Made by a program: the position numbers and the translations under genes
Source: Bradyrhizobium diazoefficiens
Lineage (GTDB): Bacteria > Pseudomonadota > Alphaproteobacteria > Rhizobiales > Xanthobacteraceae
DNA length: 64,000 bases
Reading direction: 5' to 3'
Assembly (NCBI RefSeq): GCF_016616235.1
Contig: NZ_CP067100.1
Location: 1,733,001-1,797,000 of the forward strand
The notes under the pieces: model-generated
The model's input: only the letters and a program-made list of their open reading frames with translations
What the model was told of the DNA's origin: nothing
Databases searched by the model: none
Shown here: in pieces, positions 1 to 64,000 of the stretch
How the letters are laid out: every line of letters starts with the position of its first letter
Position numbering within the stretch: position 1 is the stretch's first letter

Positions 1-1299
1 AGCGAGACCGACACCGCCTGGATCGAGACTGCGCTGACCTCGGCGCGCCCCCAGGCGGTCGGCGCGCTGCTGCGCTATTTCCGCGATCTCGACACCGCCG
101 AGGAAGCCTTCCAGAACGCCTGCCTGCGCGCGTTGAAGAGCTGGCCGCAGAATGGGCCGCCGCGCGATCCCGCCGCCTGGCTGATTATGGTCGGACGCAA
201 CGTCGCGATCGACGAGGTTCGCCGCACCCGCAAGCAGCAGCCGCTGCCCGAGGACGACCAGGCGATCTCCGATCTCGACGATGCCGAAGGCGCGCTCGCC
301 GAGCGGCTCGACGGCTCGCACTATCGCGACGATATTTTGCGGCTGATGTTCATCTGCTGCCATCCGGGGCTGCCGGCGACGCAGCAGATCGCGCTGGCGC
401 TGCGCATCGTCTCCGGCCTGACGGTGAAGCAGATCGCGCGTGCCTTCCTGGTCTCGGAGGCGGCGATGGAGCAGCGCATCACGCGCGCCAAGGCCAAGGT
501 CGCGGACGCGGGCGTGCCCTTCGAGGCGCCCGGCGCGATCGAGCGTTCCGAGCGGCTCGCCGGCGTCGCGGCGATGATCTATTTGATCTTCAACGAAGGC
601 TATTCGGCCAGCGGCGACACCGCGGAGTTGCGCAAGCCGCTGTGCGAGGAGGCGATCCGGCTGGCGCGGCTGTTGCTGCGGCTGTTCCAGAGCGAGCCCG
701 AGATCATGGGGCTCACGGCGCTGCTGTTGCTGCAGCATGCGCGCAGCGCCGCGCGCCTTGCTGCGGACGGCTCGCTGATCCTGCTCGACGACCAGGACCG
801 CTCGTTGTGGAATGGCACCATGATCGCGGAAGGCCTCGCCTTGATCGACAAGGCGATGCGCCATCGCCGCAGCGGGCCCTACCAGATCCAGGCCGCGATC
901 GCCGCGCTGCATGCGCGTGCGGCGACGCCGGAGGAAACCGACTGGACCCAGATCGACCTGCTCTATGGCGCGCTCGAAGTGATTCAGCCCTCGCCGGTGG
1001 TGACGCTCAACCGTGCGGTCGCGGTCTCGAAGGTGCGCGGGCCGGAGGCCGCGCTCGACCTGATCGAGCCGCTGGCGCCGAAGCTTGCCAACTACTTCCA
1101 TTTCCACGGCGTGCGGGGCGCCTTCCTGATGCAGCTCGGCCGCAACGACGAAGCCCGCGTCGCCTTCGACCGCGCCATCGCGCTCGCCAACACATCGGCC
1201 GAGGCCGCCCACATCCGCATGCATCTCGATCGCCTGATCCGCGACAGCCAACCGAAGGGCGGCAATGGCAGCCTCAGGCAGGGCGCGAAAGTGAAGTGA
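1..1299 (+). CDS. ECF42-type RNA polymerase sigma factor (DUF6596), 5'-truncated
   Basis: The reading frame is open from base 1, so the true start lies before the window; the TTG at 133 is internal, because codons 1-132 already encode sigma region 2 (RYFRDLDTAEEAFQNACLRA). Region 2 continues through WLIMVGRNVAIDEVRR, region 4 follows (LTVKQIARAFLVSEAAMEQRI), and a long C-terminal extension of about 250 residues with TPR-like helices fills the rest. This sigma2-sigma4-extension layout is the ECF42 (DUF6596) type, in which the extension replaces a classical anti-sigma factor and the gene usually sits beside YciI/DGPF genes. SRPBCC and VOC genes follow at once, and YciI genes lie 3 kb downstream. 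Family call is firm; the stimulus is unknown. Confidence 0.93.
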   Translation, partial: SETDTAWIETALTSARPQAVGALLRYFRDLDTAEEAFQNACLRALKSWPQNGPPRDPAAWLIMVGRNVAIDEVRRTRKQQPLPEDDQAISDLDDAEGALAERLDGSHYRDDILRLMFICCHPGLPATQQIALALRIVSGLTVKQIARAFLVSEAAMEQRITRAKAKVADAGVPFEAPGAIERSERLAGVAAMIYLIFNEGYSASGDTAELRKPLCEEAIRLARLLLRLFQSEPEIMGLTALLLLQHARSAARLAADGSLILLDDQDRSLWNGTMIAEGLALIDKAMRHRRSGPYQIQAAIAALHARAATPEETDWTQIDLLYGALEVIQPSPVVTLNRAVAVSKVRGPEAALDLIEPLAPKLANYFHFHGVRGAFLMQLGRNDEARVAFDRAIALANTSAEAAHIRMHLDRLIRDSQPKGGNGSLRQGAKVK

Positions 1300-1321
1300 C
1301 GGAAAAAATCGTTCCGTCACT

Positions 1322-1351
1322 TGTCGGCCCCAGTCCGGCTCCTTCGTCTTA
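1322..1351 (+). promoter_or_regulatory. candidate ECF42-dependent promoter of the SRPBCC-VOC unit
   Basis: TGTCGG (1322-1327) and CGTCTTA (1345-1351) are separated by exactly 17 nt. The same two boxes with the same spacing stand before the YciI operon (4139-4168). The boxes resemble the TGTCGA / CGTC elements I recall for ECF42 sigma factors. The -10 box is 23 nt before the ATG at 1375, so this site overlaps the TTG-initiated reading frame that begins at 1321 and argues against that start. Confidence 0.6.
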
Positions 1352-1374
1352 ACTCCGTATCCACGGAGCCACTC

Positions 1375-1911
1375 ATGCTGAAAGCTGCTGCCATCACCGC
1401 CATCGTGCTTGCGGTCGGAATCGCGGGCATCCTCGTCTTCGCCCTGACCAAACCGGACACCTTCCGCGTCGAGCGCTCGCTCGCGGTGAAGGCGCCGGCC
1501 GCTGCGATCTATCCGCTGGTTGCCGATTTTCATTTCTGGACCGGCTGGTCGCCTTACGAGAACCGCGATCCCGCCATGAAGCGTACCTATGGTGGAACTG
1601 CACAGGGCAAGGGCGCGACCTACGCCTGGGACGGCAACAACAATGTCGGCGCCGGCCATATGGAGATCCTCGAGGCGAACACGCCGTCAAAGCTCCGCAT
1701 CAAGCTCGATTTCGAGCGCCCGTTCGAAGGTCACAACACCGCCGAGTTCACCTTTGTGCCGCAAGGCGATGCCACACTGGTCACATGGGCGATGTATGGT
1801 CCCGCCCCGTTCATGTCGAAGCTCATGCAGGTCTTCATCAACATGGACAACATGATCGGCAAGGACTTCGAGGCTGGGCTTGCCAGCCTGAAGAAGCTCA
1901 CCGAGAAGTAG
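1375..1911 (+). CDS. SRPBCC (START/polyketide cyclase-like) family protein, membrane-anchored
   Basis: 178 residues from the ATG at 1375, preceded by GGAG. An upstream TTG at 1321 would add 18 residues but overlaps the candidate promoter. Residues 4-24 form a hydrophobic anchor (AAAITAIVLAVGIAGILVFAL). The rest has the SRPBCC pattern: the opening strand FRVERSLAVKAPAAAIYPLV, then WTGWSPYENRDPAMKRTYGG, and the closing helix DFEAGLASLKKLTE. Such folds bind hydrophobic ligands; the ligand cannot be read from the sequence. It lies 75 bp after the sigma gene and 34 bp before the VOC gene, and is probably expressed with the latter. Confidence 0.85.
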   Translation: MLKAAAITAIVLAVGIAGILVFALTKPDTFRVERSLAVKAPAAAIYPLVADFHFWTGWSPYENRDPAMKRTYGGTAQGKGATYAWDGNNNVGAGHMEILEANTPSKLRIKLDFERPFEGHNTAEFTFVPQGDATLVTWAMYGPAPFMSKLMQVFINMDNMIGKDFEAGLASLKKLTEK

Positions 1912-1945
1912 CGCCGTCAAGCAAGCGAAGAAGAGGAGAGAAACG

Positions 1946-2359
1946 ATGCTCAATCCCTATCTGTTCTATCAGGACAATTGCGAAGCTGCGTTCAGCTACT
2001 ATGCCAAGGTTCTCGGCGGCAAGATCGACGCGATGATGCGCGCCTCCGATGCGCCGCCGGACATGCCCGCCGCGCCCGGCCGCGAGAAGACGATCATGCA
2101 TGCCCGGATGTCGCTGCCCGACGGCAGCGTGTTGATGGCCTCCGACGCCCCGCCCGACCATGCCCAGAAGCCGCAGGGATTCTCGATCTCGCTCACGGTC
2201 GCGGATCCCGCGGACGGCGAGCGCAAGTTCAATGCGCTGGCCGACGGCGGCTCGGTCACCATGCCCTTCAGCAAGACGTTCTGGGCCAAGGGTTTTGGCA
2301 TGTGTGTCGACAAGTTCGGCATTCCCTGGATGGTAAATTGTCCCGCCGAAGGCATGTAA
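1946..2359 (+). CDS. VOC family protein (PhnB/glyoxalase-like)
   Basis: 137 residues with a strong ribosome site (GAGGAGAG about 10 nt before the ATG). The sequence has the PhnB-type vicinal-oxygen-chelate pattern: NPYLFYQDNCEAAFSYYAKVLGG at the N-terminus, a middle strand HARMSLPDGSVLMASDAPPD, and the end DKFGIPWMVNC. Members are small betaalphabetabetabeta-fold proteins, often dimeric and sometimes metal-dependent; no substrate can be assigned. ECF42 regulons commonly include VOC, SRPBCC and YciI proteins together, which matches this neighbourhood. Confidence 0.9.
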   Translation: MLNPYLFYQDNCEAAFSYYAKVLGGKIDAMMRASDAPPDMPAAPGREKTIMHARMSLPDGSVLMASDAPPDHAQKPQGFSISLTVADPADGERKFNALADGGSVTMPFSKTFWAKGFGMCVDKFGIPWMVNCPAEGM

Positions 2360-2536
2360 GCGCGCGCGGCCGCTCGATGCGGTGAGCGAAAGCTGGGTCC
2401 GCGCGATCACCTCGCGCGGACCGCAGCGCACAACAACTGGCGCAAGATTGAGCTTGTCATCTTCGTGACAAAATCGCTAATCCTGGTTCACAAGAGTCGA
2501 CAACCGGGATGAACGGACTTGGAAGGGGAGCGACCG

Positions 2537-2629
2537 ATGGCGACGGCGCTGCAGATCAATTTTGCTCTTTGGGGGATGCTCATCTGCGCAAGCTTGAAGC
2601 TGGCGCCATTGATCCAGACTCTGTTTTAA
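2537..2629 (+). CDS. small hydrophobic peptide, 30 residues
   Basis: ATG at 2537 is preceded by AAGGGGAG at good spacing and encodes 30 residues ending in TAA. The peptide is one continuous membrane-like helix with a short polar start (MATALQINFALWGMLICASL, then KLAPLIQTLF). It is too short for usual gene callers. Function unknown. The strong ribosome site and uniform hydrophobicity are the support; conservation in relatives would be the decisive test. Confidence 0.5.
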   Translation: MATALQINFALWGMLICASLKLAPLIQTLF

Positions 2630-2689
2630 AACAGGGGCGATGCGTGCTGCTGCTCTCTGTGCGAGCAGCTGGAACCGGCCGCGAAAGCC

Positions 2690-3127
2690 TCACCGGCAGC
2701 GTGGGTAGATCGCGGCGAGATCGCGTCCTTTCAGCAAGAGCAGCCGCGAGGTGAGGCCGCCGCGCCGGCTGATCCAGTCGCGCACCGGGCCGGGATAAGC
2801 TTGGAGCACCACGTCGGACGCTTCCGGCTCGTCATAGAAGCGCCCGAGCCGATCGACCGAGCGTGCCGCATGGAAGCCGAGCACGGCGCGTTTCGTGACA
2901 CAGATGCGCTCGCGCGGAACGATGCTCAGCACCAGCGTGCAGGCTGACAGGCACGGACCATCGATCACCACGCGCTCGCCGCTCTCGCGCACCTTCTCGA
3001 ACAGATCGAGGAACGGCCCGACCTGCCCGCCGGGCGACTGGATGATGCGGATCTCGGCTGCGGCCGGCGCCGCGGCGAGCAGCGCAGATGCGAGCATCAG
3101 GGCTTTGAGGGCGGCAATGCGTCGCAT
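2690..3127 (-). CDS. secreted hypothetical protein with a ClpP/crotonase-like look (COG3904 type)
   Basis: 145 residues from the ATG at 3127, which has GGAG upstream; a GTG at 3139 is less likely. Residues 1-24 are a Sec signal peptide ending in AAPAAA. The mature part opens with a strand (EIRIIQSPGGQVGPFLDLFEKV) and has GPCLSACTLVLS followed by a cysteine-containing stretch, a pattern seen in predicted periplasmic ClpP-fold proteins. The cysteines would suit a periplasmic disulfide. No catalytic triad can be confirmed by eye. It is a single gene convergent with the 30-residue peptide gene. Confidence 0.75.
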   Translation of the reverse strand: MRRIAALKALMLASALLAAAPAAAEIRIIQSPGGQVGPFLDLFEKVRESGERVVIDGPCLSACTLVLSIVPRERICVTKRAVLGFHAARSVDRLGRFYDEPEASDVVLQAYPGPVRDWISRRGGLTSRLLLLKGRDLAAIYPRCR

Positions 3128-3177
3128 GAAGCACTCCACGAATCCGGTGCCGTAGGGCTAACCCGCCCTGCAAGCCT

Positions 3178-3966
3178 CTACCCGTTGCGCCGCTGCCCGC
3201 GCAGCGTCGGCAGGCCGATGCCGGCCGCATCGAAGCCGCCATCAACGGCCAAAATTTGGCCGGTGATGTAGCTCGCGCGTTCCGAGCACAGGAAGTAGAT
3301 CGCCTCCGCAAGTTCCTCTTCCAGGCCGTAGCGGTTGAGCGGGATGGCGTCGTGATAGTCGGCGCGGATCTCCCTGGTGTGCACCTGCTTCGCCATCGCG
3401 GTGTCGACCGGTCCCGGCGCCACCGCATTGACGCGGATGTTGAGCGAGGCAAGCTCGACCGCGAGCTGTTTGGTCAGGTGCGCTAGGCCGGCCTTGCTGG
3501 TGCCGTAGGCCGAACGCAGCGTCGAGGCGCGCACCGCCGAGATCGAGGTGATGTTGACGATCGCGCCGCCGCCCAGCTCGCGCATCAGCGGCGCGGCCGC
3601 CTTGGTGCACAGGAACGGGCCGGTGAGGTTGACCGCCATGATCCTGTTCCAGTCGGCGTCGCTGGTCTCCAGCACCGGCGCGAACACGGCGATGCCGGCA
3701 TTGTTGACGAGCGCATCGAGCCGGCCAAAACGGCTCATGATTGCCGCCATTGCCGCTCCCACGGCCGCCGCGTCGGACACGTCGCAGGTGATCGCCAGCG
3801 TGTCATCGCGATTTTGCAGCGCCGCTGCCGCGCTCGCCTGAAGTTCGCCCTCGATGTCGAGCAGCGCCACGCGCCAGCCCTCGGCCAGGAACTTCCTGGC
3901 CGTCGCAAGCCCGATGCCGCGCGCGGCTCCGGTGACGAGGGCGACTTTGGCGGGAGAGGCGGTCAT
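3178..3966 (-). CDS. SDR family NAD(P)-dependent oxidoreductase
   Basis: 262 residues, normal length for a classical short-chain dehydrogenase. The cofactor motif TGAARGIG is at 12-19, Asp37 at the end of the second strand favours NAD(H), NNAG is at 88-91, the catalytic serine is probably Ser141, and the YxxxK pair is Tyr154/Lys158. The C-terminal TGQILAVDGG is also typical. The substrate is unknown; it is annotated in relatives as a 3-oxoacyl-reductase-like enzyme only by general similarity. It stands alone, in the opposite direction to the YciI genes. Confidence 0.92.
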   Translation of the reverse strand: MTASPAKVALVTGAARGIGLATARKFLAEGWRVALLDIEGELQASAAAALQNRDDTLAITCDVSDAAAVGAAMAAIMSRFGRLDALVNNAGIAVFAPVLETSDADWNRIMAVNLTGPFLCTKAAAPLMRELGGGAIVNITSISAVRASTLRSAYGTSKAGLAHLTKQLAVELASLNIRVNAVAPGPVDTAMAKQVHTREIRADYHDAIPLNRYGLEEELAEAIYFLCSERASYITGQILAVDGGFDAAGIGLPTLRGQRRNG

Positions 3967-4138
3967 GATGCGGTCCTTGGCTCAGGCCCGCGGCATGACA
4001 GTTTAGCTGGTTCCGCGCAAGGGATCAGAGTTTGGGCCGACATAGACACGTCTTGGACATGTCTTGAAGCGGCTGACGTCGGATTGCCGCGCTGACGCCC
4101 TCTCGGAAAAGCGACCTCCGAGATAATTTTCGCGCACC

Positions 4139-4168
4139 TGTCGGTCCTATCGGGCTTCGTTCGTCTTA
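4139..4168 (+). promoter_or_regulatory. candidate ECF42-dependent promoter of the YciI operon
   Basis: TGTCGG (4139-4144), 17 nt, CGTCTTA (4162-4168): the same boxes and spacing as at 1322-1351, while the spacers differ at many positions, which argues for function rather than recent duplication. It lies about 70 nt before the first YciI start codon. Confidence 0.6.
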
Positions 4169-4239
4169 TGGGGGCACTGCCGCCATCCCGGGGGCGCGAC
4201 GTCGTTGCCCGGAATGACCGAGAGTAACGAGGATACCCC

Positions 4240-4644
4240 ATGCGATTCATGATGTTGATGATCCCGCTCGGCTACGAGACCGCGCCGCCGGACGTGCAAC
4301 TCGATCCCGAACGCGTCGCCGCGATGATGCGCTACAATGAGGCCTTAAAGGACGCCGGCGTGCTGATCACGCTCGACGGCCTGCACCCGCCGTCAATGGG
4401 CGCGCGGGTCTCGTTCGCGACCGGCGAGCCTGTCGTGACCGACGGCCCATTCGCGGAGGCCAAGGAGGTTCTCGGCGGCTATTGGATGATCGAGGTGGCC
4501 TCGCGTGCGGAGGCGATCGCCTGGGCCAAGAAGTGCCCGGCCTCCGCCAACGAAATCATCGAGATCCGGCAGGTGCAGGAAATGAGCGACTTTCCGCCCG
4601 ACGTGCAGGCCGCCGCCGCCGGTTTTGGCGATCTGAAGACGTAG
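4240..4644 (+). CDS. YciI family (DGPF domain) protein
   Basis: 134 residues. It carries the family signature TDGPFAEAKEVLGGYWMIEV near residues 67-86, after a short alphabetabeta lead (MRFMMLMIPLG). YciI/DGPF proteins have a ferredoxin-like dimeric fold and are the most frequent neighbours of ECF42 sigma factors; no reaction is established for most. It is followed after 59 bp by a second YciI-like gene and preceded by the candidate ECF42 promoter, so it likely belongs to the regulon of the sigma factor at the window's start. Confidence 0.92.
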   Translation: MRFMMLMIPLGYETAPPDVQLDPERVAAMMRYNEALKDAGVLITLDGLHPPSMGARVSFATGEPVVTDGPFAEAKEVLGGYWMIEVASRAEAIAWAKKCPASANEIIEIRQVQEMSDFPPDVQAAAAGFGDLKT

Positions 4645-4703
4645 CGAGAGTGGCCGCGATGCAATCGCGGCTGTCGTCAATCGATCAACAAGGGAGAGAA
4701 CCG

Positions 4704-5069
4704 ATGAGCACCGAACACAAATTCCTCGCCGTCTATCTTGGCAGCATGAGCGGCGAAAAAATGAAGGCTTGGCATGCCATGCCCGAGGCCGAACGCAAGG
4801 CCAGGGAGCGTGAGGGCATGGCCGCCTGGCACGGCTGGGTCGAGAAGCACAAGGACGTCATCGTCGAGATGGGTGGCCCGCTCGGCAAGACCCGCAGGAT
4901 CGACGGAAGCGGCATCGCAGAGGTCAGCAATGCGCTGACCGGCTTCACGGTGGTGCGGGCGGCCTCGCAGGAGGACGCCGCAAAGCTGTTCGAGAACCAT
5001 CCGCACTTTGCGATCTTTCCGGGCGAGGCGATCGAGGTCATGCCGGTGCTGGCGATTCCGCAGATGTAG
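4704..5069 (+). CDS. YciI-related protein, divergent
   Basis: 121 residues from the ATG at 4704, with GGGAGAG upstream; a longer frame opening at 4482 merely overlaps the preceding gene. The C-terminal half (NALTGFTVVRAASQEDAAKLFENHPHF) is typical of the YciI fold, but the DGPF motif is missing and the first half (MSGEKMKAWHAMPEAERKAR) is helical. Likely co-transcribed with the gene before it. No function known. Confidence 0.85.
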   Translation: MSTEHKFLAVYLGSMSGEKMKAWHAMPEAERKAREREGMAAWHGWVEKHKDVIVEMGGPLGKTRRIDGSGIAEVSNALTGFTVVRAASQEDAAKLFENHPHFAIFPGEAIEVMPVLAIPQM

Positions 5070-5178
5070 CTCCGGCTGGCTCGTTTTCGGCGGTGATGCC
5101 GGCGCGCCGGCCGGCATCACCGTGGAAGTACGGGGTTAGTCACGCCCGATTCCCGCTAGTGACCTTCAGGCGCGGCTC

Positions 5179-5197
5179 ATGTAAAGGTCGTTCACAT
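5179..5197. promoter_or_regulatory. candidate autoregulatory operator over the TetR start codon
   Basis: Reads ATGTAAAGGTCGTTCACAT and matches the operator at 6016-6034 at 15 of 19 positions. Its arms extend outward to CTCATGT (5176-5182) and ACATGAG (5194-5200). It covers the ribosome site and reaches the ATG of the TetR gene, so binding would block the gene's own expression. Confidence 0.6.
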
Positions 5198-5948
5198 GAG
5201 CTGGCGCAAGGAGCAGCGCCGCGCCGAGCGCGGCTATCATCACGGCAATCTGAAGGAAGCCCTATTGCAGGCCGCCCTCGGGCTGATCGCCGAGAAGGGC
5301 GCGGCCGGCTTCACCTTCGCCGATGCCGCGCGCATGGCGGGCGTCAGTGCGGCCGCGCCCTACCGGCATTTCCGCGACCGCGACGAACTGCTGTCCTCGA
5401 TCGCCCAGCGCGGTTTCGAGCAGTTCGAGCAGCGTCTCACTGCGGCCTGGGACGACGGCCGGCCCGATACTGTCACGGCGTTCGAGCGCGTCGGCAGGGC
5501 CTATCTCGCCTTCGCCCGCGAGGAGCCCGCCTTCTACAACGCGATGTTCGAATCCGGCGTGCCGGTCGATGCCAATCCGGCGCTTCAGGCTGCGAGTGAG
5601 CGCGCTTTCAACATCATTCGGGCCGCAGCCGAGCGACTTGCGGCGCTGGCCCCGCCCGGTGCGCCGCGGCCGCCGGCGATGATGATGGCGCTGCACATCT
5701 GGTCGATGGCGCACGGCGTCGCCTCGCTGTTCTCGCGCGGCGATGCCGCGCGGCGCAAGCTGCCGATGTCGCCGGATGAGCTGCTGGAAGCCGAAGTGCT
5801 GATCTATCTGCGCGGCCTCGGCTTCCCGACCGACCGCCGTCCGCCTGCGAAGGGCGCCGAGCCGCCCCCCATACCTCCGGAGGCATCCTCCGGTTCTGGC
5901 CCGCCGCCCGGCAGCGCTCCAGGCGGTCCTTGGGGCAAGCCGAAATAA
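5196..5948 (+). CDS. TetR/AcrR family transcriptional regulator (WHG-type C-terminal domain)
   Basis: 250 residues. The DNA-binding part spans about 14-62: GNLKEALLQAALGLIAEKG, then the helix-turn-helix FTFADAARMAGVSAAAPYRHF. The ligand domain has the WHG-like run MMALHIWSMAHGVASLFS near 163-180. The last 35 residues are a proline/glycine-rich tail, unusual for the family. A palindrome covers its start, and a near-identical one lies in front of the DUF2852 gene 121 bp downstream, so it probably represses itself and that gene. The inducer is unknown. Confidence 0.9.
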   Translation: MSWRKEQRRAERGYHHGNLKEALLQAALGLIAEKGAAGFTFADAARMAGVSAAAPYRHFRDRDELLSSIAQRGFEQFEQRLTAAWDDGRPDTVTAFERVGRAYLAFAREEPAFYNAMFESGVPVDANPALQAASERAFNIIRAAAERLAALAPPGAPRPPAMMMALHIWSMAHGVASLFSRGDAARRKLPMSPDELLEAEVLIYLRGLGFPTDRRPPAKGAEPPPIPPEASSGSGPPPGSAPGGPWGKPK

Positions 5949-5988
5949 AATTGCGCAAATAATTCCGCGGGCGTGCCGGGCGGCCAGC

Positions 5989-6034
5989 TTGACAAAATCG
6001 CGGGATGGTCTAGCTATGTAAATGTTATTTACAT
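5989..6034 (+). promoter_or_regulatory. TetR-controlled promoter of the DUF2852 gene
   Basis: A consensus -35 TTGACA (5989-5994) is followed by the 19-bp palindrome ATGTAAATGTTATTTACAT (6016-6034; 8-bp perfect arms, 3-nt centre). The palindrome lies where the -10 box and transcription start should be, a classical repressor position. It is close to the site over the TetR start. Confidence 0.65.
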
Positions 6035-6069
6035 TCACAACGGCGCTGATGCCGTGATGGAGAAGGGAA

Positions 6070-6555
6070 ATGGCCTACACCGCTGATGTCAATCGATGGC
6101 GCGGCCCGTCGGACCAAAACTACGAGCGCCCCCACATGCTCGATACGCCCTGGCACCCCGGCTGGATCGCCGTGACCATCCTCGGCTTCATCATCTGGTG
6201 GCCGATCGGACTTGCCCTTCTCTTTTTCACACTCGGGAGCAGAAGAATGTCGTGCTGGAGCCACCAGGATCGCTGGCAGAACAAGATGGAGCGGATGCAG
6301 TACAAGATGGATCGCATGCGTGACCGCATGGAGCGCCGCGGCTTCGGGTTTGGCTTCGGCCCGCCGTCCTCCGGCAACCGCGCCTTCGACGAATACCGCG
6401 CCGAGACGATCCAGCGGCTCGAGGAAGAGCAGCGCGAGTTCAAGGATTTCCTGACCCGTCTGCGTCACGCCAAGGACAAGGAAGAGTTCGACCAGTTCAT
6501 GGCGCAGCACAAGACGCGCCCGACCCCGCCGCCGACCGACCAGCATCAGGGCTGA
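6070..6555 (+). CDS. DUF2852 membrane protein
   Basis: 161 residues. One strong membrane helix at about 32-53 (AVTILGFIIWWPIGLALLFF) is followed by a basic, methionine-rich amphipathic stretch (WQNKMERMQYKMDRMRDRMERR), a glycine/phenylalanine turn (GFGFGFGPPSSGNRAFDEYR) and a charged helical end (LEEEQREFKDFLTRLRHAKDKEEFDQFM). This is the DUF2852 pattern known from alphaproteobacteria; no function is established. It is the presumed target of the TetR protein upstream and ends at a strong terminator. Confidence 0.88.
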   Translation: MAYTADVNRWRGPSDQNYERPHMLDTPWHPGWIAVTILGFIIWWPIGLALLFFTLGSRRMSCWSHQDRWQNKMERMQYKMDRMRDRMERRGFGFGFGPPSSGNRAFDEYRAETIQRLEEEQREFKDFLTRLRHAKDKEEFDQFMAQHKTRPTPPPTDQHQG

Positions 6556-6617
6556 TCTGAGCTCTCAATCTCTCAAGGCCTTCAGGCGCATGCCCCCAAA
6601 GTCCTGATGGCCCCGAG

Positions 6618-6658
6618 CCGCCCGTCTGCGCAACCCGCAGGCGGGCGGTTTGGCTTTT
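6618..6658 (+). terminator. rho-independent terminator after the DUF2852 gene
   Basis: A 13-bp GC-rich stem (6618-6630 with 6636-6648, one G-T pair) with a 5-nt loop is followed by TTTGGCTTTT. Confidence 0.75.
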
Positions 6659-6832
6659 GGCCACAGCATCGGCGGGCTCGTCGCCATGGCGCAGAGGGGA
6701 CAGGCCGGCTGAAACGTCCGGCTGCGATTTGCGTTCAATACGGTGGTGTGGGCCCGTCCTGCTGTCGCGCCGCGCATGCCGGGTGCGCCTCCGCGCCATA
6801 CAGTCCCCTTGCACTCCTGCGAACCGAGGCCA

Positions 6833-8164
6833 ATGATGACCAAAGCCCGCCTGCTGATCGCGTCCTCGCTCTGCGCCTGCCTTGTTGCCGTTCCCCTCGT
6901 CACTGCCATTGCCATGCAGCGCGATGAGCCCGACGCCGCCGAGCTCGGCCTGATCGCGAGCGTCGTCCAGCTTGTGCATCGCGCTTACGTCCACCCGATC
7001 GGCTCTGACGAGCTGACCAATGACGTGCTCAAGGGCATGCTCAACCGCCTCGACCCACACTCTGACTACATGGACGAAGGGGAATTCAAGCAATCCCAAG
7101 CCGATATGGCCGGCCGGTTCGGCGGGCTGGGCATTCAGATCAGCGAACAGGACGGTTTGCCGAAGGTGATTTCGCCGATCGACGGCACGCCTGCGGCGCG
7201 GGCCGGAATCGAGCCGGGCGACCAGATTCTCCTGATCAACCACGCCAGCGCACGGGGCATGCCTCTGAGCAAAGTGGTCGCGGTGCTGCGTGGCGATCCC
7301 GGTTCGAGCGTGACGCTGACGCTGCTCCGCGGCAAGCAGGAGCCGCTGGACGTCACGTTGACGCGGGAAATCATCCAGGTGGAATCGGTCAAGTCGAACC
7401 TGGAGCCGGATGGCGTCGGCTATATTCGCATCAGCCAGTTCGGCGAAGACACTTCCGCCGGATTCAAAAGCGCCATACAGAATCTCCAGCGCCAGTCCAA
7501 TGGCAAGCTGAAGGGGCTTGTGCTCGATCTGCGCAACGATCCGGGCGGACTTTTGAAGGCCGCAATCGATGTCGCAGGCGACCTGCTCGACGGCGGCACG
7601 GTCGTGAGCATCCGCGGGCGGGATGCCAGCGAGAACCGGAGCTTTAGCGCACCCGCCCACGGTGACATGCTAGCCGGCGTTCCGGTTGTGGTGCTCGTCA
7701 ACGGCGCTTCCGCCTCGGCCTCGGAAATCGTCGCCGGCGCTTTGCAGGATCATCATCGCGCCAAGGTGATGGGCACGCAGAGCTTTGGCAAAGGATCGGT
7801 GCAAACATTGATCCCGCTCAAGGGACATGGTGCGGTCAAGTTGACGACCGCGCTCTATTACACGCCGTCTGGACGCTCCATTCAAGATGAAGGCATTGCG
7901 CCCGATGTCGTTGCCGAGGCGCCCAAGGAGCAGCAGATCGCGGGTGGCGTCGTGCTTCGGGAGAGTTCGCTGACCGGGGCGCTTGCCAATCCTGGGTCTC
8001 TCAACGGCAACCCGGCGCAGCCGCGGGCGCAAGCTGCGCCGGCCAAGCCGATCTCTTCGCCGCCGATCAAGGCGGAGCTGATCGGTAAACCCGATGACGC
8101 CCAGCTCAAGCAGGCGCTGGCCTATCTCGATCACAGCGATCAAACGAAGGGGCAGGCGCAGTGA
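6833..8164 (+). CDS. S41 family C-terminal processing peptidase (Ctp/Prc-like) with PDZ domain
   Basis: 443 residues from the ATG at 6833 (a second ATG follows at once). Residues 7-28 are a signal peptide or anchor. A tail-specific N-terminal part (residues 36-90, LDPHSDYMD) leads to a PDZ domain at about 98-175 (GGLGIQI, then AARAGIEPGDQILLINH). The S41 core shows LDLRNDPGGLL, GASASASEIVAGAL and FGKGSVQT; by spacing Ser295 and Lys320 form the catalytic dyad. The last 70 residues are proline/alanine-rich. Periplasmic proteases of this type trim lipoproteins and murein enzymes. It stands alone, without the usual NlpI-type adaptor. Confidence 0.93.
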   Translation: MMTKARLLIASSLCACLVAVPLVTAIAMQRDEPDAAELGLIASVVQLVHRAYVHPIGSDELTNDVLKGMLNRLDPHSDYMDEGEFKQSQADMAGRFGGLGIQISEQDGLPKVISPIDGTPAARAGIEPGDQILLINHASARGMPLSKVVAVLRGDPGSSVTLTLLRGKQEPLDVTLTREIIQVESVKSNLEPDGVGYIRISQFGEDTSAGFKSAIQNLQRQSNGKLKGLVLDLRNDPGGLLKAAIDVAGDLLDGGTVVSIRGRDASENRSFSAPAHGDMLAGVPVVVLVNGASASASEIVAGALQDHHRAKVMGTQSFGKGSVQTLIPLKGHGAVKLTTALYYTPSGRSIQDEGIAPDVVAEAPKEQQIAGGVVLRESSLTGALANPGSLNGNPAQPRAQAAPAKPISSPPIKAELIGKPDDAQLKQALAYLDHSDQTKGQAQ

Positions 8165-8230
8165 GGGCGGCGCGCCTTGCGAGACCCGCGGGCGCGCGCC
8201 TCGGACAGGGGCTGCTGACCCCCGCCGTGG

Positions 8231-9394
8231 TCAGATCACTGCGGCGACCCGCGCGCGAACCGACGCCAGGAAGTGCTCATAGGCGTGATCCACGATCTCA
8301 TTGAGCGATCGCGTTCGCGCGAAGATCGCCTTGGCCTCGGCCAGAAACTCGTCCCGAGTCGGGATCGTCGGCAGATGCAGATGCGTCAGCGCGTCGACGC
8401 CTTCATGGGCCCGATCGAGGATCTCGTGCAGCGTCGGGAGTTGCAGCTGGGCCAGATCGGCGCGGCGACGCGCCGACGAGATCGCGTCCGCCAGCGTCTG
8501 TGCATCGAACCGTCCGGCCAGCTCGCGTGCCGCCCGATTGATGACCCGCGCGCCGAGCGGCTGCTCGTTGCGCAACACCTGATCGGGCGGCGATTTCATA
8601 TTCCAGATCACGCCCGCCGAGCACAAGGCCTTCAGGACGTAATAGGTCGGGTCGACCTCCCACCAGTAGAAGCCTTGCCGCGCGCTGCTCTGGTAGGCGT
8701 GGTGATTGTTGTGCCAGCCCTCACCCAGGGTGAACAACGCCAGCAGCCAGTTGTTGCGCGAGTCGTCGCCGGTCACGTAGCGCTTGCGGCCGTGCACGTG
8801 GGCGAGCGAGTTGATGCAGAACGTCGCGTGATAGAGCAACACGGTGCTCCACAGGAAGCCGACGACGAGACCGGACCATCCCGCAATCAGAAAGCAGAGC
8901 ACCGCAAGTGCGACGGCCGGCAGCAGCTCCAGCCGGTGCAGCCAGACCAGCTCGGGATAGGCCGCGAAATCGCCGACTTTCACGAGGTCGGTCGTGTCGT
9001 GCTGACGGTAGAAGATCCAGCCGAGATGGCTGTACAGGAAGCCTCGTTGACGCGGCGAGTGCACGTCGTTTTCGGTATCGGAATGCAGATGATGGTGTCG
9101 GTGCTTGGCCGCCCACCACAACACGCTCTTCTGGGCGGTGCTCTGCGCCAGCCAAGCCAGAATGAACTGAAACGCCCGGCTGGTCGCAAACGCCCGATGC
9201 GAGAAATAGCGGTGATAGCCCGCCCCGATCGCAAACATCCGCACGACATACAGTGAGATGCAGATCGCGACGGCCTGCCACGTGATGCCCGACCAGATCG
9301 CCGCAAAGCAGCCGAGATGGACCAGCACGAACGGCACGGCGGAGGGGTACATGATGTCGTCGTGTTCGTCGACGGCGGGCGCATTAGGCGTCAT
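8231..9394 (-). CDS. acyl-CoA/acyl-lipid Delta9-type fatty acid desaturase
   Basis: 387 residues. The three histidine boxes of membrane di-iron desaturases are complete: HRYFSH (61-66), HRHHH (98-102) and HNNHH (228-232). Membrane helices lie around 20-50, 155-190 and between the boxes. Residues after about 290 form a charged helical extension of some 95 residues that is not part of the catalytic core. The enzyme introduces a cis double bond into saturated acyl chains and adjusts membrane fluidity. Transcribed away from cysE. Confidence 0.93.
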   Translation of the reverse strand: MTPNAPAVDEHDDIMYPSAVPFVLVHLGCFAAIWSGITWQAVAICISLYVVRMFAIGAGYHRYFSHRAFATSRAFQFILAWLAQSTAQKSVLWWAAKHRHHHLHSDTENDVHSPRQRGFLYSHLGWIFYRQHDTTDLVKVGDFAAYPELVWLHRLELLPAVALAVLCFLIAGWSGLVVGFLWSTVLLYHATFCINSLAHVHGRKRYVTGDDSRNNWLLALFTLGEGWHNNHHAYQSSARQGFYWWEVDPTYYVLKALCSAGVIWNMKSPPDQVLRNEQPLGARVINRAARELAGRFDAQTLADAISSARRRADLAQLQLPTLHEILDRAHEGVDALTHLHLPTIPTRDEFLAEAKAIFARTRSLNEIVDHAYEHFLASVRARVAAVI

Positions 9395-9718
9395 ATTTCA
9401 GCGTAAACCTCGGGTGAGGGGGATCAGGGATTCGCGCCGGCAGCGCCAAAGGCGGCCGGGTACGAAAAACCCGCGGATGGCGGACCACCGCGGGAACTGG
9501 AACGAGATGCCTTGCCTGTGCATCTGCCGGCCGAAGCAGTGTCGGGCCGGAAATTTGACGGAATATATGGTCGCGGATGCCTGGCATGCAAGCACGTAAC
9601 CTCACGGGGATCTGCGGCATCTTGCTCGGGTCGTCACCGATGCGGCGTGGCGCGTGGGTGACCCCGCGCCCTATATTCGACGCCTGAGACGGAACGCGCC
9701 AAAACACCGGAGAGAACG
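9395..9718. other. 324-bp intergenic region between divergent desaturase and cysE genes
   Basis: No supported gene. It contains a short inverted repeat (CCCGCGG at 9470-9476 and CCGCGGG at 9488-9494) and must hold promoters for both flanking genes; no convincing -35/-10 pair was found. The cysE ribosome site GGAGAG is at its end. Confidence 0.5.
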
Positions 9719-10483
9719 ATGGCGGAAGCTGCGATCATGGCCAGCGATAGCCTCTGGCAGGCGATCCGCGCTGAGGCGCAATGTGCCGCCGCATCCGATC
9801 CCGTCTTCGCCAGGTCGCTCGCCACCGCCATTCTCGACCACGACGATTTTTCTGCCGCTCTCGCCGATCTGATCGGGCGCAGGCTTGGCAACAGTGCGAC
9901 GGAGCAAACGCGTTTCACGGGCTTTTCCCGCGACGCCTTTCGCGGCTCTCCGGAGTTGATCGAAGTCGCCAGCCGCGATTTGCGGGCGATCGTGCGCAGC
10001 GATCCCGCGATCACCAACCTGCTGCCGCCGCTGCTGAATTACAAGGGTTACGTCGCGCTGCAAGCCTGGCGCGTCTCGAGCTGGCTCTGGCGTCATGACC
10101 ATCGCGACGCCGCGCTGCTGTTTCAGAACGCGGCGTCGAACCTCCTGCAGGTCAGCATTCATCCGGCCGCGAGCATCGGATCGTCCGTGTATCTCGACCA
10201 CGCCACCGGCATCGTGATCGGTGCCAATGTGGTGATCGGCGACGAGACCATCATCCTTCAGAACGTCAGCATCGGCCGCCGTGGCGAATTGCCGGCACGC
10301 TCGCCGCGCATCGGCCGCGGCGTCTATATCGGGGCCGGCGCGACCATCCTCGGGGACATTAGTATCGGCGATTTCGCGAAGATCGGCGCCGGCACGGTCG
10401 TGACCGAGGATGTGCCTGCCGGCTGCACGGCCGTTGGCAATCCCGCGCGGTTGACCAACTGCCCCGAGGCTGCGTTGCCCTGA
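9719..10483 (+). CDS. cysE: serine O-acetyltransferase
   Basis: 254 residues, close to CysE length. The N-terminal helical part (about 1-140) includes the region TNLLPPLLNYKGYVALQAWRVSSWL. The C-terminal left-handed beta-helix is built of hexapeptide repeats (IHPAASIGSSVYLDHATGIVIG, VYIGAGATILGDISIGDFAKIGAG). The His in DHATGIVIG is the catalytic base of the family. It makes O-acetylserine from serine and acetyl-CoA, the committed step to cysteine. It has no cysK partner here. Confidence 0.93.
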   Translation: MAEAAIMASDSLWQAIRAEAQCAAASDPVFARSLATAILDHDDFSAALADLIGRRLGNSATEQTRFTGFSRDAFRGSPELIEVASRDLRAIVRSDPAITNLLPPLLNYKGYVALQAWRVSSWLWRHDHRDAALLFQNAASNLLQVSIHPAASIGSSVYLDHATGIVIGANVVIGDETIILQNVSIGRRGELPARSPRIGRGVYIGAGATILGDISIGDFAKIGAGTVVTEDVPAGCTAVGNPARLTNCPEAALP

Positions 10484-10527
10484 TGCGCCGCGCCGGCGGG
10501 GAAGAGCCGGCGGCGCCTCCCTCGTTC

Positions 10528-11046
10528 TCAGGCGGCGCGGCGGTGGCTCTCGCCGCCATGGTGCGGCGTGACTGGCTCGGAGCTCGTCTGGCCCGGAGCG
10601 TCCACCACCGCGACGTGATGGCGATAGACCATCTCCCAACCCTTCCATCCCGTGAACAGCAGGATGCCGACCACGATCAGGGACAGCACCACGCCCCACG
10701 GCTTGACCGCAGCCTCTGCACCTTGCGCGTAGCGGAGGTAGAAATTGATCAGAGCCAGCACGACCGCCGCAAGATTGCCGACCATGTGGTACCAGGCATC
10801 GTTCAGACGGCGGATGCGCGGCTCGCTGAAAAAGTCCGTGAAGCCGGCTATGGCGGCAAGCAGCGCCATCACGATGCCAGCGCCGATCAGCCACATGGCC
10901 GCCCTGGCCCAGAAATTGTCGCCGGTGCCGATGAACGCCAGGTCGGCGATGGGCGCGCCGACCAGGAATGCGACGGGGAACGGGATGATCATGGGGTGGA
11001 GCGGGTGATCGCCGATCGCGGCGGTCGTCTTGGGGTTGATGCTCAT
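10528..11046 (-). CDS. DUF2231 domain membrane protein
   Basis: 172 residues with four predicted membrane helices: about 16-37 (MIIPFPVAFLVGAPIADLAF), 46-68, 87-105 and 117-136. The opening IGDHPLHPMIIPFP is the DUF2231 signature. The C-terminal tail is polar and histidine-rich (TPHHGGESHRRAA), which could bind metal, but this is only a guess. The gene is convergent with cysE; only about 45 bp separate the stops. Function unknown. Confidence 0.88.
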   Translation of the reverse strand: MSINPKTTAAIGDHPLHPMIIPFPVAFLVGAPIADLAFIGTGDNFWARAAMWLIGAGIVMALLAAIAGFTDFFSEPRIRRLNDAWYHMVGNLAAVVLALINFYLRYAQGAEAAVKPWGVVLSLIVVGILLFTGWKGWEMVYRHHVAVVDAPGQTSSEPVTPHHGGESHRRAA

Positions 11047-11109
11047 GGCAATGCCTCACCGAAAGTGGTTTTCGGGATAATTTTTCGGAGCGAGGGATGG
11101 TTCCTCATC

Positions 11110-11250
11110 GAGCTCTCGTGCCCCGACGCAGCGCAACCTCCCTTTGACGACGCGCTGCTGAGCTGGGGCCAGCTCCCCGCAGGGCCCACACGCCGCATGT
11201 TGGGTCCCGGCTCAGGGCCGCCACGCCGGAAGTTGCGGTGCGTCCGGGGC
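11110..11250. repeat. inverted-end intergenic repeat, copy 1
   Basis: Its left end CTCTCGTGCCCCGACGCAGC is answered at the right by GCGTCCGGGGC, the inverse of GCCCCGGACGC. The inner blocks AGCTGGGGCC and TGGGTCCCGGCT are also inverted to each other. A second copy lies at 24170-24323. Such cruciform elements are common between genes in this group. Confidence 0.65.
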
Positions 11251-11384
11251 GTCAAACCTTGCCTGCCCGCAGGCCATCCCCCTGCGCTGCCTGCCTTTCC
11301 CGCGGCCAAATCCGGCCTTGGTAACCGCACGTTAACCATCGCCGGGCTCTGGTAATTGCGGACAATCACGCCCAAAGCCCGAAG

Positions 11385-11445
11385 TCGAGGCCTTGGGTTG
11401 AGGCCTTGGGTCGAGGCCTTGGGTCAGGGCCTTTGGGTCGAGGCC
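11385..11445. repeat. 13-bp tandem repeat before tolQ
   Basis: GAGGCCTTGGGT starts at 11387, 11400 and 11413 (period 13), followed by a degenerate fourth unit (AGGGCCTTTGGGT) and the start of a fifth (CGAGGCCC). It carries no gene. Confidence 0.8.
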
Positions 11446-11628
11446 CATAGTTTTGACATCTTGGCAGGGAATGCAGGCGACCGGCTTTGGACGAGCCCCC
11501 TGCACCCAGAAAGATGAGGCTTTGAGCGGGCTTGCCGGCTGCGCCGGTTCCGGCGCGGCTATTGGGGAACCGGCAGCGATTTGCTGTCACGGACATCAGG
11601 TAACGATCGCCTTGAGAGGATACTGCTT

Positions 11629-12345
<717 letters not shown>

Positions 12346-12347
12346 CG

Positions 12348-12375
12348 GACGGCATGTATACAGACGGCATGTATA
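12348..12375. repeat. 13-bp direct repeat in the tolQ-tolR gap
   Basis: GACGGCATGTATA occurs at 12348-12360 and again at 12363-12375, giving a 15-bp period right after the tolQ stop. It looks like a small duplication; a regulatory role is not shown. Confidence 0.6.
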
Positions 12376-12403
12376 GTGTGAAGGATCATTTGGGCACCAG
12401 ACC

Positions 12404-12856
12404 ATGGGCATGAACGTCGCGAGTTCGTCCGGAGGCGGCGGGCGCCGCAGCCGGCGCAAGCCGGTCATGGCCGAGATCAATGTCACCCCGATGGTCGACG
12501 TGATGCTGGTGCTGCTCATCATCTTCATGGTGTCGGCGCCGCTGCTCACGGTCGGCGTGCCGCTCGATTTGCCGCAGACTCAGGCCAAGAGCCTCGAGCA
12601 GAACGACCAGAAGCCGATCCAGATGTCGGTCGACATCAAGGGCAAGGTGTTCATCAACGACGCCGAGATCGCGCTCAACGAGCTGGTGCCGAAGCTGAAG
12701 GCGATCACGGACGCGCGCGGCGGCCTCGAGGAACGCATCTATCTGCGCGCCGACAAGAAGGCGGATTACGGCACGGTGGCCAAGGTGATGGGCCTGCTGT
12801 CGGGCGCGGGCTTCAAGAAGCTGGCGCTCGTCACGGAAGCGGATCAGGGGTCCTAG
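12404..12856 (+). CDS. tolR: Tol-Pal system protein TolR (ExbD family)
   Basis: 150 residues; the ATG at 12410 is an alternative start. After a basic cytoplasmic lead ([20 protein letters not shown]) comes one membrane helix at about 31-50 with the proton-path Asp32 ([20 protein letters not shown]). The rest is the periplasmic ExbD/TolR fold ([20 protein letters not shown] onward). It forms the stator core with TolQ. TolA starts 5 bp after its stop. Confidence 0.97.
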
Positions 12857-12860
12857 GCCG

Positions 12861-13820
12861 GTGAAGGTGAAGGTCGACAAGACACTCGTTGCGTCGATTG
12901 CCCTCCACGTCCTCGTGCTGGGATGGGGGCTCGTCACCTTCAGCAGCAAGGCTTTTGTCGCGCCGGAAGAGTCCCTCCCGATCGACATCATCTCCTCGGA
13001 TCAGCTTGCAAAGATGATGTCGGGGCAGAAGACCGGCAAGAAGGAAGAGCCGAAGCCCAAGGTCGAGAAGATCGCGGAGGCCAAGCCTGAAGAGGACGCC
13101 GTCGGCAAGGTCACCGAGAAGAAAGAGCTGATCAAGACCAACTCGCAGCCCGAGCCGCCGCCCAAACCCGTCGAGAAGCCGGTCGAGAAGAAGCCCGAGC
13201 CGCCCAAGCCGGTCGCCGAGGCCAAGCCCAAAGAAGAGCCGAAGCCGCAGGAAAAGAAGCCAGATCCGGCCAAGGAAGATCCGATCGCCGAGCTCCAGAA
13301 GAAGCTGGAAACCAAGAAGCCGCCGCCCAAGCCGGTGGAGCAGAAGGTCGCCGCGGTGCAGCCGCAGCAGCAGCCGAAGCCCAAGGAGCGCACCTTCGAC
13401 CCCGCGCAGATTGCCCGGGACCTCGACAAGCGGGCTGCGACCCGGCACGAGCTCGCGGGATCGACGCTGAATGCGTCGGCGTCATTGGGCTCAACGAGCG
13501 GAACAGCCGCAAACAACGTCGCGACCTGGCAAGGTGCATTCCAGGGCGCGGTCAAGCGCTGCTTCACGCCCACTTATAACGGGCAGGACGCCAACCAATA
13601 CGAAGCCGACATCGACATTCCCATGAGGATCGACGGATCGCTCGCCGCAGAGCCCGTCATCGTCGCGGTGCGCGGACCATCGCGGTCGATCGCCCAGGCC
13701 GTCGCGGAGAGCGCCAAGCGCGCCATCGTACAGTGCCAGGTCTATTCGTTCCTGCCGAAGCAGCAATACGATAGCTGGAAGCTCATTCCGATGACTTTCG
13801 GCCTGAAAGACATGTTGTGA
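12861..13820 (+). CDS. tolA: Tol-Pal system protein TolA
   Basis: 319 residues from a GTG start 5 bp after tolR. The membrane anchor is about 9-28 ([20 protein letters not shown]). Residues 45-190 are a Lys/Glu/Pro-rich stretch that spans the periplasm, with repeated [12 protein letters not shown] blocks. The C-terminal domain (about 225-319) has the cysteine pair RCFTPT and IVQCQVY, matching the TolA/TonB-like fold that contacts Pal, TolB and colicin-type ligands. TolA links the inner-membrane motor to the outer membrane. Confidence 0.95.
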
Positions 13821-13842
13821 CATCCGAACAAAAGAATTTCCG

Positions 13843-15213
13843 ATGAATGACGTCCGATCGATGAACCGCCGCCGCTTCATGACGCTGACCGGGTCAACGC
13901 TTGCGTTGCTCGGAGGCGGACAAGCCTTCGCCCAGCAGCCGCAGCAAGGCCGTCTCCGCATCGATCCCACTGAGTTTCGTCCCATCCCGATCGCGATCAC
14001 CAATTTCGTGCCGGGCTCGCCCGCCGACGGCGATGTCAGCAACGGCGTGACCCAGGTCATCACCAACAATCTGAAGCGCTCGGGCCTGTTTGCCCCGATC
14101 GACCAGGCCGCCTTCATCGAGCGCATCAGCAATATCGACGTCGCGCCGCAATTCGAGAACTGGAAGACGCTCAACGCGCAGGCCCTCGTCACCGGCCGCA
14201 TGACGCGGCAGCAGGACGGCCGACTCAAGGCCGAATTCCGCCTGTGGGACGTGGTCACCGGACAGCAGCTCGCGGGACAGCAATATTTCACCTCGCCGGA
14301 ATATTGGCGCCGGATCGCCCACATCATCTCGGACCAGATCTATGAAAAGATGACGGGCGAGAAGGGTTATTTCGACAGCCGCGTCGTGTTCGTGGACGAG
14401 AGCGGGCCGAAGGAGCGCCGCGTCAAGCGGCTCGCCATGATGGACCAGGACGGCGCCAATGTCCGCTACCTCACCCGCGGCTCCGATCTCGTGCTGACGC
14501 CGCGCTTCTCGCCGAACTCGCAAGAGATCACCTACATGGAGTTCGGCCAGGGCGATCCGAAGGTCTATCTCTTCAACATCGAGACCGGGCAGCGCGAGAT
14601 CGTCGGCAACTTCCCCGGCATGACCTTTGCGCCGCGCTTCTCGCCGGACGGCCAACGCGTCATCATGAGCTTGCAGCAGGGCGGCAATTCCAACCTGTTC
14701 GTGATGGATCTGCGCTCGCGCTCGACCACCCGCCTCACCGACACGCCGGCGATCGACACGTCTCCCTCTTACTCGCCGGATGGCACCCGCATCTGCTTCG
14801 AATCCGATCGCGGCGGCAGGTCGCAGATCTACGTGATGGCCGCCGGCGGCGGGCCAGCGCAGCGCATCTCCTTCTCCAAGGACGATACCAACGCAACCTA
14901 TTCGACGCCGGTGTGGTCGCCGCGCGGCGACTACATCGCCTTCACCAGACAGGGCGGTGGGCAGTTCTCGATCGGCGTCATGAAGCCGGACGGCTCCGGC
15001 GAGCGGTTGCTGACGTCCGGCTTCCATAATGAAGGCCCGACCTTCTCGCCGAACGGCCGCGTGCTGATGTTCTTCCGCGATCCCGGCGGCAACAGCGGAC
15101 CGTCGCTCTACAGCGTCGACATCTCGGGCCGCAACGAGCTGAAGGTGCCGACGCCGGGCTTCGCCTCCGACCCGGCGTGGTCGCCGCTGCTGTCCTCGAG
15201 CGCAGGCCAGTAA
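13843..15213 (+). CDS. tolB: Tol-Pal system beta-propeller protein TolB, Tat-type signal
   Basis: 456 residues from the ATG at 13843; the ATG at 13861 is also possible. The leader [20 protein letters not shown] carries twin arginines before a moderately hydrophobic stretch and ends in AFA-Q, so export by Tat is suggested, unlike the Sec signal of E. coli TolB. An N-terminal alpha/beta domain (about 40-165) precedes a six-bladed propeller whose WD-like repeats are clear ([48 protein letters not shown]). TolB binds Pal in the periplasm. A strong terminator follows. Confidence 0.96.
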
Positions 15214-15226
15214 CGCCTGTGCGGCT

Positions 15227-15258
15227 AAAACATCGCGCGTTCAGACGCGCGATGTTTT
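15227..15258 (+). terminator. terminator after tolB
   Basis: A perfect 14-bp stem, AAAACATCGCGCGT pairing with ACGCGCGATGTTTT, with a TCAG loop; its right arm ends in four T, and another T-run lies at 15274-15280. It separates tolQRAB from the genes that follow. Confidence 0.8.
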
Positions 15259-15468
15259 CGAAAAACCGCGCCGTTTTTTTCGGGGTTCGCTGCTCAGCGC
15301 AAGCTTTGCTTTACCTTGCGCTCGGCAAGGCTTGCCTAGTTGATTGATATATCAGCAGAAATCGGCTCGCCGTTGTCGAAAAACAACTCGACTTTAACGA
15401 TGTTCCCTCAGAAAGACTTCACCTGGTCTGGGTAAAACTACGCCAAACAGGACGCGCGTACAAACCAG

Positions 15469-17805
15469 ATGCAGTTCGCAAGCCAGACCGGAGAACCCGA
15501 TCGGGGACAGGCCGCGCCGAAGGTGTCGACCGCGCAGATCGATTCTCTCTTCGAAGCGCCCGGTCCGCTGCTTGCGGGGATCATCTTCGTGGCCATCGGG
15601 GCGGCCATCACCGCGTTGAGGACGGGACAGCTCCTGACCTGGGCAACGCTGGGTCTGATCATCCTGGCCGGAGCTGTCCGGTTGTTCGATCTGTGGCGAT
15701 TCCTGCCGCGCAAATCGAGCCTGACCGTCGAAGAGGCCGCGCTGTGGCAGAGACGCTATCTGATCGGCGCGCTGATCCAGGCCGCTGCGATTGGCACGTG
15801 GTGCTCCGTGGCTCTGGTGAGCACGGACGACGCCGTTGCCCACATGATCGCGCTGTCCATCACCACCGGCATCGTTGGCGGAGGTGCGGGGAGGGCTTAC
15901 GGCCGTCCGTCGATCTACCATCTGCAGGCGGCGCTCATGTTCGGCCCGGCGGTCGTCGCGCTGGCATGGCACGCCACGCCCTACTACATCGCAATGTCGG
16001 TCGTGAGCGCCGCATTCCTGCTGGCGATCATGCAGCTCTCCGCCAATCTGCACAAAATATTCATGCGGGCGGTCGTGGCGCGCGAGCGCGAAGCGGCGCT
16101 CGCCGGCCAGTTCGATACCGCCCTCAACAACATGCCGCACGGCCTGTGCATGTTCGGCGTCGACAGGCAGCTCGCGGTGATGAACCATCGGTTCAGCGAG
16201 ATGCTGGATCTGCCCGGCACGCTGGTTCGGAACGGCGTCAACGCGCGCGATATCGTGGAGGCGTGCGTCAGTTCCGGTGCGATATCGGCTGCGAGCGGCG
16301 AGGCGATCATCGCCGAGATCGAGAGCTCGCAGGCAAAGGAGATCGTCACCGACGATCCTGACGCGGAGCGCAACCGGTCATTGTCCTGGACCGTCCAGCC
16401 GATGGCCGACGGAGGCGCGGTGGTGCTGCTCGAGGACGTCACCGAGCGGCGCAACGCCGAGGAAAAGATCACCCATCTCGCTCGCTACGACGAGCTGACG
16501 GCGCTCCCCAACCGCGTTCATTTCCGTAACGAGATTGAACGCCTGCTGGCGGCCTCGCACTCTGCCGAGCGGTTGTCGGCGCTGCTGTTCATCGATCTCG
16601 ATCAGTTCAAGCAGGTCAACGACACGCTGGGCCATCCCTGCGGCGACCAGCTGCTCTGCGCGGTCGCCAATCGCCTGCGCGAGATGCTGCGGCCGGAGGA
16701 TTTCGTCGCGCGCTTCGGCGGCGACGAATTCGTCGTGTTCCAGCAGAACATCGGTGCGGCGGAGGATGCCGCCGCGCTCGCGCGCCGGATCGTCGAACGC
16801 CTGAGCGAGCGCTACCGCATCGACAATCATCTGGTCGAGATCGGCGCCAGCGTCGGCATCGCGCTGACCTCGCCGGAGGGCGTCAGCGCCGATACCCTGC
16901 TCAAGAACGCCGACATGGCGCTGTACCGCGCCAAGGCCGACGGCCGCGGCACCTTCTGCTTCTTCCGCGACGAGATGGCGGCGACCGTCGAGGCCCGCCG
17001 CATCCTCGAGCTCGACTTGCGCAAGGCGCTGGCCAACGAGGAGTTCGAGCTGTTCTACCAACCGCTGGTCAATCTCAAGTCCGGCAAGATCACCACCTGC
17101 GAGGCGCTGCTGCGCTGGAATCATCCGGTGCGCGGCACGGTCTCGCCGGTCGACATCATCCCGGTCGCCGAGGACATGGGCCTGATCGTCGATCTCGGCC
17201 GCTGGATCCTGCGCCGCGCCTGCCTGGAATGCATGAAGTGGCCGGACGGCGTCAGCGTCGCCGTCAACTTCTCGCCGCAGCAATTCCACCAGCGCGACGT
17301 GCTCAGCGAAATCCGCTATGCGCTGGAGGTCTCAGGGCTGCCGGCGCACCGGCTCGAGATCGAGATCACCGAGTCCTCGCTGCTGCGTAACACCCAGCTC
17401 ACCCATGACATCCTCTCGCAGCTGCATGCGCTCGGCGTGCGCATCTCGCTCGACGATTTCGGCACCGGCTATTCCAGCCTCAGCTATCTGCATAATTTCC
17501 CGATGCAGAAGGTCAAGATCGACCGCTCCTTCCTCGAGGGCATCGACACCGACCGGCCGCTCACGCTGCTGCGCGGCGTGGCGCGGCTGTCCGCCGATCT
17601 CGGCATGGCGGTCGTGGTCGAGGGCATCGAGACCAATGAGCAGCTCGAGCTGATCAGCTCGGACGGTACCGTCTCCGAAGGACAGGGCTATCTGTTCAGC
17701 CGGCCCGTGCCGGCGGTGCGGATCCGTCAGCTGCTCGACGCTTCGCATGGCCGCCGCATCGCGGACGCCCAGATCGTCGCGATCTCGTCGCGCTCGTTCG
17801 CCTAG
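15469..17805 (+). CDS. membrane-bound GGDEF-EAL protein with PAS-like sensor
   Basis: 778 residues. The N-terminus has about four to six membrane helices (34-50, 57-74, 97-117, 125-140, 152-168, 172-190). A PAS-like domain spans about 212-327 (FDTALNNMPHGLCMFGVDRQ, ending VVLLEDVTERRNAEEKI). The GGDEF motif is intact at 417-421, with an I-site RPED at 408-411 that would allow c-di-GMP feedback. The EAL domain begins near 525 and has EALLRW at 545-550 and DDFGTGYSS. Both activities look possible; the dominant one cannot be told. It lies between tolB and pal, an insertion in the usual tol-pal order. Confidence 0.94.
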   Translation: MQFASQTGEPDRGQAAPKVSTAQIDSLFEAPGPLLAGIIFVAIGAAITALRTGQLLTWATLGLIILAGAVRLFDLWRFLPRKSSLTVEEAALWQRRYLIGALIQAAAIGTWCSVALVSTDDAVAHMIALSITTGIVGGGAGRAYGRPSIYHLQAALMFGPAVVALAWHATPYYIAMSVVSAAFLLAIMQLSANLHKIFMRAVVAREREAALAGQFDTALNNMPHGLCMFGVDRQLAVMNHRFSEMLDLPGTLVRNGVNARDIVEACVSSGAISAASGEAIIAEIESSQAKEIVTDDPDAERNRSLSWTVQPMADGGAVVLLEDVTERRNAEEKITHLARYDELTALPNRVHFRNEIERLLAASHSAERLSALLFIDLDQFKQVNDTLGHPCGDQLLCAVANRLREMLRPEDFVARFGGDEFVVFQQNIGAAEDAAALARRIVERLSERYRIDNHLVEIGASVGIALTSPEGVSADTLLKNADMALYRAKADGRGTFCFFRDEMAATVEARRILELDLRKALANEEFELFYQPLVNLKSGKITTCEALLRWNHPVRGTVSPVDIIPVAEDMGLIVDLGRWILRRACLECMKWPDGVSVAVNFSPQQFHQRDVLSEIRYALEVSGLPAHRLEIEITESSLLRNTQLTHDILSQLHALGVRISLDDFGTGYSSLSYLHNFPMQKVKIDRSFLEGIDTDRPLTLLRGVARLSADLGMAVVVEGIETNEQLELISSDGTVSEGQGYLFSRPVPAVRIRQLLDASHGRRIADAQIVAISSRSFA

Positions 17806-17981
17806 CTGCGCGCGCAGCGCTTCTGTTTCTCCTGTGTTTCCAGCGGTTTTCCTGCGCCTCCCCGGAGTTTTGCGGGGCCTGAAAGTTAACCGTAAAGGTC
17901 CGAAGCCTTTGCAATCTTATTAAGGAGTCATTAATCTTCGTCCACACTCGCAGAAGTTGCTTGGAGTGTCGGGAGTACCAG

Positions 17982-18713
17982 ATGAAGTCAGGAGCCGAAC
18001 CGCGTGCGCCGCTGGAAATGCGGGGGGCAGGGCTGTTTGACCGCGTCGACTACCGGTTGATCGAAACTCCCGAGGAGCGAGATCAGGTCTATGAGATGCG
18101 CTACCGGGCCTATCTGCACGGCGGACTGATCTCGCCGTCGGCCTCTCATCGGATCGTCGACAGCTACGATGAATCGCCCAACGCCTGGATCTTCGGCATC
18201 TATCTCGACGGCGAGCTCTGCAGCTCGCTCCGCCTTCACGTCCTGACGCCGGAGCAGCGGATGTCCTATACATCCGAATTGTTCGGCGATGTCCTTCACC
18301 CTCGGCTCGATCGCGGCGAGGTTTTCGTCGATCCGGCGCGGTTTGCCGCGGACCCGGAAAAGAGCCAGCGCTTTCACGAGCTGCCTTATCTGACGCTGCG
18401 CCTGGCCTATCTGGCCTGCGACCACTTCAAGGCCGATCTCGGCCTCGCGATGGTGCGCACGGACCATCAGGCGTTCTACCGCCGCGTCTTCCTGCACGAG
18501 ACCCTCACCGAGCCGCGGCCGTTTCCGGGCTGGCATTCAAGGCAGGTGGTCCTGATGGCCTCCGATTTCGCCAAGCTCCGCGAACGGGTCCTGACCCGCT
18601 TTCCGATCATGCGCTCGAGCGCTTTCGAGCGCCGGATGCTGTTCGATCGCGTCGGCCAGCGCCAGGCTGCGTCGCGGCCGACGCTCGTTGCGGCGCCCCT
18701 CAGTCCCGCCTGA
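17982..18713 (+). CDS. N-acyl amino acid synthase FeeM-like / GNAT-fold protein
   Basis: 243 residues from the ATG at 17982 with GGGAG upstream. The pattern resembles the LuxI/FeeM branch of the GNAT fold: a lead helix with paired aromatics and arginines (YEMRYRAYLHGGLI), then acidic residues (SYDESPNAWIFGIYLDGELC), SSLRLHV, and a core with EVFVDPARFA and HELPYLTLRLAYLACDH. FeeM-type enzymes join acyl chains from acyl carrier protein to an amino acid. The product is unknown. It sits between the GGDEF-EAL gene and pal in the same direction. The fold call is fair; the reaction is an inference. Confidence 0.75.
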   Translation: MKSGAEPRAPLEMRGAGLFDRVDYRLIETPEERDQVYEMRYRAYLHGGLISPSASHRIVDSYDESPNAWIFGIYLDGELCSSLRLHVLTPEQRMSYTSELFGDVLHPRLDRGEVFVDPARFAADPEKSQRFHELPYLTLRLAYLACDHFKADLGLAMVRTDHQAFYRRVFLHETLTEPRPFPGWHSRQVVLMASDFAKLRERVLTRFPIMRSSAFERRMLFDRVGQRQAASRPTLVAAPLSPA

Positions 18714-18985
18714 GGCGGCCGTCGGCTCCCCGCAGGTTCCTCCCGTCGCGGCGTCCGGCAACACGGCCGAAAATTCCAGCAAGAACGGCGTTTTCGCCGG
18801 CCAGCGCGGGCTTGCCTTCACCCTCGCGCCACATTTACAACCCATTAACCATGACGATTGCTTTTCGCTGGTTGGGGGCATTTGACCGGCTGAGGCAAGG
18901 TTCCATCAAGGTTGACGGAACGTTCGCTTAACCAACCCCCTGTAGACCGGAACGAGTGGACGAACGTGAGCGTGGAGGCTCCGGA

Positions 18986-19474
18986 ATGAAATATCCTATG
19001 CGTATCCTCCAGGGATTGAAGCTGGCTGCGCTGGTTGCAATTGCGCTGTCGATGGGGGCCTGCGCCAAGCAGAACGGTCCGACCGATGCGATGGCCAATG
19101 CGGCGACGCCGGGCAGCCAGCAGGACTTCGTCGTCAATGTCGGCGACCGTGTGTTCTTCGAGAGCGACCAGACCGATCTGACCCCGCAGGCGATCGTGAC
19201 CCTGGAGAAGCAGGCGCAGTGGCTCCAGAGCTATCCGCGCTACTCCTTCACCATTGAAGGCCACGCCGACGAGCGCGGCACCCGCGAATACAACATCGCG
19301 CTCGGCGCCCGGAGAGCCCAGTCGGTGCGCTCGTTCCTCGCCTCGCGCGGCATCGACCCGAACCGCATGCGCACGATCTCCTACGGCAAGGAGCGTCCGG
19401 TGGCCGTCTGCAACGACATCTCCTGCTGGTCGCAGAACCGCCGCGCCGTGACCGTGCTGAACGCGAGTTCGTAA
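18986..19474 (+). CDS. pal: peptidoglycan-associated lipoprotein Pal
   Basis: 162 residues from the ATG at 18986; a GTG at 18956 would add a polar lead that spoils the signal peptide. The lipoprotein signal ends at SMGAC, giving Cys26 as the lipidated residue. The OmpA-like domain (about 55-160) shows VFFESDQTDLTPQA and the murein-binding stretch HADERGTREYNIALGARRAQ. Pal anchors the outer membrane to peptidoglycan and is the partner of TolA/TolB. Confidence 0.97.
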   Translation: MKYPMRILQGLKLAALVAIALSMGACAKQNGPTDAMANAATPGSQQDFVVNVGDRVFFESDQTDLTPQAIVTLEKQAQWLQSYPRYSFTIEGHADERGTREYNIALGARRAQSVRSFLASRGIDPNRMRTISYGKERPVAVCNDISCWSQNRRAVTVLNASS

Positions 19475-19514
19475 CTATCAGTCAGCTGCAGTTCAGCTTC
19501 AGAGACAGATCATG

Positions 19515-19545
19515 CCGGCGCCCTCACGGGCGCCGGTTTCGTTTC
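19515..19545 (+). terminator. terminator after pal
   Basis: A 9-bp GC stem, CCGGCGCCC with GGGCGCCGG, and a 4-nt loop, followed by TTTCGTTTC. Confidence 0.7.
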
Positions 19546-19660
19546 AGCGATCTGTGACAGAAACCCCTTTGTAGCAGTCACATTTTTGGCGTACTCCCCT
19601 TCAATGTGTGGCGCGTCGAAGTTCCGTCGCAGGCCATTTCGCTTTCGTCGTCAGGGCAAG

Positions 19661-20707
19661 ATGTCATCCATATTGAAGGTTTTTACCGGCACCGTGGCGA
19701 CCGCCGCGCTGCTCTCCCTGTGCTCGCCCGGATTCGCCCAGACGGATGATGATCCCGAGATGCGGATCGAGCGGCTGGAGAACCAGCTGCGCCAGCTCAC
19801 CGGCCAGAACGAAGAGCTGCAATACCGCAACCGCCAGCTCGAACAGCGCCTGCGGGCGCTCGAAGGCGGCGCGCAGGCCGCCCCCGGACAGGTGCCGGTC
19901 CAGCCCAGTGTCTCCGCCGCGCCGCCTGCGCAAATCGGTCCCTATCGCCAGCAGCAGCAGGCTGCGCAGCCGAATTACGAGCAGCCGCAGATCGCGGCGC
20001 CCGCGCCGATCGTTCAGGAGCAGGCTGCGCCCGGCGCACCCGGCAGCCGCCGCCGCGGCGATGCGTTCGATCCGAACCAGAACCCGAATGCGCCCGGCGC
20101 GCCGCGCGCGCTCGGTGGCGGACAGCAGCCGTTGCCGGCAGGTAACCAGCAGGTGGGCGCGCCTGGCGGGCGCGGCTATGGCGAGCCGCTCGATCTCTCC
20201 AACAACAGCCCGCGCTATCAGCCGCAGGCCGCGCCTCCGGCGGCCCAGCCCGGCTACCCGCCGGCGCAGCAAGGCCATCCGGCGCAGTCCGGCGGCGTCG
20301 GCCTGACCACGCTGCCGCCCTCGGCCACGCCGCGCGACGAGTTCGACCTCGGCATCGGCTACATGCAGCGCAAGGACTATGCGCTCGCCGAGCAGACCAT
20401 GAAGAACTTTGCGCAGAAATATCCGAACGACCCGCTGCTCGGCGACGCGCAATACTGGCTCGGCGAAAGCTACTATCAACGCCAGCAATATCGCGACTCC
20501 GCCGAAGCCTTCCTCGCCGTCACCACCAAATACGACAAATCGGCCAAAGCGCCCGACGCGTTGCTGCGGCTCGGCCAGTCGCTGGCCGCGCTGAAGGAGA
20601 AGGAGGCCGCCTGCGCCGCCTTCGGCGAGGTCGGCCGCAAATATCCGCGCGCCTCCGCCGGTGTCAAAGCCGCGGTCGATCGCGAGCAGAAGCGGGTGAA
20701 GTGCTGA
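19661..20707 (+). CDS. cpoB: Tol-Pal accessory protein CpoB (YbgF)
   Basis: 348 residues from the ATG at 19661; a frame opening at 19586 only adds a basic, unlikely lead. Signal peptide 1-26 ends in PGFA-Q. A coiled coil at about 34-68 (MRIERLENQLRQLTGQNEEL) is the trimer part of YbgF/CpoB. A long Gln/Pro/Ala-rich linker (70-225) is larger than in E. coli. Three TPR repeats fill the C-terminus (FDLGIGYMQRKDYALAEQTM, LLGDAQYWLGESYYQRQQY, PDALLRLGQSLAALKEKEAA). CpoB couples Tol-driven constriction to murein synthesis. Confidence 0.94.
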   Translation: MSSILKVFTGTVATAALLSLCSPGFAQTDDDPEMRIERLENQLRQLTGQNEELQYRNRQLEQRLRALEGGAQAAPGQVPVQPSVSAAPPAQIGPYRQQQQAAQPNYEQPQIAAPAPIVQEQAAPGAPGSRRRGDAFDPNQNPNAPGAPRALGGGQQPLPAGNQQVGAPGGRGYGEPLDLSNNSPRYQPQAAPPAAQPGYPPAQQGHPAQSGGVGLTTLPPSATPRDEFDLGIGYMQRKDYALAEQTMKNFAQKYPNDPLLGDAQYWLGESYYQRQQYRDSAEAFLAVTTKYDKSAKAPDALLRLGQSLAALKEKEAACAAFGEVGRKYPRASAGVKAAVDREQKRVKC

Positions 20708-20771
20708 TCCGCTGACAAAGCGGATGGCGTTGCGCTAAACAGTCGATCCATCCGCGGACGATTGCAGCGTC

Positions 20772-21863
20772 ATGTCAGAGGACGACAATTCACCAATCTC
20801 GGCGCGCGCGGCGAAGCAGCTGTTCGCCGAGCTGAAAAGCGCACCCGCGCTGGTGCTCGCGGTGTCCGGCGGCCCCGACTCCGTCGCGCTGATGTGGCTC
20901 GCCGCACGCTGGCAGCGTGGGCTGGCGCGTGGGCCGCGGCTCACCGTCGTCACCGTCGACCACGGCCTGCGCCCGGAAGCCGCGCGCGAGGCGCGCGAGG
21001 TCAAGCGGCTGGCCGCCGGGCTCGGCTTGCCGCACCGGACCTTGCGTTGGCGCGGCGCCAAGCCGAAGACGGGGCTGCCCGCGGCCGCGCGCGAGGCCCG
21101 TTACCGTCTTCTGGTGCAAGCCGCGCGTGCCGCCGGCGCAAGCCATGTGCTGACCGCCCACACCCGCGACGATCAGGCCGAGACGCTGTTGATGCGCATG
21201 CTCCGCGGCAGCGGACTTGCCGGGCTGTCGGCGATGGCGCGGCTTTCGGAGCGCGACGGCATCGTGCTGGCGCGGCCGCTGCTCGACGTTCCGAAGTCGC
21301 AGCTGATGGCAACCCTGAAGCGGGCCGGAATCGGCTTTGCCGACGATCCCACCAACCGTGATGCGAATTTTACCCGGCCGCGGCTGCGCGCGTTGCTGCC
21401 GCAGCTCGCTGCGGAGGGCGGCGATGCCCGCAGCCTGGCGCGGCTGGCCGCACGCCTCGCCCGCGCCAATGCGGCGGTTGAGGTGCTGGCGGACGGCGCC
21501 GAGCGCTTCCTCCGTTTGCGGGATCGCGGCGATGCGTCGCACGCCGGCACTCGCAGCTTCGAAGCCTCAGCCTTCGCCCTGCTTCCCGAGGAGGTCCGGC
21601 TGCGGCTCCTGCTGCGAGCGATCAATGCGCTCGGCCGTGAGGGACCGGCGGAACTCGGCAAGGTCGAAACCCTTCTGGCCGCGCTCGATCAGGCCCTTGC
21701 GACCGGTCCGACCGCGAGGCGCCGTGCCGGCGCAAATGGCCGTGCGATCCTGAAGCAGACCCTTGCGGGAGCCTTGATCAGCCTTGCCGGGGGGCGTATC
21801 CACATCGCGCCAGCGCCGGCACGGCGGTCCAAGGGCGGGCAAAAGGCGGGTAAGGGCAGGTAA
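20772..21863 (+). CDS. tilS: tRNA(Ile)-lysidine synthase TilS
   Basis: 363 residues. The PP-loop SGGPDSVALM is near residues 36-45, followed by TVDHGLRPEAAREA and HTRDDQAETLLMRML, both typical of TilS. The protein adds lysine to C34 of the CAU anticodon so that the tRNA reads AUA. The C-terminal tRNA-binding part is short and ends in a basic tail (RRSKGGQKAGKGR). It lies between cpoB and ftsH, the standard order in alphaproteobacteria. Confidence 0.95.
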   Translation: MSEDDNSPISARAAKQLFAELKSAPALVLAVSGGPDSVALMWLAARWQRGLARGPRLTVVTVDHGLRPEAAREAREVKRLAAGLGLPHRTLRWRGAKPKTGLPAAAREARYRLLVQAARAAGASHVLTAHTRDDQAETLLMRMLRGSGLAGLSAMARLSERDGIVLARPLLDVPKSQLMATLKRAGIGFADDPTNRDANFTRPRLRALLPQLAAEGGDARSLARLAARLARANAAVEVLADGAERFLRLRDRGDASHAGTRSFEASAFALLPEEVRLRLLLRAINALGREGPAELGKVETLLAALDQALATGPTARRRAGANGRAILKQTLAGALISLAGGRIHIAPAPARRSKGGQKAGKGR

Positions 21864-22180
21864 GGGCGGACGAGAGCGGACCATGACACCGGCCGTTCCC
21901 GATGCACCGCGTCAGGACACCTTAACCAGGCAGCAAAAACCCCCGGCCCCATCGTCATTATTTCAGCGGGAATCGGGCTAAGATGGGATAAATAGTCCCA
22001 CCTCGTTCCCTTGGCAGCGACCGGGGCGGCACCTAAATTGTATCCGTCTAACCGAGAGGATTCCTTGGGGATTTCCTCACCTTGCCCAAATAGCTTGGCC
22101 CAAGTAGCTAGGTCGAGTGACTGGGCCCGATAACTCCCGAAGGATCAGGCCGCGATCCGCGCGACCACGAAGGAAGATCG
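21864..22180. other. 317-bp tilS-ftsH intergenic region
   Basis: No supported gene. It contains a small hairpin (GGGA at 21983-21986 pairing with TCCC) and an imperfect direct repeat, CCCAAATAGCTTGG / CCCAAGTAGCTAGG, at 22085-22112. It probably carries the ftsH promoter; no clear boxes could be chosen. The ribosome site GAAGGAAG is just before the ftsH ATG. Confidence 0.5.
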
Positions 22181-24103
<1,923 letters not shown>

Positions 24104-24124
24104 CGCAAGCGGCAGAGTGGATTG

Positions 24125-24154
24125 AAAAACGCGGCGGCAACGCCGCGTTTTTTG
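24125..24154 (+). terminator. terminator after ftsH
   Basis: An 11-bp stem, AAAACGCGGCG with CGCCGCGTTTT, a GCAA tetraloop and a run of six T. Confidence 0.9.
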
Positions 24155-24169
24155 TTGGCTTGAACTCAG

Positions 24170-24323
24170 CTTTCGTGCCCCGGACGCAGCGCACCGGGTC
24201 GCCTTTGCGGCGCGGTGCGCTGCAGAGCCGGGGCCCACGTCTCAGCATCCTCCCGTGTTGCCTTCTGGGTCCCGGCTCTGCGCAGCAGCGTTGCACGCTG
24301 CAGCGCGTCCGGGGCACGAGAGG
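24170..24323. repeat. inverted-end intergenic repeat, copy 2
   Basis: Left end CTTTCGTGCCCCGGACGC is the near-perfect inverse of the right end GCGTCCGGGGCACGAGAG. A second inner pair, AGAGCCGGGGCCCA and TGGGTCCCGGCTCT, is also inverted, so the whole element could form a long cruciform. It shares both pairs of blocks with the copy at 11110-11250. Confidence 0.7.
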
Positions 24324-24558
24324 CGCGTGTGTGGTCACGCCGAAGCCTCGCCAGGTGGGCAAAGGCGCTCCTGCGCCGTGCCCCACGATCTCTCGGCAGC
24401 CGCGATAGAACTGGTGGACACGCTTCGCTTTGCCCGGCCTACGGTCTACGATCACTACAATCCGGCCGCGATAGGGATTGGACTGCGCCGGACGCCATGG
24501 CATGCTCCTTCAAACAAAGGTGCGGCACGACCGCATCGAGAAATGGGAGGGGAAGCCG

Positions 24559-25764
24559 ATGCGCCTGACGGCGGCATTGGGCGCGCTTGGCGCCGTTTCG
24601 TTCCTGCTGTTGCCCGCGGCTTCGCGCGCCGCCGAGATGCGCGGCGTCACCGCGACCGAAATCAGGATCGGCCAGACCATGCCCTATAGTGGCCCGGTGT
24701 CGGCCTTCGGCGCACTCGGCAAGGGCGAGGTCGGCTATTTCAGGATGCTGAACGAGAAGGGCGGCATCAACGGTCGCAAGGTCAATCTGATCTCGCTCGA
24801 CGACAGCTACGCCCCGCCGAAATCGGTCGAGCAGACGCGAAGGCTTGTCGAGAGCGACGAAGTCGCGCTGATCTTCTCCTCGATCGGCACGGCCCACAAC
24901 ACGGCGATCGCAAAGTATCTCCAGTCCAAGAACGTGCCGCAGCTGTTCATCGGCTCCGGCGCCTCGAAATTCGCCGACATCGCGCAATATCCGCAGGCGA
25001 CGATGGGCGTGCAGGCGCCGTTCCGCTACGAGGCGCGGCTCTATGCGCGCTATGCGCTGGCGAAAAATCCCGGCGCGAAATTCGCCGTCATCTCGCAGAA
25101 TGACGATTACGGCCGCGACTATCTCGCCGGCCTCAAGGACGTGCTCGGCGAGAAATACGATTCCATTGTCACCAGTGCGACCTACGAGATCCAGGACCCG
25201 ACCATCGATTCCCAGATCGTGAAATTGAAAGCATCCGGCGCCGACGTGTTCGTGATCGCGGCGACGCCGAAATTCGCCGCCCAGGCGATCCGCAAGTCCT
25301 TCGAGATCGGCTGGCGTCCGATGACGTTCCTCTCCAATGTCGCGGTGTGGGTCTCGACCGTGATGGAGCCTGCGGGCCTGGAGGCCGGCACCGGCATTCT
25401 CTCCACGGCCTATGTGAAGGACCCTGACGATCCCGCCTGGAAGGACGATCCCGGCGTGAAGGGCTGGCGCGACTTCATGACGAAGTATGTGCCGGAGGCC
25501 GACCAGCACGACACCAACTACGTCAACGCCTACAATAGCGCGATGGCGCTGGAGGCGGTGCTGAAGGCCTGCGGCGACGACCTCTCGACCGAGAACATCC
25601 TGAAGCAGGCCTACGCGATCCGCGATCTCGAACTGCCGATGCTTTTGCCCGGCATCAAGGTCAACACTGGCACGGCCGACCACGTCCCCGTGGACCAGAT
25701 GCAGTTCATGCGCTTCAACGGCAAGAGCTGGGGGCGCTTTGGCGAACTGCAGACGGGGAATTGA
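24559..25764 (+). CDS. LivK-type ABC transporter substrate-binding protein (orphan)
   Basis: 401 residues from the ATG at 24559, preceded by GGGAGGGG. Signal peptide 1-24 ends in SRAA. The mature part is a type 1 periplasmic binding protein of the branched-chain amino-acid family: IRIGQTMPYSGPVSAFGALG, NEKGGINGRKVNLISLDDSY, VISQNDDYGRDYLAGLKDVLG and TYVNAYNSAMALEAVLKACG. The ligand could be an amino acid, amide or aromatic acid; these families vary widely. No permease or ATPase gene is nearby, so it must work with a transporter encoded elsewhere. Confidence 0.9.
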   Translation: MRLTAALGALGAVSFLLLPAASRAAEMRGVTATEIRIGQTMPYSGPVSAFGALGKGEVGYFRMLNEKGGINGRKVNLISLDDSYAPPKSVEQTRRLVESDEVALIFSSIGTAHNTAIAKYLQSKNVPQLFIGSGASKFADIAQYPQATMGVQAPFRYEARLYARYALAKNPGAKFAVISQNDDYGRDYLAGLKDVLGEKYDSIVTSATYEIQDPTIDSQIVKLKASGADVFVIAATPKFAAQAIRKSFEIGWRPMTFLSNVAVWVSTVMEPAGLEAGTGILSTAYVKDPDDPAWKDDPGVKGWRDFMTKYVPEADQHDTNYVNAYNSAMALEAVLKACGDDLSTENILKQAYAIRDLELPMLLPGIKVNTGTADHVPVDQMQFMRFNGKSWGRFGELQTGN

Positions 25765-25832
25765 TAGCTAAGCGCGGGATGGTTTTGGTTGAATCAATGC
25801 GCGCCCAAACTCGGATCGGCCTAGGAGGCGCC

Positions 25833-26265
25833 ATGCCCTTCAAGACTTTTTCCATGATTTGCTTGCTGCTTGCCGCTCCAGCGGCCGTCTGGGCGCAGGA
25901 CAAAGTCTGAGACAACATCTACCGCCGAGATGCAGAAGCGCTTCTCGGAAGCTTACAATCGCGGCGATGTCGATGCCATGGCGGCCGCGTTCACTGAGGA
26001 TGCCGTGCGAGTAACTCCCAGCGGAGTCTTCGAGGGACGCGATGCCATTCGGGGCAGCTTTCAAGAAGCGCTCAAGCTCGGTCTGCACGACCACTCGGCT
26101 AAAATTCTCATCTCCCGTTCGGAAGGAGCCTTCCTCCTTAACGCTGGAACTTGGCAGGCTAAGCTCGGTGATCAACCCTTCCATGGATATTACAGCGCAA
26201 TTATCGTCCAGCGGGATGGTCAGCCCAAGATATTGGAAGAGACGGTTACGGTCGCTGCACCCTGA
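25833..26265 (+). pseudogene. SnoaL/NTF2-like secreted protein gene with a frameshift
   Basis: An ATG at 25833 behind a strong AGGAGG site encodes a complete signal peptide (MPFKTFSMICLLLAAPAAVW, then AQDKV) and stops at TGA 25908-25910. The mature domain continues in the +1-shifted frame from about 25905 to 26265: TTSTAEMQKRFSEAYNRGDV, VTPSGVFEGRDAIRGSFQEA, a typical SnoaL-like fold ending at KILEETVTVAAP. One base change in length near 25890-25910 would restore a 140-residue secreted protein. It is either a recent pseudogene or a sequencing error. The internal frame from 25870 lacks an export signal and is unlikely to be the natural product. Confidence 0.7.
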
Positions 26266-26280
26266 GGAGTGTGAAAAGCG

Positions 26281-26640
26281 TCACTCTCTTCTGCGGGCCA
26301 CCTTCCACGTCAAACGAGCTGCCACCAGAAGCGACACGGAGCAGAATGCAACCGCACCCCAAATGCGGACATCACGACGCGGCTCGTTGAGCCACACCAG
26401 AGCGGCCAGGCAGAGGACTGCCGGGACAACGCAAGCCTGTGTCGCGATATACCGGCGCCTCAACGCTTGCGGTGCGCGGGCACTCCAGATGAATTCGTCG
26501 ACTTGAAATTTACGAGAAATCGCGTCCACCGGTTGAACGCCCGACCTGTCGAGTTCTGCCACGGCGGATAGAAATCCCCATGCGGCAATGCTCAAAAAAG
26601 CAGCGCTGGCCAAGCATAGAAGCAGCGACATCGCGCACAT
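26281..26640 (-). CDS. small membrane protein, unknown
   Basis: 119 residues; ATG at 26640 or 26631. Hydrophobic helices lie at about 5-25 (LLLCLASAAFLSIAAWGFLS), 68-84 (TQACVVPAVLCLAALVW) and 92-110 (IWGAVAFCSVSLLVAARLTW), with a charged part between the first two (LDRSGVQPVDAISRKFQVDE). I do not recognise the family. It is convergent with the broken SnoaL gene; the ends nearly touch. Confidence 0.6.
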   Translation of the reverse strand: MCAMSLLLCLASAAFLSIAAWGFLSAVAELDRSGVQPVDAISRKFQVDEFIWSARAPQALRRRYIATQACVVPAVLCLAALVWLNEPRRDVRIWGAVAFCSVSLLVAARLTWKVARRRE

Positions 26641-26772
26641 TTACCAGCTTCAACACAGCTACGCGAAACCTATTCGCTGCGGACAAGTGGCGGCACTGCC
26701 GGTGCGCTGCGCGAGGCTGCTGCACATCTGGGAGGCGGGCATCTCACGAGCACGGGCAGGGAGCTTCGCCCT

Positions 26773-28266
26773 TTACTTCGGCGGCACCGCCGCCGCCGCG
26801 CCGTCCGCATTCTCCCGCACATGCACCACCGCGATGTCGTCCGCATAGATCCGCTTCCAGCCTTTGAGCTGGTCGAGGATCTGCGGGCCGGGTGCGTCGG
26901 CGACCAAAATCGTCGCGTCGATCTTGGACTCCTCGAGCAGGCGCGGCAGCAGCTCGGGCTTCTTGCCTTCGGTCGCCTTGAAGAAGTCGATGACGAATTT
27001 CTCGCCATAGAGCTCGGCGCGGCCGTCGATATAGACGGGGATGTCGCGCGAGATCAGATAGCCGCCGAACTGATAGGCGTTGAAGATGCGCTTGGCCCCA
27101 AGTTTCTCGAGCAGGTCCGCAGCCGCAACCGGCGTCTGCGTCATCGTGAAGGTGAAGCGGTGGTGGTTCATGTAGAGCGCGGTCGTGGTCCAGCTCGCGG
27201 CCAGGATCATCAGCGCGCCTGTTACGGTGACATAGCGGGCGGGCCAGCGGTCGGCGCCGGCGGCGTCGGGCTGCTGGCGCGGAAACATCTCGCCAAGCGG
27301 CTTTGCCAGCACCAGCGGCACCAGGAAGGCGAAGGCTTCGATGCTCCGGACATGGGTCAGTGCGCTCCAGGTCAGGAACAGGATCAGGAAGATCCGGGGT
27401 GCCGACAGCGTGAGGCCGCGGTAATAGCCGAGCGCGATCAGGCCGAGCAGGGCGCCTTCGAACGCGGTGAAGCTGGCAAAGTTCGCGGGCATCCATTCGA
27501 AGATCAGCGTCAGCAATTCGCCGAGGCCGAGGATGTTAGTTGCGCCCATCAGCGTGCGCCAGCCGTAGGGCGTGCCGCAGCTCGCGACCAGCGCGGCGAT
27601 GCCGAACAGCACCCAGCGCACGAACAGCGAAAGCCGCTGTCCCTTCTCGGCATGCTCGACCGCTTCGAGCGAGATCGGGCCGATCAGAGCGAGGCCCAGC
27701 ACGAAGCCGCCATGCAGATTGGCCCACAGCGCGATCAGCGGCAGCCAGGTCCAGGACGGCGCCGCCCTACGGTCGGCCGCCGACATCAACAGGCCGACCC
27801 ACGCCACCATGACCGGCAGCGCCAGGATATGCGGACGCGCCAGCACGTGATGGATCGACAGCAGCAGCGCCAGCATCGCGAACAGCACCGCGCGGGGTGC
27901 CTCGATCTGCGCATCGAGCAGATAGACGAAGACCGCAGCCGTGAGCGCCATCCCGATCGCGGTGAGCATCACCGGGCCGGCCCAGTCCCATTGCGCATAG
28001 GAGAAGGCGAACAGAACCTGCGACAGCCACGACGTCGAGATCCAGGACGCGCCTGTCCGCGTGAAGGAATAGAAATCGGTGTACGGCAGCGCGCCGTGAT
28101 CGAGGATCCATTGCCCGATCTTGATCTGCCAGAACGAGTCGGAGTCCTGAAGCAGCGTGTCGCCGACATAGAGAAAGAACAGATAGGTGCCGGCACCGGC
28201 GCACAGCGGGACCAGGGCGCGCGCGCGGCTCTGCGCCGCGATGCTGTTGGCAAAGGAAAGGGACAT
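26773..28266 (-). CDS. polytopic membrane protein, GT-C-like, paralogue 1
   Basis: 497 residues from the ATG at 28266; a start at 28335 would add 23 polar residues. After a short lead there are roughly 10-12 membrane helices. The first loop carries DSDSFWQIKIGQWILDHG and LPYTDFYSFTRTGASWIS; an Asp-rich first loop of this kind marks GT-C-type glycosyltransferases and many unassigned relatives. ARPHILALPVM and LWANLHGGFVLGLAL are further family motifs. A soluble C-terminal domain of about 110 residues follows (FGGYLISRDIPVYIDGRAEL). Its closest visible relative is the gene at 29061-30545; a pilin gene lies between them on the other strand. Confidence 0.8.
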   Translation of the reverse strand: MSLSFANSIAAQSRARALVPLCAGAGTYLFFLYVGDTLLQDSDSFWQIKIGQWILDHGALPYTDFYSFTRTGASWISTSWLSQVLFAFSYAQWDWAGPVMLTAIGMALTAAVFVYLLDAQIEAPRAVLFAMLALLLSIHHVLARPHILALPVMVAWVGLLMSAADRRAAPSWTWLPLIALWANLHGGFVLGLALIGPISLEAVEHAEKGQRLSLFVRWVLFGIAALVASCGTPYGWRTLMGATNILGLGELLTLIFEWMPANFASFTAFEGALLGLIALGYYRGLTLSAPRIFLILFLTWSALTHVRSIEAFAFLVPLVLAKPLGEMFPRQQPDAAGADRWPARYVTVTGALMILAASWTTTALYMNHHRFTFTMTQTPVAAADLLEKLGAKRIFNAYQFGGYLISRDIPVYIDGRAELYGEKFVIDFFKATEGKKPELLPRLLEESKIDATILVADAPGPQILDQLKGWKRIYADDIAVVHVRENADGAAAAVPPK

Positions 28267-28567
28267 GCCGCCTCGTTGTCCTGCTTGTTCTTGTCGGGTT
28301 GGCCGAGCGGACGGCATTGGACCATGGCCGGTCATAACTTGGGGTAAATCTGCGAGGCCGGCTTCGCGGCGAATACCGACGACTTAACCGATTGTTTTCA
28401 ATTTCCCTTTACCATCGGCGAATACACGCAAACCGCTCCGTGTTTGCGCAGCCGAGTTAACTGCGACGCAAGTCTTTGCCGCTACGTTTCGGTTCCATGG
28501 TCGGGCGGCGCTGGGAAGCCGAAAAGACCAGATCAGTTGTAGCCTCGTGTACTCCTTGGAGCAGTCT
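28267..28567. other. 301-bp divergent region between paralogue 1 and the pilin gene
   Basis: No supported gene. It must contain promoters in both directions; composition is less GC-rich around 28390-28440 (TTGTTTTCAATTTCCCTTTA). The pilin ribosome site TTGGAGCAG is at its end. Confidence 0.5.
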
Positions 28568-28732
28568 ATGAAGAACCTCGTTTCGCGTTTCGTGAAGGAC
28601 GAATCCGGCGCCACCGCGATTGAATACGGCCTGATCGCTGCGGGCATCGCGCTCGCGATCATCACCGTCATCAACAACCTCGGCAGCACGCTGAACAGCA
28701 AGTTCGGCTCGATCTCGTCCAGCCTGAAGTAA
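28568..28732 (+). CDS. Flp family type IVb pilin
   Basis: 54 residues from the ATG at 28568. The prepilin leader MKNLVSRFVKDESG is followed by ATAIEYGLIAAGIALAIITV, so processing after Gly14 leaves Glu5 and Tyr6 of the mature pilin in the standard positions. A polar end follows (NNLGSTLNSKFGSISSSLK). Flp pilins are cut by a TadV/CpaA peptidase and assembled by the Tad machinery for surface attachment. No tad/cpa genes are in this window, so this is an orphan pilin locus. A strong terminator follows. Confidence 0.95.
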   Translation: MKNLVSRFVKDESGATAIEYGLIAAGIALAIITVINNLGSTLNSKFGSISSSLK

Positions 28733-28754
28733 GTTCGGACGATCTGAGAATTTG

Positions 28755-28787
28755 AGAGCCCCGTCCTCGACGGGGCTCTTTTCTTTT
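28755..28787 (+). terminator. terminator after the pilin gene
   Basis: An 11-bp stem, AGAGCCCCGTC with GACGGGGCTCT, a 3-nt loop and the tail TTTCTTTT. Confidence 0.88.
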
Positions 28788-28832
28788 GTGGGCAGAGTCA
28801 GCCGCTGGCCGTTCGGCGGCGGCCGAGCGCGC

Positions 28833-28965
28833 CTCGTCCTTCGAGACGACCGCTCCGCGGCCTCCTCGGGATGAGGCTAAGTGGCGTCGCGGCCCGTTGA
28901 ATCTGCTGCCGCGCACTCCGTCCTCATCCTGAGGAACCCGCCTAAAGCGGGCGCCTCGAAGGATG
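28833..28965. repeat. inverted pair of dispersed intergenic repeat units
   Basis: Unit 1 (28833-28877) reads CTCGTCCTTCGAGACGACCG ... TCCTCGGGATGAGG. Unit 2 (28920-28965) reads in the opposite direction: its complement starts CCATCCTTCGAGGCGCCCGC and ends TTCCTCAGGATGAGG. The two are separated by 42 bp and could pair. The unit resembles a frequent rhizobial intergenic palindrome. Confidence 0.65.
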
Positions 28966-29060
28966 GCCGAAGAAAAAGCTGTCTTCAAATGCTCTGCCCG
29001 CAAGCGGGAGGGGGAGCCCAGCGCCGATGCCGCCGCATCGAGAGCTGGCGTTGTCTCGAT

Positions 29061-30545
29061 TCACCTTGCTTCAGTAGGAAGCTGCGCCGGCGCGTCGTTG
29101 CGGACGTGAACCACGGCGACATCATCGGTATGGATCCGCTTCCAGCCCGGCAGATGGTCCATGATTTGCGCGGCCGGCGTGGTAGTGTTCAGCAGCGTCG
29201 CGTCGATCCGGTAGGTCTCGAGCAGACGCAACAGAGTCTCCACGCTCTTGCCGTCGATGGCATCGTAGTAGTCGAGCACAAACTGCTCTCCATACAGCTC
29301 GGCGCGACCATCGATGAAGGTCTTGATGTTGCGGGTGATCAGATAGCCTCCGATCGGAGCGGTGCTGAAAATCCGCTGCGCATGCCGCTGTTCAAGCAGG
29401 TCGACTGCAGCCGCAGGAGTCACATTGCGGATGAAGGCATACCGGTCGGGCGTGGCGTAAGAGCGTGTGATACCCCAACCGGCTGCGACGATCGCGAGCG
29501 CCGCCATTGCTGTCATTGCGAGGGAGTACCGCGCCTCTTGCGCCACAGCTCTGGTCAAGCCCAATTGTTCGGCGATCGGCTTCGCAACCACAAGCGGCGT
29601 CAAGAGCGCGAAGACCTCGATGTTTCTGAAGTGGGAGAGTGCCGCCCAGGTCAGGCCGAGCAGCAGGAGGATACGGGTCCACGGCAGCACCAATCCGCTG
29701 CAATAACCGAGGGCGATCAGACCGAGCAGGGTGGCTCCAAACAGGTTGAATGAGCTGAAATTGGCCGGCATCCACTCCGGGATCAACAAGAGCAGCTTGC
29801 CAAGGCTGAGGATCCGCGTGGCTCCGAGCAGCGTCTCCCAGCCATAGGGCGTGCAGCAACTTGCGGCCAGCGCAGCCAGCCCGAACAAGGCCCAGCGCAG
29901 CGCCAGCGCAAATCGGACTTCGCGATCGGCGCCCGCGATCGCATCGAGGCCAATGGGTCCGATCAGCGCCAGTCCCATGACGAAGCCGCCGTGAAGATTG
30001 GCCCACAACGCCATCAAAGGCAGCAACAGCCAGGCGGGTGCGGCACGCCGGTCGGCGGCTGCCAGCAGCCCGCCGACAAAGGCCAGCATGACAGGCAGAG
30101 CCAGCATGTGTGGTCGCGCGAAGAAGTGGCCTGCCGACATCGCGAGGAGCGGCGTGAGCAGCAGGAAGGCGTGCGCGGGTGCCAGATAGGGCGCGAGCAG
30201 GTAGACGAAAATCGCCGCGGTCGCACCGATCGCAAGCGATGTCAGGATAACCGGGCCGGACCAGTTCGACGGCTCGTAAGCAAGCGCGAACAGGATTTGC
30301 GACAGCCACGAACTCGAGATCCAGGCTTCACCGGCTCGCGTGAACGAAAAAATGTCACTGTAGGGCAGCGCGCGGTGTTCCAGGATCCATTGCCCGACCG
30401 TGATCTGCCACGGCGTATCGGGGTCGCGCAGCATCATGTCGCCCATGCCCAGAAAGAACACGTAGACAATCGTGCCGATGCAGAACGGCATGAGCCAGCG
30501 TGCAACGCCGCGGACGGGAACGCTGCTTGTTATCGAAATCGACAT
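29061..30545 (-). CDS. polytopic membrane protein, GT-C-like, paralogue 2
   Basis: 494 residues from the ATG at 30545; a start at 30599 is possible but adds a basic, unlikely lead. Layout and motifs follow paralogue 1 throughout: DPDTPWQITVGQWILEHR and LPYSDIFSFTRAGEAWIS in the first loop, ARPHMLALPVM, LWANLHGGFVMGLAL, EWMPANFSSF, and the C-terminal IGGYLITRNIKTFIDGRAEL. By eye roughly half of residues agree. Transferring a sugar or lipid-linked group is a family-level guess; no substrate is known. Confidence 0.8.
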   Translation of the reverse strand: MSISITSSVPVRGVARWLMPFCIGTIVYVFFLGMGDMMLRDPDTPWQITVGQWILEHRALPYSDIFSFTRAGEAWISSSWLSQILFALAYEPSNWSGPVILTSLAIGATAAIFVYLLAPYLAPAHAFLLLTPLLAMSAGHFFARPHMLALPVMLAFVGGLLAAADRRAAPAWLLLPLMALWANLHGGFVMGLALIGPIGLDAIAGADREVRFALALRWALFGLAALAASCCTPYGWETLLGATRILSLGKLLLLIPEWMPANFSSFNLFGATLLGLIALGYCSGLVLPWTRILLLLGLTWAALSHFRNIEVFALLTPLVVAKPIAEQLGLTRAVAQEARYSLAMTAMAALAIVAAGWGITRSYATPDRYAFIRNVTPAAAVDLLEQRHAQRIFSTAPIGGYLITRNIKTFIDGRAELYGEQFVLDYYDAIDGKSVETLLRLLETYRIDATLLNTTTPAAQIMDHLPGWKRIHTDDVAVVHVRNDAPAQLPTEAR

Positions 30546-30848
30546 TGGACTCTCGGAACTGAACGGCGCCGCGGAAAAGCGCCGGCATCTGAGCATCATC
30601 GCCTTTAAGTTGCGGTAAACCGGACCGCCTCGCCCCAGCCGTGGGGTGCAGGGATGCGTTTACGATTTGCTCGTGTGCCGGTCCAAGCTGCATGGCGCCT
30701 CCGTCCGTCCCGCGCGACGCTCCACGCATTTGCATCTTGTCATCCCCTCTGAATAGTTGTTCAGTCCTTGCGGGGCGATTTGCATCTTTTAAAGTGACGA
30801 AGCGTTTGGCCGCGGCGTGCGGCAGGCGTGTGGGACAGGAAGCGCGCC
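30546..30848. other. 303-bp region between paralogue 2 and the TetR gene
   Basis: Divergent promoters expected. No gene or clear palindrome was found; overlapping frames have no family signs. Confidence 0.5.
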
Positions 30849-31529
30849 ATGGTTTATCGGCGGACGCATCAAGTGGTTAAGCGCCTGGCGGCCCGGCGCA
30901 GTGCGATACTGGCGGCGGCGCGCGAGGCGGCGGCGGAGGGCGGCATGGCGGCGGTGCAGATCGCGCCGGTTGCGGTCCGGGCCAATGTCGCGGCGGGGAC
31001 GGTCTACCGCTACTTTCCCTCCAAAGCCGAGCTGATCTCCGAACTGATCGCCGAGGTGTCGCGGGACGAACTCGCGGCGATCCGGCGGGCGGCTGACGCG
31101 GCGCCCGGCCCGTCGTCGGCGCTGGCCGCCGCCGTCACGACCGTGGCGGTCCATACCCTGTCGCAGCGCCGCCTCGCCTGGGGCATTTTGGCCGAGCCGG
31201 TCGATGTCGATGTCAGCGCCTCCCGCCTTGCCAGCCGGCGCGAGATTGCGGGCGAGATTGCCTCCAGGATTGATGCCGCCGTCCGCGCCGGTCATCTCCC
31301 GGCGCAGGATACCGCGCTCGCCGCAACGGCGCTGCTCGGTGCGCTGCATGAGGCGCTGGTCGGGCCGCTCGCGCCTGACAATCTCGATGATACCGCCAGG
31401 ATGCGCGATGCGGTCCAGACCGTGACCCTGCTGGCGCTGCGCGCGGTCGGCGTCATGGACGCCCGCGCCCGCGGTCTCGTGGTGCAGCAGACGTTGCTGC
31501 CGACCACCAAGGCGCTGGTCGGGGCTTAG
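30849..31529 (+). CDS. TetR/AcrR family transcriptional regulator
   Basis: 226 residues from the ATG at 30849; a GTG at 30828 is possible. The HTH region is about 14-60: RSAILAAAREAAAEGGMAAV, then VQIAPVAVRANVAAGTVYRYF and PSKAELISELI. The C-terminal ligand domain is alanine/leucine-rich and ends in VVQQTLLPTTKALVGA. No operator was recognised nearby and no obvious target gene is adjacent, apart from paralogue 2 divergently. Confidence 0.88.
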   Translation: MVYRRTHQVVKRLAARRSAILAAAREAAAEGGMAAVQIAPVAVRANVAAGTVYRYFPSKAELISELIAEVSRDELAAIRRAADAAPGPSSALAAAVTTVAVHTLSQRRLAWGILAEPVDVDVSASRLASRREIAGEIASRIDAAVRAGHLPAQDTALAATALLGALHEALVGPLAPDNLDDTARMRDAVQTVTLLALRAVGVMDARARGLVVQQTLLPTTKALVGA

Positions 31530-31679
31530 ACCGCCGCTGCTGCAGGGGCGGACGCCTGATCGCGCTCAGGCTGTTGCCCGCGCACGTCTTTTCGCAAAAC
31601 CCGAGCACAGCAGCGGGACCGGCCGGCTACTGTGGATGAGGTTGTTTTCACCATTTTTGATGTGGCCGCCCTTCGGGGC

Positions 31680-33116
31680 CTACATGTTCGCGTCGCCCTC
31701 GGGGCCGACCGAGGCGATGCGCACCATGTTGGTGGTGCCGGGAATGCCGAGCGGCACGCCGGCGACGATGATGACGCGCTGGCCGGCACGGACGAATCCG
31801 TCCCGGAACGCGATCTGGCCGGCACGGCCCACCATGTCGTCCTGGTCGCGCGCGTCCTCCGCCACGACGCAGTGCACGCCCCAGACCACGGCAAGCCGGC
31901 GGCCGGCGGTGATGTTGGGCGTGATCGCCACGATCGGCGGCTTCGGCCGCTCGCGCGCGACGCGCACGGCGGTCGAGCCCGAACTGGTCCAGCAGATCAG
32001 GGCGGGTAGGTCGAGCGTCTCGGCGATCTGGCGCGCGGCGTCGGCGATGGCATCGCCGGCGGTGGATTCCGGCGCGGGGCGCTGGGCCATGATCACGGAG
32101 CGGTAAGTCGGGTCGCGCTCGACCTCCTCGCCGATACGGTTCATGGTCGAGACCGCCTCGACCGGGAATTTGCCGGCCGCCGATTCCGCCGACAGCATGA
32201 TGGCGTCGGCGCCCTCATACACGGCGGTGGCGACGTCGGAGACTTCGGCGCGGGTCGGCACCGGCGACTGGATCATCGATTCCAGCATCTGGGTCGCGAT
32301 CACCACCGGCTTGCCGGCCCGGCGCGCCATGCGCGTCATCTGCTTCTGCAGGCTCGGCACCCGCTCCAGCGGCAATTCGACGCCGAGGTCGCCGCGCGCC
32401 ACCATCAGCGCGTCGGAGGCCTCGATGATGTCGGCGAGGCGGTCGATCGCCTGCGGCTTCTCGATCTTGGCCATGACCGCTGCGCGGCCGCGGATCATCT
32501 TCTTGGCCTCGAGCACGTCATCGGCGCGCTGCACGAAGGACAGCGCGATCCAGTCGACGCCGGTGACCAAAGCGGCCTCGAGGTCGGCCTTGTCCTTCGA
32601 TGTCATGGCCGAGACCGGCAGGTCGGTGTCGGGCAGGCTGACGCCCTTGCGGTCACTCATCTTGCCGCCGACCACGACACGCGTCACCGCGTGCTCCTTC
32701 GAGGTCTCCTCGGCGATCAGCCGCACCTTGCCGTCGTCGAGCAGCAGCGCATGGCCGGGCCGTAGCGCCGCCAGGATCTCGGGATGCGGAAGGTTGACGC
32801 GGGTGGTATCGCCCGGCGCCTTATCAGAATCGAGTGTGAAGGTCTGGCCGTTCTGGAGCTGCACCGCGCCCTCGGCGAAGGCACCGAGCCGGAGCTTGGG
32901 GCCCTGGAGGTCGACCAGGATGCCGATCGGCCGCCCGTAGCTCGATTCGACGTTGCGGATCGTCGCCACCAGCTCCCGCATCTTGTCATGCGGGGTGTGG
33001 CTCATGTTGATGCGGAAAATGTCGGCGCCGGCCTCGAACAGGCGGCGGATCATCGCGAGATCCGACGAGGCAGGTCCGAGGGTCGCGAGAATCTTGATAC
33101 GGCGAAGACGCCTCAT
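31680..33116 (-). CDS. pyk: pyruvate kinase
   Basis: 478 residues, full length. Visible motifs: KILATLGPASSD and RINMSHTPHDKM at the N-terminus, the barrel part LVDLQGPKLRLG, the active-site stretch VMAKIEKPQAID followed by ASDALMVARGDLGVELPLE, and KPVVIATQMLESMIQSPVPT. It makes pyruvate and ATP from phosphoenolpyruvate and ADP. Its ATG overlaps the stop of the DUF1036 gene by the ATGA arrangement, so the two are translationally coupled. Confidence 0.97.
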   Translation of the reverse strand: MRRLRRIKILATLGPASSDLAMIRRLFEAGADIFRINMSHTPHDKMRELVATIRNVESSYGRPIGILVDLQGPKLRLGAFAEGAVQLQNGQTFTLDSDKAPGDTTRVNLPHPEILAALRPGHALLLDDGKVRLIAEETSKEHAVTRVVVGGKMSDRKGVSLPDTDLPVSAMTSKDKADLEAALVTGVDWIALSFVQRADDVLEAKKMIRGRAAVMAKIEKPQAIDRLADIIEASDALMVARGDLGVELPLERVPSLQKQMTRMARRAGKPVVIATQMLESMIQSPVPTRAEVSDVATAVYEGADAIMLSAESAAGKFPVEAVSTMNRIGEEVERDPTYRSVIMAQRPAPESTAGDAIADAARQIAETLDLPALICWTSSGSTAVRVARERPKPPIVAITPNITAGRRLAVVWGVHCVVAEDARDQDDMVGRAGQIAFRDGFVRAGQRVIIVAGVPLGIPGTTNMVRIASVGPEGDANM

Positions 33117-33712
33117 GGCTTGTTTCCAGACGGTGGCGGGGAAGCTGGCGGGAGGCCAGGCGCGGCGGGGGGCGTACCACCGGGCGGACTATTGGGCAAA
33201 CCCGGAACGCCGCCACCCGGGCCGACCGAGCCGGGCAGGCCAGGCACGCGCTGCTGCTGGGACGGCTGCTCGTTGGCGTCGGTAAGCTGCACGGTCCAGG
33301 CCCGCTGCTCGCCGGTGTCGACCTCGAAATAGCCGGTCCGGTCATAGCCGCGCGCCAGGCAATCCTCGGTGCCGCGGATGGTGAATTCCTTGTCGCGCGA
33401 GCACATGAAGGCCTGCCCCGACCATTCGCCGCCGCGGTCATAGTCGATCGCGTAGATGTAATAGTAGCGGGCGACCAGCGTTCCCCGCAGCAGGGTTTCG
33501 CAGGAGCGGGAGGAGATGTTCCACCAGCCCTCGGTGGTCCAGCCATCGGCATCCTTGTAGCCGAGCGCTATGCCGACCCGGCTCGAGGTGTTGTTGCAGA
33601 GGCGGAAATCGGCGGCGGCCGGGCTGGCCCAGAGGCACAGCAGGCCAACCGCCAGCACCGGGACCAACCGGGCGAGCAGACGGAGGGGGGAGCGGGAAGA
33701 TTCGGCGATCAT
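33113..33712 (-). CDS. DUF1036 secreted protein
   Basis: 199 residues from the ATG at 33712; the longer frame to 34051 runs antisense over the next gene and is rejected. Signal peptide about 1-34 ends in ASPAAA. The DUF1036 domain (DFRLCNNTSSRVGIALGYKD through FEVDTGEQRAWTVQL, about 35-145) includes cysteines Cys39, and others in SSRSCETLL, FMCSRD and EDCLARG, which could pair in the periplasm. A Pro/Gly-rich tail of 45 residues follows. It overlaps pyk by 4 bp. Function unknown. Confidence 0.92.
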   Translation of the reverse strand: MIAESSRSPLRLLARLVPVLAVGLLCLWASPAAADFRLCNNTSSRVGIALGYKDADGWTTEGWWNISSRSCETLLRGTLVARYYYIYAIDYDRGGEWSGQAFMCSRDKEFTIRGTEDCLARGYDRTGYFEVDTGEQRAWTVQLTDANEQPSQQQRVPGLPGSVGPGGGVPGLPNSPPGGTPPAAPGLPPASPPPSGNKP

Positions 33713-33883
33713 TGTCGCGGAACGTATACCAGATGATTGACGATTTGGCGTAGGGCCGCGGGAACCGCCGCAAGCCGGGTTCGGGGCCGTTTGCTCCGCG
33801 ATATGGCAAAATCTGTGACAGGCCCCACCTGATCCCGTAAGGGTGACCCCGATCAGGGTCAGCGCCAGTTCAGGGATCCAGCC

Positions 33884-34189
33884 ATGGCAATCGACGACAA
33901 AACCAGAACGGAGCTTGAGGCGGCCGCTTTCCGGCGCCTGGTTGATCATCTGCGTGAGCGGACGGACGTTCAGAACATCGACCTGATGAACCTGGCGGGC
34001 TTCTGCCGCAACTGCCTGTCCAACTGGCTCAAGGATGCCGCGGACGCACAAGGGGTGAGCTTAAGCAAGGACGAGAGCCGGGAGGCCGTCTACGGCATGC
34101 CCTACGAGACCTGGAAGGCGAAGTATCAGGGCGCGGCCACGGCCGAGCAGATCGAGGCGATGAAGAAGGCTCATCCCCACGGGCACTGA
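33884..34189 (+). CDS. DUF1244 family protein
   Basis: 101 residues. The family signature IDLMNLAGFCRNCLSNWLKD (about 28-47) with the paired cysteines is complete, followed by REAVYGMPYETWKAKYQ. DUF1244 proteins are small, soluble, helical and widespread in proteobacteria without a known role. Divergent from the DUF1036-pyk pair. Confidence 0.94.
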   Translation: MAIDDKTRTELEAAAFRRLVDHLRERTDVQNIDLMNLAGFCRNCLSNWLKDAADAQGVSLSKDESREAVYGMPYETWKAKYQGAATAEQIEAMKKAHPHGH

Positions 34190-34382
34190 CGGGCTCGTTC
34201 GCCGCCCTTGAGTCGCATCACACAACAGCTTTCTTCAGCTCCCCTTAGGAAGGTGTGGGCGCGCTGTGGACGAGCGCGATGCTTGCTTGAATGCAAGTGG
34301 TGCGAACCCTAAGGATTTGCCAGCACGCGCGGTGACAATGCCGGCGTCACCTCGTTTTGCCAGTTCCATTTGGAGTACCAAG

Positions 34383-34655
34383 ATGGCCACCACCGCCGCC
34401 GTCCGCGACGACGAGCCCGCGACGAAATTCGCCAAGGACCAGCTCAAATCCATCATCGAGCGCATCGAGCGGCTGGAGGAAGAGAAAAAGGCGATCTCCG
34501 ACGACATCCGCGACGTCTATGCCGAGAGCAAGGGCAACGGCTACGACGTCAAGGCGCTGCGCACCATCGTGCGCCTGCGCAAGCAGGACCCGAACGAGCG
34601 CGCCGAGGCCGAGACCATTCTCGAGACCTACATGCAGGCGCTGGGCATGATCTGA
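34383..34655 (+). CDS. gapR: nucleoid-associated protein GapR (DUF2312)
   Basis: 90 residues from the ATG at 34383; the frame opening at 34266 adds an unrelated lead. The sequence has the GapR pattern: [60 protein letters not shown]. In Caulobacter GapR binds overtwisted, AT-rich DNA ahead of forks and polymerases as a clamp-like tetramer and supports topoisomerases. Monocistronic, as usual. Confidence 0.95.
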
Positions 34656-34726
34656 GGCGTTTCGCCTCGCGCACATCCGAGCTACAAATCCGGCGTGTTG
34701 CACTTCGTTTGTGAAGGGAGACCGCC

Positions 34727-35152
34727 GTGCCTGCGCCGAAGCCGCCGCATGAGATCAGCCGTGCCTTCGGCGCTCTTCCAGCGCCAATTGCCAAGCGGCT
34801 GCTTCAGGTGCGCGAGTTGATCTTCGCGACTGCCGCTGAGCATGAGGACGTCGGCCGGCTAACCGAAACGTTGAAATGGGGCGAGCCCGCTTACCTGACG
34901 GATGAGTCCGGCAGCGGCTCCACGATCCGTCTTGGCCGTCTGAAGCACTCCGAGCACGCCGCCATTCTCTTTAACTGCAAGACGACGCTGGTCGACACTT
35001 TTCGCGAGCGCTTTCCGGATCAATTCGAGTACCGGCAGACGCGTGCGTTGCTGTTGCCGGTGGCCGGCAAGCTGCCGAAGCAGGAGCTATCCGTGTGTCT
35101 GTCGCTGGCGCTGACGTATCACCTGGACCGGCGGGCAAGGAGAGCGCGGTAG
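34727..35152 (+). CDS. DUF1801 domain protein
   Basis: 141 residues from a GTG start preceded by GAAGGGAG. The DUF1801 pattern is clear: VRELIFATAAEHEDVGRLTE, TLKWGEPAYL and, in the middle, STIRLGRLKHSEHAAILFNC. These proteins resemble YdhG/iron-chaperone-like folds; the function is not established. It ends 45 bp before the convergent DUF882 gene. Confidence 0.85.
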   Translation: MPAPKPPHEISRAFGALPAPIAKRLLQVRELIFATAAEHEDVGRLTETLKWGEPAYLTDESGSGSTIRLGRLKHSEHAAILFNCKTTLVDTFRERFPDQFEYRQTRALLLPVAGKLPKQELSVCLSLALTYHLDRRARRAR

Positions 35153-35197
35153 CGGGATACGAGATCAACGTGTTGGAAACGGCGGAGGCTACCAGCC

Positions 35198-36820
35198 TCA
35201 GCGCAGCGCCGCTGTCCGCATCACGAACGACGTCGTCTCGAGCTTCGCGGTGGCGCTGCCGGTAAAGCTGTCGCAGGACAGGCCCTGCATGGGATCGTCG
35301 ACAAAGCCCATCGCGATCACGGCGTGCGGCTTGACGAAATAGCTGCGCAGCGCCGCCGTATCGAGCTCGCCCATCAGCGTCACCGACATCGCGCGGCTGG
35401 CGCTCGGTGACAGCATCACGATCTTGAGCCAGATGCTCTCGCCCTTGGCTGCGGAGAGCCGGGTCGCGGTGGCGACCAGGCCATCGACGCGCTTGCCGAC
35501 CACACTATTGATCTCGGTCGCCTGGGCAACGCTGCGGGACGCGGGGCGGGCGGCGCGCGGGATCGGCGCAGAGGCGGCGACGACATTGGCGCGGTCGACC
35601 GGGGACGCGGATGCCGGCGCATAGGCCAGCGCCTGATAGGCCGCATTGGAGACGCTTGCGGTTGCTTGCGGATCGGTCGCGGCGGCGAGCGCCTGGCGTG
35701 CCTTCAGCGCGGCCACTTGCGCCGGAGTTGCCTGATGCGGCGCAGCCGGGACGTCATCCCAGAAGCCGCGGGCGTTGATGATGTCGGCCGGGGTCTCCGG
35801 CTTGGCGTCGGCTGATTTGCCGGCCGCCGGCTTCTCAGCGAACGGCGCGGGCTTCGGCTTGGGCGGGGCGACCAGCTGCGCATCGGCCGAGGCGAGCTGG
35901 AGCGCAGCTGCGACCTGCGGCTTGGCGCGCGGCGTCGGCACCGGATCGACGGACTTGGCTGCGGCGGCGACCACGGTGGGCTTGGCGGCGACCGCAGGCG
36001 CGCCCTCGTCGTCCTCGTCACTGCTCGGGGCGGCCGGCGCCGACTTGCCCTTGAACAAGGCCGCAAAGAAGCTCGGCTTGCTACCGGCATCATCGCCGCT
36101 GCCGCGGCGCTCGATCTCGGCCTTGGCGAACTCATAGCCCTTCAGCGGCACGCCGTCGGTCGGCAGATGCACCGTCTTTCCGTCCGGGAAGACGCGGGCG
36201 AGCTGGTCATGCGTCATGCGCGGCCAGTGCCGGATGCTGCCGGTGTCCAGATGCACGAAGGGGGAGCCGGAGGTCGGGTAGAAGCCGACACCGCCGCGCT
36301 GCAGGCGCAGGCCGGCGAAGCGGATCTGCTCCAGCGGCACGCCGGGAATATAGAAATCCATCGCATGCCCCAGCATGTGCTGGCTGAAGCGTGCCACGCC
36401 GGAGGAGCGGCGGCGGAGCATGGCGTTGGTAGCGGGGGAGCGGTAGGAGGAGATGATCTGGATCGGCTGCTTGCCGTCGACGTCGCGATAGACTTCCCAG
36501 AGGATGTCGAACAGGTGACGGTCCATCACCGTCTCATCCTGGGTGCGCCAGTCGCGCAGGAAATGGTTGAGCTGCTTCAGCGCGGCTTCGTCGTAGCGGC
36601 CATCGCGCTTGAAGGTAACGGTGAGGTCTTCGCCGGAATGGGTGTGGTGGAACGAGAGCGTCTTGGTCTCGTTCAGCGCGGCGGCGTCATGAACCGAGCC
36701 GGCGGCAGCAAGCAGCACCACGCAAGCAAGGCCGATCCGGGATCCGGCCTTCACTCCCGCATGGGACAACGACAGCACAGCGAATTGGCGTGCGAGACCA
36801 GTCAGCACGTATGAGCCCAC
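35198..36820 (-). CDS. DUF882 / YcbK-like murein endopeptidase domain protein with long C-terminal extension
   Basis: 540 residues from a GTG start. A signal sequence ends near residue 48 (GSVHDAAA). The DUF882/M15-type domain spans about 50-230: LSFHHTHSGEDLTVTF, SSYRSPATNAMLRRR, SQHMLGHAMDFYIPG and SPFVHLDTG hold the presumed zinc ligands (His, Asp, His). Relatives in E. coli (MepK) cut L,D-cross-links. A low-complexity Ala/Pro/Lys linker of about 170 residues and a separate folded end (IWLKIVMLSPSASRAMSVTL onward) follow, unusual for the family. A murein L,D-transpeptidase gene lies upstream. Confidence 0.88.
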   Translation of the reverse strand: MGSYVLTGLARQFAVLSLSHAGVKAGSRIGLACVVLLAAAGSVHDAAALNETKTLSFHHTHSGEDLTVTFKRDGRYDEAALKQLNHFLRDWRTQDETVMDRHLFDILWEVYRDVDGKQPIQIISSYRSPATNAMLRRRSSGVARFSQHMLGHAMDFYIPGVPLEQIRFAGLRLQRGGVGFYPTSGSPFVHLDTGSIRHWPRMTHDQLARVFPDGKTVHLPTDGVPLKGYEFAKAEIERRGSGDDAGSKPSFFAALFKGKSAPAAPSSDEDDEGAPAVAAKPTVVAAAAKSVDPVPTPRAKPQVAAALQLASADAQLVAPPKPKPAPFAEKPAAGKSADAKPETPADIINARGFWDDVPAAPHQATPAQVAALKARQALAAATDPQATASVSNAAYQALAYAPASASPVDRANVVAASAPIPRAARPASRSVAQATEINSVVGKRVDGLVATATRLSAAKGESIWLKIVMLSPSASRAMSVTLMGELDTAALRSYFVKPHAVIAMGFVDDPMQGLSCDSFTGSATAKLETTSFVMRTAALR

Positions 36821-37017
36821 CCAGTCGACGAGCGTTCAAAATGGACTCTCCCGCCAACCCCGTTAGCGCGCGAAAGAGGATGAACGCTTTCTTAAAGCGA
36901 GAAGGTTAATTCGACGTTGACCTTCCCGCCCCCAAACCAAGTCAGAATACAAACCTAAACGGTTGACTGTGGCAAAAAAACGCCCACTGCCCGAGGCCGG
37001 GTTGGAGAATGGTTAAC

Positions 37018-37048
37018 GTTAAACGACCCCGTCCATAGGACGGGGTCG
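37018..37048 (-). terminator. terminator after the L,D-transpeptidase gene
   Basis: An 11-bp stem, CGACCCCGTCC with GGACGGGGTCG and ATA loop, then on the minus strand TTTAACG. It serves the gene at 37094-39328. Confidence 0.75.
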
Positions 37049-37093
37049 CTGATTTCATTGCAGATTTCAGGAAATGAGGCGCTGGGCGGAGGC

Positions 37094-39328
37094 TCAGCGG
37101 GTAAACACCCGCTGAGGCCGGCGGCCGACCGGAGCCGGCGGCGGGGTCGGCGCCCCGAACAGCCGCTCGAAGAAGTTCGGACCCGACGAGCCGAAGCCGC
37201 CGCCATTGTTGGCCACCGCGACGCCCGAGGGCAGCGTCGTCGCCGGACGCGAATAGCTCGGCTGCGAGTGCGCGACGACGGTCTCGAGATCCTTGCCGCG
37301 GCCGTTCTTCAGGATGTTGAGCATGGTCGCGTCACGGCCATAGACGTCCTTGCGGAATTGCAGCTTGCCGGCCTCGTCCACGAACGCGGTCTGATAGGTG
37401 ATGTTGACCGGGATCGGCGTCGGGAATTTCAAGTCGATCTCGCTCTTGCCGTACATGCTGCGGATCCGCTCCGGCGTGTATTTCTCGTTCGGCATGGCGA
37501 TGTTGAGCAGCACGGAGGCGTACTGATCCGGGTTCTGCACGCGCATGCAGCCGTGGCTGAAGGCGCGCTCCTCCTTGGCGAACAGGTATTTGTCCGGCGT
37601 GTCGTGCTGATAGACCAGGAACTTGTTCGGGAAGTTGAAGCGGATGCGGCCGAGCGCGTTGGCTTCGCCGGGCGGCTGCGAGATGTGCACCGAGCCGTCG
37701 CGGTTCTGTTCGAGCTTGAGGCCCATGCGCTGGAGCACGGTCGGGTCCTGCTGAAGCGCCGGCAGATATTCGTTGTAGACGATCGACGGCGGCACGTTCC
37801 AGGTCGGGTTGACCGTGATGTACTTCATCGTCTCGGTCAGCAGGGGCGTGGCGTGCTGACCCGGCTTGCCGGTGACGACGCGGGTGGTCCAGACCTGCTG
37901 GCCGTGCTGCATCACCTTCAACGTGTAGTCGGGGATGTTGAGGATGACATAGGCATCGCCCAGCGCCGGCACGCCGAGGTCGCGCGGCAGCCAGCGCCAG
38001 CGCTCCATGTTCACCAGCACCACGTCGATCTGCTTGTCGCGCTTCGGGGTGTTGAGCGCCTTGACCGTCCTGTCGTCGAGAATGCCGGTCGGCTTCATCT
38101 CGATGCCATTCTGGAATTTTCGCACGGCCTCGGCGACCGTGGCGTCATAGCGGGTGTCGCTGGCGTTCTCGGTGAGGCCGAGCTTGGCGCGCAGCTGCGG
38201 CACGCGCGCATCGTCCACGACGATCTCGGCCTGCTTCTTGCTGGCCGGCGTGTACTTCAGCGTCGGACCTTCGGCGATCTCGATTGCCGGGCCGTTGCCC
38301 TGGCCGCGGAGCTCCGCAAGCTTCGCCTTCAGCTCCTTGTAGAGCTTCTGCGGCGGATTGTAGCTCTCGAGCGCCGCGGAAGCGTCCGCCGCGGTCGTGA
38401 TCTTCGTCAGCACCTCGTTCGGATCGACCGGATGCTCGGGATAGAGGATGTCGGCGCTGACCTGCGACCAGTGCATGCGGCCGCTCTGGGCCTGGCGCGC
38501 ATAGTCGAACATACTGGCGGTGAGCTTCAGCTCGGCATCCGCGAGCGCATCGGGCGTCGTGGCCGCGGCGAAATCCGGCACCGGATAATCGGCCGGGTTG
38601 AGGCCGTCGGAGGCGGCGTCCTTCAGCCGCGCGATCACGCCCTTGGCCGCAGCGGTCAGGCTGCCGGCTTGGGTCCAGACCGGCGCGAAGTCGCGCGCGC
38701 TGTAAAACTTCTCGACCGCGGCGCGCTCGTTCTTGCGCTCGAAATGGCGCGAGGCCTTGGCGCCGATAAGGTCCTTGAGCTTGTCGGCGACCGGCTGGTC
38801 GGCGGCGGGCACGTTGCTTGCGGCCTTGACCGGCTCGGCCGGAGCCGCAGCGGGCGCTGCCGACGCAGCCGGTGTTGCCGTCGCGGTATCGGCCTTGGCG
38901 GGTTCGGTCTTTGTAGCTTCTGTCTTTGTAGCTTCTGTCTTGGCAGGCTCGGTTTGCGCAGGTTCCGATTTAGCAGTGTCGCTCTTCGGCGCCTCGGGCG
39001 CCGGCGTGGTGGCGACGTCGGAAGGTTTGGTCTCGACCTTCTCCGGGGCTGGCGCGGGAGCAGCTTCAGTCTTCACGGGTTCTTTGGTCGGCTCTTTGGC
39101 GGAGTCCTGAACCGTCGCCGTGGTGTCGAGCTTGATGTCGGAAGCGGTTGGGGGCGGGACATTGGCGGGCTCGGGGCGCGGAATCGCGGCTTCGATCGCG
39201 AGCTCGGCGGCGCTGCTGCGGGCCTGATCCTGCGCCAGGGCCGAGCTGGCCGACACCGTGAGGAAGGTTGCCGCGACCGTCATCAAGACACGGTCAAAAC
39301 CTGCACGGTGGTTCAAACAGTCTCGCAT
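37094..39328 (-). CDS. YcbB-type murein L,D-transpeptidase
   Basis: 744 residues. Signal peptide 1-32 ends in SSALA. Residues 33-175 are a low-complexity Ala/Lys/Thr/Glu/Pro stretch with repeated EPAKTEATKTE units. A helical domain and a peptidoglycan-binding-like repeat (VAEAVRKFQNGIEMKPTGIL) lead to the YkuD catalytic domain, whose SHGCMRVQNP near residue 593 holds the nucleophilic cysteine. YcbB/LdtD-type enzymes make 3-3 cross-links in murein. Length and order match the YcbB type; the acidic/lysine-rich spacer is longer than usual. Monocistronic with its own terminator. Confidence 0.93.
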   Translation of the reverse strand: MRDCLNHRAGFDRVLMTVAATFLTVSASSALAQDQARSSAAELAIEAAIPRPEPANVPPPTASDIKLDTTATVQDSAKEPTKEPVKTEAAPAPAPEKVETKPSDVATTPAPEAPKSDTAKSEPAQTEPAKTEATKTEATKTEPAKADTATATPAASAAPAAAPAEPVKAASNVPAADQPVADKLKDLIGAKASRHFERKNERAAVEKFYSARDFAPVWTQAGSLTAAAKGVIARLKDAASDGLNPADYPVPDFAAATTPDALADAELKLTASMFDYARQAQSGRMHWSQVSADILYPEHPVDPNEVLTKITTAADASAALESYNPPQKLYKELKAKLAELRGQGNGPAIEIAEGPTLKYTPASKKQAEIVVDDARVPQLRAKLGLTENASDTRYDATVAEAVRKFQNGIEMKPTGILDDRTVKALNTPKRDKQIDVVLVNMERWRWLPRDLGVPALGDAYVILNIPDYTLKVMQHGQQVWTTRVVTGKPGQHATPLLTETMKYITVNPTWNVPPSIVYNEYLPALQQDPTVLQRMGLKLEQNRDGSVHISQPPGEANALGRIRFNFPNKFLVYQHDTPDKYLFAKEERAFSHGCMRVQNPDQYASVLLNIAMPNEKYTPERIRSMYGKSEIDLKFPTPIPVNITYQTAFVDEAGKLQFRKDVYGRDATMLNILKNGRGKDLETVVAHSQPSYSRPATTLPSGVAVANNGGGFGSSGPNFFERLFGAPTPPPAPVGRRPQRVFTR

Positions 39329-39672
39329 TGTGTTGCACCCCTCGGGTGAACTGTTCCTCGTGGAACAGCTTCGTTATCGTTCAAATGAGCTTCGGCCAAA
39401 CCGCGCCGGCCTCGCGAAAGTTGCACGCCTGCACGCAACGATTCTGACGCAGACGATATACAGGCCCCGGTTTTTCAGCCAGCGCTACACGGGACAACTC
39501 ACCACAAACTGACTTCAAGGAAGCCTGTTTGCAACGGATTGTGCGCTTCCGCGACGCGCTTTTCCCTGTGTCTGTCACTTCCAAGTCACGGTTCAGATTG
39601 CAATCAGATTCCGCCATCCTGCGAACGGCTTACGACCAGTCCGCGCCACGGCAGCTACGGTTCACATGCGGC
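39329..39672. other. 344-bp region between two minus-strand genes
   Basis: Holds the leader of the L,D-transpeptidase gene at its left side and the end of the response regulator gene at its right. No terminator or gene stands out; a 78-residue minus-strand frame (39381-39617) has no ribosome site or family features. Confidence 0.5.
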
Positions 39673-41169
39673 TCAGTGCGTCTCCTCGCCGCTTTTGCCG
39701 CCATGGCCGGGAACCCCGGCTTCGTCGAGTTTGCGGTAGAGGGTGGACCGCCCGATTTTGAGGCGGCGGGCGACCTCGGACATCTGCCCGCGGTAATGCG
39801 AAATCGCGAAGCGGATGATCTCGTTCTCCATGTCCTCCAGCGCACGGACGTCGCCGGTCGGGGTCAGCATGGAGAGAGATCCCGCCAGCGGCAGAGGCGC
39901 GATCGGTATTTCACTACCCGATACCACGGAAGGCGCAGCAATCGGCTCGATCATCAACGGCGCGGTCGGAATCTCCGTTGCGGTATGCGGCTGCGACGTC
40001 AGCAGGGGAAAATCACCGAGCCCGAGCTGGTCGCCCTCGCTCATCACCACGGCGCGATAGACCGCGTTCTCGAGCTGGCGGATGTTGCCGGGCCAGTCGA
40101 GCTGGGCGAGATGCGCGACCGCCTCGCCGCTGATGCCGGTGATGGGGCGGTTCTCCTCGGCGGCAAAGCGCGCCAGGAAATGTCGCAGCAGATGCGGAAT
40201 GTCTTCGCGGCGAGTGCGCAGCGAGGGGATCGTCAGCGGCAGCACATGCAGGCGGTAGAACAGGTCTTCGCGGAAATGGCCCTGCTTCACCCGCTCCAAG
40301 AGCTTGCGGTTGGTTGCCGAGATGATGCGGACGTCGACCTTCACAGGCTTGCGGCCGCCGACCGCCTCGACCGCGCCTTCCTGGAGCGCACGCAGCAGCT
40401 TGACCTGCGCGCTCAGCGGCAGCTCACTGACCTCGTCCAGGAACAGCGTGCCGCCATGGGCCTCGACGAACTTGCCGGTATGGCGTTCGGTGGCGCCGGT
40501 GAAGGCGCCCTTCTCATGGCCGAACAGGATGGATTCGACGAGATTGTCGGGGATCGCGCCGCAATTGACCGCGACGAACGGTTTGGCCTTGCGCTCGCCG
40601 CTGCCATGGATGGCGCGCGCAAACATCTCCTTGCCAACGCCGGACTCGCCCTCGATCAGCACGGGGATCGAGGAGTTCGCCGCCTTCTGCGCGGCGCGCA
40701 TCACGCCTGTCATCGCCTCGGCGCGAGTGATGATGTCGGAGAAGGTCAGCCGTCCCTCGCGGCTGTGACGGATGCGCTGCAACTCGCCCTTCAGAGCCGA
40801 GGCGTTGAGCGCGTTGCGAAGCGAGACCTGGAGGCGCTCCACGCCGACCGGCTTGACGACGAAATCGGCCGCACCTGCGCGCATCGCCGAGATCACGTTA
40901 TCGATGCCGCCATGGGCGGTCTGCACGATGACAGGGACGCTGAGGCCGACGTCGCGAATTTTCGCCAGCACGCCCATGCCATCGAGGCCGGGCATGACGA
41001 GATCGAGGATGACGGCGTCGATGGCTAATGCATCGGGAGCGGTGAGGGCGGCGATCGCGGCGTCGCCGGAGTCCACGACGACCGTCTCATAGCCGCATTT
41101 CTGCACCATGTTCTCGACCAGCCGGCGGGCTACAGCGTCGTCGTCGGCGATCAAAATACAGGCAGCCAT
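39673..41169 (-). CDS. sigma-54-dependent NtrC-family response regulator
   Basis: 498 residues. Receiver domain 1-120 with the phosphoacceptor Asp56 (AVILDLVMPGLDG). AAA+ domain about 145-375: GESGVGKE Walker A at 174-181 and the sigma-54 contact GAFTGA at 221-226. Fis-type HTH at the C-terminus (ISHYRGQMSEVARRLKIGRS then TLYRKLDEAG). It activates sigma-54 promoters after phosphorylation. No histidine kinase is next to it, so it is an orphan regulator here; targets unknown. Confidence 0.95.
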   Translation of the reverse strand: MAACILIADDDAVARRLVENMVQKCGYETVVVDSGDAAIAALTAPDALAIDAVILDLVMPGLDGMGVLAKIRDVGLSVPVIVQTAHGGIDNVISAMRAGAADFVVKPVGVERLQVSLRNALNASALKGELQRIRHSREGRLTFSDIITRAEAMTGVMRAAQKAANSSIPVLIEGESGVGKEMFARAIHGSGERKAKPFVAVNCGAIPDNLVESILFGHEKGAFTGATERHTGKFVEAHGGTLFLDEVSELPLSAQVKLLRALQEGAVEAVGGRKPVKVDVRIISATNRKLLERVKQGHFREDLFYRLHVLPLTIPSLRTRREDIPHLLRHFLARFAAEENRPITGISGEAVAHLAQLDWPGNIRQLENAVYRAVVMSEGDQLGLGDFPLLTSQPHTATEIPTAPLMIEPIAAPSVVSGSEIPIAPLPLAGSLSMLTPTGDVRALEDMENEIIRFAISHYRGQMSEVARRLKIGRSTLYRKLDEAGVPGHGGKSGEETH

Positions 41170-41296
41170 GGTGTTCCCCGCACGCTACTACTATCTGTCT
41201 CGAATCGGGTCACTCTGGCCGAAGCCGATTAACGCACTCTTAAACCTTGATGCCCCCGCTCGCAGTCGCGATTGTTGAACACAGGTTTCCCACACA

Positions 41297-43201
41297 ATGA
41301 ATTCGCGCTCCAAATCTGCCTTGAACAAGTCTGCTCTCAAAAAGCCGGCAGCCAAGCCCGATCTCCGCAAGCCAAGCACCAAAAAAGCCGTCGACAAGGC
41401 AAAGCCCTCCAAAGCTGCGAGCAAGACCGGCAAGCTTCCCGAGTGGAACCTCGCCGATCTCTATTCCGGGATCGATGCGCCGGAAGTGGCGCGCGATCTC
41501 GACAAGATGGATGCCGATTGCGTCGCGTTCGAGACCGACTACAAGGGCAAGCTCGCGACAGGGACAGCAAACGAAGATGGCGGAAAATGGCTCGCCGAGG
41601 CCGTGCGGCGCTATGAGGCGATCGACGATCTCGCCGGCCGTCTCGGCTCCTATGCCGGCCTCGTGCATGCCGGCGACAGCGTGGACCCCAAGATTTCAAA
41701 GTTTTACGGCGACGTCTCGGAGCGGCTGACGGCGGCGTCCACGCATCTGCTATTCTTCGCGCTCGAGCTCAATCGCATCGATGACGATGTTTTGAACGGC
41801 GCGATGCAGGCCCCGGAGCTGGCGCATTACCGCCCGTGGATCGAGGATTTGCGCAAGGAGAAGCCGTATCAGCTCGACGACAAGCTCGAGCAGCTTTTTC
41901 TGGAGAAGGCGCAGACCGGCTATTCCGCCTTCAACCGGCTGTTCGACCAGACCATTTCCGCCCTGCGCTTCAAGGTCGGCGCAAAGGAGCTCGCGATCGA
42001 GCCGACGCTCAACCTGCTGCAGGACCGCGACGGCGCCAAGCGCAAAGCCGCGGCTGAAGCGCTGGCGAAGACCTTCAAGGCCAATGAGCGCACCTTCGCG
42101 CTGATCACCAACACGCTCGCCAAGGACAAGGACATCTCCGACCGCTGGCGCGGTTTTCAGGACGTTGCGGATTCCCGCCATCTGAACAACCGCGTCGAGC
42201 GCGAGGTCGTGGATGCGCTGGTCGCCTCCGTGCGCGCCGCCTATCCAAAGCTGTCGCATCGCTATTATGCGCTGAAGGCGAAGTGGTTCGGCAAGAAGCG
42301 GCTCGCCTATTGGGACCGCAACGCGCCGCTGCCGTTTGCCGCGACCGACGTGATCGGCTGGCCCGATGCGCGCAACATGGTGCTGACTGCCTATCGCGGC
42401 TTCTCGCCTGACATGGCTGACATCGCCGAGCGCTTCTTCACCGACCGCTGGATCGACGCGCCGGTGCGTCCGGGCAAGGCGCCGGGCGCGTTCTCGCATC
42501 CGACCACGCCGTCGGCGCATCCTTACGTGCTGATGAACTACCAGGGCAAGCCGCGCGACGTGATGACGCTTGCGCATGAGCTCGGTCATGGCGTGCACCA
42601 GGTGCTCGCTGCGAAGAACGGCGCGCTGATGGCGCCGACTCCGCTGACGCTGGCCGAGACCGCGAGCGTGTTCGGCGAGATGCTGACCTTCCGGCGGCTG
42701 CTGGCGCAGACCAAGAGCGCCAAGCAGCGCCAGGCGCTGCTCGCGGGCAAGGTCGAGGACATGATCAACACGGTGGTGCGGCAGATCGCGTTCTATTCCT
42801 TTGAGCGCGCGGTCCACACCGAGCGCAAGAACGGCGAGCTGACCGCGACGCGGCTCGGCGAGCTCTGGCTGTCGGTGCAGGGCGAGAGCCTGGGGCCGGC
42901 AATCGAGATCAAGGCGGGCTACGAGAACTACTGGATGTACATCCCGCACTTCATCCACTCGCCGTTCTACGTCTACGCCTACGCGTTCGGCGATTGCCTC
43001 GTGAACTCGCTCTATGCCGTCTATGAGCACGCGGCGGAAGGCTTTGCCGAGCGCTATCTCGACATGCTCGCGGCCGGCGGCACCAAGCATTATTCCGAGC
43101 TGCTGCGGCCGTTCGGCCTCGATGCCAAGGATCCGAAGTTTTGGGAGGGCGGGCTCAGCGTCATCGCCGGCATGATCGACGAACTGGAGGCGATGGGCTG
43201 A
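41297..43201 (+). CDS. M3 family oligoendopeptidase (PepF-like)
   Basis: 634 residues. The zinc motif HELGH is at 427-431 (MTLAHELGHGVHQVLA), with the third ligand in TLAETASVFGEMLTF. The C-terminal half (IPHFIHSPFYVYAYAFGDCL) is typical of the PepF branch. The first 45 residues are Lys/Ser/Ala-rich (SKSALNKSALKKPAAKPDLR) and are not part of the M3 fold. It is expected to be a cytoplasmic oligopeptidase. Single gene. Confidence 0.95.
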   Translation: MNSRSKSALNKSALKKPAAKPDLRKPSTKKAVDKAKPSKAASKTGKLPEWNLADLYSGIDAPEVARDLDKMDADCVAFETDYKGKLATGTANEDGGKWLAEAVRRYEAIDDLAGRLGSYAGLVHAGDSVDPKISKFYGDVSERLTAASTHLLFFALELNRIDDDVLNGAMQAPELAHYRPWIEDLRKEKPYQLDDKLEQLFLEKAQTGYSAFNRLFDQTISALRFKVGAKELAIEPTLNLLQDRDGAKRKAAAEALAKTFKANERTFALITNTLAKDKDISDRWRGFQDVADSRHLNNRVEREVVDALVASVRAAYPKLSHRYYALKAKWFGKKRLAYWDRNAPLPFAATDVIGWPDARNMVLTAYRGFSPDMADIAERFFTDRWIDAPVRPGKAPGAFSHPTTPSAHPYVLMNYQGKPRDVMTLAHELGHGVHQVLAAKNGALMAPTPLTLAETASVFGEMLTFRRLLAQTKSAKQRQALLAGKVEDMINTVVRQIAFYSFERAVHTERKNGELTATRLGELWLSVQGESLGPAIEIKAGYENYWMYIPHFIHSPFYVYAYAFGDCLVNSLYAVYEHAAEGFAERYLDMLAAGGTKHYSELLRPFGLDAKDPKFWEGGLSVIAGMIDELEAMG

Positions 43202-43250
43202 GGCGATGCGGGTCGCGCCTTAGTTTATTTAAGGTCACGTAAAACACCTG

Positions 43251-43292
43251 TTGAACCCTTGTTAGGCTTACGTTATACATATGTATAACGTA
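43251..43292 (+). promoter_or_regulatory. toxin-antitoxin promoter with a perfect 24-bp palindrome
   Basis: A -35-like TTGAAC (43251-43256) is followed at 17 nt by a -10-like TATACA (43274-43279), which lies inside a perfect palindrome at 43269-43292 (arm TACGTTATACAT). This is the expected position for autorepression by an AbrB-type antitoxin dimer, alone or with its toxin. It lies 20 bp before the antitoxin ATG. Confidence 0.75.
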
Positions 43293-43311
43293 GCGGTTGG
43301 CGGAAAAAGCC

Positions 43312-43536
43312 ATGAAGATCGAAATTAAGAAGATCGGCAACTCAGATGGTCTGTTGCTCCCTCGCGAGCTGATGCAGCGGCTCGATCTCAAGCGCGGGCA
43401 GCAATTGCACATCGTGGAATTGCCGGGCGGTGGATTCCAGCTGTTGCCCTACGATCCCGATTTCGAGCGGACGATGGAAATCGCCGACGAGGTGATGGAC
43501 AAGTATCGCGATACGCTCGCGGCGCTTGCGAAATAG
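43312..43536 (+). CDS. AbrB/MazE-type antitoxin
   Basis: 74 residues from the ATG at 43312; the TTG at 43297 is less likely. The swapped-hairpin AbrB fold is visible at 1-45: MKIEIKKIGNSDGLLLPREL, LKRGQQLHIVELPGGGFQLL. The C-terminal tail (TMEIADEVMDKYRDTLAALA) is helical and should wrap around the toxin. It is followed after 11 bp by a Doc-type toxin gene. Confidence 0.88.
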   Translation: MKIEIKKIGNSDGLLLPRELMQRLDLKRGQQLHIVELPGGGFQLLPYDPDFERTMEIADEVMDKYRDTLAALAK

Positions 43537-43547
43537 TCGGCCATGCA

Positions 43548-43943
43548 ATGAGCGATCCTCAGGAGCCGCTCTGGATCACTTACGAGCAGGCCGTCGCCAT
43601 TCACAGCCGGCAACTCCGACGCTTCGGAGGCGCGCCTGGTCTGCGTGACGAAGGCATGTTGCGGTCGGCGCTTGATCGCCCGATCAACAAGTGGCGCTAC
43701 GAGCAGGCGTCGCTGGACGAGCTTGCCGCCGCCTATGCATTCGGGCTCGCGAAGAACCATGCATTCGTCGATGGAAACAAACGCATCGCCTTTATGGCGA
43801 TGATAGTCTTCCTCCACAAGAACGGCGTAGCCTTCAGCCCTGATCCTGCGGAAGCAACGACCATGATCCTCTCTCTCGCGGCGGGCGACGTCAGCGAGCC
43901 GAGCCTCGTTCGCTGGATCCGCGACAATTGGGATTCCAAATGA
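43548..43943 (+). CDS. Doc (death-on-curing) family toxin, Fic fold
   Basis: 131 residues. The Fic-like motif HAFVDGNKR at 71-79 matches the Doc variant HxFxDxNKR; LRDEGMLRSALDRP in front and SLVRWIRDNW at the end are also typical. Doc of phage P1 phosphorylates EF-Tu with its variant loop. Pairing with an AbrB-type rather than Phd-type antitoxin is a mixed combination. Forms one unit with the antitoxin gene. Confidence 0.9.
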   Translation: MSDPQEPLWITYEQAVAIHSRQLRRFGGAPGLRDEGMLRSALDRPINKWRYEQASLDELAAAYAFGLAKNHAFVDGNKRIAFMAMIVFLHKNGVAFSPDPAEATTMILSLAAGDVSEPSLVRWIRDNWDSK

Positions 43944-44039
43944 CCTGATTTGCGGCGAAACCACGTCCGCCTGCCGTTGCCCTGCCCGAAGCTTTGCGGT
44001 ATCCCAGCCCAAGAATTGGACTTTCGACTGGGGACATCC

Positions 44040-44192
44040 ATGGCAGATCATAGCGAAGTTGCGTACAGCACCGCCGACGGCAACGATTACGTTGCGCACG
44101 AGCAGACCTATGAGGGCTTCATCAAGCTGGTGAAATACGGCACCGCCTCGGTCGCGCTCATCGTGATCCTGATGGCGATCTTCCTGACCTGA
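44040..44192 (+). CDS. aa3-type cytochrome c oxidase subunit IV
   Basis: 50 residues from the ATG at 44040; the longer frame from 43950 overlaps non-coding sequence. A polar lead (MADHSEVAYSTADGNDYVAH) is followed by EQTYEGFIKLVKYGT and one membrane helix (ASVALIVILMAIFLT). This is the small bacterial aa3 oxidase subunit IV family. The main oxidase genes are not nearby; it stands before the transhydrogenase genes. Confidence 0.9.
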   Translation: MADHSEVAYSTADGNDYVAHEQTYEGFIKLVKYGTASVALIVILMAIFLT

Positions 44193-44332
44193 TTCCTTCG
44201 GCAGCTGCACACGCCAGCGGCAGCAGCTGCTCATAATATTTGCATCCAAGCCGGTCACAAAACCGGTAACGAACGCCGCGGGAGTAAACGCTTAAGTTTG
44301 CGCGTGCGCTGTCCCGCGCCGCCGGAGGGCCT

Positions 44333-45460
44333 ATGAAGATCGCCGTTGCCAAGGAAATCGATCCGTCGGAGCCGCGCGTTGCGGCCTCGCCTGATACGGT
44401 GAAAAAATTCAAGGCGCTCGGCGCCGAGATCGCCGTCGAGCCGGGCGCCGGGATCAAATCGGGCCTGCCGGATTCCGAGTTCACCGCGGTGGGCGCCACC
44501 GTCAGTGCCGACGCGCTCAAGGACGCCGACATCATCATCAAAGTGAAGCGGCCCGAGGCCTCCGAGCTTTCGCAGTACAAGCGCGGCGCGCTCGTCATCG
44601 CCATCATGGATCCCTACGGCAACGAGGCCGCCCTGAAGACGATCGCCGATGCCGGCGTTTCCGCCTTCGCGATGGAATTGATGCCGCGCATTACCCGCGC
44701 GCAGGTGATGGACGTGCTGTCCTCGCAGGCCAACCTTGCCGGTTACCGCGCCGTCATCGAGGGCGCCGAAGCGTTCGGCCGCGCCTTCCCGATGATGATG
44801 ACCGCGGCCGGCACCGTGCCTGCCGCAAAGGTGTTCGTGATGGGCGTCGGCGTCGCCGGCCTCCAGGCGATCGCGACCGCGCGCCGCTTAGGTGCCGTCG
44901 TCACCGCGACGGACGTGCGCCCCGCGACCAAGGAGCAGGTGGAATCGCTCGGCGCGAAATTCCTCGCGGTCGAGGACGAGGAATTCAAGAACGCGCAGAC
45001 CGCCGGCGGCTACGCCAAGGAGATGTCGAAAGAGTACCAGGCCAAGCAGGCCGCGCTCACCGCCGAGCACATCAAGAAGCAGGACATCGTGATCACGACC
45101 GCGCTGATTCCGGGGCGGCCGGCGCCGAAGCTCGTCAGCGCCGACATGGTCAAGTCGATGAAGCCGGGCTCGGTGCTGGTCGATCTCGCCGTCGAGCGCG
45201 GCGGCAATGTCGAGGGCGCAAGGCCCGGCGAGGTCGTCGACCTCGATGGCATCAAGATCGTCGGCTACACCAATGTCGCCGGCCGCGTCGCGGCCTCGGC
45301 CTCCAGCCTCTATGCCCGCAATCTGTTCTCGTTCATCGAGACCATGGTGGACAAGAACGAGAAGAAGCTCGCCGTGAACTGGGACGACGAGCTCGTCAAG
45401 GCCACCGCCCTGACCAGGGACGGCGCCGTGATCCACCCGAACTTCCAGCCGAAAGCGTAA
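44333..45460 (+). CDS. pntAA: NAD(P) transhydrogenase alpha subunit, part 1
   Basis: 375 residues. Opens with [20 protein letters not shown] and has [23 protein letters not shown], the nucleotide motif [20 protein letters not shown] and [20 protein letters not shown]. This is domain I, the NAD(H)-binding peripheral subunit. In alphaproteobacteria the alpha chain is split in two, as here. With the next two genes it forms the proton-driven enzyme that makes NADPH from NADH. Confidence 0.96.
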
Positions 45461-45471
45461 GGAGAGCCGCC

Positions 45472-45789
45472 ATGGAGCATGCTGCACAGGTCGTCGATCC
45501 CTTCATCTTCCGGCTGTCGATCTTCGTCCTCGCCGTCTTCGTCGGCTATTTCGTGGTGTGGTCGGTGACGCCGGCGCTGCACACGCCGCTGATGAGCGTC
45601 ACCAACGCGATCTCCTCGGTGATCGTGGTCGGCGCGCTGCTCGCGGTCGGCGTCGGCATGATTTCGAGCGGCTCGGGCTGGGCGCGCGGCTTCGGCTTCG
45701 TCGCGCTGGTCTTCGCCTGCGTCAACATCTTTGGCGGCTTCCTTGTCACCCAGCGCATGCTGGCGATGTACAAGAAGAAGTCGAAGTAA
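45472..45789 (+). CDS. pntAB: NAD(P) transhydrogenase alpha subunit, part 2 (membrane)
   Basis: 105 residues. Three membrane helices (about 12-33, 47-65 and 70-95: [54 protein letters not shown]), then a KKKSK end. It forms part of the proton channel. It starts 11 bp after pntAA and is followed after 38 bp by pntB. Confidence 0.95.
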
Positions 45790-45827
45790 GCGGCCACCTC
45801 GGGCTGATGGGATAATGGGGACCTGAG

Positions 45828-47225
45828 ATGAGCGCCAACCTCTCTGCATTTTTGTATCTCGTGGCGGGAGTGCTGTTCATCCTGTCGCTGCGCGGGCTGT
45901 CGAGCCCGGCGTCGTCGCGCCAGGGCAATCTGTTCGGCATGATCGGCATGGGGATCGCGGTCGCGACCACGCTCGCCAGCCATCCACCGGCGGACGGCGT
46001 CGCCTGGCTGCTGGTGATATCAGGTATCGCGATCGGCGGGGCGATCGGCGCGGTGATCGCCCGCCGCGTGCCGATGACCTCGATGCCGGAACTGGTCGCC
46101 GCCTTCCATTCGCTGGTCGGCATGGCCGCGGTGCTGGTCGCCGCCGGCGCGTTCTACGCGCCCGAAGCCTTCGACATCGGCACATCCGGCAACATCCATC
46201 CGCAGAGCCTGGTCGAGATGTCGCTCGGCGTCGCCATCGGCGCGCTGACCTTCACCGGTTCGGTGATCGCGTTCCTGAAGTTGTCGGCGCGGATGAGCGG
46301 CGCGCCGATCATCCTGCCCGCCCGCCACATCATCAACATCGCGCTCGCCGTCGCGCTGGTGTTCTTCATCGTCCGGCTGGTCCTGACCGGCGGCGCGCTC
46401 GACTTCTGGCTGATCGTCATCCTGGCGCTGGCGCTCGGCGTGCTGATGATCATCCCGATCGGCGGCGCCGACATGCCGGTCGTGATCTCGATGCTGAACT
46501 CCTACTCTGGCTGGGCTGCGGCGGGCATCGGCTTCACGCTCGGCAATTCCGCGCTGATCATCACTGGCGCGCTGGTCGGCTCCTCCGGCGCGATCCTGTC
46601 CTACATCATGTGCCACGCGATGAACCGGTCCTTCATCTCGGTCATCCTCGGCGGCTTTGGCGGCGAGACCGCTGCGGCCGGCGGTGGCGGCGGCGAGCAG
46701 AAGCCGGCCAAGCTCGGCTCGGCCGACGATGCCGCCTTCATCATGAAGAACGCGTCCAAGGTGATCATCGTGCCCGGCTACGGCATGGCGGTGGCGCAGG
46801 CCCAGCACGCGTTGCGCGAGATGGGCGACATCCTGAAAAAGGAAGGCGTCGAGGTGAAATACGCCATTCACCCGGTCGCCGGCCGCATGCCCGGCCACAT
46901 GAACGTGCTGCTGGCCGAGGCCAATGTGCCCTATGACGAGGTGTTCGAGCTCGAGGACATCAACTCCGAGTTCGCGCAAGCCGACATCGCCTTCGTGATC
47001 GGCGCCAACGACGTCACCAACCCGGCCGCCGAGGAGGACAAGACCTCGCCGATCTACGGCATGCCGGTGCTGCAGGTCTGGAAGGCCGGCACCGTGATGT
47101 TCATCAAGCGCTCGCTGGCCTCGGGCTATGCCGGCATCGACAATCCGCTGTTCTATCGCGACAACACCATGATGCTGCTCGGCGACGCCAAGAAGGTCAC
47201 CGAGAATATCGTCAAGGCGATGTAG
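45828..47225 (+). CDS. pntB: NAD(P) transhydrogenase beta subunit
   Basis: 465 residues. Eight to nine membrane helices up to about 270, including MPELVAAFHSLVGMAAVLVA and the conserved GGADMPVVISMLNSYSGWAA. The NADP(H)-binding domain III follows (VIIVPGYGMAVAQAQHALRE, HPVAGRMPGHMNVLLAEANV, IGANDVTNPAAEED, GYAGIDNPLFYRDNTMMLLG). Last gene of the pntAA-pntAB-pntB operon. Confidence 0.97.
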   Translation: MSANLSAFLYLVAGVLFILSLRGLSSPASSRQGNLFGMIGMGIAVATTLASHPPADGVAWLLVISGIAIGGAIGAVIARRVPMTSMPELVAAFHSLVGMAAVLVAAGAFYAPEAFDIGTSGNIHPQSLVEMSLGVAIGALTFTGSVIAFLKLSARMSGAPIILPARHIINIALAVALVFFIVRLVLTGGALDFWLIVILALALGVLMIIPIGGADMPVVISMLNSYSGWAAAGIGFTLGNSALIITGALVGSSGAILSYIMCHAMNRSFISVILGGFGGETAAAGGGGGEQKPAKLGSADDAAFIMKNASKVIIVPGYGMAVAQAQHALREMGDILKKEGVEVKYAIHPVAGRMPGHMNVLLAEANVPYDEVFELEDINSEFAQADIAFVIGANDVTNPAAEEDKTSPIYGMPVLQVWKAGTVMFIKRSLASGYAGIDNPLFYRDNTMMLLGDAKKVTENIVKAM

Positions 47226-47332
47226 TCCGGGAGCGGACCGTGGCCTGAACGTGCCCGCGAGCATCCGGCTCGATGTCATGGAATTGCGGCGGGGCCGTCG
47301 CAGGTGCTGAGCCGGAGACCGGCCACGTGATC

Positions 47333-48130
47333 ATGACCATCGTCAAGTGGATCGCCATCCTGCTCTTGACCGTCTATTGCGCCGGTCTCGTCGTGCTGTA
47401 TGTCCGGCAGCGCGAGATGCTGTTTCCGATCCCGCCCGTCGGTCGCACCGCCCCGGACGCCGCCGGCCTGCCCGAGGCCGAAGAGCATGTCCTGCCCACC
47501 TCCGACGGCGAGAAGGTCATCGTCTGGCACGTGCCGGCCAAGCCGGGCCGTCCTGTCATCCTTTATTTCCCGGGCAACGGCGATTTTCTCGCCGGCTGCG
47601 TCAGCCGCTTCAGGGCGATGACCGCTGACGGTACCGGTCTCGTCGCGCTATCCTATCGCGGCTATGCCGGCTCGACCGGCGCGCCGAGCGAGGAGGGGCT
47701 CCTGCGCGATGCCGCCGTCGCGTACGCCTTCACCACGGCGCACTATGCGGCGGAACGGATCGTCGCCTGGGGCTTTTCGCTTGGGACGGGCGTGGCCGTC
47801 GCGGTCGCCTCCGAGCATCCCGTCGGCAAGCTGATCCTGGAGGCTCCCTACACTTCCACGGCCGACCTCGCCGCCACGGCGTTCCGCTTCGTCCCGGTCC
47901 GCCTGCTGATGCGTGATCAGTTTCGCTCCGACGAGCGAATCGTGCGCGTCAGGGTGCCGCTGCTGGTGATGCATGGCACCAATGACCTTGCCATTTCGAT
48001 CGTGTTCGGAGAGCGTCTGTTCGCGCTCGGGCATGAACCAAAGCAGTTCGTGCGCTTCGCCGGTGGTGGACACGACAATCTCGATGCTTTTGGTGCGATC
48101 GAAACAGCGAAGCGCTTCATGGCTTCCTAG
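47333..48130 (+). CDS. alpha/beta hydrolase (BEM46/ABHD-like), membrane-anchored
   Basis: 265 residues from the ATG at 47333. One N-terminal membrane helix (VKWIAILLLTVYCAGLVVLY). The hydrolase core has ILYFPGNGDFLAG (oxyanion part), the nucleophile elbow WGFSLGTG with Ser in GFSLG, an Asp in MHGTNDLAISI and the His in GGGHDNLD, so the triad is complete. Substrate unknown. It is followed closely by the antiporter gene. Confidence 0.9.
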   Translation: MTIVKWIAILLLTVYCAGLVVLYVRQREMLFPIPPVGRTAPDAAGLPEAEEHVLPTSDGEKVIVWHVPAKPGRPVILYFPGNGDFLAGCVSRFRAMTADGTGLVALSYRGYAGSTGAPSEEGLLRDAAVAYAFTTAHYAAERIVAWGFSLGTGVAVAVASEHPVGKLILEAPYTSTADLAATAFRFVPVRLLMRDQFRSDERIVRVRVPLLVMHGTNDLAISIVFGERLFALGHEPKQFVRFAGGGHDNLDAFGAIETAKRFMAS

Positions 48131-48140
48131 ACGGCTCTTG

Positions 48141-49562
48141 ATGCGGCACGGTGGCGCGCCCATCGCCGCACTCCTTGCGTTGCTGCCGCAGCCCGCATGG
48201 GCTGCGGCCGGGCTCGATGGCGCGGCGATGCGCTGGCCCTATGCGCTGCCTTTTGGCGGTCTCCTGCTGTCGATCGCGCTCGGGCCGCTGCTGTTCCCGA
48301 AATTCTGGCATCACCATTACGGCAAGATCGCCGCGGCCTGGTCGCTGCTGACGCTTGGCTCGCTCGTCTGGCTCTTTGGCGGCATGATGACGCTTGCCGC
48401 GCTTGTCCATGCCATGCTCGCCGAATATCTCGGCTTCATCGTGCTGCTGTTCTCGCTCTATGTCGTGGCCGGCGGCATCCTCATCAGCGGCGACATCAAG
48501 GCGACGCCGGCGGCGAATGCCGCCATCCTCGCGCTCGGCACGCTGATGGCGAGCATCGTCGGCACCACGGGCGCCGCCATGATCCTGATCCGTCCGCTGA
48601 TCCGCGCCAACCGGCCGCGGCGCCACAACGCCCATGTCGTCGTCTTCTTCATCATCCTGGTCGCCAATGTTGGCGGCGCGCTGAGCCCCCTCGGCGATCC
48701 GCCGCTGTTCGTCGGCTTCCTGCACGGCGTCGACTTTTTCTGGACCACGCGGAATATCTGGTTCCAGACCACGATCGTTGCCGGCGCGTTGCTCGCCATC
48801 TTCATCGCCGTCGACGTCTGGCGTTTCCGCAGCGAACCGTTACCCGGCGTCAAAGATCCCGCGGAGCCGGTGCGGATCCGCGGGATCGTCAACCTGGTGC
48901 TGATCGCAGCGATCGTCGCCGGCCTGCTCGCCTCGGCGACATGGAAGTCCGGCATCGCCTTCGACATTCTCGGCACCCGGCTGGAGCTGGAAGACGTCAT
49001 CCGCAACGCGACGCTGCTCGCCATTGCCGCGCTGTCGGTGTGGCTGACGCCGGACGAGCACAGGCAGGCCAACGGCTTCACTTGGGAGCCGATCCGCGAG
49101 GTCGCGAAACTGTTTGCGGGCATCTTTGTCGCCATCATCCCGGTCATTGCCATGCTCGATGCCGGCCATCGCGGCGTCTTCGCCTGGTTGCTATCGGCGG
49201 TCACGACGCCGGACGGCGCGCCGCGCGAGGTCGCCTATTTCTGGTTGACCGGGCTGATGTCGGCCTTCCTCGACAATGCGCCAACCTATCTGCTGTTCTT
49301 CGAGCTCGCCGGCGGCGACCCGCAGGTCCTGATGCATGGGCTGTCCGGCACGCTCGCCTCCATTTCCATGGGCGCGGTCTACATGGGAGCGCTCACCTAT
49401 GTCGGCAATGCGCCGAACTTCATGGTGAGCAGCATCGCCAGCGAGAACGGCATCGAGATGCCGGGCTTCTTCGGCTATCTCCTGCGCGCAGGCGCCGTGC
49501 TGATCCCGCTGTTCCTGCTGCTGACCTTGCTGCCGGTCGCGCCGTTGCTGGAGTGGCATTGA
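48141..49562 (+). CDS. sodium:proton antiporter (CitMHS-like / NhaD-type)
   Basis: 473 residues from the ATG at 48141, 10 bp after the hydrolase stop; the frame to 47973 overlaps that gene. About 11-12 membrane helices. Ion-transporter superfamily signs include GTTGAAMILIRPLIRANRPR, NVGGALSPLGDPPLFVGFLH, LDNAPTYLLFFELAGGDPQ and YVGNAPNFMVSSIASENG, with the mirrored half-helices (GGALSPLGDPP and GNAPNF) typical of these families. The ion is an inference. Confidence 0.88.
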   Translation: MRHGGAPIAALLALLPQPAWAAAGLDGAAMRWPYALPFGGLLLSIALGPLLFPKFWHHHYGKIAAAWSLLTLGSLVWLFGGMMTLAALVHAMLAEYLGFIVLLFSLYVVAGGILISGDIKATPAANAAILALGTLMASIVGTTGAAMILIRPLIRANRPRRHNAHVVVFFIILVANVGGALSPLGDPPLFVGFLHGVDFFWTTRNIWFQTTIVAGALLAIFIAVDVWRFRSEPLPGVKDPAEPVRIRGIVNLVLIAAIVAGLLASATWKSGIAFDILGTRLELEDVIRNATLLAIAALSVWLTPDEHRQANGFTWEPIREVAKLFAGIFVAIIPVIAMLDAGHRGVFAWLLSAVTTPDGAPREVAYFWLTGLMSAFLDNAPTYLLFFELAGGDPQVLMHGLSGTLASISMGAVYMGALTYVGNAPNFMVSSIASENGIEMPGFFGYLLRAGAVLIPLFLLLTLLPVAPLLEWH

Positions 49563-49633
49563 ATCTGCCGGCCGATTTGCTACTGCTCGCGGCGGGTGCA
49601 ACGGATTTTCATTGCACCTCGGGCCTTTCGAGC

Positions 49634-49680
49634 GAGCATGATCTTTCGGACAGCCGCGACACACTTTCCCGGATCATGCC
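49634..49680. repeat. GCATGATC/GATCATGC palindromic intergenic repeat, copy 1
   Basis: Starts GAGCATGATCTTTCGG and ends CCGGATCATGCC; the ends are inverted to each other. It lies just before the y4hA-type gene. Four more copies are at 50828, 52243, 59721 and 63751. Confidence 0.7.
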
Positions 49681-49701
49681 CGAAGTAACTGGAGCCGATG
49701 G

Positions 49702-50799
49702 ATGAGCGCGCATGATCCGATGCCCCGGTCGGCCTGGGTCTTTCCGGCGCTGGCGGTGCTGCTGTTCGTGGCCGTCGCCGCGACCGGCTACGTCTTCACG
49801 CTTTCGCCGGGCGGGCTCGTCTTCGCCACCATCCTTCTGGTCATCCTGTTCGGCACGGTGTTCGCCGCCGTGCATCATGCCGAGGTGATCGCCGAACGGG
49901 TCGGTGAACCCTATGGTACGCTGGTGCTGACGCTCTCGGTGACCATCATCGAGGTGGCCCTGATCACCACGATCATGCTGGGCGACAAGCCTGCCCCGGA
50001 ACTGGCGCGCGACACCGTGTTCGCCGTGGTCATGATCGTCTGCAACGGTCTCGTCGGGCTCTGCATCTTCATCGGCGGCCTGCGCTATCGCGAGCAGGGT
50101 TTTCAGCTCTCCGGGGCCAACGTCTATCTCAGTGTGCTGTTCGCGCTCGCCACGATCACGCTGATCATGCCGAACTACACGACCACCACGCCGGGCCCGG
50201 CCTACTCGGCGGTTCAGCTCGGCTTCGTCGATGTGGTGACGCTCGCGCTCTATGCGGTGTTTCTCTACACCCAGACCGTCCTGCACAAGGATTACTTCGT
50301 CCACGAACGGGCGGAAGGCGAGGGAGGGGAGACACACCTGTCGGTCGGAGCGCTTGCGCTCACCGCCGGGCTGCTCCTGATCTCGCTCCTGGCGGTCGTG
50401 CTGCTCGCCAAGAAGTTCTCGCTCGTGGTCGACGCCGTGGCCGCCAAGATCGGCGCGCCACCGGCCTTTGCCGGGCTTCTGGTCGCGCTCCTGATCCTGA
50501 TGCCCGAAGGCGTCGCGGCGATTGCGGCGGCCCGCAGGAATGATCTCCAGAAGAGCATCAATCTCGCCCTCGGGTCCTCGCTCGCGACCATCGGCCTCAC
50601 CATTCCCGCCGTCGGCGTTGCAACCTACGCGTTCGACAAGGAGCTCGAACTCGGGCTCAGCGCCCAGGGCAGCGTCCTTCTGCTGCTCACCTTCTTCCTG
50701 AGCATGCTGACCTTCGGCACGGGCAGAACCAATGTCCTGTTCGGTCTGGTCCATATGGTGGTATTTGCCGTCTACGTGTTCATGGTTTTCGTGCCCTGA
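49702..50799 (+). CDS. Ca2+/H+ antiporter of the CaCA family (y4hA type)
   Basis: 365 residues, about 11 membrane helices. The two inverted alpha repeats are visible: HHAEVIAERVGEPYGTLVLT and VTIIEVALITTIML in the first half, LLVALLILMPEGVAAIAAAR and NLALGSSLATIGLTIPAVG in the second, each with the key glutamate. An acidic/hydrophilic loop (HKDYFVHERAEGEGGE) separates them. It resembles ChaA and rhizobial y4hA. It exchanges Ca2+ or Na+ for H+. Confidence 0.92.
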   Translation: MSAHDPMPRSAWVFPALAVLLFVAVAATGYVFTLSPGGLVFATILLVILFGTVFAAVHHAEVIAERVGEPYGTLVLTLSVTIIEVALITTIMLGDKPAPELARDTVFAVVMIVCNGLVGLCIFIGGLRYREQGFQLSGANVYLSVLFALATITLIMPNYTTTTPGPAYSAVQLGFVDVVTLALYAVFLYTQTVLHKDYFVHERAEGEGGETHLSVGALALTAGLLLISLLAVVLLAKKFSLVVDAVAAKIGAPPAFAGLLVALLILMPEGVAAIAAARRNDLQKSINLALGSSLATIGLTIPAVGVATYAFDKELELGLSAQGSVLLLLTFFLSMLTFGTGRTNVLFGLVHMVVFAVYVFMVFVP

Positions 50800-50827
50800 A
50801 GCGCCGTCGCGTTCCAGGCTGTCGTTC

Positions 50828-50898
50828 GAGCATGATCTTTTCGGGACAAGCGCTCAGCACTTTGCGCTCACGCGAGCTCCCGGGTCCAGATCATGCTT
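50828..50898. repeat. GCATGATC/GATCATGC palindromic intergenic repeat, copy 2
   Basis: GAGCATGATCTTTTCGGGAC at the left and CCGGGTCCAGATCATGCTT at the right, with an insert GCTCAGCACTTTGCGCTCAC that reads like the same insert in the copy at 59721. Confidence 0.7.
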
Positions 50899-50911
50899 CA
50901 AGGAGTTCCCG

Positions 50912-51196
50912 ATGCTCGCCGCCAAATCCGAGGTTCAGATCGACAACGACCAGGTCCGGGTGACCGAATGGCGGCTCGCGCCGGGCAGCGCAACCGGGCA
51001 TCACACCCACGGGATGGACTATGTGATTGTTCCCGTGGTCGGCGGCGAGATGACGATCGTGGTGCCCACCGGCGAGCGGTCCAAGGCGCAGCTTGCGGCC
51101 GGAAAGTCCTACTTTCGCAAGGCCGGCGTCCAACACGACGTACTTAACGAAACCTCAACCGAGATCGTATTTCTTGAGATTGAGCTGAAGCCTTAA
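50912..51196 (+). CDS. small cupin domain protein
   Basis: 94 residues from the ATG at 50912 behind AAGGAG. Single cupin barrel: motif 1 HHTHGMDYVIVPVVGGEMTI with two His and a Glu region, motif 2 GVQHDVLNETSTEIVFLEIE with the further His. Length and metal-ligand order suit a stand-alone metal cupin; the ligand is unknown. Follows a repeat copy directly. Confidence 0.9.
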   Translation: MLAAKSEVQIDNDQVRVTEWRLAPGSATGHHTHGMDYVIVPVVGGEMTIVVPTGERSKAQLAAGKSYFRKAGVQHDVLNETSTEIVFLEIELKP

Positions 51197-51290
51197 GGCT
51201 GGCATGACTATTTGCCATCGATCCGTCGCAGTTGATCCCTTACAATGCCCCAAAGTTCCCGCATCAGATCGCGCGGGGAGTGGCCGAGAA

Positions 51291-52244
51291 ATGCTGAAAT
51301 ACCTCGCTAAAATCTCGATGGATATCTTCCCCTCGGTGCTCGCGACGATCATCGGGGCCTACATCGTTAATCACTACATCAACGCCAAGCCGGCCGACGC
51401 CCCCGCGGCCGTAGTCGCCCCCGGCGATGCCGGCAAGAGCGGCAATAAGCCCGCTGACGTGGCCAACCTCCCGGCGCCCGGCATCAAGGCCAAGGGCGTA
51501 TCCGAGAAGAGCGTCTCCGAGAAGACCGCGGCGGACAAGGCCGAGAAGCCTGCCGATAAGTCCGAAACCAAGGCCGCCGATACTAAGGCCGCTGAGACCA
51601 AGGCCGCGGACACCAAGGCTGCGGACGTCACTCCCGCCGAGACCGCTTCGCACGGCCGCCCGCCAGCACGCGAGAAGGCGGCCGCCAAGTCGACTCCGGC
51701 AGCCGCAGCTCCTGTGGTGGAAGCCAATTCGGCGCCGGCCGCGGCGTCCCAGGCGGCCACGCCCGATGCCAACGATCTGGCGCGCGCTGCCATCGAGCGT
51801 CTGCGCAAGTCGCCCGAGGGCCGATCTTCTGAAGCGAAGGCCGCTGAGGCCAAATCTGCCGAGACCAAGCCGGTCGAGCGGACGCCCGAGCCCGCGGTGC
51901 GCGAAGCCATCCGCACCCCGGAGGCTCCGCGCGTCATCGCTACCGAGCCGTCCACGATCCGTCCGCTGCCGCCGCCGATCACGGTGTCCGCGCCCTCGCC
52001 GGACGCCTATGGCAACGGCACCTCGTCGCCGTCTTACACGTCGTCGGTTGGCGACGACGACCCGAATCGAATCACGCCGCCGGCTGACATCCCCGTGCCC
52101 GTGATCGCGCCGCCGCTCGATCTGCGGGCCGATGCCGGCGCCTCCATGCCGCGGCCGAAGAAGACCAACGTTGCGGACGAGATGCTGTCGGGCATGAAGT
52201 CGATGTTCCACTCCGTCCTGCCGAAGAGCTCCACTCCGGACTAA
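51291..52244 (+). CDS. single-pass membrane protein with Ala/Lys/Glu-rich periplasmic-type repeats, unknown
   Basis: 317 residues from the ATG at 51291 (GGGGAG upstream). One membrane helix at about 8-27 (ISMDIFPSVLATIIGAYIVN). The remainder is low-complexity and resembles a TolA-like arm: repeats such as ETKAADTKAAETKAADTKAA near 95-120 and KAAEAKSAETK near 184-196. Pro-rich parts follow, and the last 35 residues are again ordered (NVADEMLSGMKSMFHSVLPK). I do not recognise a family. It may be a flexible envelope tether. Confidence 0.7.
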   Translation: MLKYLAKISMDIFPSVLATIIGAYIVNHYINAKPADAPAAVVAPGDAGKSGNKPADVANLPAPGIKAKGVSEKSVSEKTAADKAEKPADKSETKAADTKAAETKAADTKAADVTPAETASHGRPPAREKAAAKSTPAAAAPVVEANSAPAAASQAATPDANDLARAAIERLRKSPEGRSSEAKAAEAKSAETKPVERTPEPAVREAIRTPEAPRVIATEPSTIRPLPPPITVSAPSPDAYGNGTSSPSYTSSVGDDDPNRITPPADIPVPVIAPPLDLRADAGASMPRPKKTNVADEMLSGMKSMFHSVLPKSSTPD

Positions 52245-52345
52245 AGCGCGATGAGACAAGGACGAATCGCGATCGCGCTTTAGGTTATTGTTTGAGCATG
52301 ATCTTATCGGAGAACTGCTACACACTTTTCCGGATCACGCTCTAG
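52243..52345. repeat. composite intergenic repeat, copy 3, between convergent genes
   Basis: Composed of a GCGCGAT...ATCGCGC hairpin (52246-52279) plus the unit GAGCATGATCTTATCGG ... CCGGATCACGCTCTAG. The same composite stands in reverse order at 59721-59839. Its end supplies the TAG stop of the ROK gene (52342-52344), and its start touches the stop of the preceding gene. It may also serve as a bidirectional terminator. Confidence 0.7.
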
Positions 52346-53616
52346 CTGGTCTCCATGTAGTTGCGGTCCACGACCTCCAGCGTCCGCCGCACCATGCCGT
52401 CGAGAATTGTCACCGACTCGCTCGGACGTACATGGATTGCCGTGGACTTGAGCAGCCACGGCAAAACCGCCTGTTCAAGCCGCTCCTCATAGGCGCGGCG
52501 CATCATTTCAAATGCCTGTAGGCCGGCGCCCGCCAGGATGACATGGTTCGGGCGCAGCACCGATATCGTCACGGCGACCGCCTCGGCAAGCGCGTGGCCT
52601 GCTTGGTGGAACAAGTGCTCGAGGCGGGGATCACCGGCCGAGGCTCGCTCGCGCAGCAGAGCCATCTGCGCGTCCGATGGCTGCTGCGATGGCGCCGGCG
52701 GCAGGTCGAGGAAGGTGCGGGCATCCCGGTAGAGCGCGTAGTCGGCGAGATGGGCCTCGATGCAGCCGCGCTGCCCGCAGCGGCATTGTGGACCGTTCGG
52801 CGCCAGCTTGACATGGCCGATCTCGCTGCCGGCGCCGGTGCCCCAGCGCGCCTCGCCGTCGACGACGACGCCCATCCCGACGCCGTGGCCGACCATGATC
52901 GTGGCCGACAGGCCCTGCGTCAGTGCCGGCTCCGCGGCGGCGATGGCCAGTGCAACCGCGACTGCATCATTCGCCATCGCGACCTCGACCCCGAATGCCT
53001 GCCGGATCGGCTTCGCCAGATCGACGTCGGTGACCGAGAGCGCAGGACTCCACAGGTGCCGCCCGGTGTCGGCGTTGACGATGCCCTGCAGCGCAATCCC
53101 GATACCAAGCAGCCGATGGCGCGGCGTGGCCGTCGCCTCGAGCATCGCTTCGATCTGCGCGATGACGAGCTCGCACAGCGCGGCCGAATCGAGCGCCCGG
53201 GTCGCGAGAGCGAGTCGCGATTGCGCCAGATCGGAGCCGCTGAAATCCGCGATCAGCGTCTCGATCTGGTTCATGCGCAGCGAGACCGCAATGATGCGGC
53301 CAAACGCCGGATTCAGGGTCAGCAGCACCGCCGGCCGGCCGCGGCGCCTGCCGTTCAGCCCGTCCGCATCCTCTTCGTCGGTATCGTTGGGCCACGACGT
53401 CGCCGCGCCGGTCTCGGTTTCGGCCTCGCACAGCAGCTCATCCGCGATCAGTCGCGACGTCAGGGCTGAAATGGCCGGGAAGCTCAGCCCCGTGCTGCGC
53501 GCGAGCTCCACCCGCGGCGATGGCCCCTGGCGTCGCAAGGCTTCGACCAGACGGCCGCGGTTCGATCCGCGAGCCACGCCTGAATTACGTTTCGGGGGCT
53601 CGGGTTGCTGATCCAT
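52342..53616 (-). CDS. ROK family transcriptional regulator
   Basis: 424 residues from the ATG at 53616; an upstream TTG at 53652 is unlikely. N-terminal winged HTH about 18-80 (NRGRLVEALRRQGPSPRVEL, TGLSFPAISALTSRLIADEL), then an acidic loop (NDTDEEDADGLNGRR) and the ROK sugar-kinase-like domain. The zinc motif CRCGQRGCIEAHLA is complete, and GHGVGMGVVVDGEARWG is the typical glycine-rich loop. ROK repressors sense a sugar or its phosphate. It is divergent from the sugar ABC operon and its likely repressor. Confidence 0.93.
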   Translation of the reverse strand: MDQQPEPPKRNSGVARGSNRGRLVEALRRQGPSPRVELARSTGLSFPAISALTSRLIADELLCEAETETGAATSWPNDTDEEDADGLNGRRRGRPAVLLTLNPAFGRIIAVSLRMNQIETLIADFSGSDLAQSRLALATRALDSAALCELVIAQIEAMLEATATPRHRLLGIGIALQGIVNADTGRHLWSPALSVTDVDLAKPIRQAFGVEVAMANDAVAVALAIAAAEPALTQGLSATIMVGHGVGMGVVVDGEARWGTGAGSEIGHVKLAPNGPQCRCGQRGCIEAHLADYALYRDARTFLDLPPAPSQQPSDAQMALLRERASAGDPRLEHLFHQAGHALAEAVAVTISVLRPNHVILAGAGLQAFEMMRRAYEERLEQAVLPWLLKSTAIHVRPSESVTILDGMVRRTLEVVDRNYMETS

Positions 53617-53663
53617 GCCGCCGGCTTTTAATTCGTTCGCGAAGTTAATCAATGCCGGGAACC

Positions 53664-53686
53664 TTAAATTCGATTTTGGAAATTAA
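53664..53686. promoter_or_regulatory. candidate ROK operator near its own gene
   Basis: TTAAATT (53664-53670), 9 nt, AAATTAA (53680-53686): an inverted repeat with one mismatch about 50 bp before the ROK start. The AT-rich arms resemble NagC/Mlc-type sites. Unproven. Confidence 0.4.
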
Positions 53687-53786
53687 TCGACTGGATGACT
53701 TCAGCAAAGAAGGAAAAGTGGTGCCAAAATGTCGCACTTCCATACCTAAATGCTACTGGTGCGTGAGGGTTACAACAGGAACAGCC

Positions 53787-53832
53787 TTGACCAGAGAGCT
53801 TTCTCCAGTAATTTATTCATCGCGTAAATAAA
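53787..53832 (+). promoter_or_regulatory. candidate promoter and ROK operator of the sugar ABC operon
   Basis: TTGACC (53787-53792) and TAATTT (53809-53814) with 16 nt between them form a plausible promoter. TTTATT (53812-53817), 9 nt, AATAAA (53827-53832) forms an inverted repeat over the transcription start, where a repressor would act. The binding-protein start is about 60 bp further on. Confidence 0.45.
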
Positions 53833-53892
53833 ATAAGACGCAGAAGCGTCGCACGCACCGCCTCATGTGGGGTGATTCAAAGGGAGGATGCC

Positions 53893-54858
53893 GTGAAGGA
53901 CTCAGTGAAGAAATTGATCGTCCCGTTGTTGGCGAGTGCCGCCGCGCTCGCGATGGCCACCGGGGTGGCGCAGGCGCAGCAGAAAAAGACCATCGCGCTT
54001 GTGACCAACGTTGCGGCCGACTTCTGGACCATCGCCGGACGCGGGCTCGAGAAAGCCCAGAAAGAACACCCGGACTACAACATCGAGTTGATCGTCACCA
54101 ACGAAGGCACGGCCGCAGGCCAGCGGCGCGAGCTGGACGACCTGCTGGTGCGCGGCGTCGCCGGCATCTCGATCTCCGTCGACGATGCGCCGCATGCAAC
54201 CGAACAACTCAACAAGGTTGCGGCGAAGACCGTGTTGATCACGACGGACAGCGATGCGCCGCAGAGCAAGCGTCTCGCCTATATCGGCACCGACAACGTC
54301 GCAGCCGGCCGGCAGGCGGGCGAGGAGATCAAGAAAGCGCTGCCGAACGGCGGCAAGATCGCGCTATTTGTCGGCACGATGGACGCCGACAACGCCCGCG
54401 AGCGGGTCCAGGGAATCAAGGACGCGATCGCCGGTACCAAGGTCGAACTGGTCGACGTGTTCACCGATCAGGTGGACTTCGCCAAGGCCAAGGCGAACAT
54501 GGAGAACGTCCTCGTCAAATATCCCGACATTGCGCTGTTGTCCGGCCTGTGGAGCTACGAGACACCGCTGATCTATGACGCGGTGAAGGCGGCGGGCAAG
54601 GCCGGCAAGGTGAAGATCGTCGGCTTCGACGAGGATCAGCGTACGCTGCGGGGCATTTCCGACGGCACGATCGAATCCACGGTCGTGCAGCAGCCGTACG
54701 AGTTCGGCTATCTCTCCGCCACCAACATCATCAAGACGCTGAACGGCGACAAGTCCTGGATCCCGGCGGACGGCAAGCTGATCGTGCCGACCAAGGTGAT
54801 CAGCAAGTCCAACGTCGCGGAGTTCACTGCATACCTGAAGGACCTGCTGAAGAAATAG
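53893..54858 (+). CDS. sugar ABC transporter substrate-binding protein (RbsB-like)
   Basis: 321 residues from a GTG at 53893, chosen because AGGGAGG lies 6 nt upstream; the frame could reach 53872. Signal peptide 1-28 ends in AQA-Q. Type 1 binding-protein fold of the ribose/xylose class: TIALVTNVAADFWTIAGRGL, ISISVDDAPHATEQLNKVAA, IALFVGTMDADNARERVQGI, VKIVGFDEDQRTLRGISDG. First gene of the operon with the ATPase, permease and porin. Confidence 0.93.
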   Translation: MKDSVKKLIVPLLASAAALAMATGVAQAQQKKTIALVTNVAADFWTIAGRGLEKAQKEHPDYNIELIVTNEGTAAGQRRELDDLLVRGVAGISISVDDAPHATEQLNKVAAKTVLITTDSDAPQSKRLAYIGTDNVAAGRQAGEEIKKALPNGGKIALFVGTMDADNARERVQGIKDAIAGTKVELVDVFTDQVDFAKAKANMENVLVKYPDIALLSGLWSYETPLIYDAVKAAGKAGKVKIVGFDEDQRTLRGISDGTIESTVVQQPYEFGYLSATNIIKTLNGDKSWIPADGKLIVPTKVISKSNVAEFTAYLKDLLKK

Positions 54859-54919
54859 CTTCGGTGTGTTTCACGCCCGGCGGCCACAGACCGCCGGGTG
54901 TGACGCGGGGGAACGCGGA

Positions 54920-56442
<1,523 letters not shown>

Positions 56443-56446
<4 letters not shown>

Positions 56447-57504
56447 CGAAGAAAGAGCTCGGCCTGTTCCTGCTGCTTGCGGTGATCTCCGCCGTCACCG
56501 GCGCGATCAATCCGGCCTTCCTGTCGCTGGTGAATCTGCTGAACATGGCCAACCTGATCGGTCTGTTCGGCGTGTTCGCGCTGGGCGAGGGGCTCGTGAT
56601 CATCACCGGCGGCATCGACCTTTCGCTCGGCTCGATGTTCGCGCTGCTCGGCGTCGTCTTCATCGACCTTCTGACGACCTATCAGGTTCCCTGGCCCATC
56701 GCGCTGCTGGCCGTATTGCTGGGCGGGCTGGCGCTGGGAGGCATCCAGGGCTTCCTGATCACGCGCCTCAAGATGCAGCCCTTCATCGTGACGCTGTGCG
56801 GGCTCCTGATCTATCGCGGCGCCGCCCGCTACTATACCAGCGATTCGACACGCGGCTTCGGCTACGGCGACGAGGCCGCGACACTGAGCAACATCGCCTC
56901 CGGCAATGTGGCGGGCATCCCGAACACCTTCATCTTCCTCATCGTCCTCGCGCTGGTTCTCGGGGTGCTGTTGCACCGCTCGGTCTACGGGCGCTGGCTC
57001 TATGCGGTCGGCAAGAACGAGGAAGCGGCGCGCTTCTCCGGCATCAGCACAAATGTCGTGATCGCAACCGCCTACATCATCAGCGGCGGACTCGCCGGCG
57101 TTTCGACCGTGTTGTTCGTGTTCTACACCAACTCGGTCTCGCCGAGCTCGTTCGGCAATTTCTACGAACTCTACGCGATCGCGGCTGCCGTGCTGGGCGG
57201 GTGCAGCCTGCGCGGCGGCGAGGGCTCCATCCTCGGTATCGTGTTGGGGACGGGGCTGCTGCAGGTGCTGCAGAACCTCGTCAATATCCTGGGAATCCCC
57301 AATTCCCTGAACTTCGCAGTGATGGGGACGGTCATTCTGATCGGCGTGCTGGCCGATCAGCAATTGCAGGCCCGGCGGCGGCGCAAGATGGCGCTGGCCG
57401 GCGTCGCCACCACGGCGCCGAGATCGAAACCTGTGCAGGCAAAACAGGGCGCCTCACCGCACAGCCAGGCTGTGTTGCCGGCGAGAACGGGCGATCAAGC
57501 ATGA
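56443..57504 (+). CDS. sugar ABC transporter permease (RbsC-like)
   Basis: 353 residues, about 9-10 membrane helices. The family motifs GLVIITGGIDLSLGSMFALL and LGGIQGFLITRLKMQPFIVTL and the coupling part AVGKNEEAARFSGISTNVV are present. The C-terminal 35 residues are basic and disordered. It overlaps the ATPase gene by 4 bp and itself overlaps, by ATGA, a start codon at 57501 of the frame that leads to the porin. Confidence 0.94.
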
Positions 57505-57635
57505 CAGAGATCCAGCCTCCAGCTGACATCACGCTGCTTCGTCGGCGGCTGCTGGGGAAGGACCACGTTCGGGGCTCGAGGGCTTTGGGCAAGGGCGTGA
57601 GGAAGAGACAAAGCCTGAGACGGCGGGAGGACGAA

Positions 57636-58985
57636 ATGTTGCGTAGATATGTGAACACCGCATGGGCATGCGGTGCGGCGATTGCTTTGTCATCGCTCTT
57701 GAGCGGTGGAGCATATGCGGCCGATCTTCCGACGAAGGCGCCGCCTGTCCCTTATGCGGCCGCTGACGATTTCTGGACGAGGCCGTATCTGTTCGGCGAT
57801 CTCGGCAGGACCAGGCTGAAGGAGCAGGGCATCGATCTGGGCCTGACGCTGGGCAATGAATCCGTCGGCAATCTGTCGGGCGGAAGCAGGAACACCGCAG
57901 CCAACGCCGGACAACTGTGGTTCGGGGCCAAGCTCGACATGGGCAAGCTTGCCGGCATCCAGGGCGGCACGATCGGCCTCACGCTGGTTGACCGCTTCGG
58001 CGATAATCTGAACAGCGAAGCGGGCATTCCCGCCCTGCAGCTGACCAACGAAGTCTACGGCCGCGGCAATATTCTGCGCCTGACGCAGCTCTACTACTCG
58101 CAGAAGCTGTTCGATGACCGCCTCGAACTGAAGGGCGGCCGTCTTCCCGTCGGCTCCGACTTCTTCTTCGGTCTGTGCGAGTTCATCAACCTGACCTTCT
58201 GCGGCGGCCAACCCGGCAACATCCAGGGTGGATACATCTACAACTGGCCGGTAAGCCAGTGGGCCGGCGTCGTCCACTACAAGCTGACTCCGGAATTCAC
58301 GGTTTCGGTCGGCGTCTACGATGCCAATCCGAATTATCTGACGACCTCGGAGCCCAGCATCTACTTCCTGCCGGGCGTCCCGTCCTCCAGCCCCGCCAGT
58401 GGCGTGCTGGTGCCGGTCGAGTTGGTCTGGACTCCGAAGGGTCCCTTGACCGGGACCTGGAGATTGGGCGGCTGGTATGACAGCGCGTCGACCATCGATG
58501 GGGGTCTCCCGGGCATCATCAGCACCATCCCGGGCGTTGGTGGCGTCCCCGATCAGAATCTCGGAGATCAAAGAGGCCGCTACGGCATCTACGAGTCGAT
58601 CCTGCAGCGCTTGACCGTTGACGGTCCCGACGCGCAGGGCTGGTACACCTTCCTCAATACGAGCTGGGCCGATCACCGGACGTCGTACCAGGATTATCAG
58701 ATCGCGCTCGGCTTCAGGCATACCGGAACGTTCACCTGGCGTCCCAAGGACGAAGTCGGCTTCGCGGTCGGAACGACCCACGTCAATTCAGCTGCCCTCG
58801 GTCCCAATGCTGGCGGCAACGAGGTTCCGATCGAAGTCTGGTACGGATGGCAGGCGACCGGTTGGTTGAACCTCAAGTTCGACGCGCAATATGTCATCAA
58901 TCCCGGCGGGCGCGGCTATAACGCCGCAGGCGTGAAGACCGACAATGCCGTGGTTCTCGGTATGCGCACCGAGGTCCACTTCTGA
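57636..58985 (+). CDS. carbohydrate-selective porin, OprB family
   Basis: 449 residues from the ATG at 57636, behind GGGAGG. Signal peptide 1-28 ends in GGAYAA. The OprB core is visible: PYLFGDLGRTRLKEQGIDLG, LRLTQLYYSQKLFDDRLELK, VGSDFFFGLCEFINLTFCGG, and a terminal strand ending in Phe (VVLGMRTEVHF). Such beta-barrels admit sugars through the outer membrane. The same frame is open upstream to 56337, antisense-like over the permease, and includes an in-frame ATG at 57501; the signal peptide makes 57636 the real start. Functionally linked to the ABC genes before it. Confidence 0.92.
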   Translation: MLRRYVNTAWACGAAIALSSLLSGGAYAADLPTKAPPVPYAAADDFWTRPYLFGDLGRTRLKEQGIDLGLTLGNESVGNLSGGSRNTAANAGQLWFGAKLDMGKLAGIQGGTIGLTLVDRFGDNLNSEAGIPALQLTNEVYGRGNILRLTQLYYSQKLFDDRLELKGGRLPVGSDFFFGLCEFINLTFCGGQPGNIQGGYIYNWPVSQWAGVVHYKLTPEFTVSVGVYDANPNYLTTSEPSIYFLPGVPSSSPASGVLVPVELVWTPKGPLTGTWRLGGWYDSASTIDGGLPGIISTIPGVGGVPDQNLGDQRGRYGIYESILQRLTVDGPDAQGWYTFLNTSWADHRTSYQDYQIALGFRHTGTFTWRPKDEVGFAVGTTHVNSAALGPNAGGNEVPIEVWYGWQATGWLNLKFDAQYVINPGGRGYNAAGVKTDNAVVLGMRTEVHF

Positions 58986-59053
58986 TCTGGCGCCAGCCGT
59001 CCGGTTCAAAACATTGAGCCGGACGGCGGATGCGTTGACGACGGATGCTTCGA

Positions 59054-59704
59054 TTAGCCGCCCACGCGGGCGAGCCCGCTGCGGGCGGCATCGTCGCGTG
59101 GACGCAGCGCGACCGCCTTGTTGTAAGACGCAGCCGCCTTGGCCTTGTCGCCCAGCCGCTCATAGGCCTGTCCGCGCGCGGTCCAGACCTGGGCATTGTG
59201 CGGATCGGCCTCGGAGGCCTCGTCGAGGTCGGCCGCGGCCTCCTTGACTTTGCCGATCGCAAGATAGCTGGCGGCGCGGCCGAGCAGCGGCTCGGCCTTT
59301 TGCGGGTTGAGCCCGCTCGCGGCGCTGAAATCAGCGATGGCGAAATCGTGCTGGTTATTGGCCTGATAGATCAGGGCACGGCCATAGAGCGCCTGCGCAT
59401 TGTAGGGATCGAGCCCGACCGCGCGATTGAATTCATCCAGCGCTGCGGCCGTCTCGCCCGACTTGGCCAGGGCCTGGGCCTTCGCCGTGTGCGCCTGGGC
59501 CTCGGTGACATTGCCAGGGCTGACCGCGCTCTCGGCCGTCGGTGCCGCCTTGGGCGCCTCCTGCGGCTTGTCCTTCTCCGGCATCAGCGAGCCCAGGTCG
59601 AAGGAGCAGCCGCACAGTGCAATGCCCATCAAGCCGAGCGCGAGCGGCTGCTGCCAGATCCGGCGCAGCCGCGCCATTCCGCGTTCGGGGAAAGGGAAGG
59701 CCAT
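59054..59704 (-). CDS. TPR-repeat lipoprotein
   Basis: 216 residues. The lipoprotein signal ends in IALCGC, so Cys33 should be lipidated (Cys31 would be at the -2 position). Four or five TPR units fill residues 70-205: HTAKAQALAKSGETAAALDE, AQALYGRALIYQANNQHDFA, AEPLLGRAASYLAIGKVKEA, AQVWTARGQAYERLGDKAKA. It is a scaffold-type protein at a membrane; partners unknown. NlpI-like lipoproteins of this layout can serve as adaptors for Prc proteases, but that is only a thought here. Confidence 0.9.
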   Translation of the reverse strand: MAFPFPERGMARLRRIWQQPLALGLMGIALCGCSFDLGSLMPEKDKPQEAPKAAPTAESAVSPGNVTEAQAHTAKAQALAKSGETAAALDEFNRAVGLDPYNAQALYGRALIYQANNQHDFAIADFSAASGLNPQKAEPLLGRAASYLAIGKVKEAAADLDEASEADPHNAQVWTARGQAYERLGDKAKAAASYNKAVALRPRDDAARSGLARVGG

Positions 59705-59720
59705 CTACGGTTCGCTCGCG

Positions 59721-59839
59721 CTAAAGCATGATCCGGACCCGGAGGACCGCGTGAGCGCAAGGTGTGCCGCGGTTTTCCGAAGAGATCATGCGCAAACAAC
59801 AACCTAAAGCGCGGTGACGATTCATCCAATCTCATCGCG
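59721..59839. repeat. composite intergenic repeat, copy 4, reversed
   Basis: CTAAAGCATGATCCGGACCC at the left and GAGATCATGCGCAAACAACA then CCTAAAGCGCGGTGACGATT at the right. It is the reverse complement of the composite at 52243-52345, plus the insert shared with copy 2. Confidence 0.7.
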
Positions 59840-59894
59840 CATTGGCGCCGCATCGGTGGTGCCCCATCCCAGCAAGGCACCGCTCACAAAACAA

Positions 59895-59930
59895 TAACGC
59901 GGGCCAGGAGCCCGCGTTATCGAAAACTGA
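59895..59930 (-). terminator. terminator after rpsU
   Basis: The stem AACGCGGGC with GCCCGCGTT and a 5-nt loop, followed on the minus strand by ATTGTTTTG. Confidence 0.75.
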
Positions 59931-59951
59931 AGTCTGATAAATCCGGAAAGA

Positions 59952-60248
59952 TCAGCGCGGTCCGCGCGGACCTGCACCCGGGCCGCCACGGCCGCCGCGA
60001 TCACCGCCGGGACCGGCGCCGAACACCGGCTTCGGCTTCATCGGCAGCAGGCCTTCGCGCTGCAGCTTCTTGCGGGCCAGCTTGCGCGCGCGGCGCACGG
60101 CTTCGGCCTTTTCACGGGCCTTCTTCTCGGAGGGCTTCTCGTAGTGACCGCGGAGCTTCATCTCGCGGAAAATGCCCTCGCGCTGCATCTTCTTCTTCAG
60201 CGCCTTGAGGGCTTGATCGACATTGTTATCGCGAACGAGAACCTGCAC
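59952..60248 (-). CDS. rpsU: 30S ribosomal protein bS21
   Basis: 98 residues from a GTG start. The S21 core is clear: [61 protein letters not shown] Gly/Pro/Arg-rich tail of about 30 residues ([20 protein letters not shown]) extends the usual 65-70 residue form, as in other rhizobia. It binds the 30S subunit and helps with initiation. Monocistronic. Confidence 0.95.
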
Positions 60249-60511
60249 GCGGCATCCTCTTTGGTGGATCGGATTTGAATTCTGGTAAGTCTAAGGGGAT
60301 GGCGAAATGCGCAGGCCCTTAACCTTGAGCGCGCGGATGTATCAGACAAAACCCTGGATGTCCACCTGCCAAGCGGGTTTTCGGGCCAAGTTCAGCCATT
60401 AAATGCGGCGAAAATGCCCTATGCGGTCCTATTTTGGGGTGGTTTGGCGCCCAGGACGGGGCCGTTTTCCGGAAGTTGATCCGGAGATCTTGCAATCAGG
60501 GGAGATGCCAC

Positions 60512-61234
60512 ATGGATATGAAGAAATACGCGGCCGAGGCCATCGGCACATTCTGGCTCACATTCGCAGGCTGCGGCAGCGCGGTGATCGCGGCCGGCTT
60601 CCCGCAGGTCGGCATCGGCCTGGTCGGGGTCTCCCTCGCCTTCGGCTTGAGCGTCGTCACCATGGCCTATGCGATCGGCCACATCTCGGGCTGCCATCTC
60701 AATCCGGCGGTCACCGTCGGGCTTGCCGCCGGCGGGCGCTTTCCGGCGGGCCAGATCCTGCCTTACGTGATCGCGCAGGTCTGCGGCGCGATCGTCGCCG
60801 CCGAGCTGCTCTATGTGATCGCGAGCGGCGCCCCCGGCTTCGACATCGCCAAGGGCTTTGCCTCGAACGGATACGATGCGCATTCGCCCGGCCAGTACAG
60901 CATGGTCGTCTGCTTCGTCACCGAGATGGTGATGACCATGATGTTTCTGTTCGTCATCATGGGCGCCACCCACGGCCGCGCGCCGGCGGGTTTTGCGCCG
61001 CTCGCGATCGGGCTTGCGCTGGTGATGATCCATCTCGTCAGCATCCCCGTCACCAATACGTCGGTGAATCCGGCGCGCAGCACGGGCCCGGCGCTGTTCG
61101 TCGGCGGCTGGGCGCTGGCGCAGCTCTGGCTGTTCTGGCTCGCACCGCTGATCGGCGGCGCGCTTGGGGGGGTGATCTATCGCTGGCTCAGCGAGGAGCC
61201 CACCGGCGTCGTCGCCGGGGTGAAGCCGGCCTGA
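60512..61234 (+). CDS. aqpZ: aquaporin Z
   Basis: 240 residues from the ATG at 60512 with GGGGAG upstream. Six membrane helices and both NPA motifs (HLNPAVTVG and [12 protein letters not shown]). The selectivity filter matches water channels: the Arg after the second NPA and the His in [12 protein letters not shown]. Slightly extended C-terminus ([15 protein letters not shown]). Single gene. Confidence 0.95.
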
Positions 61235-61270
61235 TCGACAGGCGGGATCGCAGCACGCGCCCCGGTCCCG

Positions 61271-62377
61271 CTACCCGGCCTTCGTCGGCCTGACTTCGGT
61301 GACGTGGCCCATCTTGCGGCCGGGGCGCGGCGCGCCCTTGCCGTAGATGTGCACGGTCGCGCCCGGCGCGCCGAGCCACTTCTCGTAATCGTGGATCTCG
61401 TCGCCGATCAGATTGGTCATCGTGACGAGCTCGCCATGGCGCACGGGCTTGCCGAGCGGCCAGCCGGCGATGGCGCGGATATGCTGCTCGAATTGCGAGA
61501 CCGATGCGCCGTCGAGCGTCCAGTGCCCGGAATTGTGCACGCGCGGGGCGATCTCGTTGACCAGCACCTTCGGCCCGGTGCCATTGGCGAGCACGAACAT
61601 CTCCACCGCGAGCACGCCGACATAGTCGAGTGCGGTTGCGATCTTGCCGGCGACGCTGCGCGCTTCCTCGGCGAGCCCGTCCGGAATCGGCGCAGGCGCG
61701 CGCGATATCTTCAGGATGTGGTCGCGGTGCTCGTTCTCGGTGACGTCGAAGCACTCGACCTCACCCGTCGCCGAACGCGCGGCGATTACGGAGATCTCGC
61801 GCTCGTATGGGATGAAGGCTTCCAGGATCGCCGATTTGGTGGTGAGGCTGGTCCACACCTTGGCGATGTCGTCGCCCTGGCGGATGATGGCCTGGCCCTT
61901 GCCGTCATAGCCGAAGCGGCGGGTCTTCAGCACGGCCGGCAGGCCGATCCTCAGGATTGCCTCGCGCAGCGAGGCCACCGAAGTGACGTCGGCGTAGGCC
62001 GCGGTGCCGATTCCGAGCTTCGTCACGAAATCCTTCTCGGCGAGCCGATCCTGGGTGGTCTCCAGGATCTTGCGGTTCGGCAGCACCGGGCGGCGCGCAT
62101 CCAGCACCATCGCAGCCGCCGACGGCACGTTCTCGAATTCGTAGGTGATGACGTCGACGTCATGGGCGAACAGCTCGAGCGCCTCGACGTCGGCATATTC
62201 GGCGCAGGTCGCGTTCAGCACGACGTCGAAGGCCGGCGAATCCGGATCGGGCGAGAACACCTGGCAGCGCAGGCCCAGCCGCGCCGCGGCCATCGCCAGC
62301 ATCCGCCCCAATTGTCCGCCACCGAGGATTCCGATGGTGTCGCCGGGCTTCAGCTTCACCTGCTTTGCATCAGTCAC
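61271..62377 (-). CDS. purK: N5-carboxyaminoimidazole ribonucleotide synthase
   Basis: 368 residues from a GTG start that overlaps the purE stop (GTGA). ATP-grasp fold: [80 protein letters not shown]. It carboxylates AIR with ATP and bicarbonate; purE then moves the carboxyl group. Translationally coupled to purE. Confidence 0.97.
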
Positions 62378-62862
62378 GCCTTGTCCTCCGGGCGCTCGGC
62401 AACCGCCTCGGTCTGCGCCTTGCGCCAGGCGGCGAGGCGATCGGACAGAGCCGGGTCGGACAATGCCAGCACGGACGCGGCAAGCAGCGCCGCGTTGATC
62501 GCGCCGGCCTTGCCGATGGCGAGGGTGCCGACCGGGATGCCCGCGGGCATCTGCACGATCGAATAGAGCGAATCGATGCCCTTGAGCGTCCTGGATTCGA
62601 CGGGAACGCCGAACACCGGCAGTTCCGTCAGTGCCGCGGCCATGCCGGGCAGGTGGGCCGCGCCGCCGGCGCCGGCGATGATGATCTTGTAGCCCGCCGC
62701 CTTGGCGCCCTTGGCGAAGGCAAACAGCCGATCCGGCGTGCGGTGAGCCGAAACGATGCGGGTGTCGGCGGCAACGCCGAGCGCTGCGAGCGTGTCGGCC
62801 GCATGCCGCATCGTCTCCCAGTCCGACTGGCTTCCCATGATGATGGCGATCGGCGCGGTCAT
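62374..62862 (-). CDS. purE: 5-(carboxyamino)imidazole ribonucleotide mutase
   Basis: 162 residues. Class I PurE motifs: [27 protein letters not shown] and [20 protein letters not shown], which carry the catalytic His. First gene of purE-purK. Confidence 0.97.
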
Positions 62863-62949
62863 GACGTCAATTGTGCTCGGAAAACAGAAAGATAGGCCAG
62901 ATTAACGGTTCCGGCCGGCGGCTCGCAAGGCGGTGGCAAGGAGAAGGGA

Positions 62950-63753
62950 ATGCACTATCCTGTCTTGGTGAATCCCCGCAAGCCTTCATTGAGCAGGATG
63001 CCCATGAAGAAACCAAAAAGGGCGCGCGCAGCGAAGGCCAAAAAGGGCCGGAAGACCAGCGCCACCCGCTCCAAGGCCGCCCCGAAACGCTTGGCCAAGC
63101 GTTCCGCCAAGCGCCTTGCCCAACTCCTTGCCAAGCCGGCGCGGCGGGCAGTGTCGGCCGGCGACGGCACCAGGGAAACCATCAAGGCGACCATTCGCGG
63201 TTTGCGGAGCAAGCTCAAGGCGGCCGAGCGGCGGGTTGCCGAACTCGAGGCCGCCGCCGACACCGATTTCCTGCTCGAGATTCCGAACCGGCGCGGTTTC
63301 GAGCGCGAGCTCGCGCGCGCCATCGCCTATATGAAGCGCTACCGCGCCAGCGGTGCGCTGATCGTGCTCGACGTCGACCGCCTCAAGCCGATCAACGATT
63401 CCTTCGGCCATGCCGCGGGCGACCAGGTGCTCAAGGCGATCGCGGCCACGCTGACGCGGCAGGTCCGCGCCTCTGACGTGGTCGGCCGGCTCGGCGGCGA
63501 CGAGTTCGCGCTGCTGCTGTGGAATCTCAGCGAGACCGATGCCAAGGCGAAGGCTGAGATCTTCGAGCAGGCGATCGATGATCTGTCGTTCACCTTTCGC
63601 GGCCAGCACGTGACGGCGGGCGCATCCGCCGGTGTCGCGCTGTTGGGCGCGCAGTCCGATGCGGGCCGCGCTTTGGAAGAGGCCGATGCCGCCATGTATG
63701 TGCGCAAGGCGCACCGGCGGCACGAGCCGCGGATCCGGCTCGTCAGCAGCTAG
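62950..63753 (+). CDS. soluble diguanylate cyclase (GGDEF) with a histone H1-like basic N-terminus
   Basis: 267 residues from the ATG at 62950 (AAGGAG at 6 nt); an ATG at 62998 is possible. Residues 18-70 are extremely Lys/Arg/Ala-rich (KKPKRARAAKAKKGRKTSAT, KAAPKRLAKRSAKRLAQLLA), like an H1-type tail. A coiled coil (about 80-103) leads to a full GGDEF domain: DVDRLKPINDSFGHAAGDQV, active site GGDEF after RASDVVGRL, with the I-site RASD intact. No membrane segment or sensor. It should make c-di-GMP; the tail may bind DNA, RNA or anionic membrane. Confidence 0.93.
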   Translation: MHYPVLVNPRKPSLSRMPMKKPKRARAAKAKKGRKTSATRSKAAPKRLAKRSAKRLAQLLAKPARRAVSAGDGTRETIKATIRGLRSKLKAAERRVAELEAAADTDFLLEIPNRRGFERELARAIAYMKRYRASGALIVLDVDRLKPINDSFGHAAGDQVLKAIAATLTRQVRASDVVGRLGGDEFALLLWNLSETDAKAKAEIFEQAIDDLSFTFRGQHVTAGASAGVALLGAQSDAGRALEEADAAMYVRKAHRRHEPRIRLVSS

Positions 63754-63806
63754 AGCATGATCCGGAAAAGCGTGCAGCGGTTTTCCGACAAGATCATGCT
63801 CAAACA
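63751..63806. repeat. GCATGATC/GATCATGC palindromic intergenic repeat, copy 5
   Basis: TAGAGCATGATCCGGAAAAG at the left, TTTTCCGACAAGATCATGCT at the right. Its first three bases are the stop codon of the GGDEF gene. Confidence 0.75.
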
Positions 63807-63813
63807 AAGAGAA

Positions 63814-64000
63814 CTACAGCGTTGCGAGATCTTCCGGCACGTTGCCGAACTTGCGCAGCAGCGTGGCGTCGCCGAACTCGCCGGTCATGGGATCGCCGCT
63901 GCGGCTGAACGCGACCGCGCCGATATGGCCTGCAACGTGCGCCATGATTTCGGCGCGCCGCAACGCGGCCGCCAAGCTCTGGCATTCCTCCGCGGCGCCC
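63814..64000 (-). CDS. hypothetical protein, N-terminus outside the window
   Basis: Read on the minus strand, an open frame of 61 codons runs from the right edge of the window to a TAG at 63814-63816. It encodes CQSLAAALRRAEIMAHVAGH, then IGAVAFSRSGDPMTGEFGDA and TLLRKFGNVPEDLATL. The true start lies beyond the edge. Composition is that of a real gene here, and the end is ordered; family not recognised. Confidence 0.55.
   Translation of the reverse strand, partial: GAAEECQSLAAALRRAEIMAHVAGHIGAVAFSRSGDPMTGEFGDATLLRKFGNVPEDLATL

Follow-up and report, generated by a model that had tools for sequence, protein, structure and literature searches.

Probable ECF42 promoters at an ecf42 locus of Bradyrhizobium diazoefficiens, with a side lead to ku genes

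Genes and candidate promoters at the locus

The stretch of DNA analysed here, referred to as the window, comprises 64,000 nucleotides of Bradyrhizobium diazoefficiens (contig NZ_CP067100.1, positions 1,733,001 to 1,797,000) and opens within ecf42, a sigma factor gene whose GTG start lies just upstream, leaving everything except the first codon inside. The product has the ECF core, regions 2 and 4 only (Pfam Sigma70_r2, 5.6e-12; Sigma70_r4_2, 6.5e-11), and a C-terminal extension of about 200 residues with TPR, in which DUF6596 spans residues 186-287 (3.7e-34) and the TPR matches are weak and below their cut-offs. Among the best 25 of 35 NCBIfam matches, only the general sigma-70-ECF model lies above its cut-off. 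A YCII/DGPF gene (L001:4633-5001) adjoins ecf42 and overlaps the sigma start, and no anti-sigma gene was recognised among the ORFs inspected on both sides. Two further operons, SRPBCC-VOC and YciI-YciI, follow (Table 1).

Table 1. Features of the ecf42 locus, in window coordinates
Feature	Position	Strand	Basis
ecf42, group ECF42 sigma factor, 433 aa	1..1299	+	Pfam domains; whole ORF L001:4998-6299
A/T tract AAAAAAT, possible UP-type element, before first -35 box	1303..1309	+	sequence and relatives
Promoter 1 (probable): -35 TGTCGG, N17, -10 CGTCTTA	1322..1351	+	exact motif and conservation in relatives
SRPBCC (Polyketide_cyc2), gene 1 of operon 1, N-terminal hydrophobic stretch	1375..1911	+	Pfam
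VOC (glyoxalase; YjdN-like, below that model's cut-off), gene 2 of operon 1	1946..2359	+	profile matches
A/T tract ATAATTTT before second -35 box	4123..4130	+	sequence and relatives
Promoter 2 (probable): -35 TGTCGG, N17, -10 CGTCTTA	4139..4168	+	exact motif and conservation in relatives
YciI/DGPF, gene 1 of operon 2	4240..4644	+	Pfam YCII 6.7e-23
YciI-like, gene 2 of operon 2	4704..5069	+	Pfam YCII 1.4e-4, 22.7 bits vs cut-off 24

The first-pass annotation had placed TGTCGG-N17-CGTCTTA before each of these two operons, and both copies are present exactly where it put them, with 17-nt spacers unlike each other; 100 dinucleotide shuffles of the window gave a mean of 0.00 matches. It had also taken the pair to define a local regulon. 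Their reading as ECF42 promoters is supported, but the local promoters number three: another site, ending in CGTCTTC, lies outside the window, 397-426 nt before its start (L001:4575-4604), and precedes the YCII-ecf42 operon. The local sites stand 23, 28 and 71 nt ahead of start codons, the 28 nt being the distance to the YCII gene. Transcription is predicted to begin near 1357 (G) at promoter 1, since the start of SMc01149 in Sinorhizobium meliloti lies 9 nt after CGTC (two mapping methods, according to a table footnote in PMC6180224), and near 4174 at promoter 2. An inverted repeat at 1296-1320 (GTGACGGAA/TTCCGTCAC) was considered as a conserved operator and set aside; by eye, only L128 among 25 relatives has anything similar.

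Conservation in relatives and distribution in the genome

Relatives were sampled as 115 distinct ecf42 loci, 1.77 Mb in all, in which TGTCGG-N17-CGTC was sought up to 250 nt upstream of genes. Sites stand in this range at 109 of 114 YCII-ecf42 operons, 85 of 101 SRPBCC genes and 72 of 95 first YciI genes, and all 44 exceptions have either a one-change variant in place or an exact site at greater upstream distance. The same upstream regions hold only 0-2 matches at each other spacer from 10 to 25. No N17 match was found in these loci upstream of VOC, ecf42 or TetR genes or inside the bodies of the seven genes compared, and second-YciI genes have one in 1/89. The boxes are invariant among the compared sites by construction, and the spacers average 0.94-1.25 bits. 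Across the whole 1.77 Mb, N17 matches number 353 on the + strand and 0 on the - strand; other spacers on the + strand are also populated, with 57 matches at N13, 49 at N24 and 35 at N15. Frequency upstream of the same operons and strict N17 spacing thus provide independent evidence that the boxes are under selection, as had been suspected from the unlike spacers. Of 20 loci sampled in the family outside this genus, 14 have the motif upstream of YCII-ecf42, and no site was found there in the other 6.

An A/T tract ahead of the -35 box is, as far as the literature was searched, a new feature of these promoters. Of the 84 distinct upstream sequences of SRPBCC promoters, 66 contain an A/T run of at least 6; for YciI promoters the figure is 69 of 72 distinct sequences.

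The genome scan that the first-pass annotation had called for, run with spacers of 15 to 19, returned three copies of TGTCGG-N15..19-CGTCTTA in 7.67 Mb against none for the reversed pattern: the two sites in the window, plus one lying 34-35 nt upstream of a ku gene. The shorter TGTCGG-N17-CGTC is near background (28 genomic sites vs 19 reversed) and was rejected as the sole definition of a regulon, for which gene content and conservation are also required. Comparable sites elsewhere precede GST, VOC, AHSA1 and a further YCII gene, and the regulon is probably wider than the local one first proposed; by Pfam, the VOC ORF of L254 is 3-dmu-9_3-mt.

The sigma factor that probably reads the sites

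The closest parallel is RpoE10 (ECF42) of S. meliloti, under which Table 1 of PMC6180224 lists three promoters of the form TGTCGG-N17-CGTC, identical to the present sites in boxes and spacer. Gene order is also shared, a YCII gene (SMc01151) standing ahead of the sigma gene and an operon with hydrophobic-ligand-domain and glyoxalase-like products coming next; this neighbouring operon, SMc01149-SMc01148, has one of the three promoters and is induced by RpoE10 overexpression, with SMc01149-48 and SMb20475-74 both up at least 2-fold (PMC6180224). Six genes are induced there, and a YciI-YciI operon like the one at this locus is absent from the four that are named (PMC6180224).

Genus-wide conservation before the same operons, the same boxes before YCII-ecf42 and the RpoE10 match make it very probable that the two sites in the window are promoters read by RNA polymerase bearing the neighbouring ECF42 factor, a sigma dependence that we infer from these comparisons and that the first-pass annotation had already proposed. 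Sites before YCII-ecf42 and the neighbouring operons have the form of ECF42-dependent promoters, TGTCG(G/A) and CG(T/A)C about 17 nt apart.

The promoter sets of ECF factors can overlap, and the genome encodes a second ECF42-like factor (C1:2213118-2214245, 48% identical) with its own YciI neighbour, so that the sites might be ECF-type promoters served by this or another ECF factor. We regard such a reader as very improbable, and the second ECF42-like factor in that role as unlikely: of 56 loci of its subgroup, 18 have TGTCGA-N17-CG[TA]C upstream and 3 have TGTCGG, a search ahead of its operon in this genome gave no TGTCG[GA] site, and the 28 genomic N17 sites, judged by the first ORFs after them and some of the later operon genes, include just one before a sigma operon, the YCII-ecf42 of this locus. 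That the boxes are instead two operator halves for a DNA-binding regulator is suggested by the two-box form alone and is less credible still, given that neither half repeats the other, directly or inverted, that their spacing is fixed at 17, and that the local sites lie 23, 28 and 71 nt ahead of start codons, with the same sequence at a mapped S. meliloti transcription start. Coincidence between two short strings in a GC-rich window, to which the near-background relaxed motif lends some colour, can be virtually dismissed, with none expected in the window, three exact copies against none reversed, and one spacing kept in about 100 relatives; conservation already refutes it.

If the neighbouring ECF42 factor is the reader, TGTCGG would be contacted by sigma4 and CGTC by sigma2, at the strict spacing of 17, and the A/T tract would probably aid polymerase binding. 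The third promoter would drive YCII-ecf42, and once activated the factor would increase its own abundance along with that of SRPBCC-VOC and YciI-YciI, whose products, small proteins, are probably of a type that binds or modifies small compounds that are reactive or toxic. The third site therefore points to possible self-activation, by which ecf42 may drive its own operon. In S. meliloti, however, RpoE10 overexpression failed to raise the YCII gene before rpoE10 (PMC6180224), and autoregulation may therefore fail to hold; according to the same source, the motif there overlaps the transcription start, whereas here it lies ahead of the YCII start codon. The signal is probably sensed by the C-terminal TPR extension and the YCII partner, following a review that proposes both as ECF42 regulators and describes the TPR extension, also present here, as essential in the ECF42 factors of Streptomyces venezuelae (PMC8999054). 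ECF41, represented by S. meliloti RpoE9, is likewise thought to be governed by a C-terminal extension instead of an anti-sigma; that extension is SnoaL-like (review PMC8103513) rather than TPR, and the promoter of SMb20029-rpoE9 carries TGTCACA with CGTC (PMC6180224 Table 1), unlike the TGTCGG found here.

Promoter choice among ECF42 subgroups and a lead to ku genes

Targets of the S. venezuelae ECF42 factors are said to be YCII/DGPF genes, and their -35 consensus is reportedly TGTCGA (attributed to Liu et al. 2018, J. Bacteriol.), in contrast to TGTCGG here. The TGTCGA given for the group in the first-pass annotation fits the paralogous ECF42 subgroup, but not the subgroup at this locus. Base 6 of the -35 box (G or A) varies with the ECF42 subgroup and with residue 158 of sigma4, G going with Glu and A with Ala, a relation that is new as far as the literature was searched. 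The covariation is largely one deep split, a 59-protein tree needing only 2 label changes, and the sole independent contrast, between L400 (Gln/TGTCGG) and its neighbour L409 (Ala/TGTCGA), involves long branches. Glu occupies position 158 in one sigma protein below 52% identity for which no site was found.

The ku signal is a surprising side lead among results that were otherwise mostly expected. Many Bradyrhizobium ku genes carry TGTCGGAAC-N14-CGTCTT[G/A], which is new within the literature searched. Among 198 genomes drawn from the family, 8/11 from the genus and 1/187 others carry the ku motif; all nine of these genomes have an ECF42 match, an association confounded with kinship. Within the genus, a match at E <=1e-60 in 145/146 genomes renders co-occurrence with ku uninformative. 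The general stress factor EcfG has the consensus GGAAC, 16-17 nt, CGTT; it was rejected as reader of the ku sites, in which GGAAC stands 14 nt before CGTC and, by eye in this genome's own sites, no CGTT lies at 16-17. A 52%-identical ku copy at C1:2057327 has, by eye, an EcfG-like GGAAC-N16-GGTT, and ku copies may therefore differ in reader. Tentatively, and with the balance against it, it can be proposed that ECF42 also transcribes the expanded Bradyrhizobium ku (non-homologous end-joining) family, on chromosomes and plasmids, from TGTCGGAAC-N14-CGTCTT[G/A], and that residue 158 sets ECF42 promoter choice by reading -35 base 6.

The analysis turns a guess about a motif into a well-supported regulon conserved across a large genus whose members live in soil and root nodules, and the strict spacing and upstream A/T element can be used to find or build ECF42 promoters. 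If the proposal for ku is true, stress sensed by ECF42 would raise DNA end-joining too.

The ecf42 locus and its genome-wide context

The string TGTCGG-N17-CGTCTTA, which the first-pass annotation had placed before the SRPBCC-VOC pair and before two YciI genes and had taken as the promoter of the ECF42 sigma factor, is present exactly at both positions of the window, and the reading proved right in substance. Throughout the whole genome (one contig, 7,668,734 bases), TGTCGG-N15..19-CGTCTTA yields 3 exact matches versus 0 for the reversed pattern. When relaxed to TGTCGG-N17-CGTC, the pattern finds 28 sites versus 19 reversed ones, and 16 of the 28 precede genes of these kinds, as recognized by Pfam or, for ku copies, by protein match. 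These comprise the three local operons, four full ku genes, one ku remnant, two GST, two VOC-type (one a Ble-like match just below its cut-off), one further YCII, two AHSA1 and one MFS transporter gene. None of the 19 reversed sites precedes a gene recognizable as YciI, VOC, SRPBCC, GST or ku when translated starts are read by eye.

Coordinates of features at the ecf42 locus and elsewhere in the genome (G000, own genome; G009, a relative; C1, contig; L, fetched stretches)
Feature	Position	Strand	Remarks
ecf42	1-1299	+	start codon just before window; Sigma70_r2, Sigma70_r4_2, DUF6596, weak TPR matches
Third site, TGTCGG-N17-CGTCTTC	L001:4575-4604		28 nt before the YCII/DGPF gene that precedes ecf42
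Inverted repeat GTGACGGAA/TTCCGTCAC	1296-1320		straddles ecf42 stop codon, overlaps A/T tract
Promoter 1	1322-1351		23 nt before SRPBCC gene, followed by VOC gene
SDR gene	3178-3966	opposite	between SRPBCC-VOC and YciI-YciI operons
Promoter 2	4139-4168		71 nt before pair of YciI-type genes
ku motif sites (four full genes, one remnant)	G000:C1:194937, 2418712, 5027717, 5103023, 6459632		L247, L255, L264, L266, L272
Divergent ku copy	G000:C1:2057327-2058184		L062
Second ECF42-like sigma gene	G000:C1:2213118-2214245		L054, L345
Split ecf42 match	G009:C1:6104633-6105921		residues 2-196 and 198-433

Conservation of the sites in relatives

Conservation was followed in 120 loci (1.77 Mb; 115 with distinct ecf42), comprising 40 stretches round ecf42 from genus genomes, hand-picked from protein matches to span both sigma identity groups, and the best 80 of 350 further loci found with the sigma protein (79 titled Bradyrhizobium and one titled Frankia sp. 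RB7, whose sigma protein is 94% identical to the window's). The 250 nt preceding the YCII gene contain TGTCGG-N17-CGTC in 109 of 114 scorable loci; the equivalent figures are 85 of 101 for the SRPBCC gene and 72 of 95 for the first YciI gene. Other spacers in the range 10-25 give 0 to 2 matches in these upstream regions. Among distinct-ecf42 loci, N17 sites are absent upstream of the VOC (0/110), ecf42 (0/115) and TetR (0/85) genes; one precedes the second YciI gene in 1/89, and none falls inside the bodies of the seven genes (YCII, ecf42, SRPBCC, VOC, two YciI, TetR). With the pattern reversed, no spacer gives more than 2 matches save N23, for which 34 lie upstream of ecf42 in a stretch that codes for the YCII protein. 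Summed across the full 1.77 Mb, matches on the + strand number 353 at N17, 57 at N13, 49 at N24 and 35 at N15, and N17 matches on the - strand are absent.

All 44 misses of the N17 site within 250 nt were looked at one by one. The five YCII misses each carry one changed letter. Eight of the 16 SRPBCC misses depart from the site by a single letter or by an N18 spacer; the other eight have an exact site 507-684 nt upstream, behind which a DoxX-like gene stands in all six read (Pfam DoxX_2 run on one protein). Among the 23 YciI misses, seven differ from the site by a single letter, and the other 16 have an exact copy at a greater distance (nearest at 523-655 nt upstream), followed by another YciI gene in all five read. 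In 7 of 21 loci read, a SnoaL-like gene (Pfam on one) also has an N17 site before it. In one relative (G009), ecf42 is matched in two abutting pieces, possibly an interrupted gene, and an exact CGTCTTA site is still present just downstream.

An A/T tract, scored in distinct promoter upstreams as a run of at least 6 in the interval from 7 to 32 nt ahead of the -35 box, accompanies 104 of 104 YCII, 66 of 84 SRPBCC and 69 of 72 YciI promoters, and would represent a UP-type element. Something similar to the inverted repeat of the table was read by eye in only 1 of 25 relatives.

Candidate sites before ku genes

Of 146 genus genomes, 97 contain the motif TGTCGGAAC-N14-CGTCTT[A/G], and its reversed form is matched just twice across all of them; ku lies downstream in 30 of 30 loci examined, 28 by a scripted rule and two (L072, L083) by reading ORFs. 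For L083, the motif lies as much as 206 nt before the start of the long ku frame. In a plasmid set chosen by protein similarity rather than by motif (the top ten of 17 Bradyrhizobium records, less one near-duplicate), exact TGTCGG-N17-CGTC precedes ku in 7/9 and a one-change version in 2/9. The own genome has 14 ku protein matches, seven near-full-length and several fragments, and ku looks like a large family there. The exact motif accompanies four of the seven, one has its first letter changed and two are without it; before the four genes and the remnant, it has a promoter-like placement about 31-35 nt from the start. In the divergent ku copy (52% identical), the TGTCGG motif is absent and the upstream region shows GGAAC-N16-GGTT, which resembles an EcfG site.

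Box identity and N17 spacing match those of ECF42 promoters, which fits the ku motifs being candidate ECF42 sites. Unlike the promoters of the locus, they have a fixed AAC and are without the A/T tract, which was scored in 9 of 30 ku upstreams. A literature search, with most subscription papers outside its reach, returned no ECF42-ku link.

ECF42 subgroups and the Sinorhizobium meliloti system

In 149 loci (not made distinct), the site was sought 250-800 nt before the sigma gene. Where the sigma protein is at least 52% identical to the window's, 78/93 carry TGTCGG-N17, 14/93 no site and 1/93 both TGTCGG and TGTCGA; below 52%, 18/56 carry TGTCGA, 3/56 TGTCGG and 35/56 no site. Of 20 loci picked as orthologues in other genera of the family, 14 have TGTCGG, one of them together with a TGTCGA site. 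At sigma4 position 158, 80 of the 81 TGTCGG-class proteins carry Glu and one carries Gln, and the 18 proteins of the TGTCGA class carry Ala (13), Ser (2), Gly (2) or Leu (1); site-less proteins have Glu in 14/14 at 52% identity or above, and Ala (31), Gly (3) or Glu (1) among the 35 below. TGTCG[GA]-N17 was not found upstream of the second ECF42-like gene, which is 48% identical and has its own YciI gene.

In a hand alignment on the shared recognition-helix pattern, using the sigma-E helix letters, residue 158 would match sigma-E R171 and SigW K170. According to PMC6713349, crystal structures place these two residues in contact with the -31 base pair. Base 6 of the -35 box would fall at -31 with TGTCGG numbered -36 to -31, a numbering that we infer, and residue 158 may set the preference at this base. 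The tree of sigma proteins needs only two label changes, and shared descent therefore explains most of the agreement between residue 158 and base 6.

In S. meliloti, overexpression of the ECF42 factor RpoE10 raises six genes (PMC6180224), and the four that rise by a factor of 2 or more make up the SMc01149-SMc01148 and SMb20475-SMb20474 operons. The promoters listed there for these operons and for SMc01151 (YCII) contain TGTCGG-N17-CGTC by our spacer counts; SMc01151 did not respond to RpoE10. The hydrophobic-ligand-domain protein of the induced neighbouring operon is probably an SRPBCC protein. In the own genome, the C1:2163371 VOC gene shares 40% identity with the protein that follows the SMb20475 promoter string on pSymB, the gene name being that of the table in PMC6180224. 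PMC8999054 suggests that the TPR extension exerts control and that the YCII protein takes part, PMC8103513 notes the extension, and the passages available from a paper on Bradyrhizobium ECF factors (PMC3420878) do not mention YCII, TPR or ECF4x groups. The finding is real, and this kind of system is already described in S. meliloti; a possible reach of the regulon to ku and residue 158 as a putative specificity determinant are its further leads.
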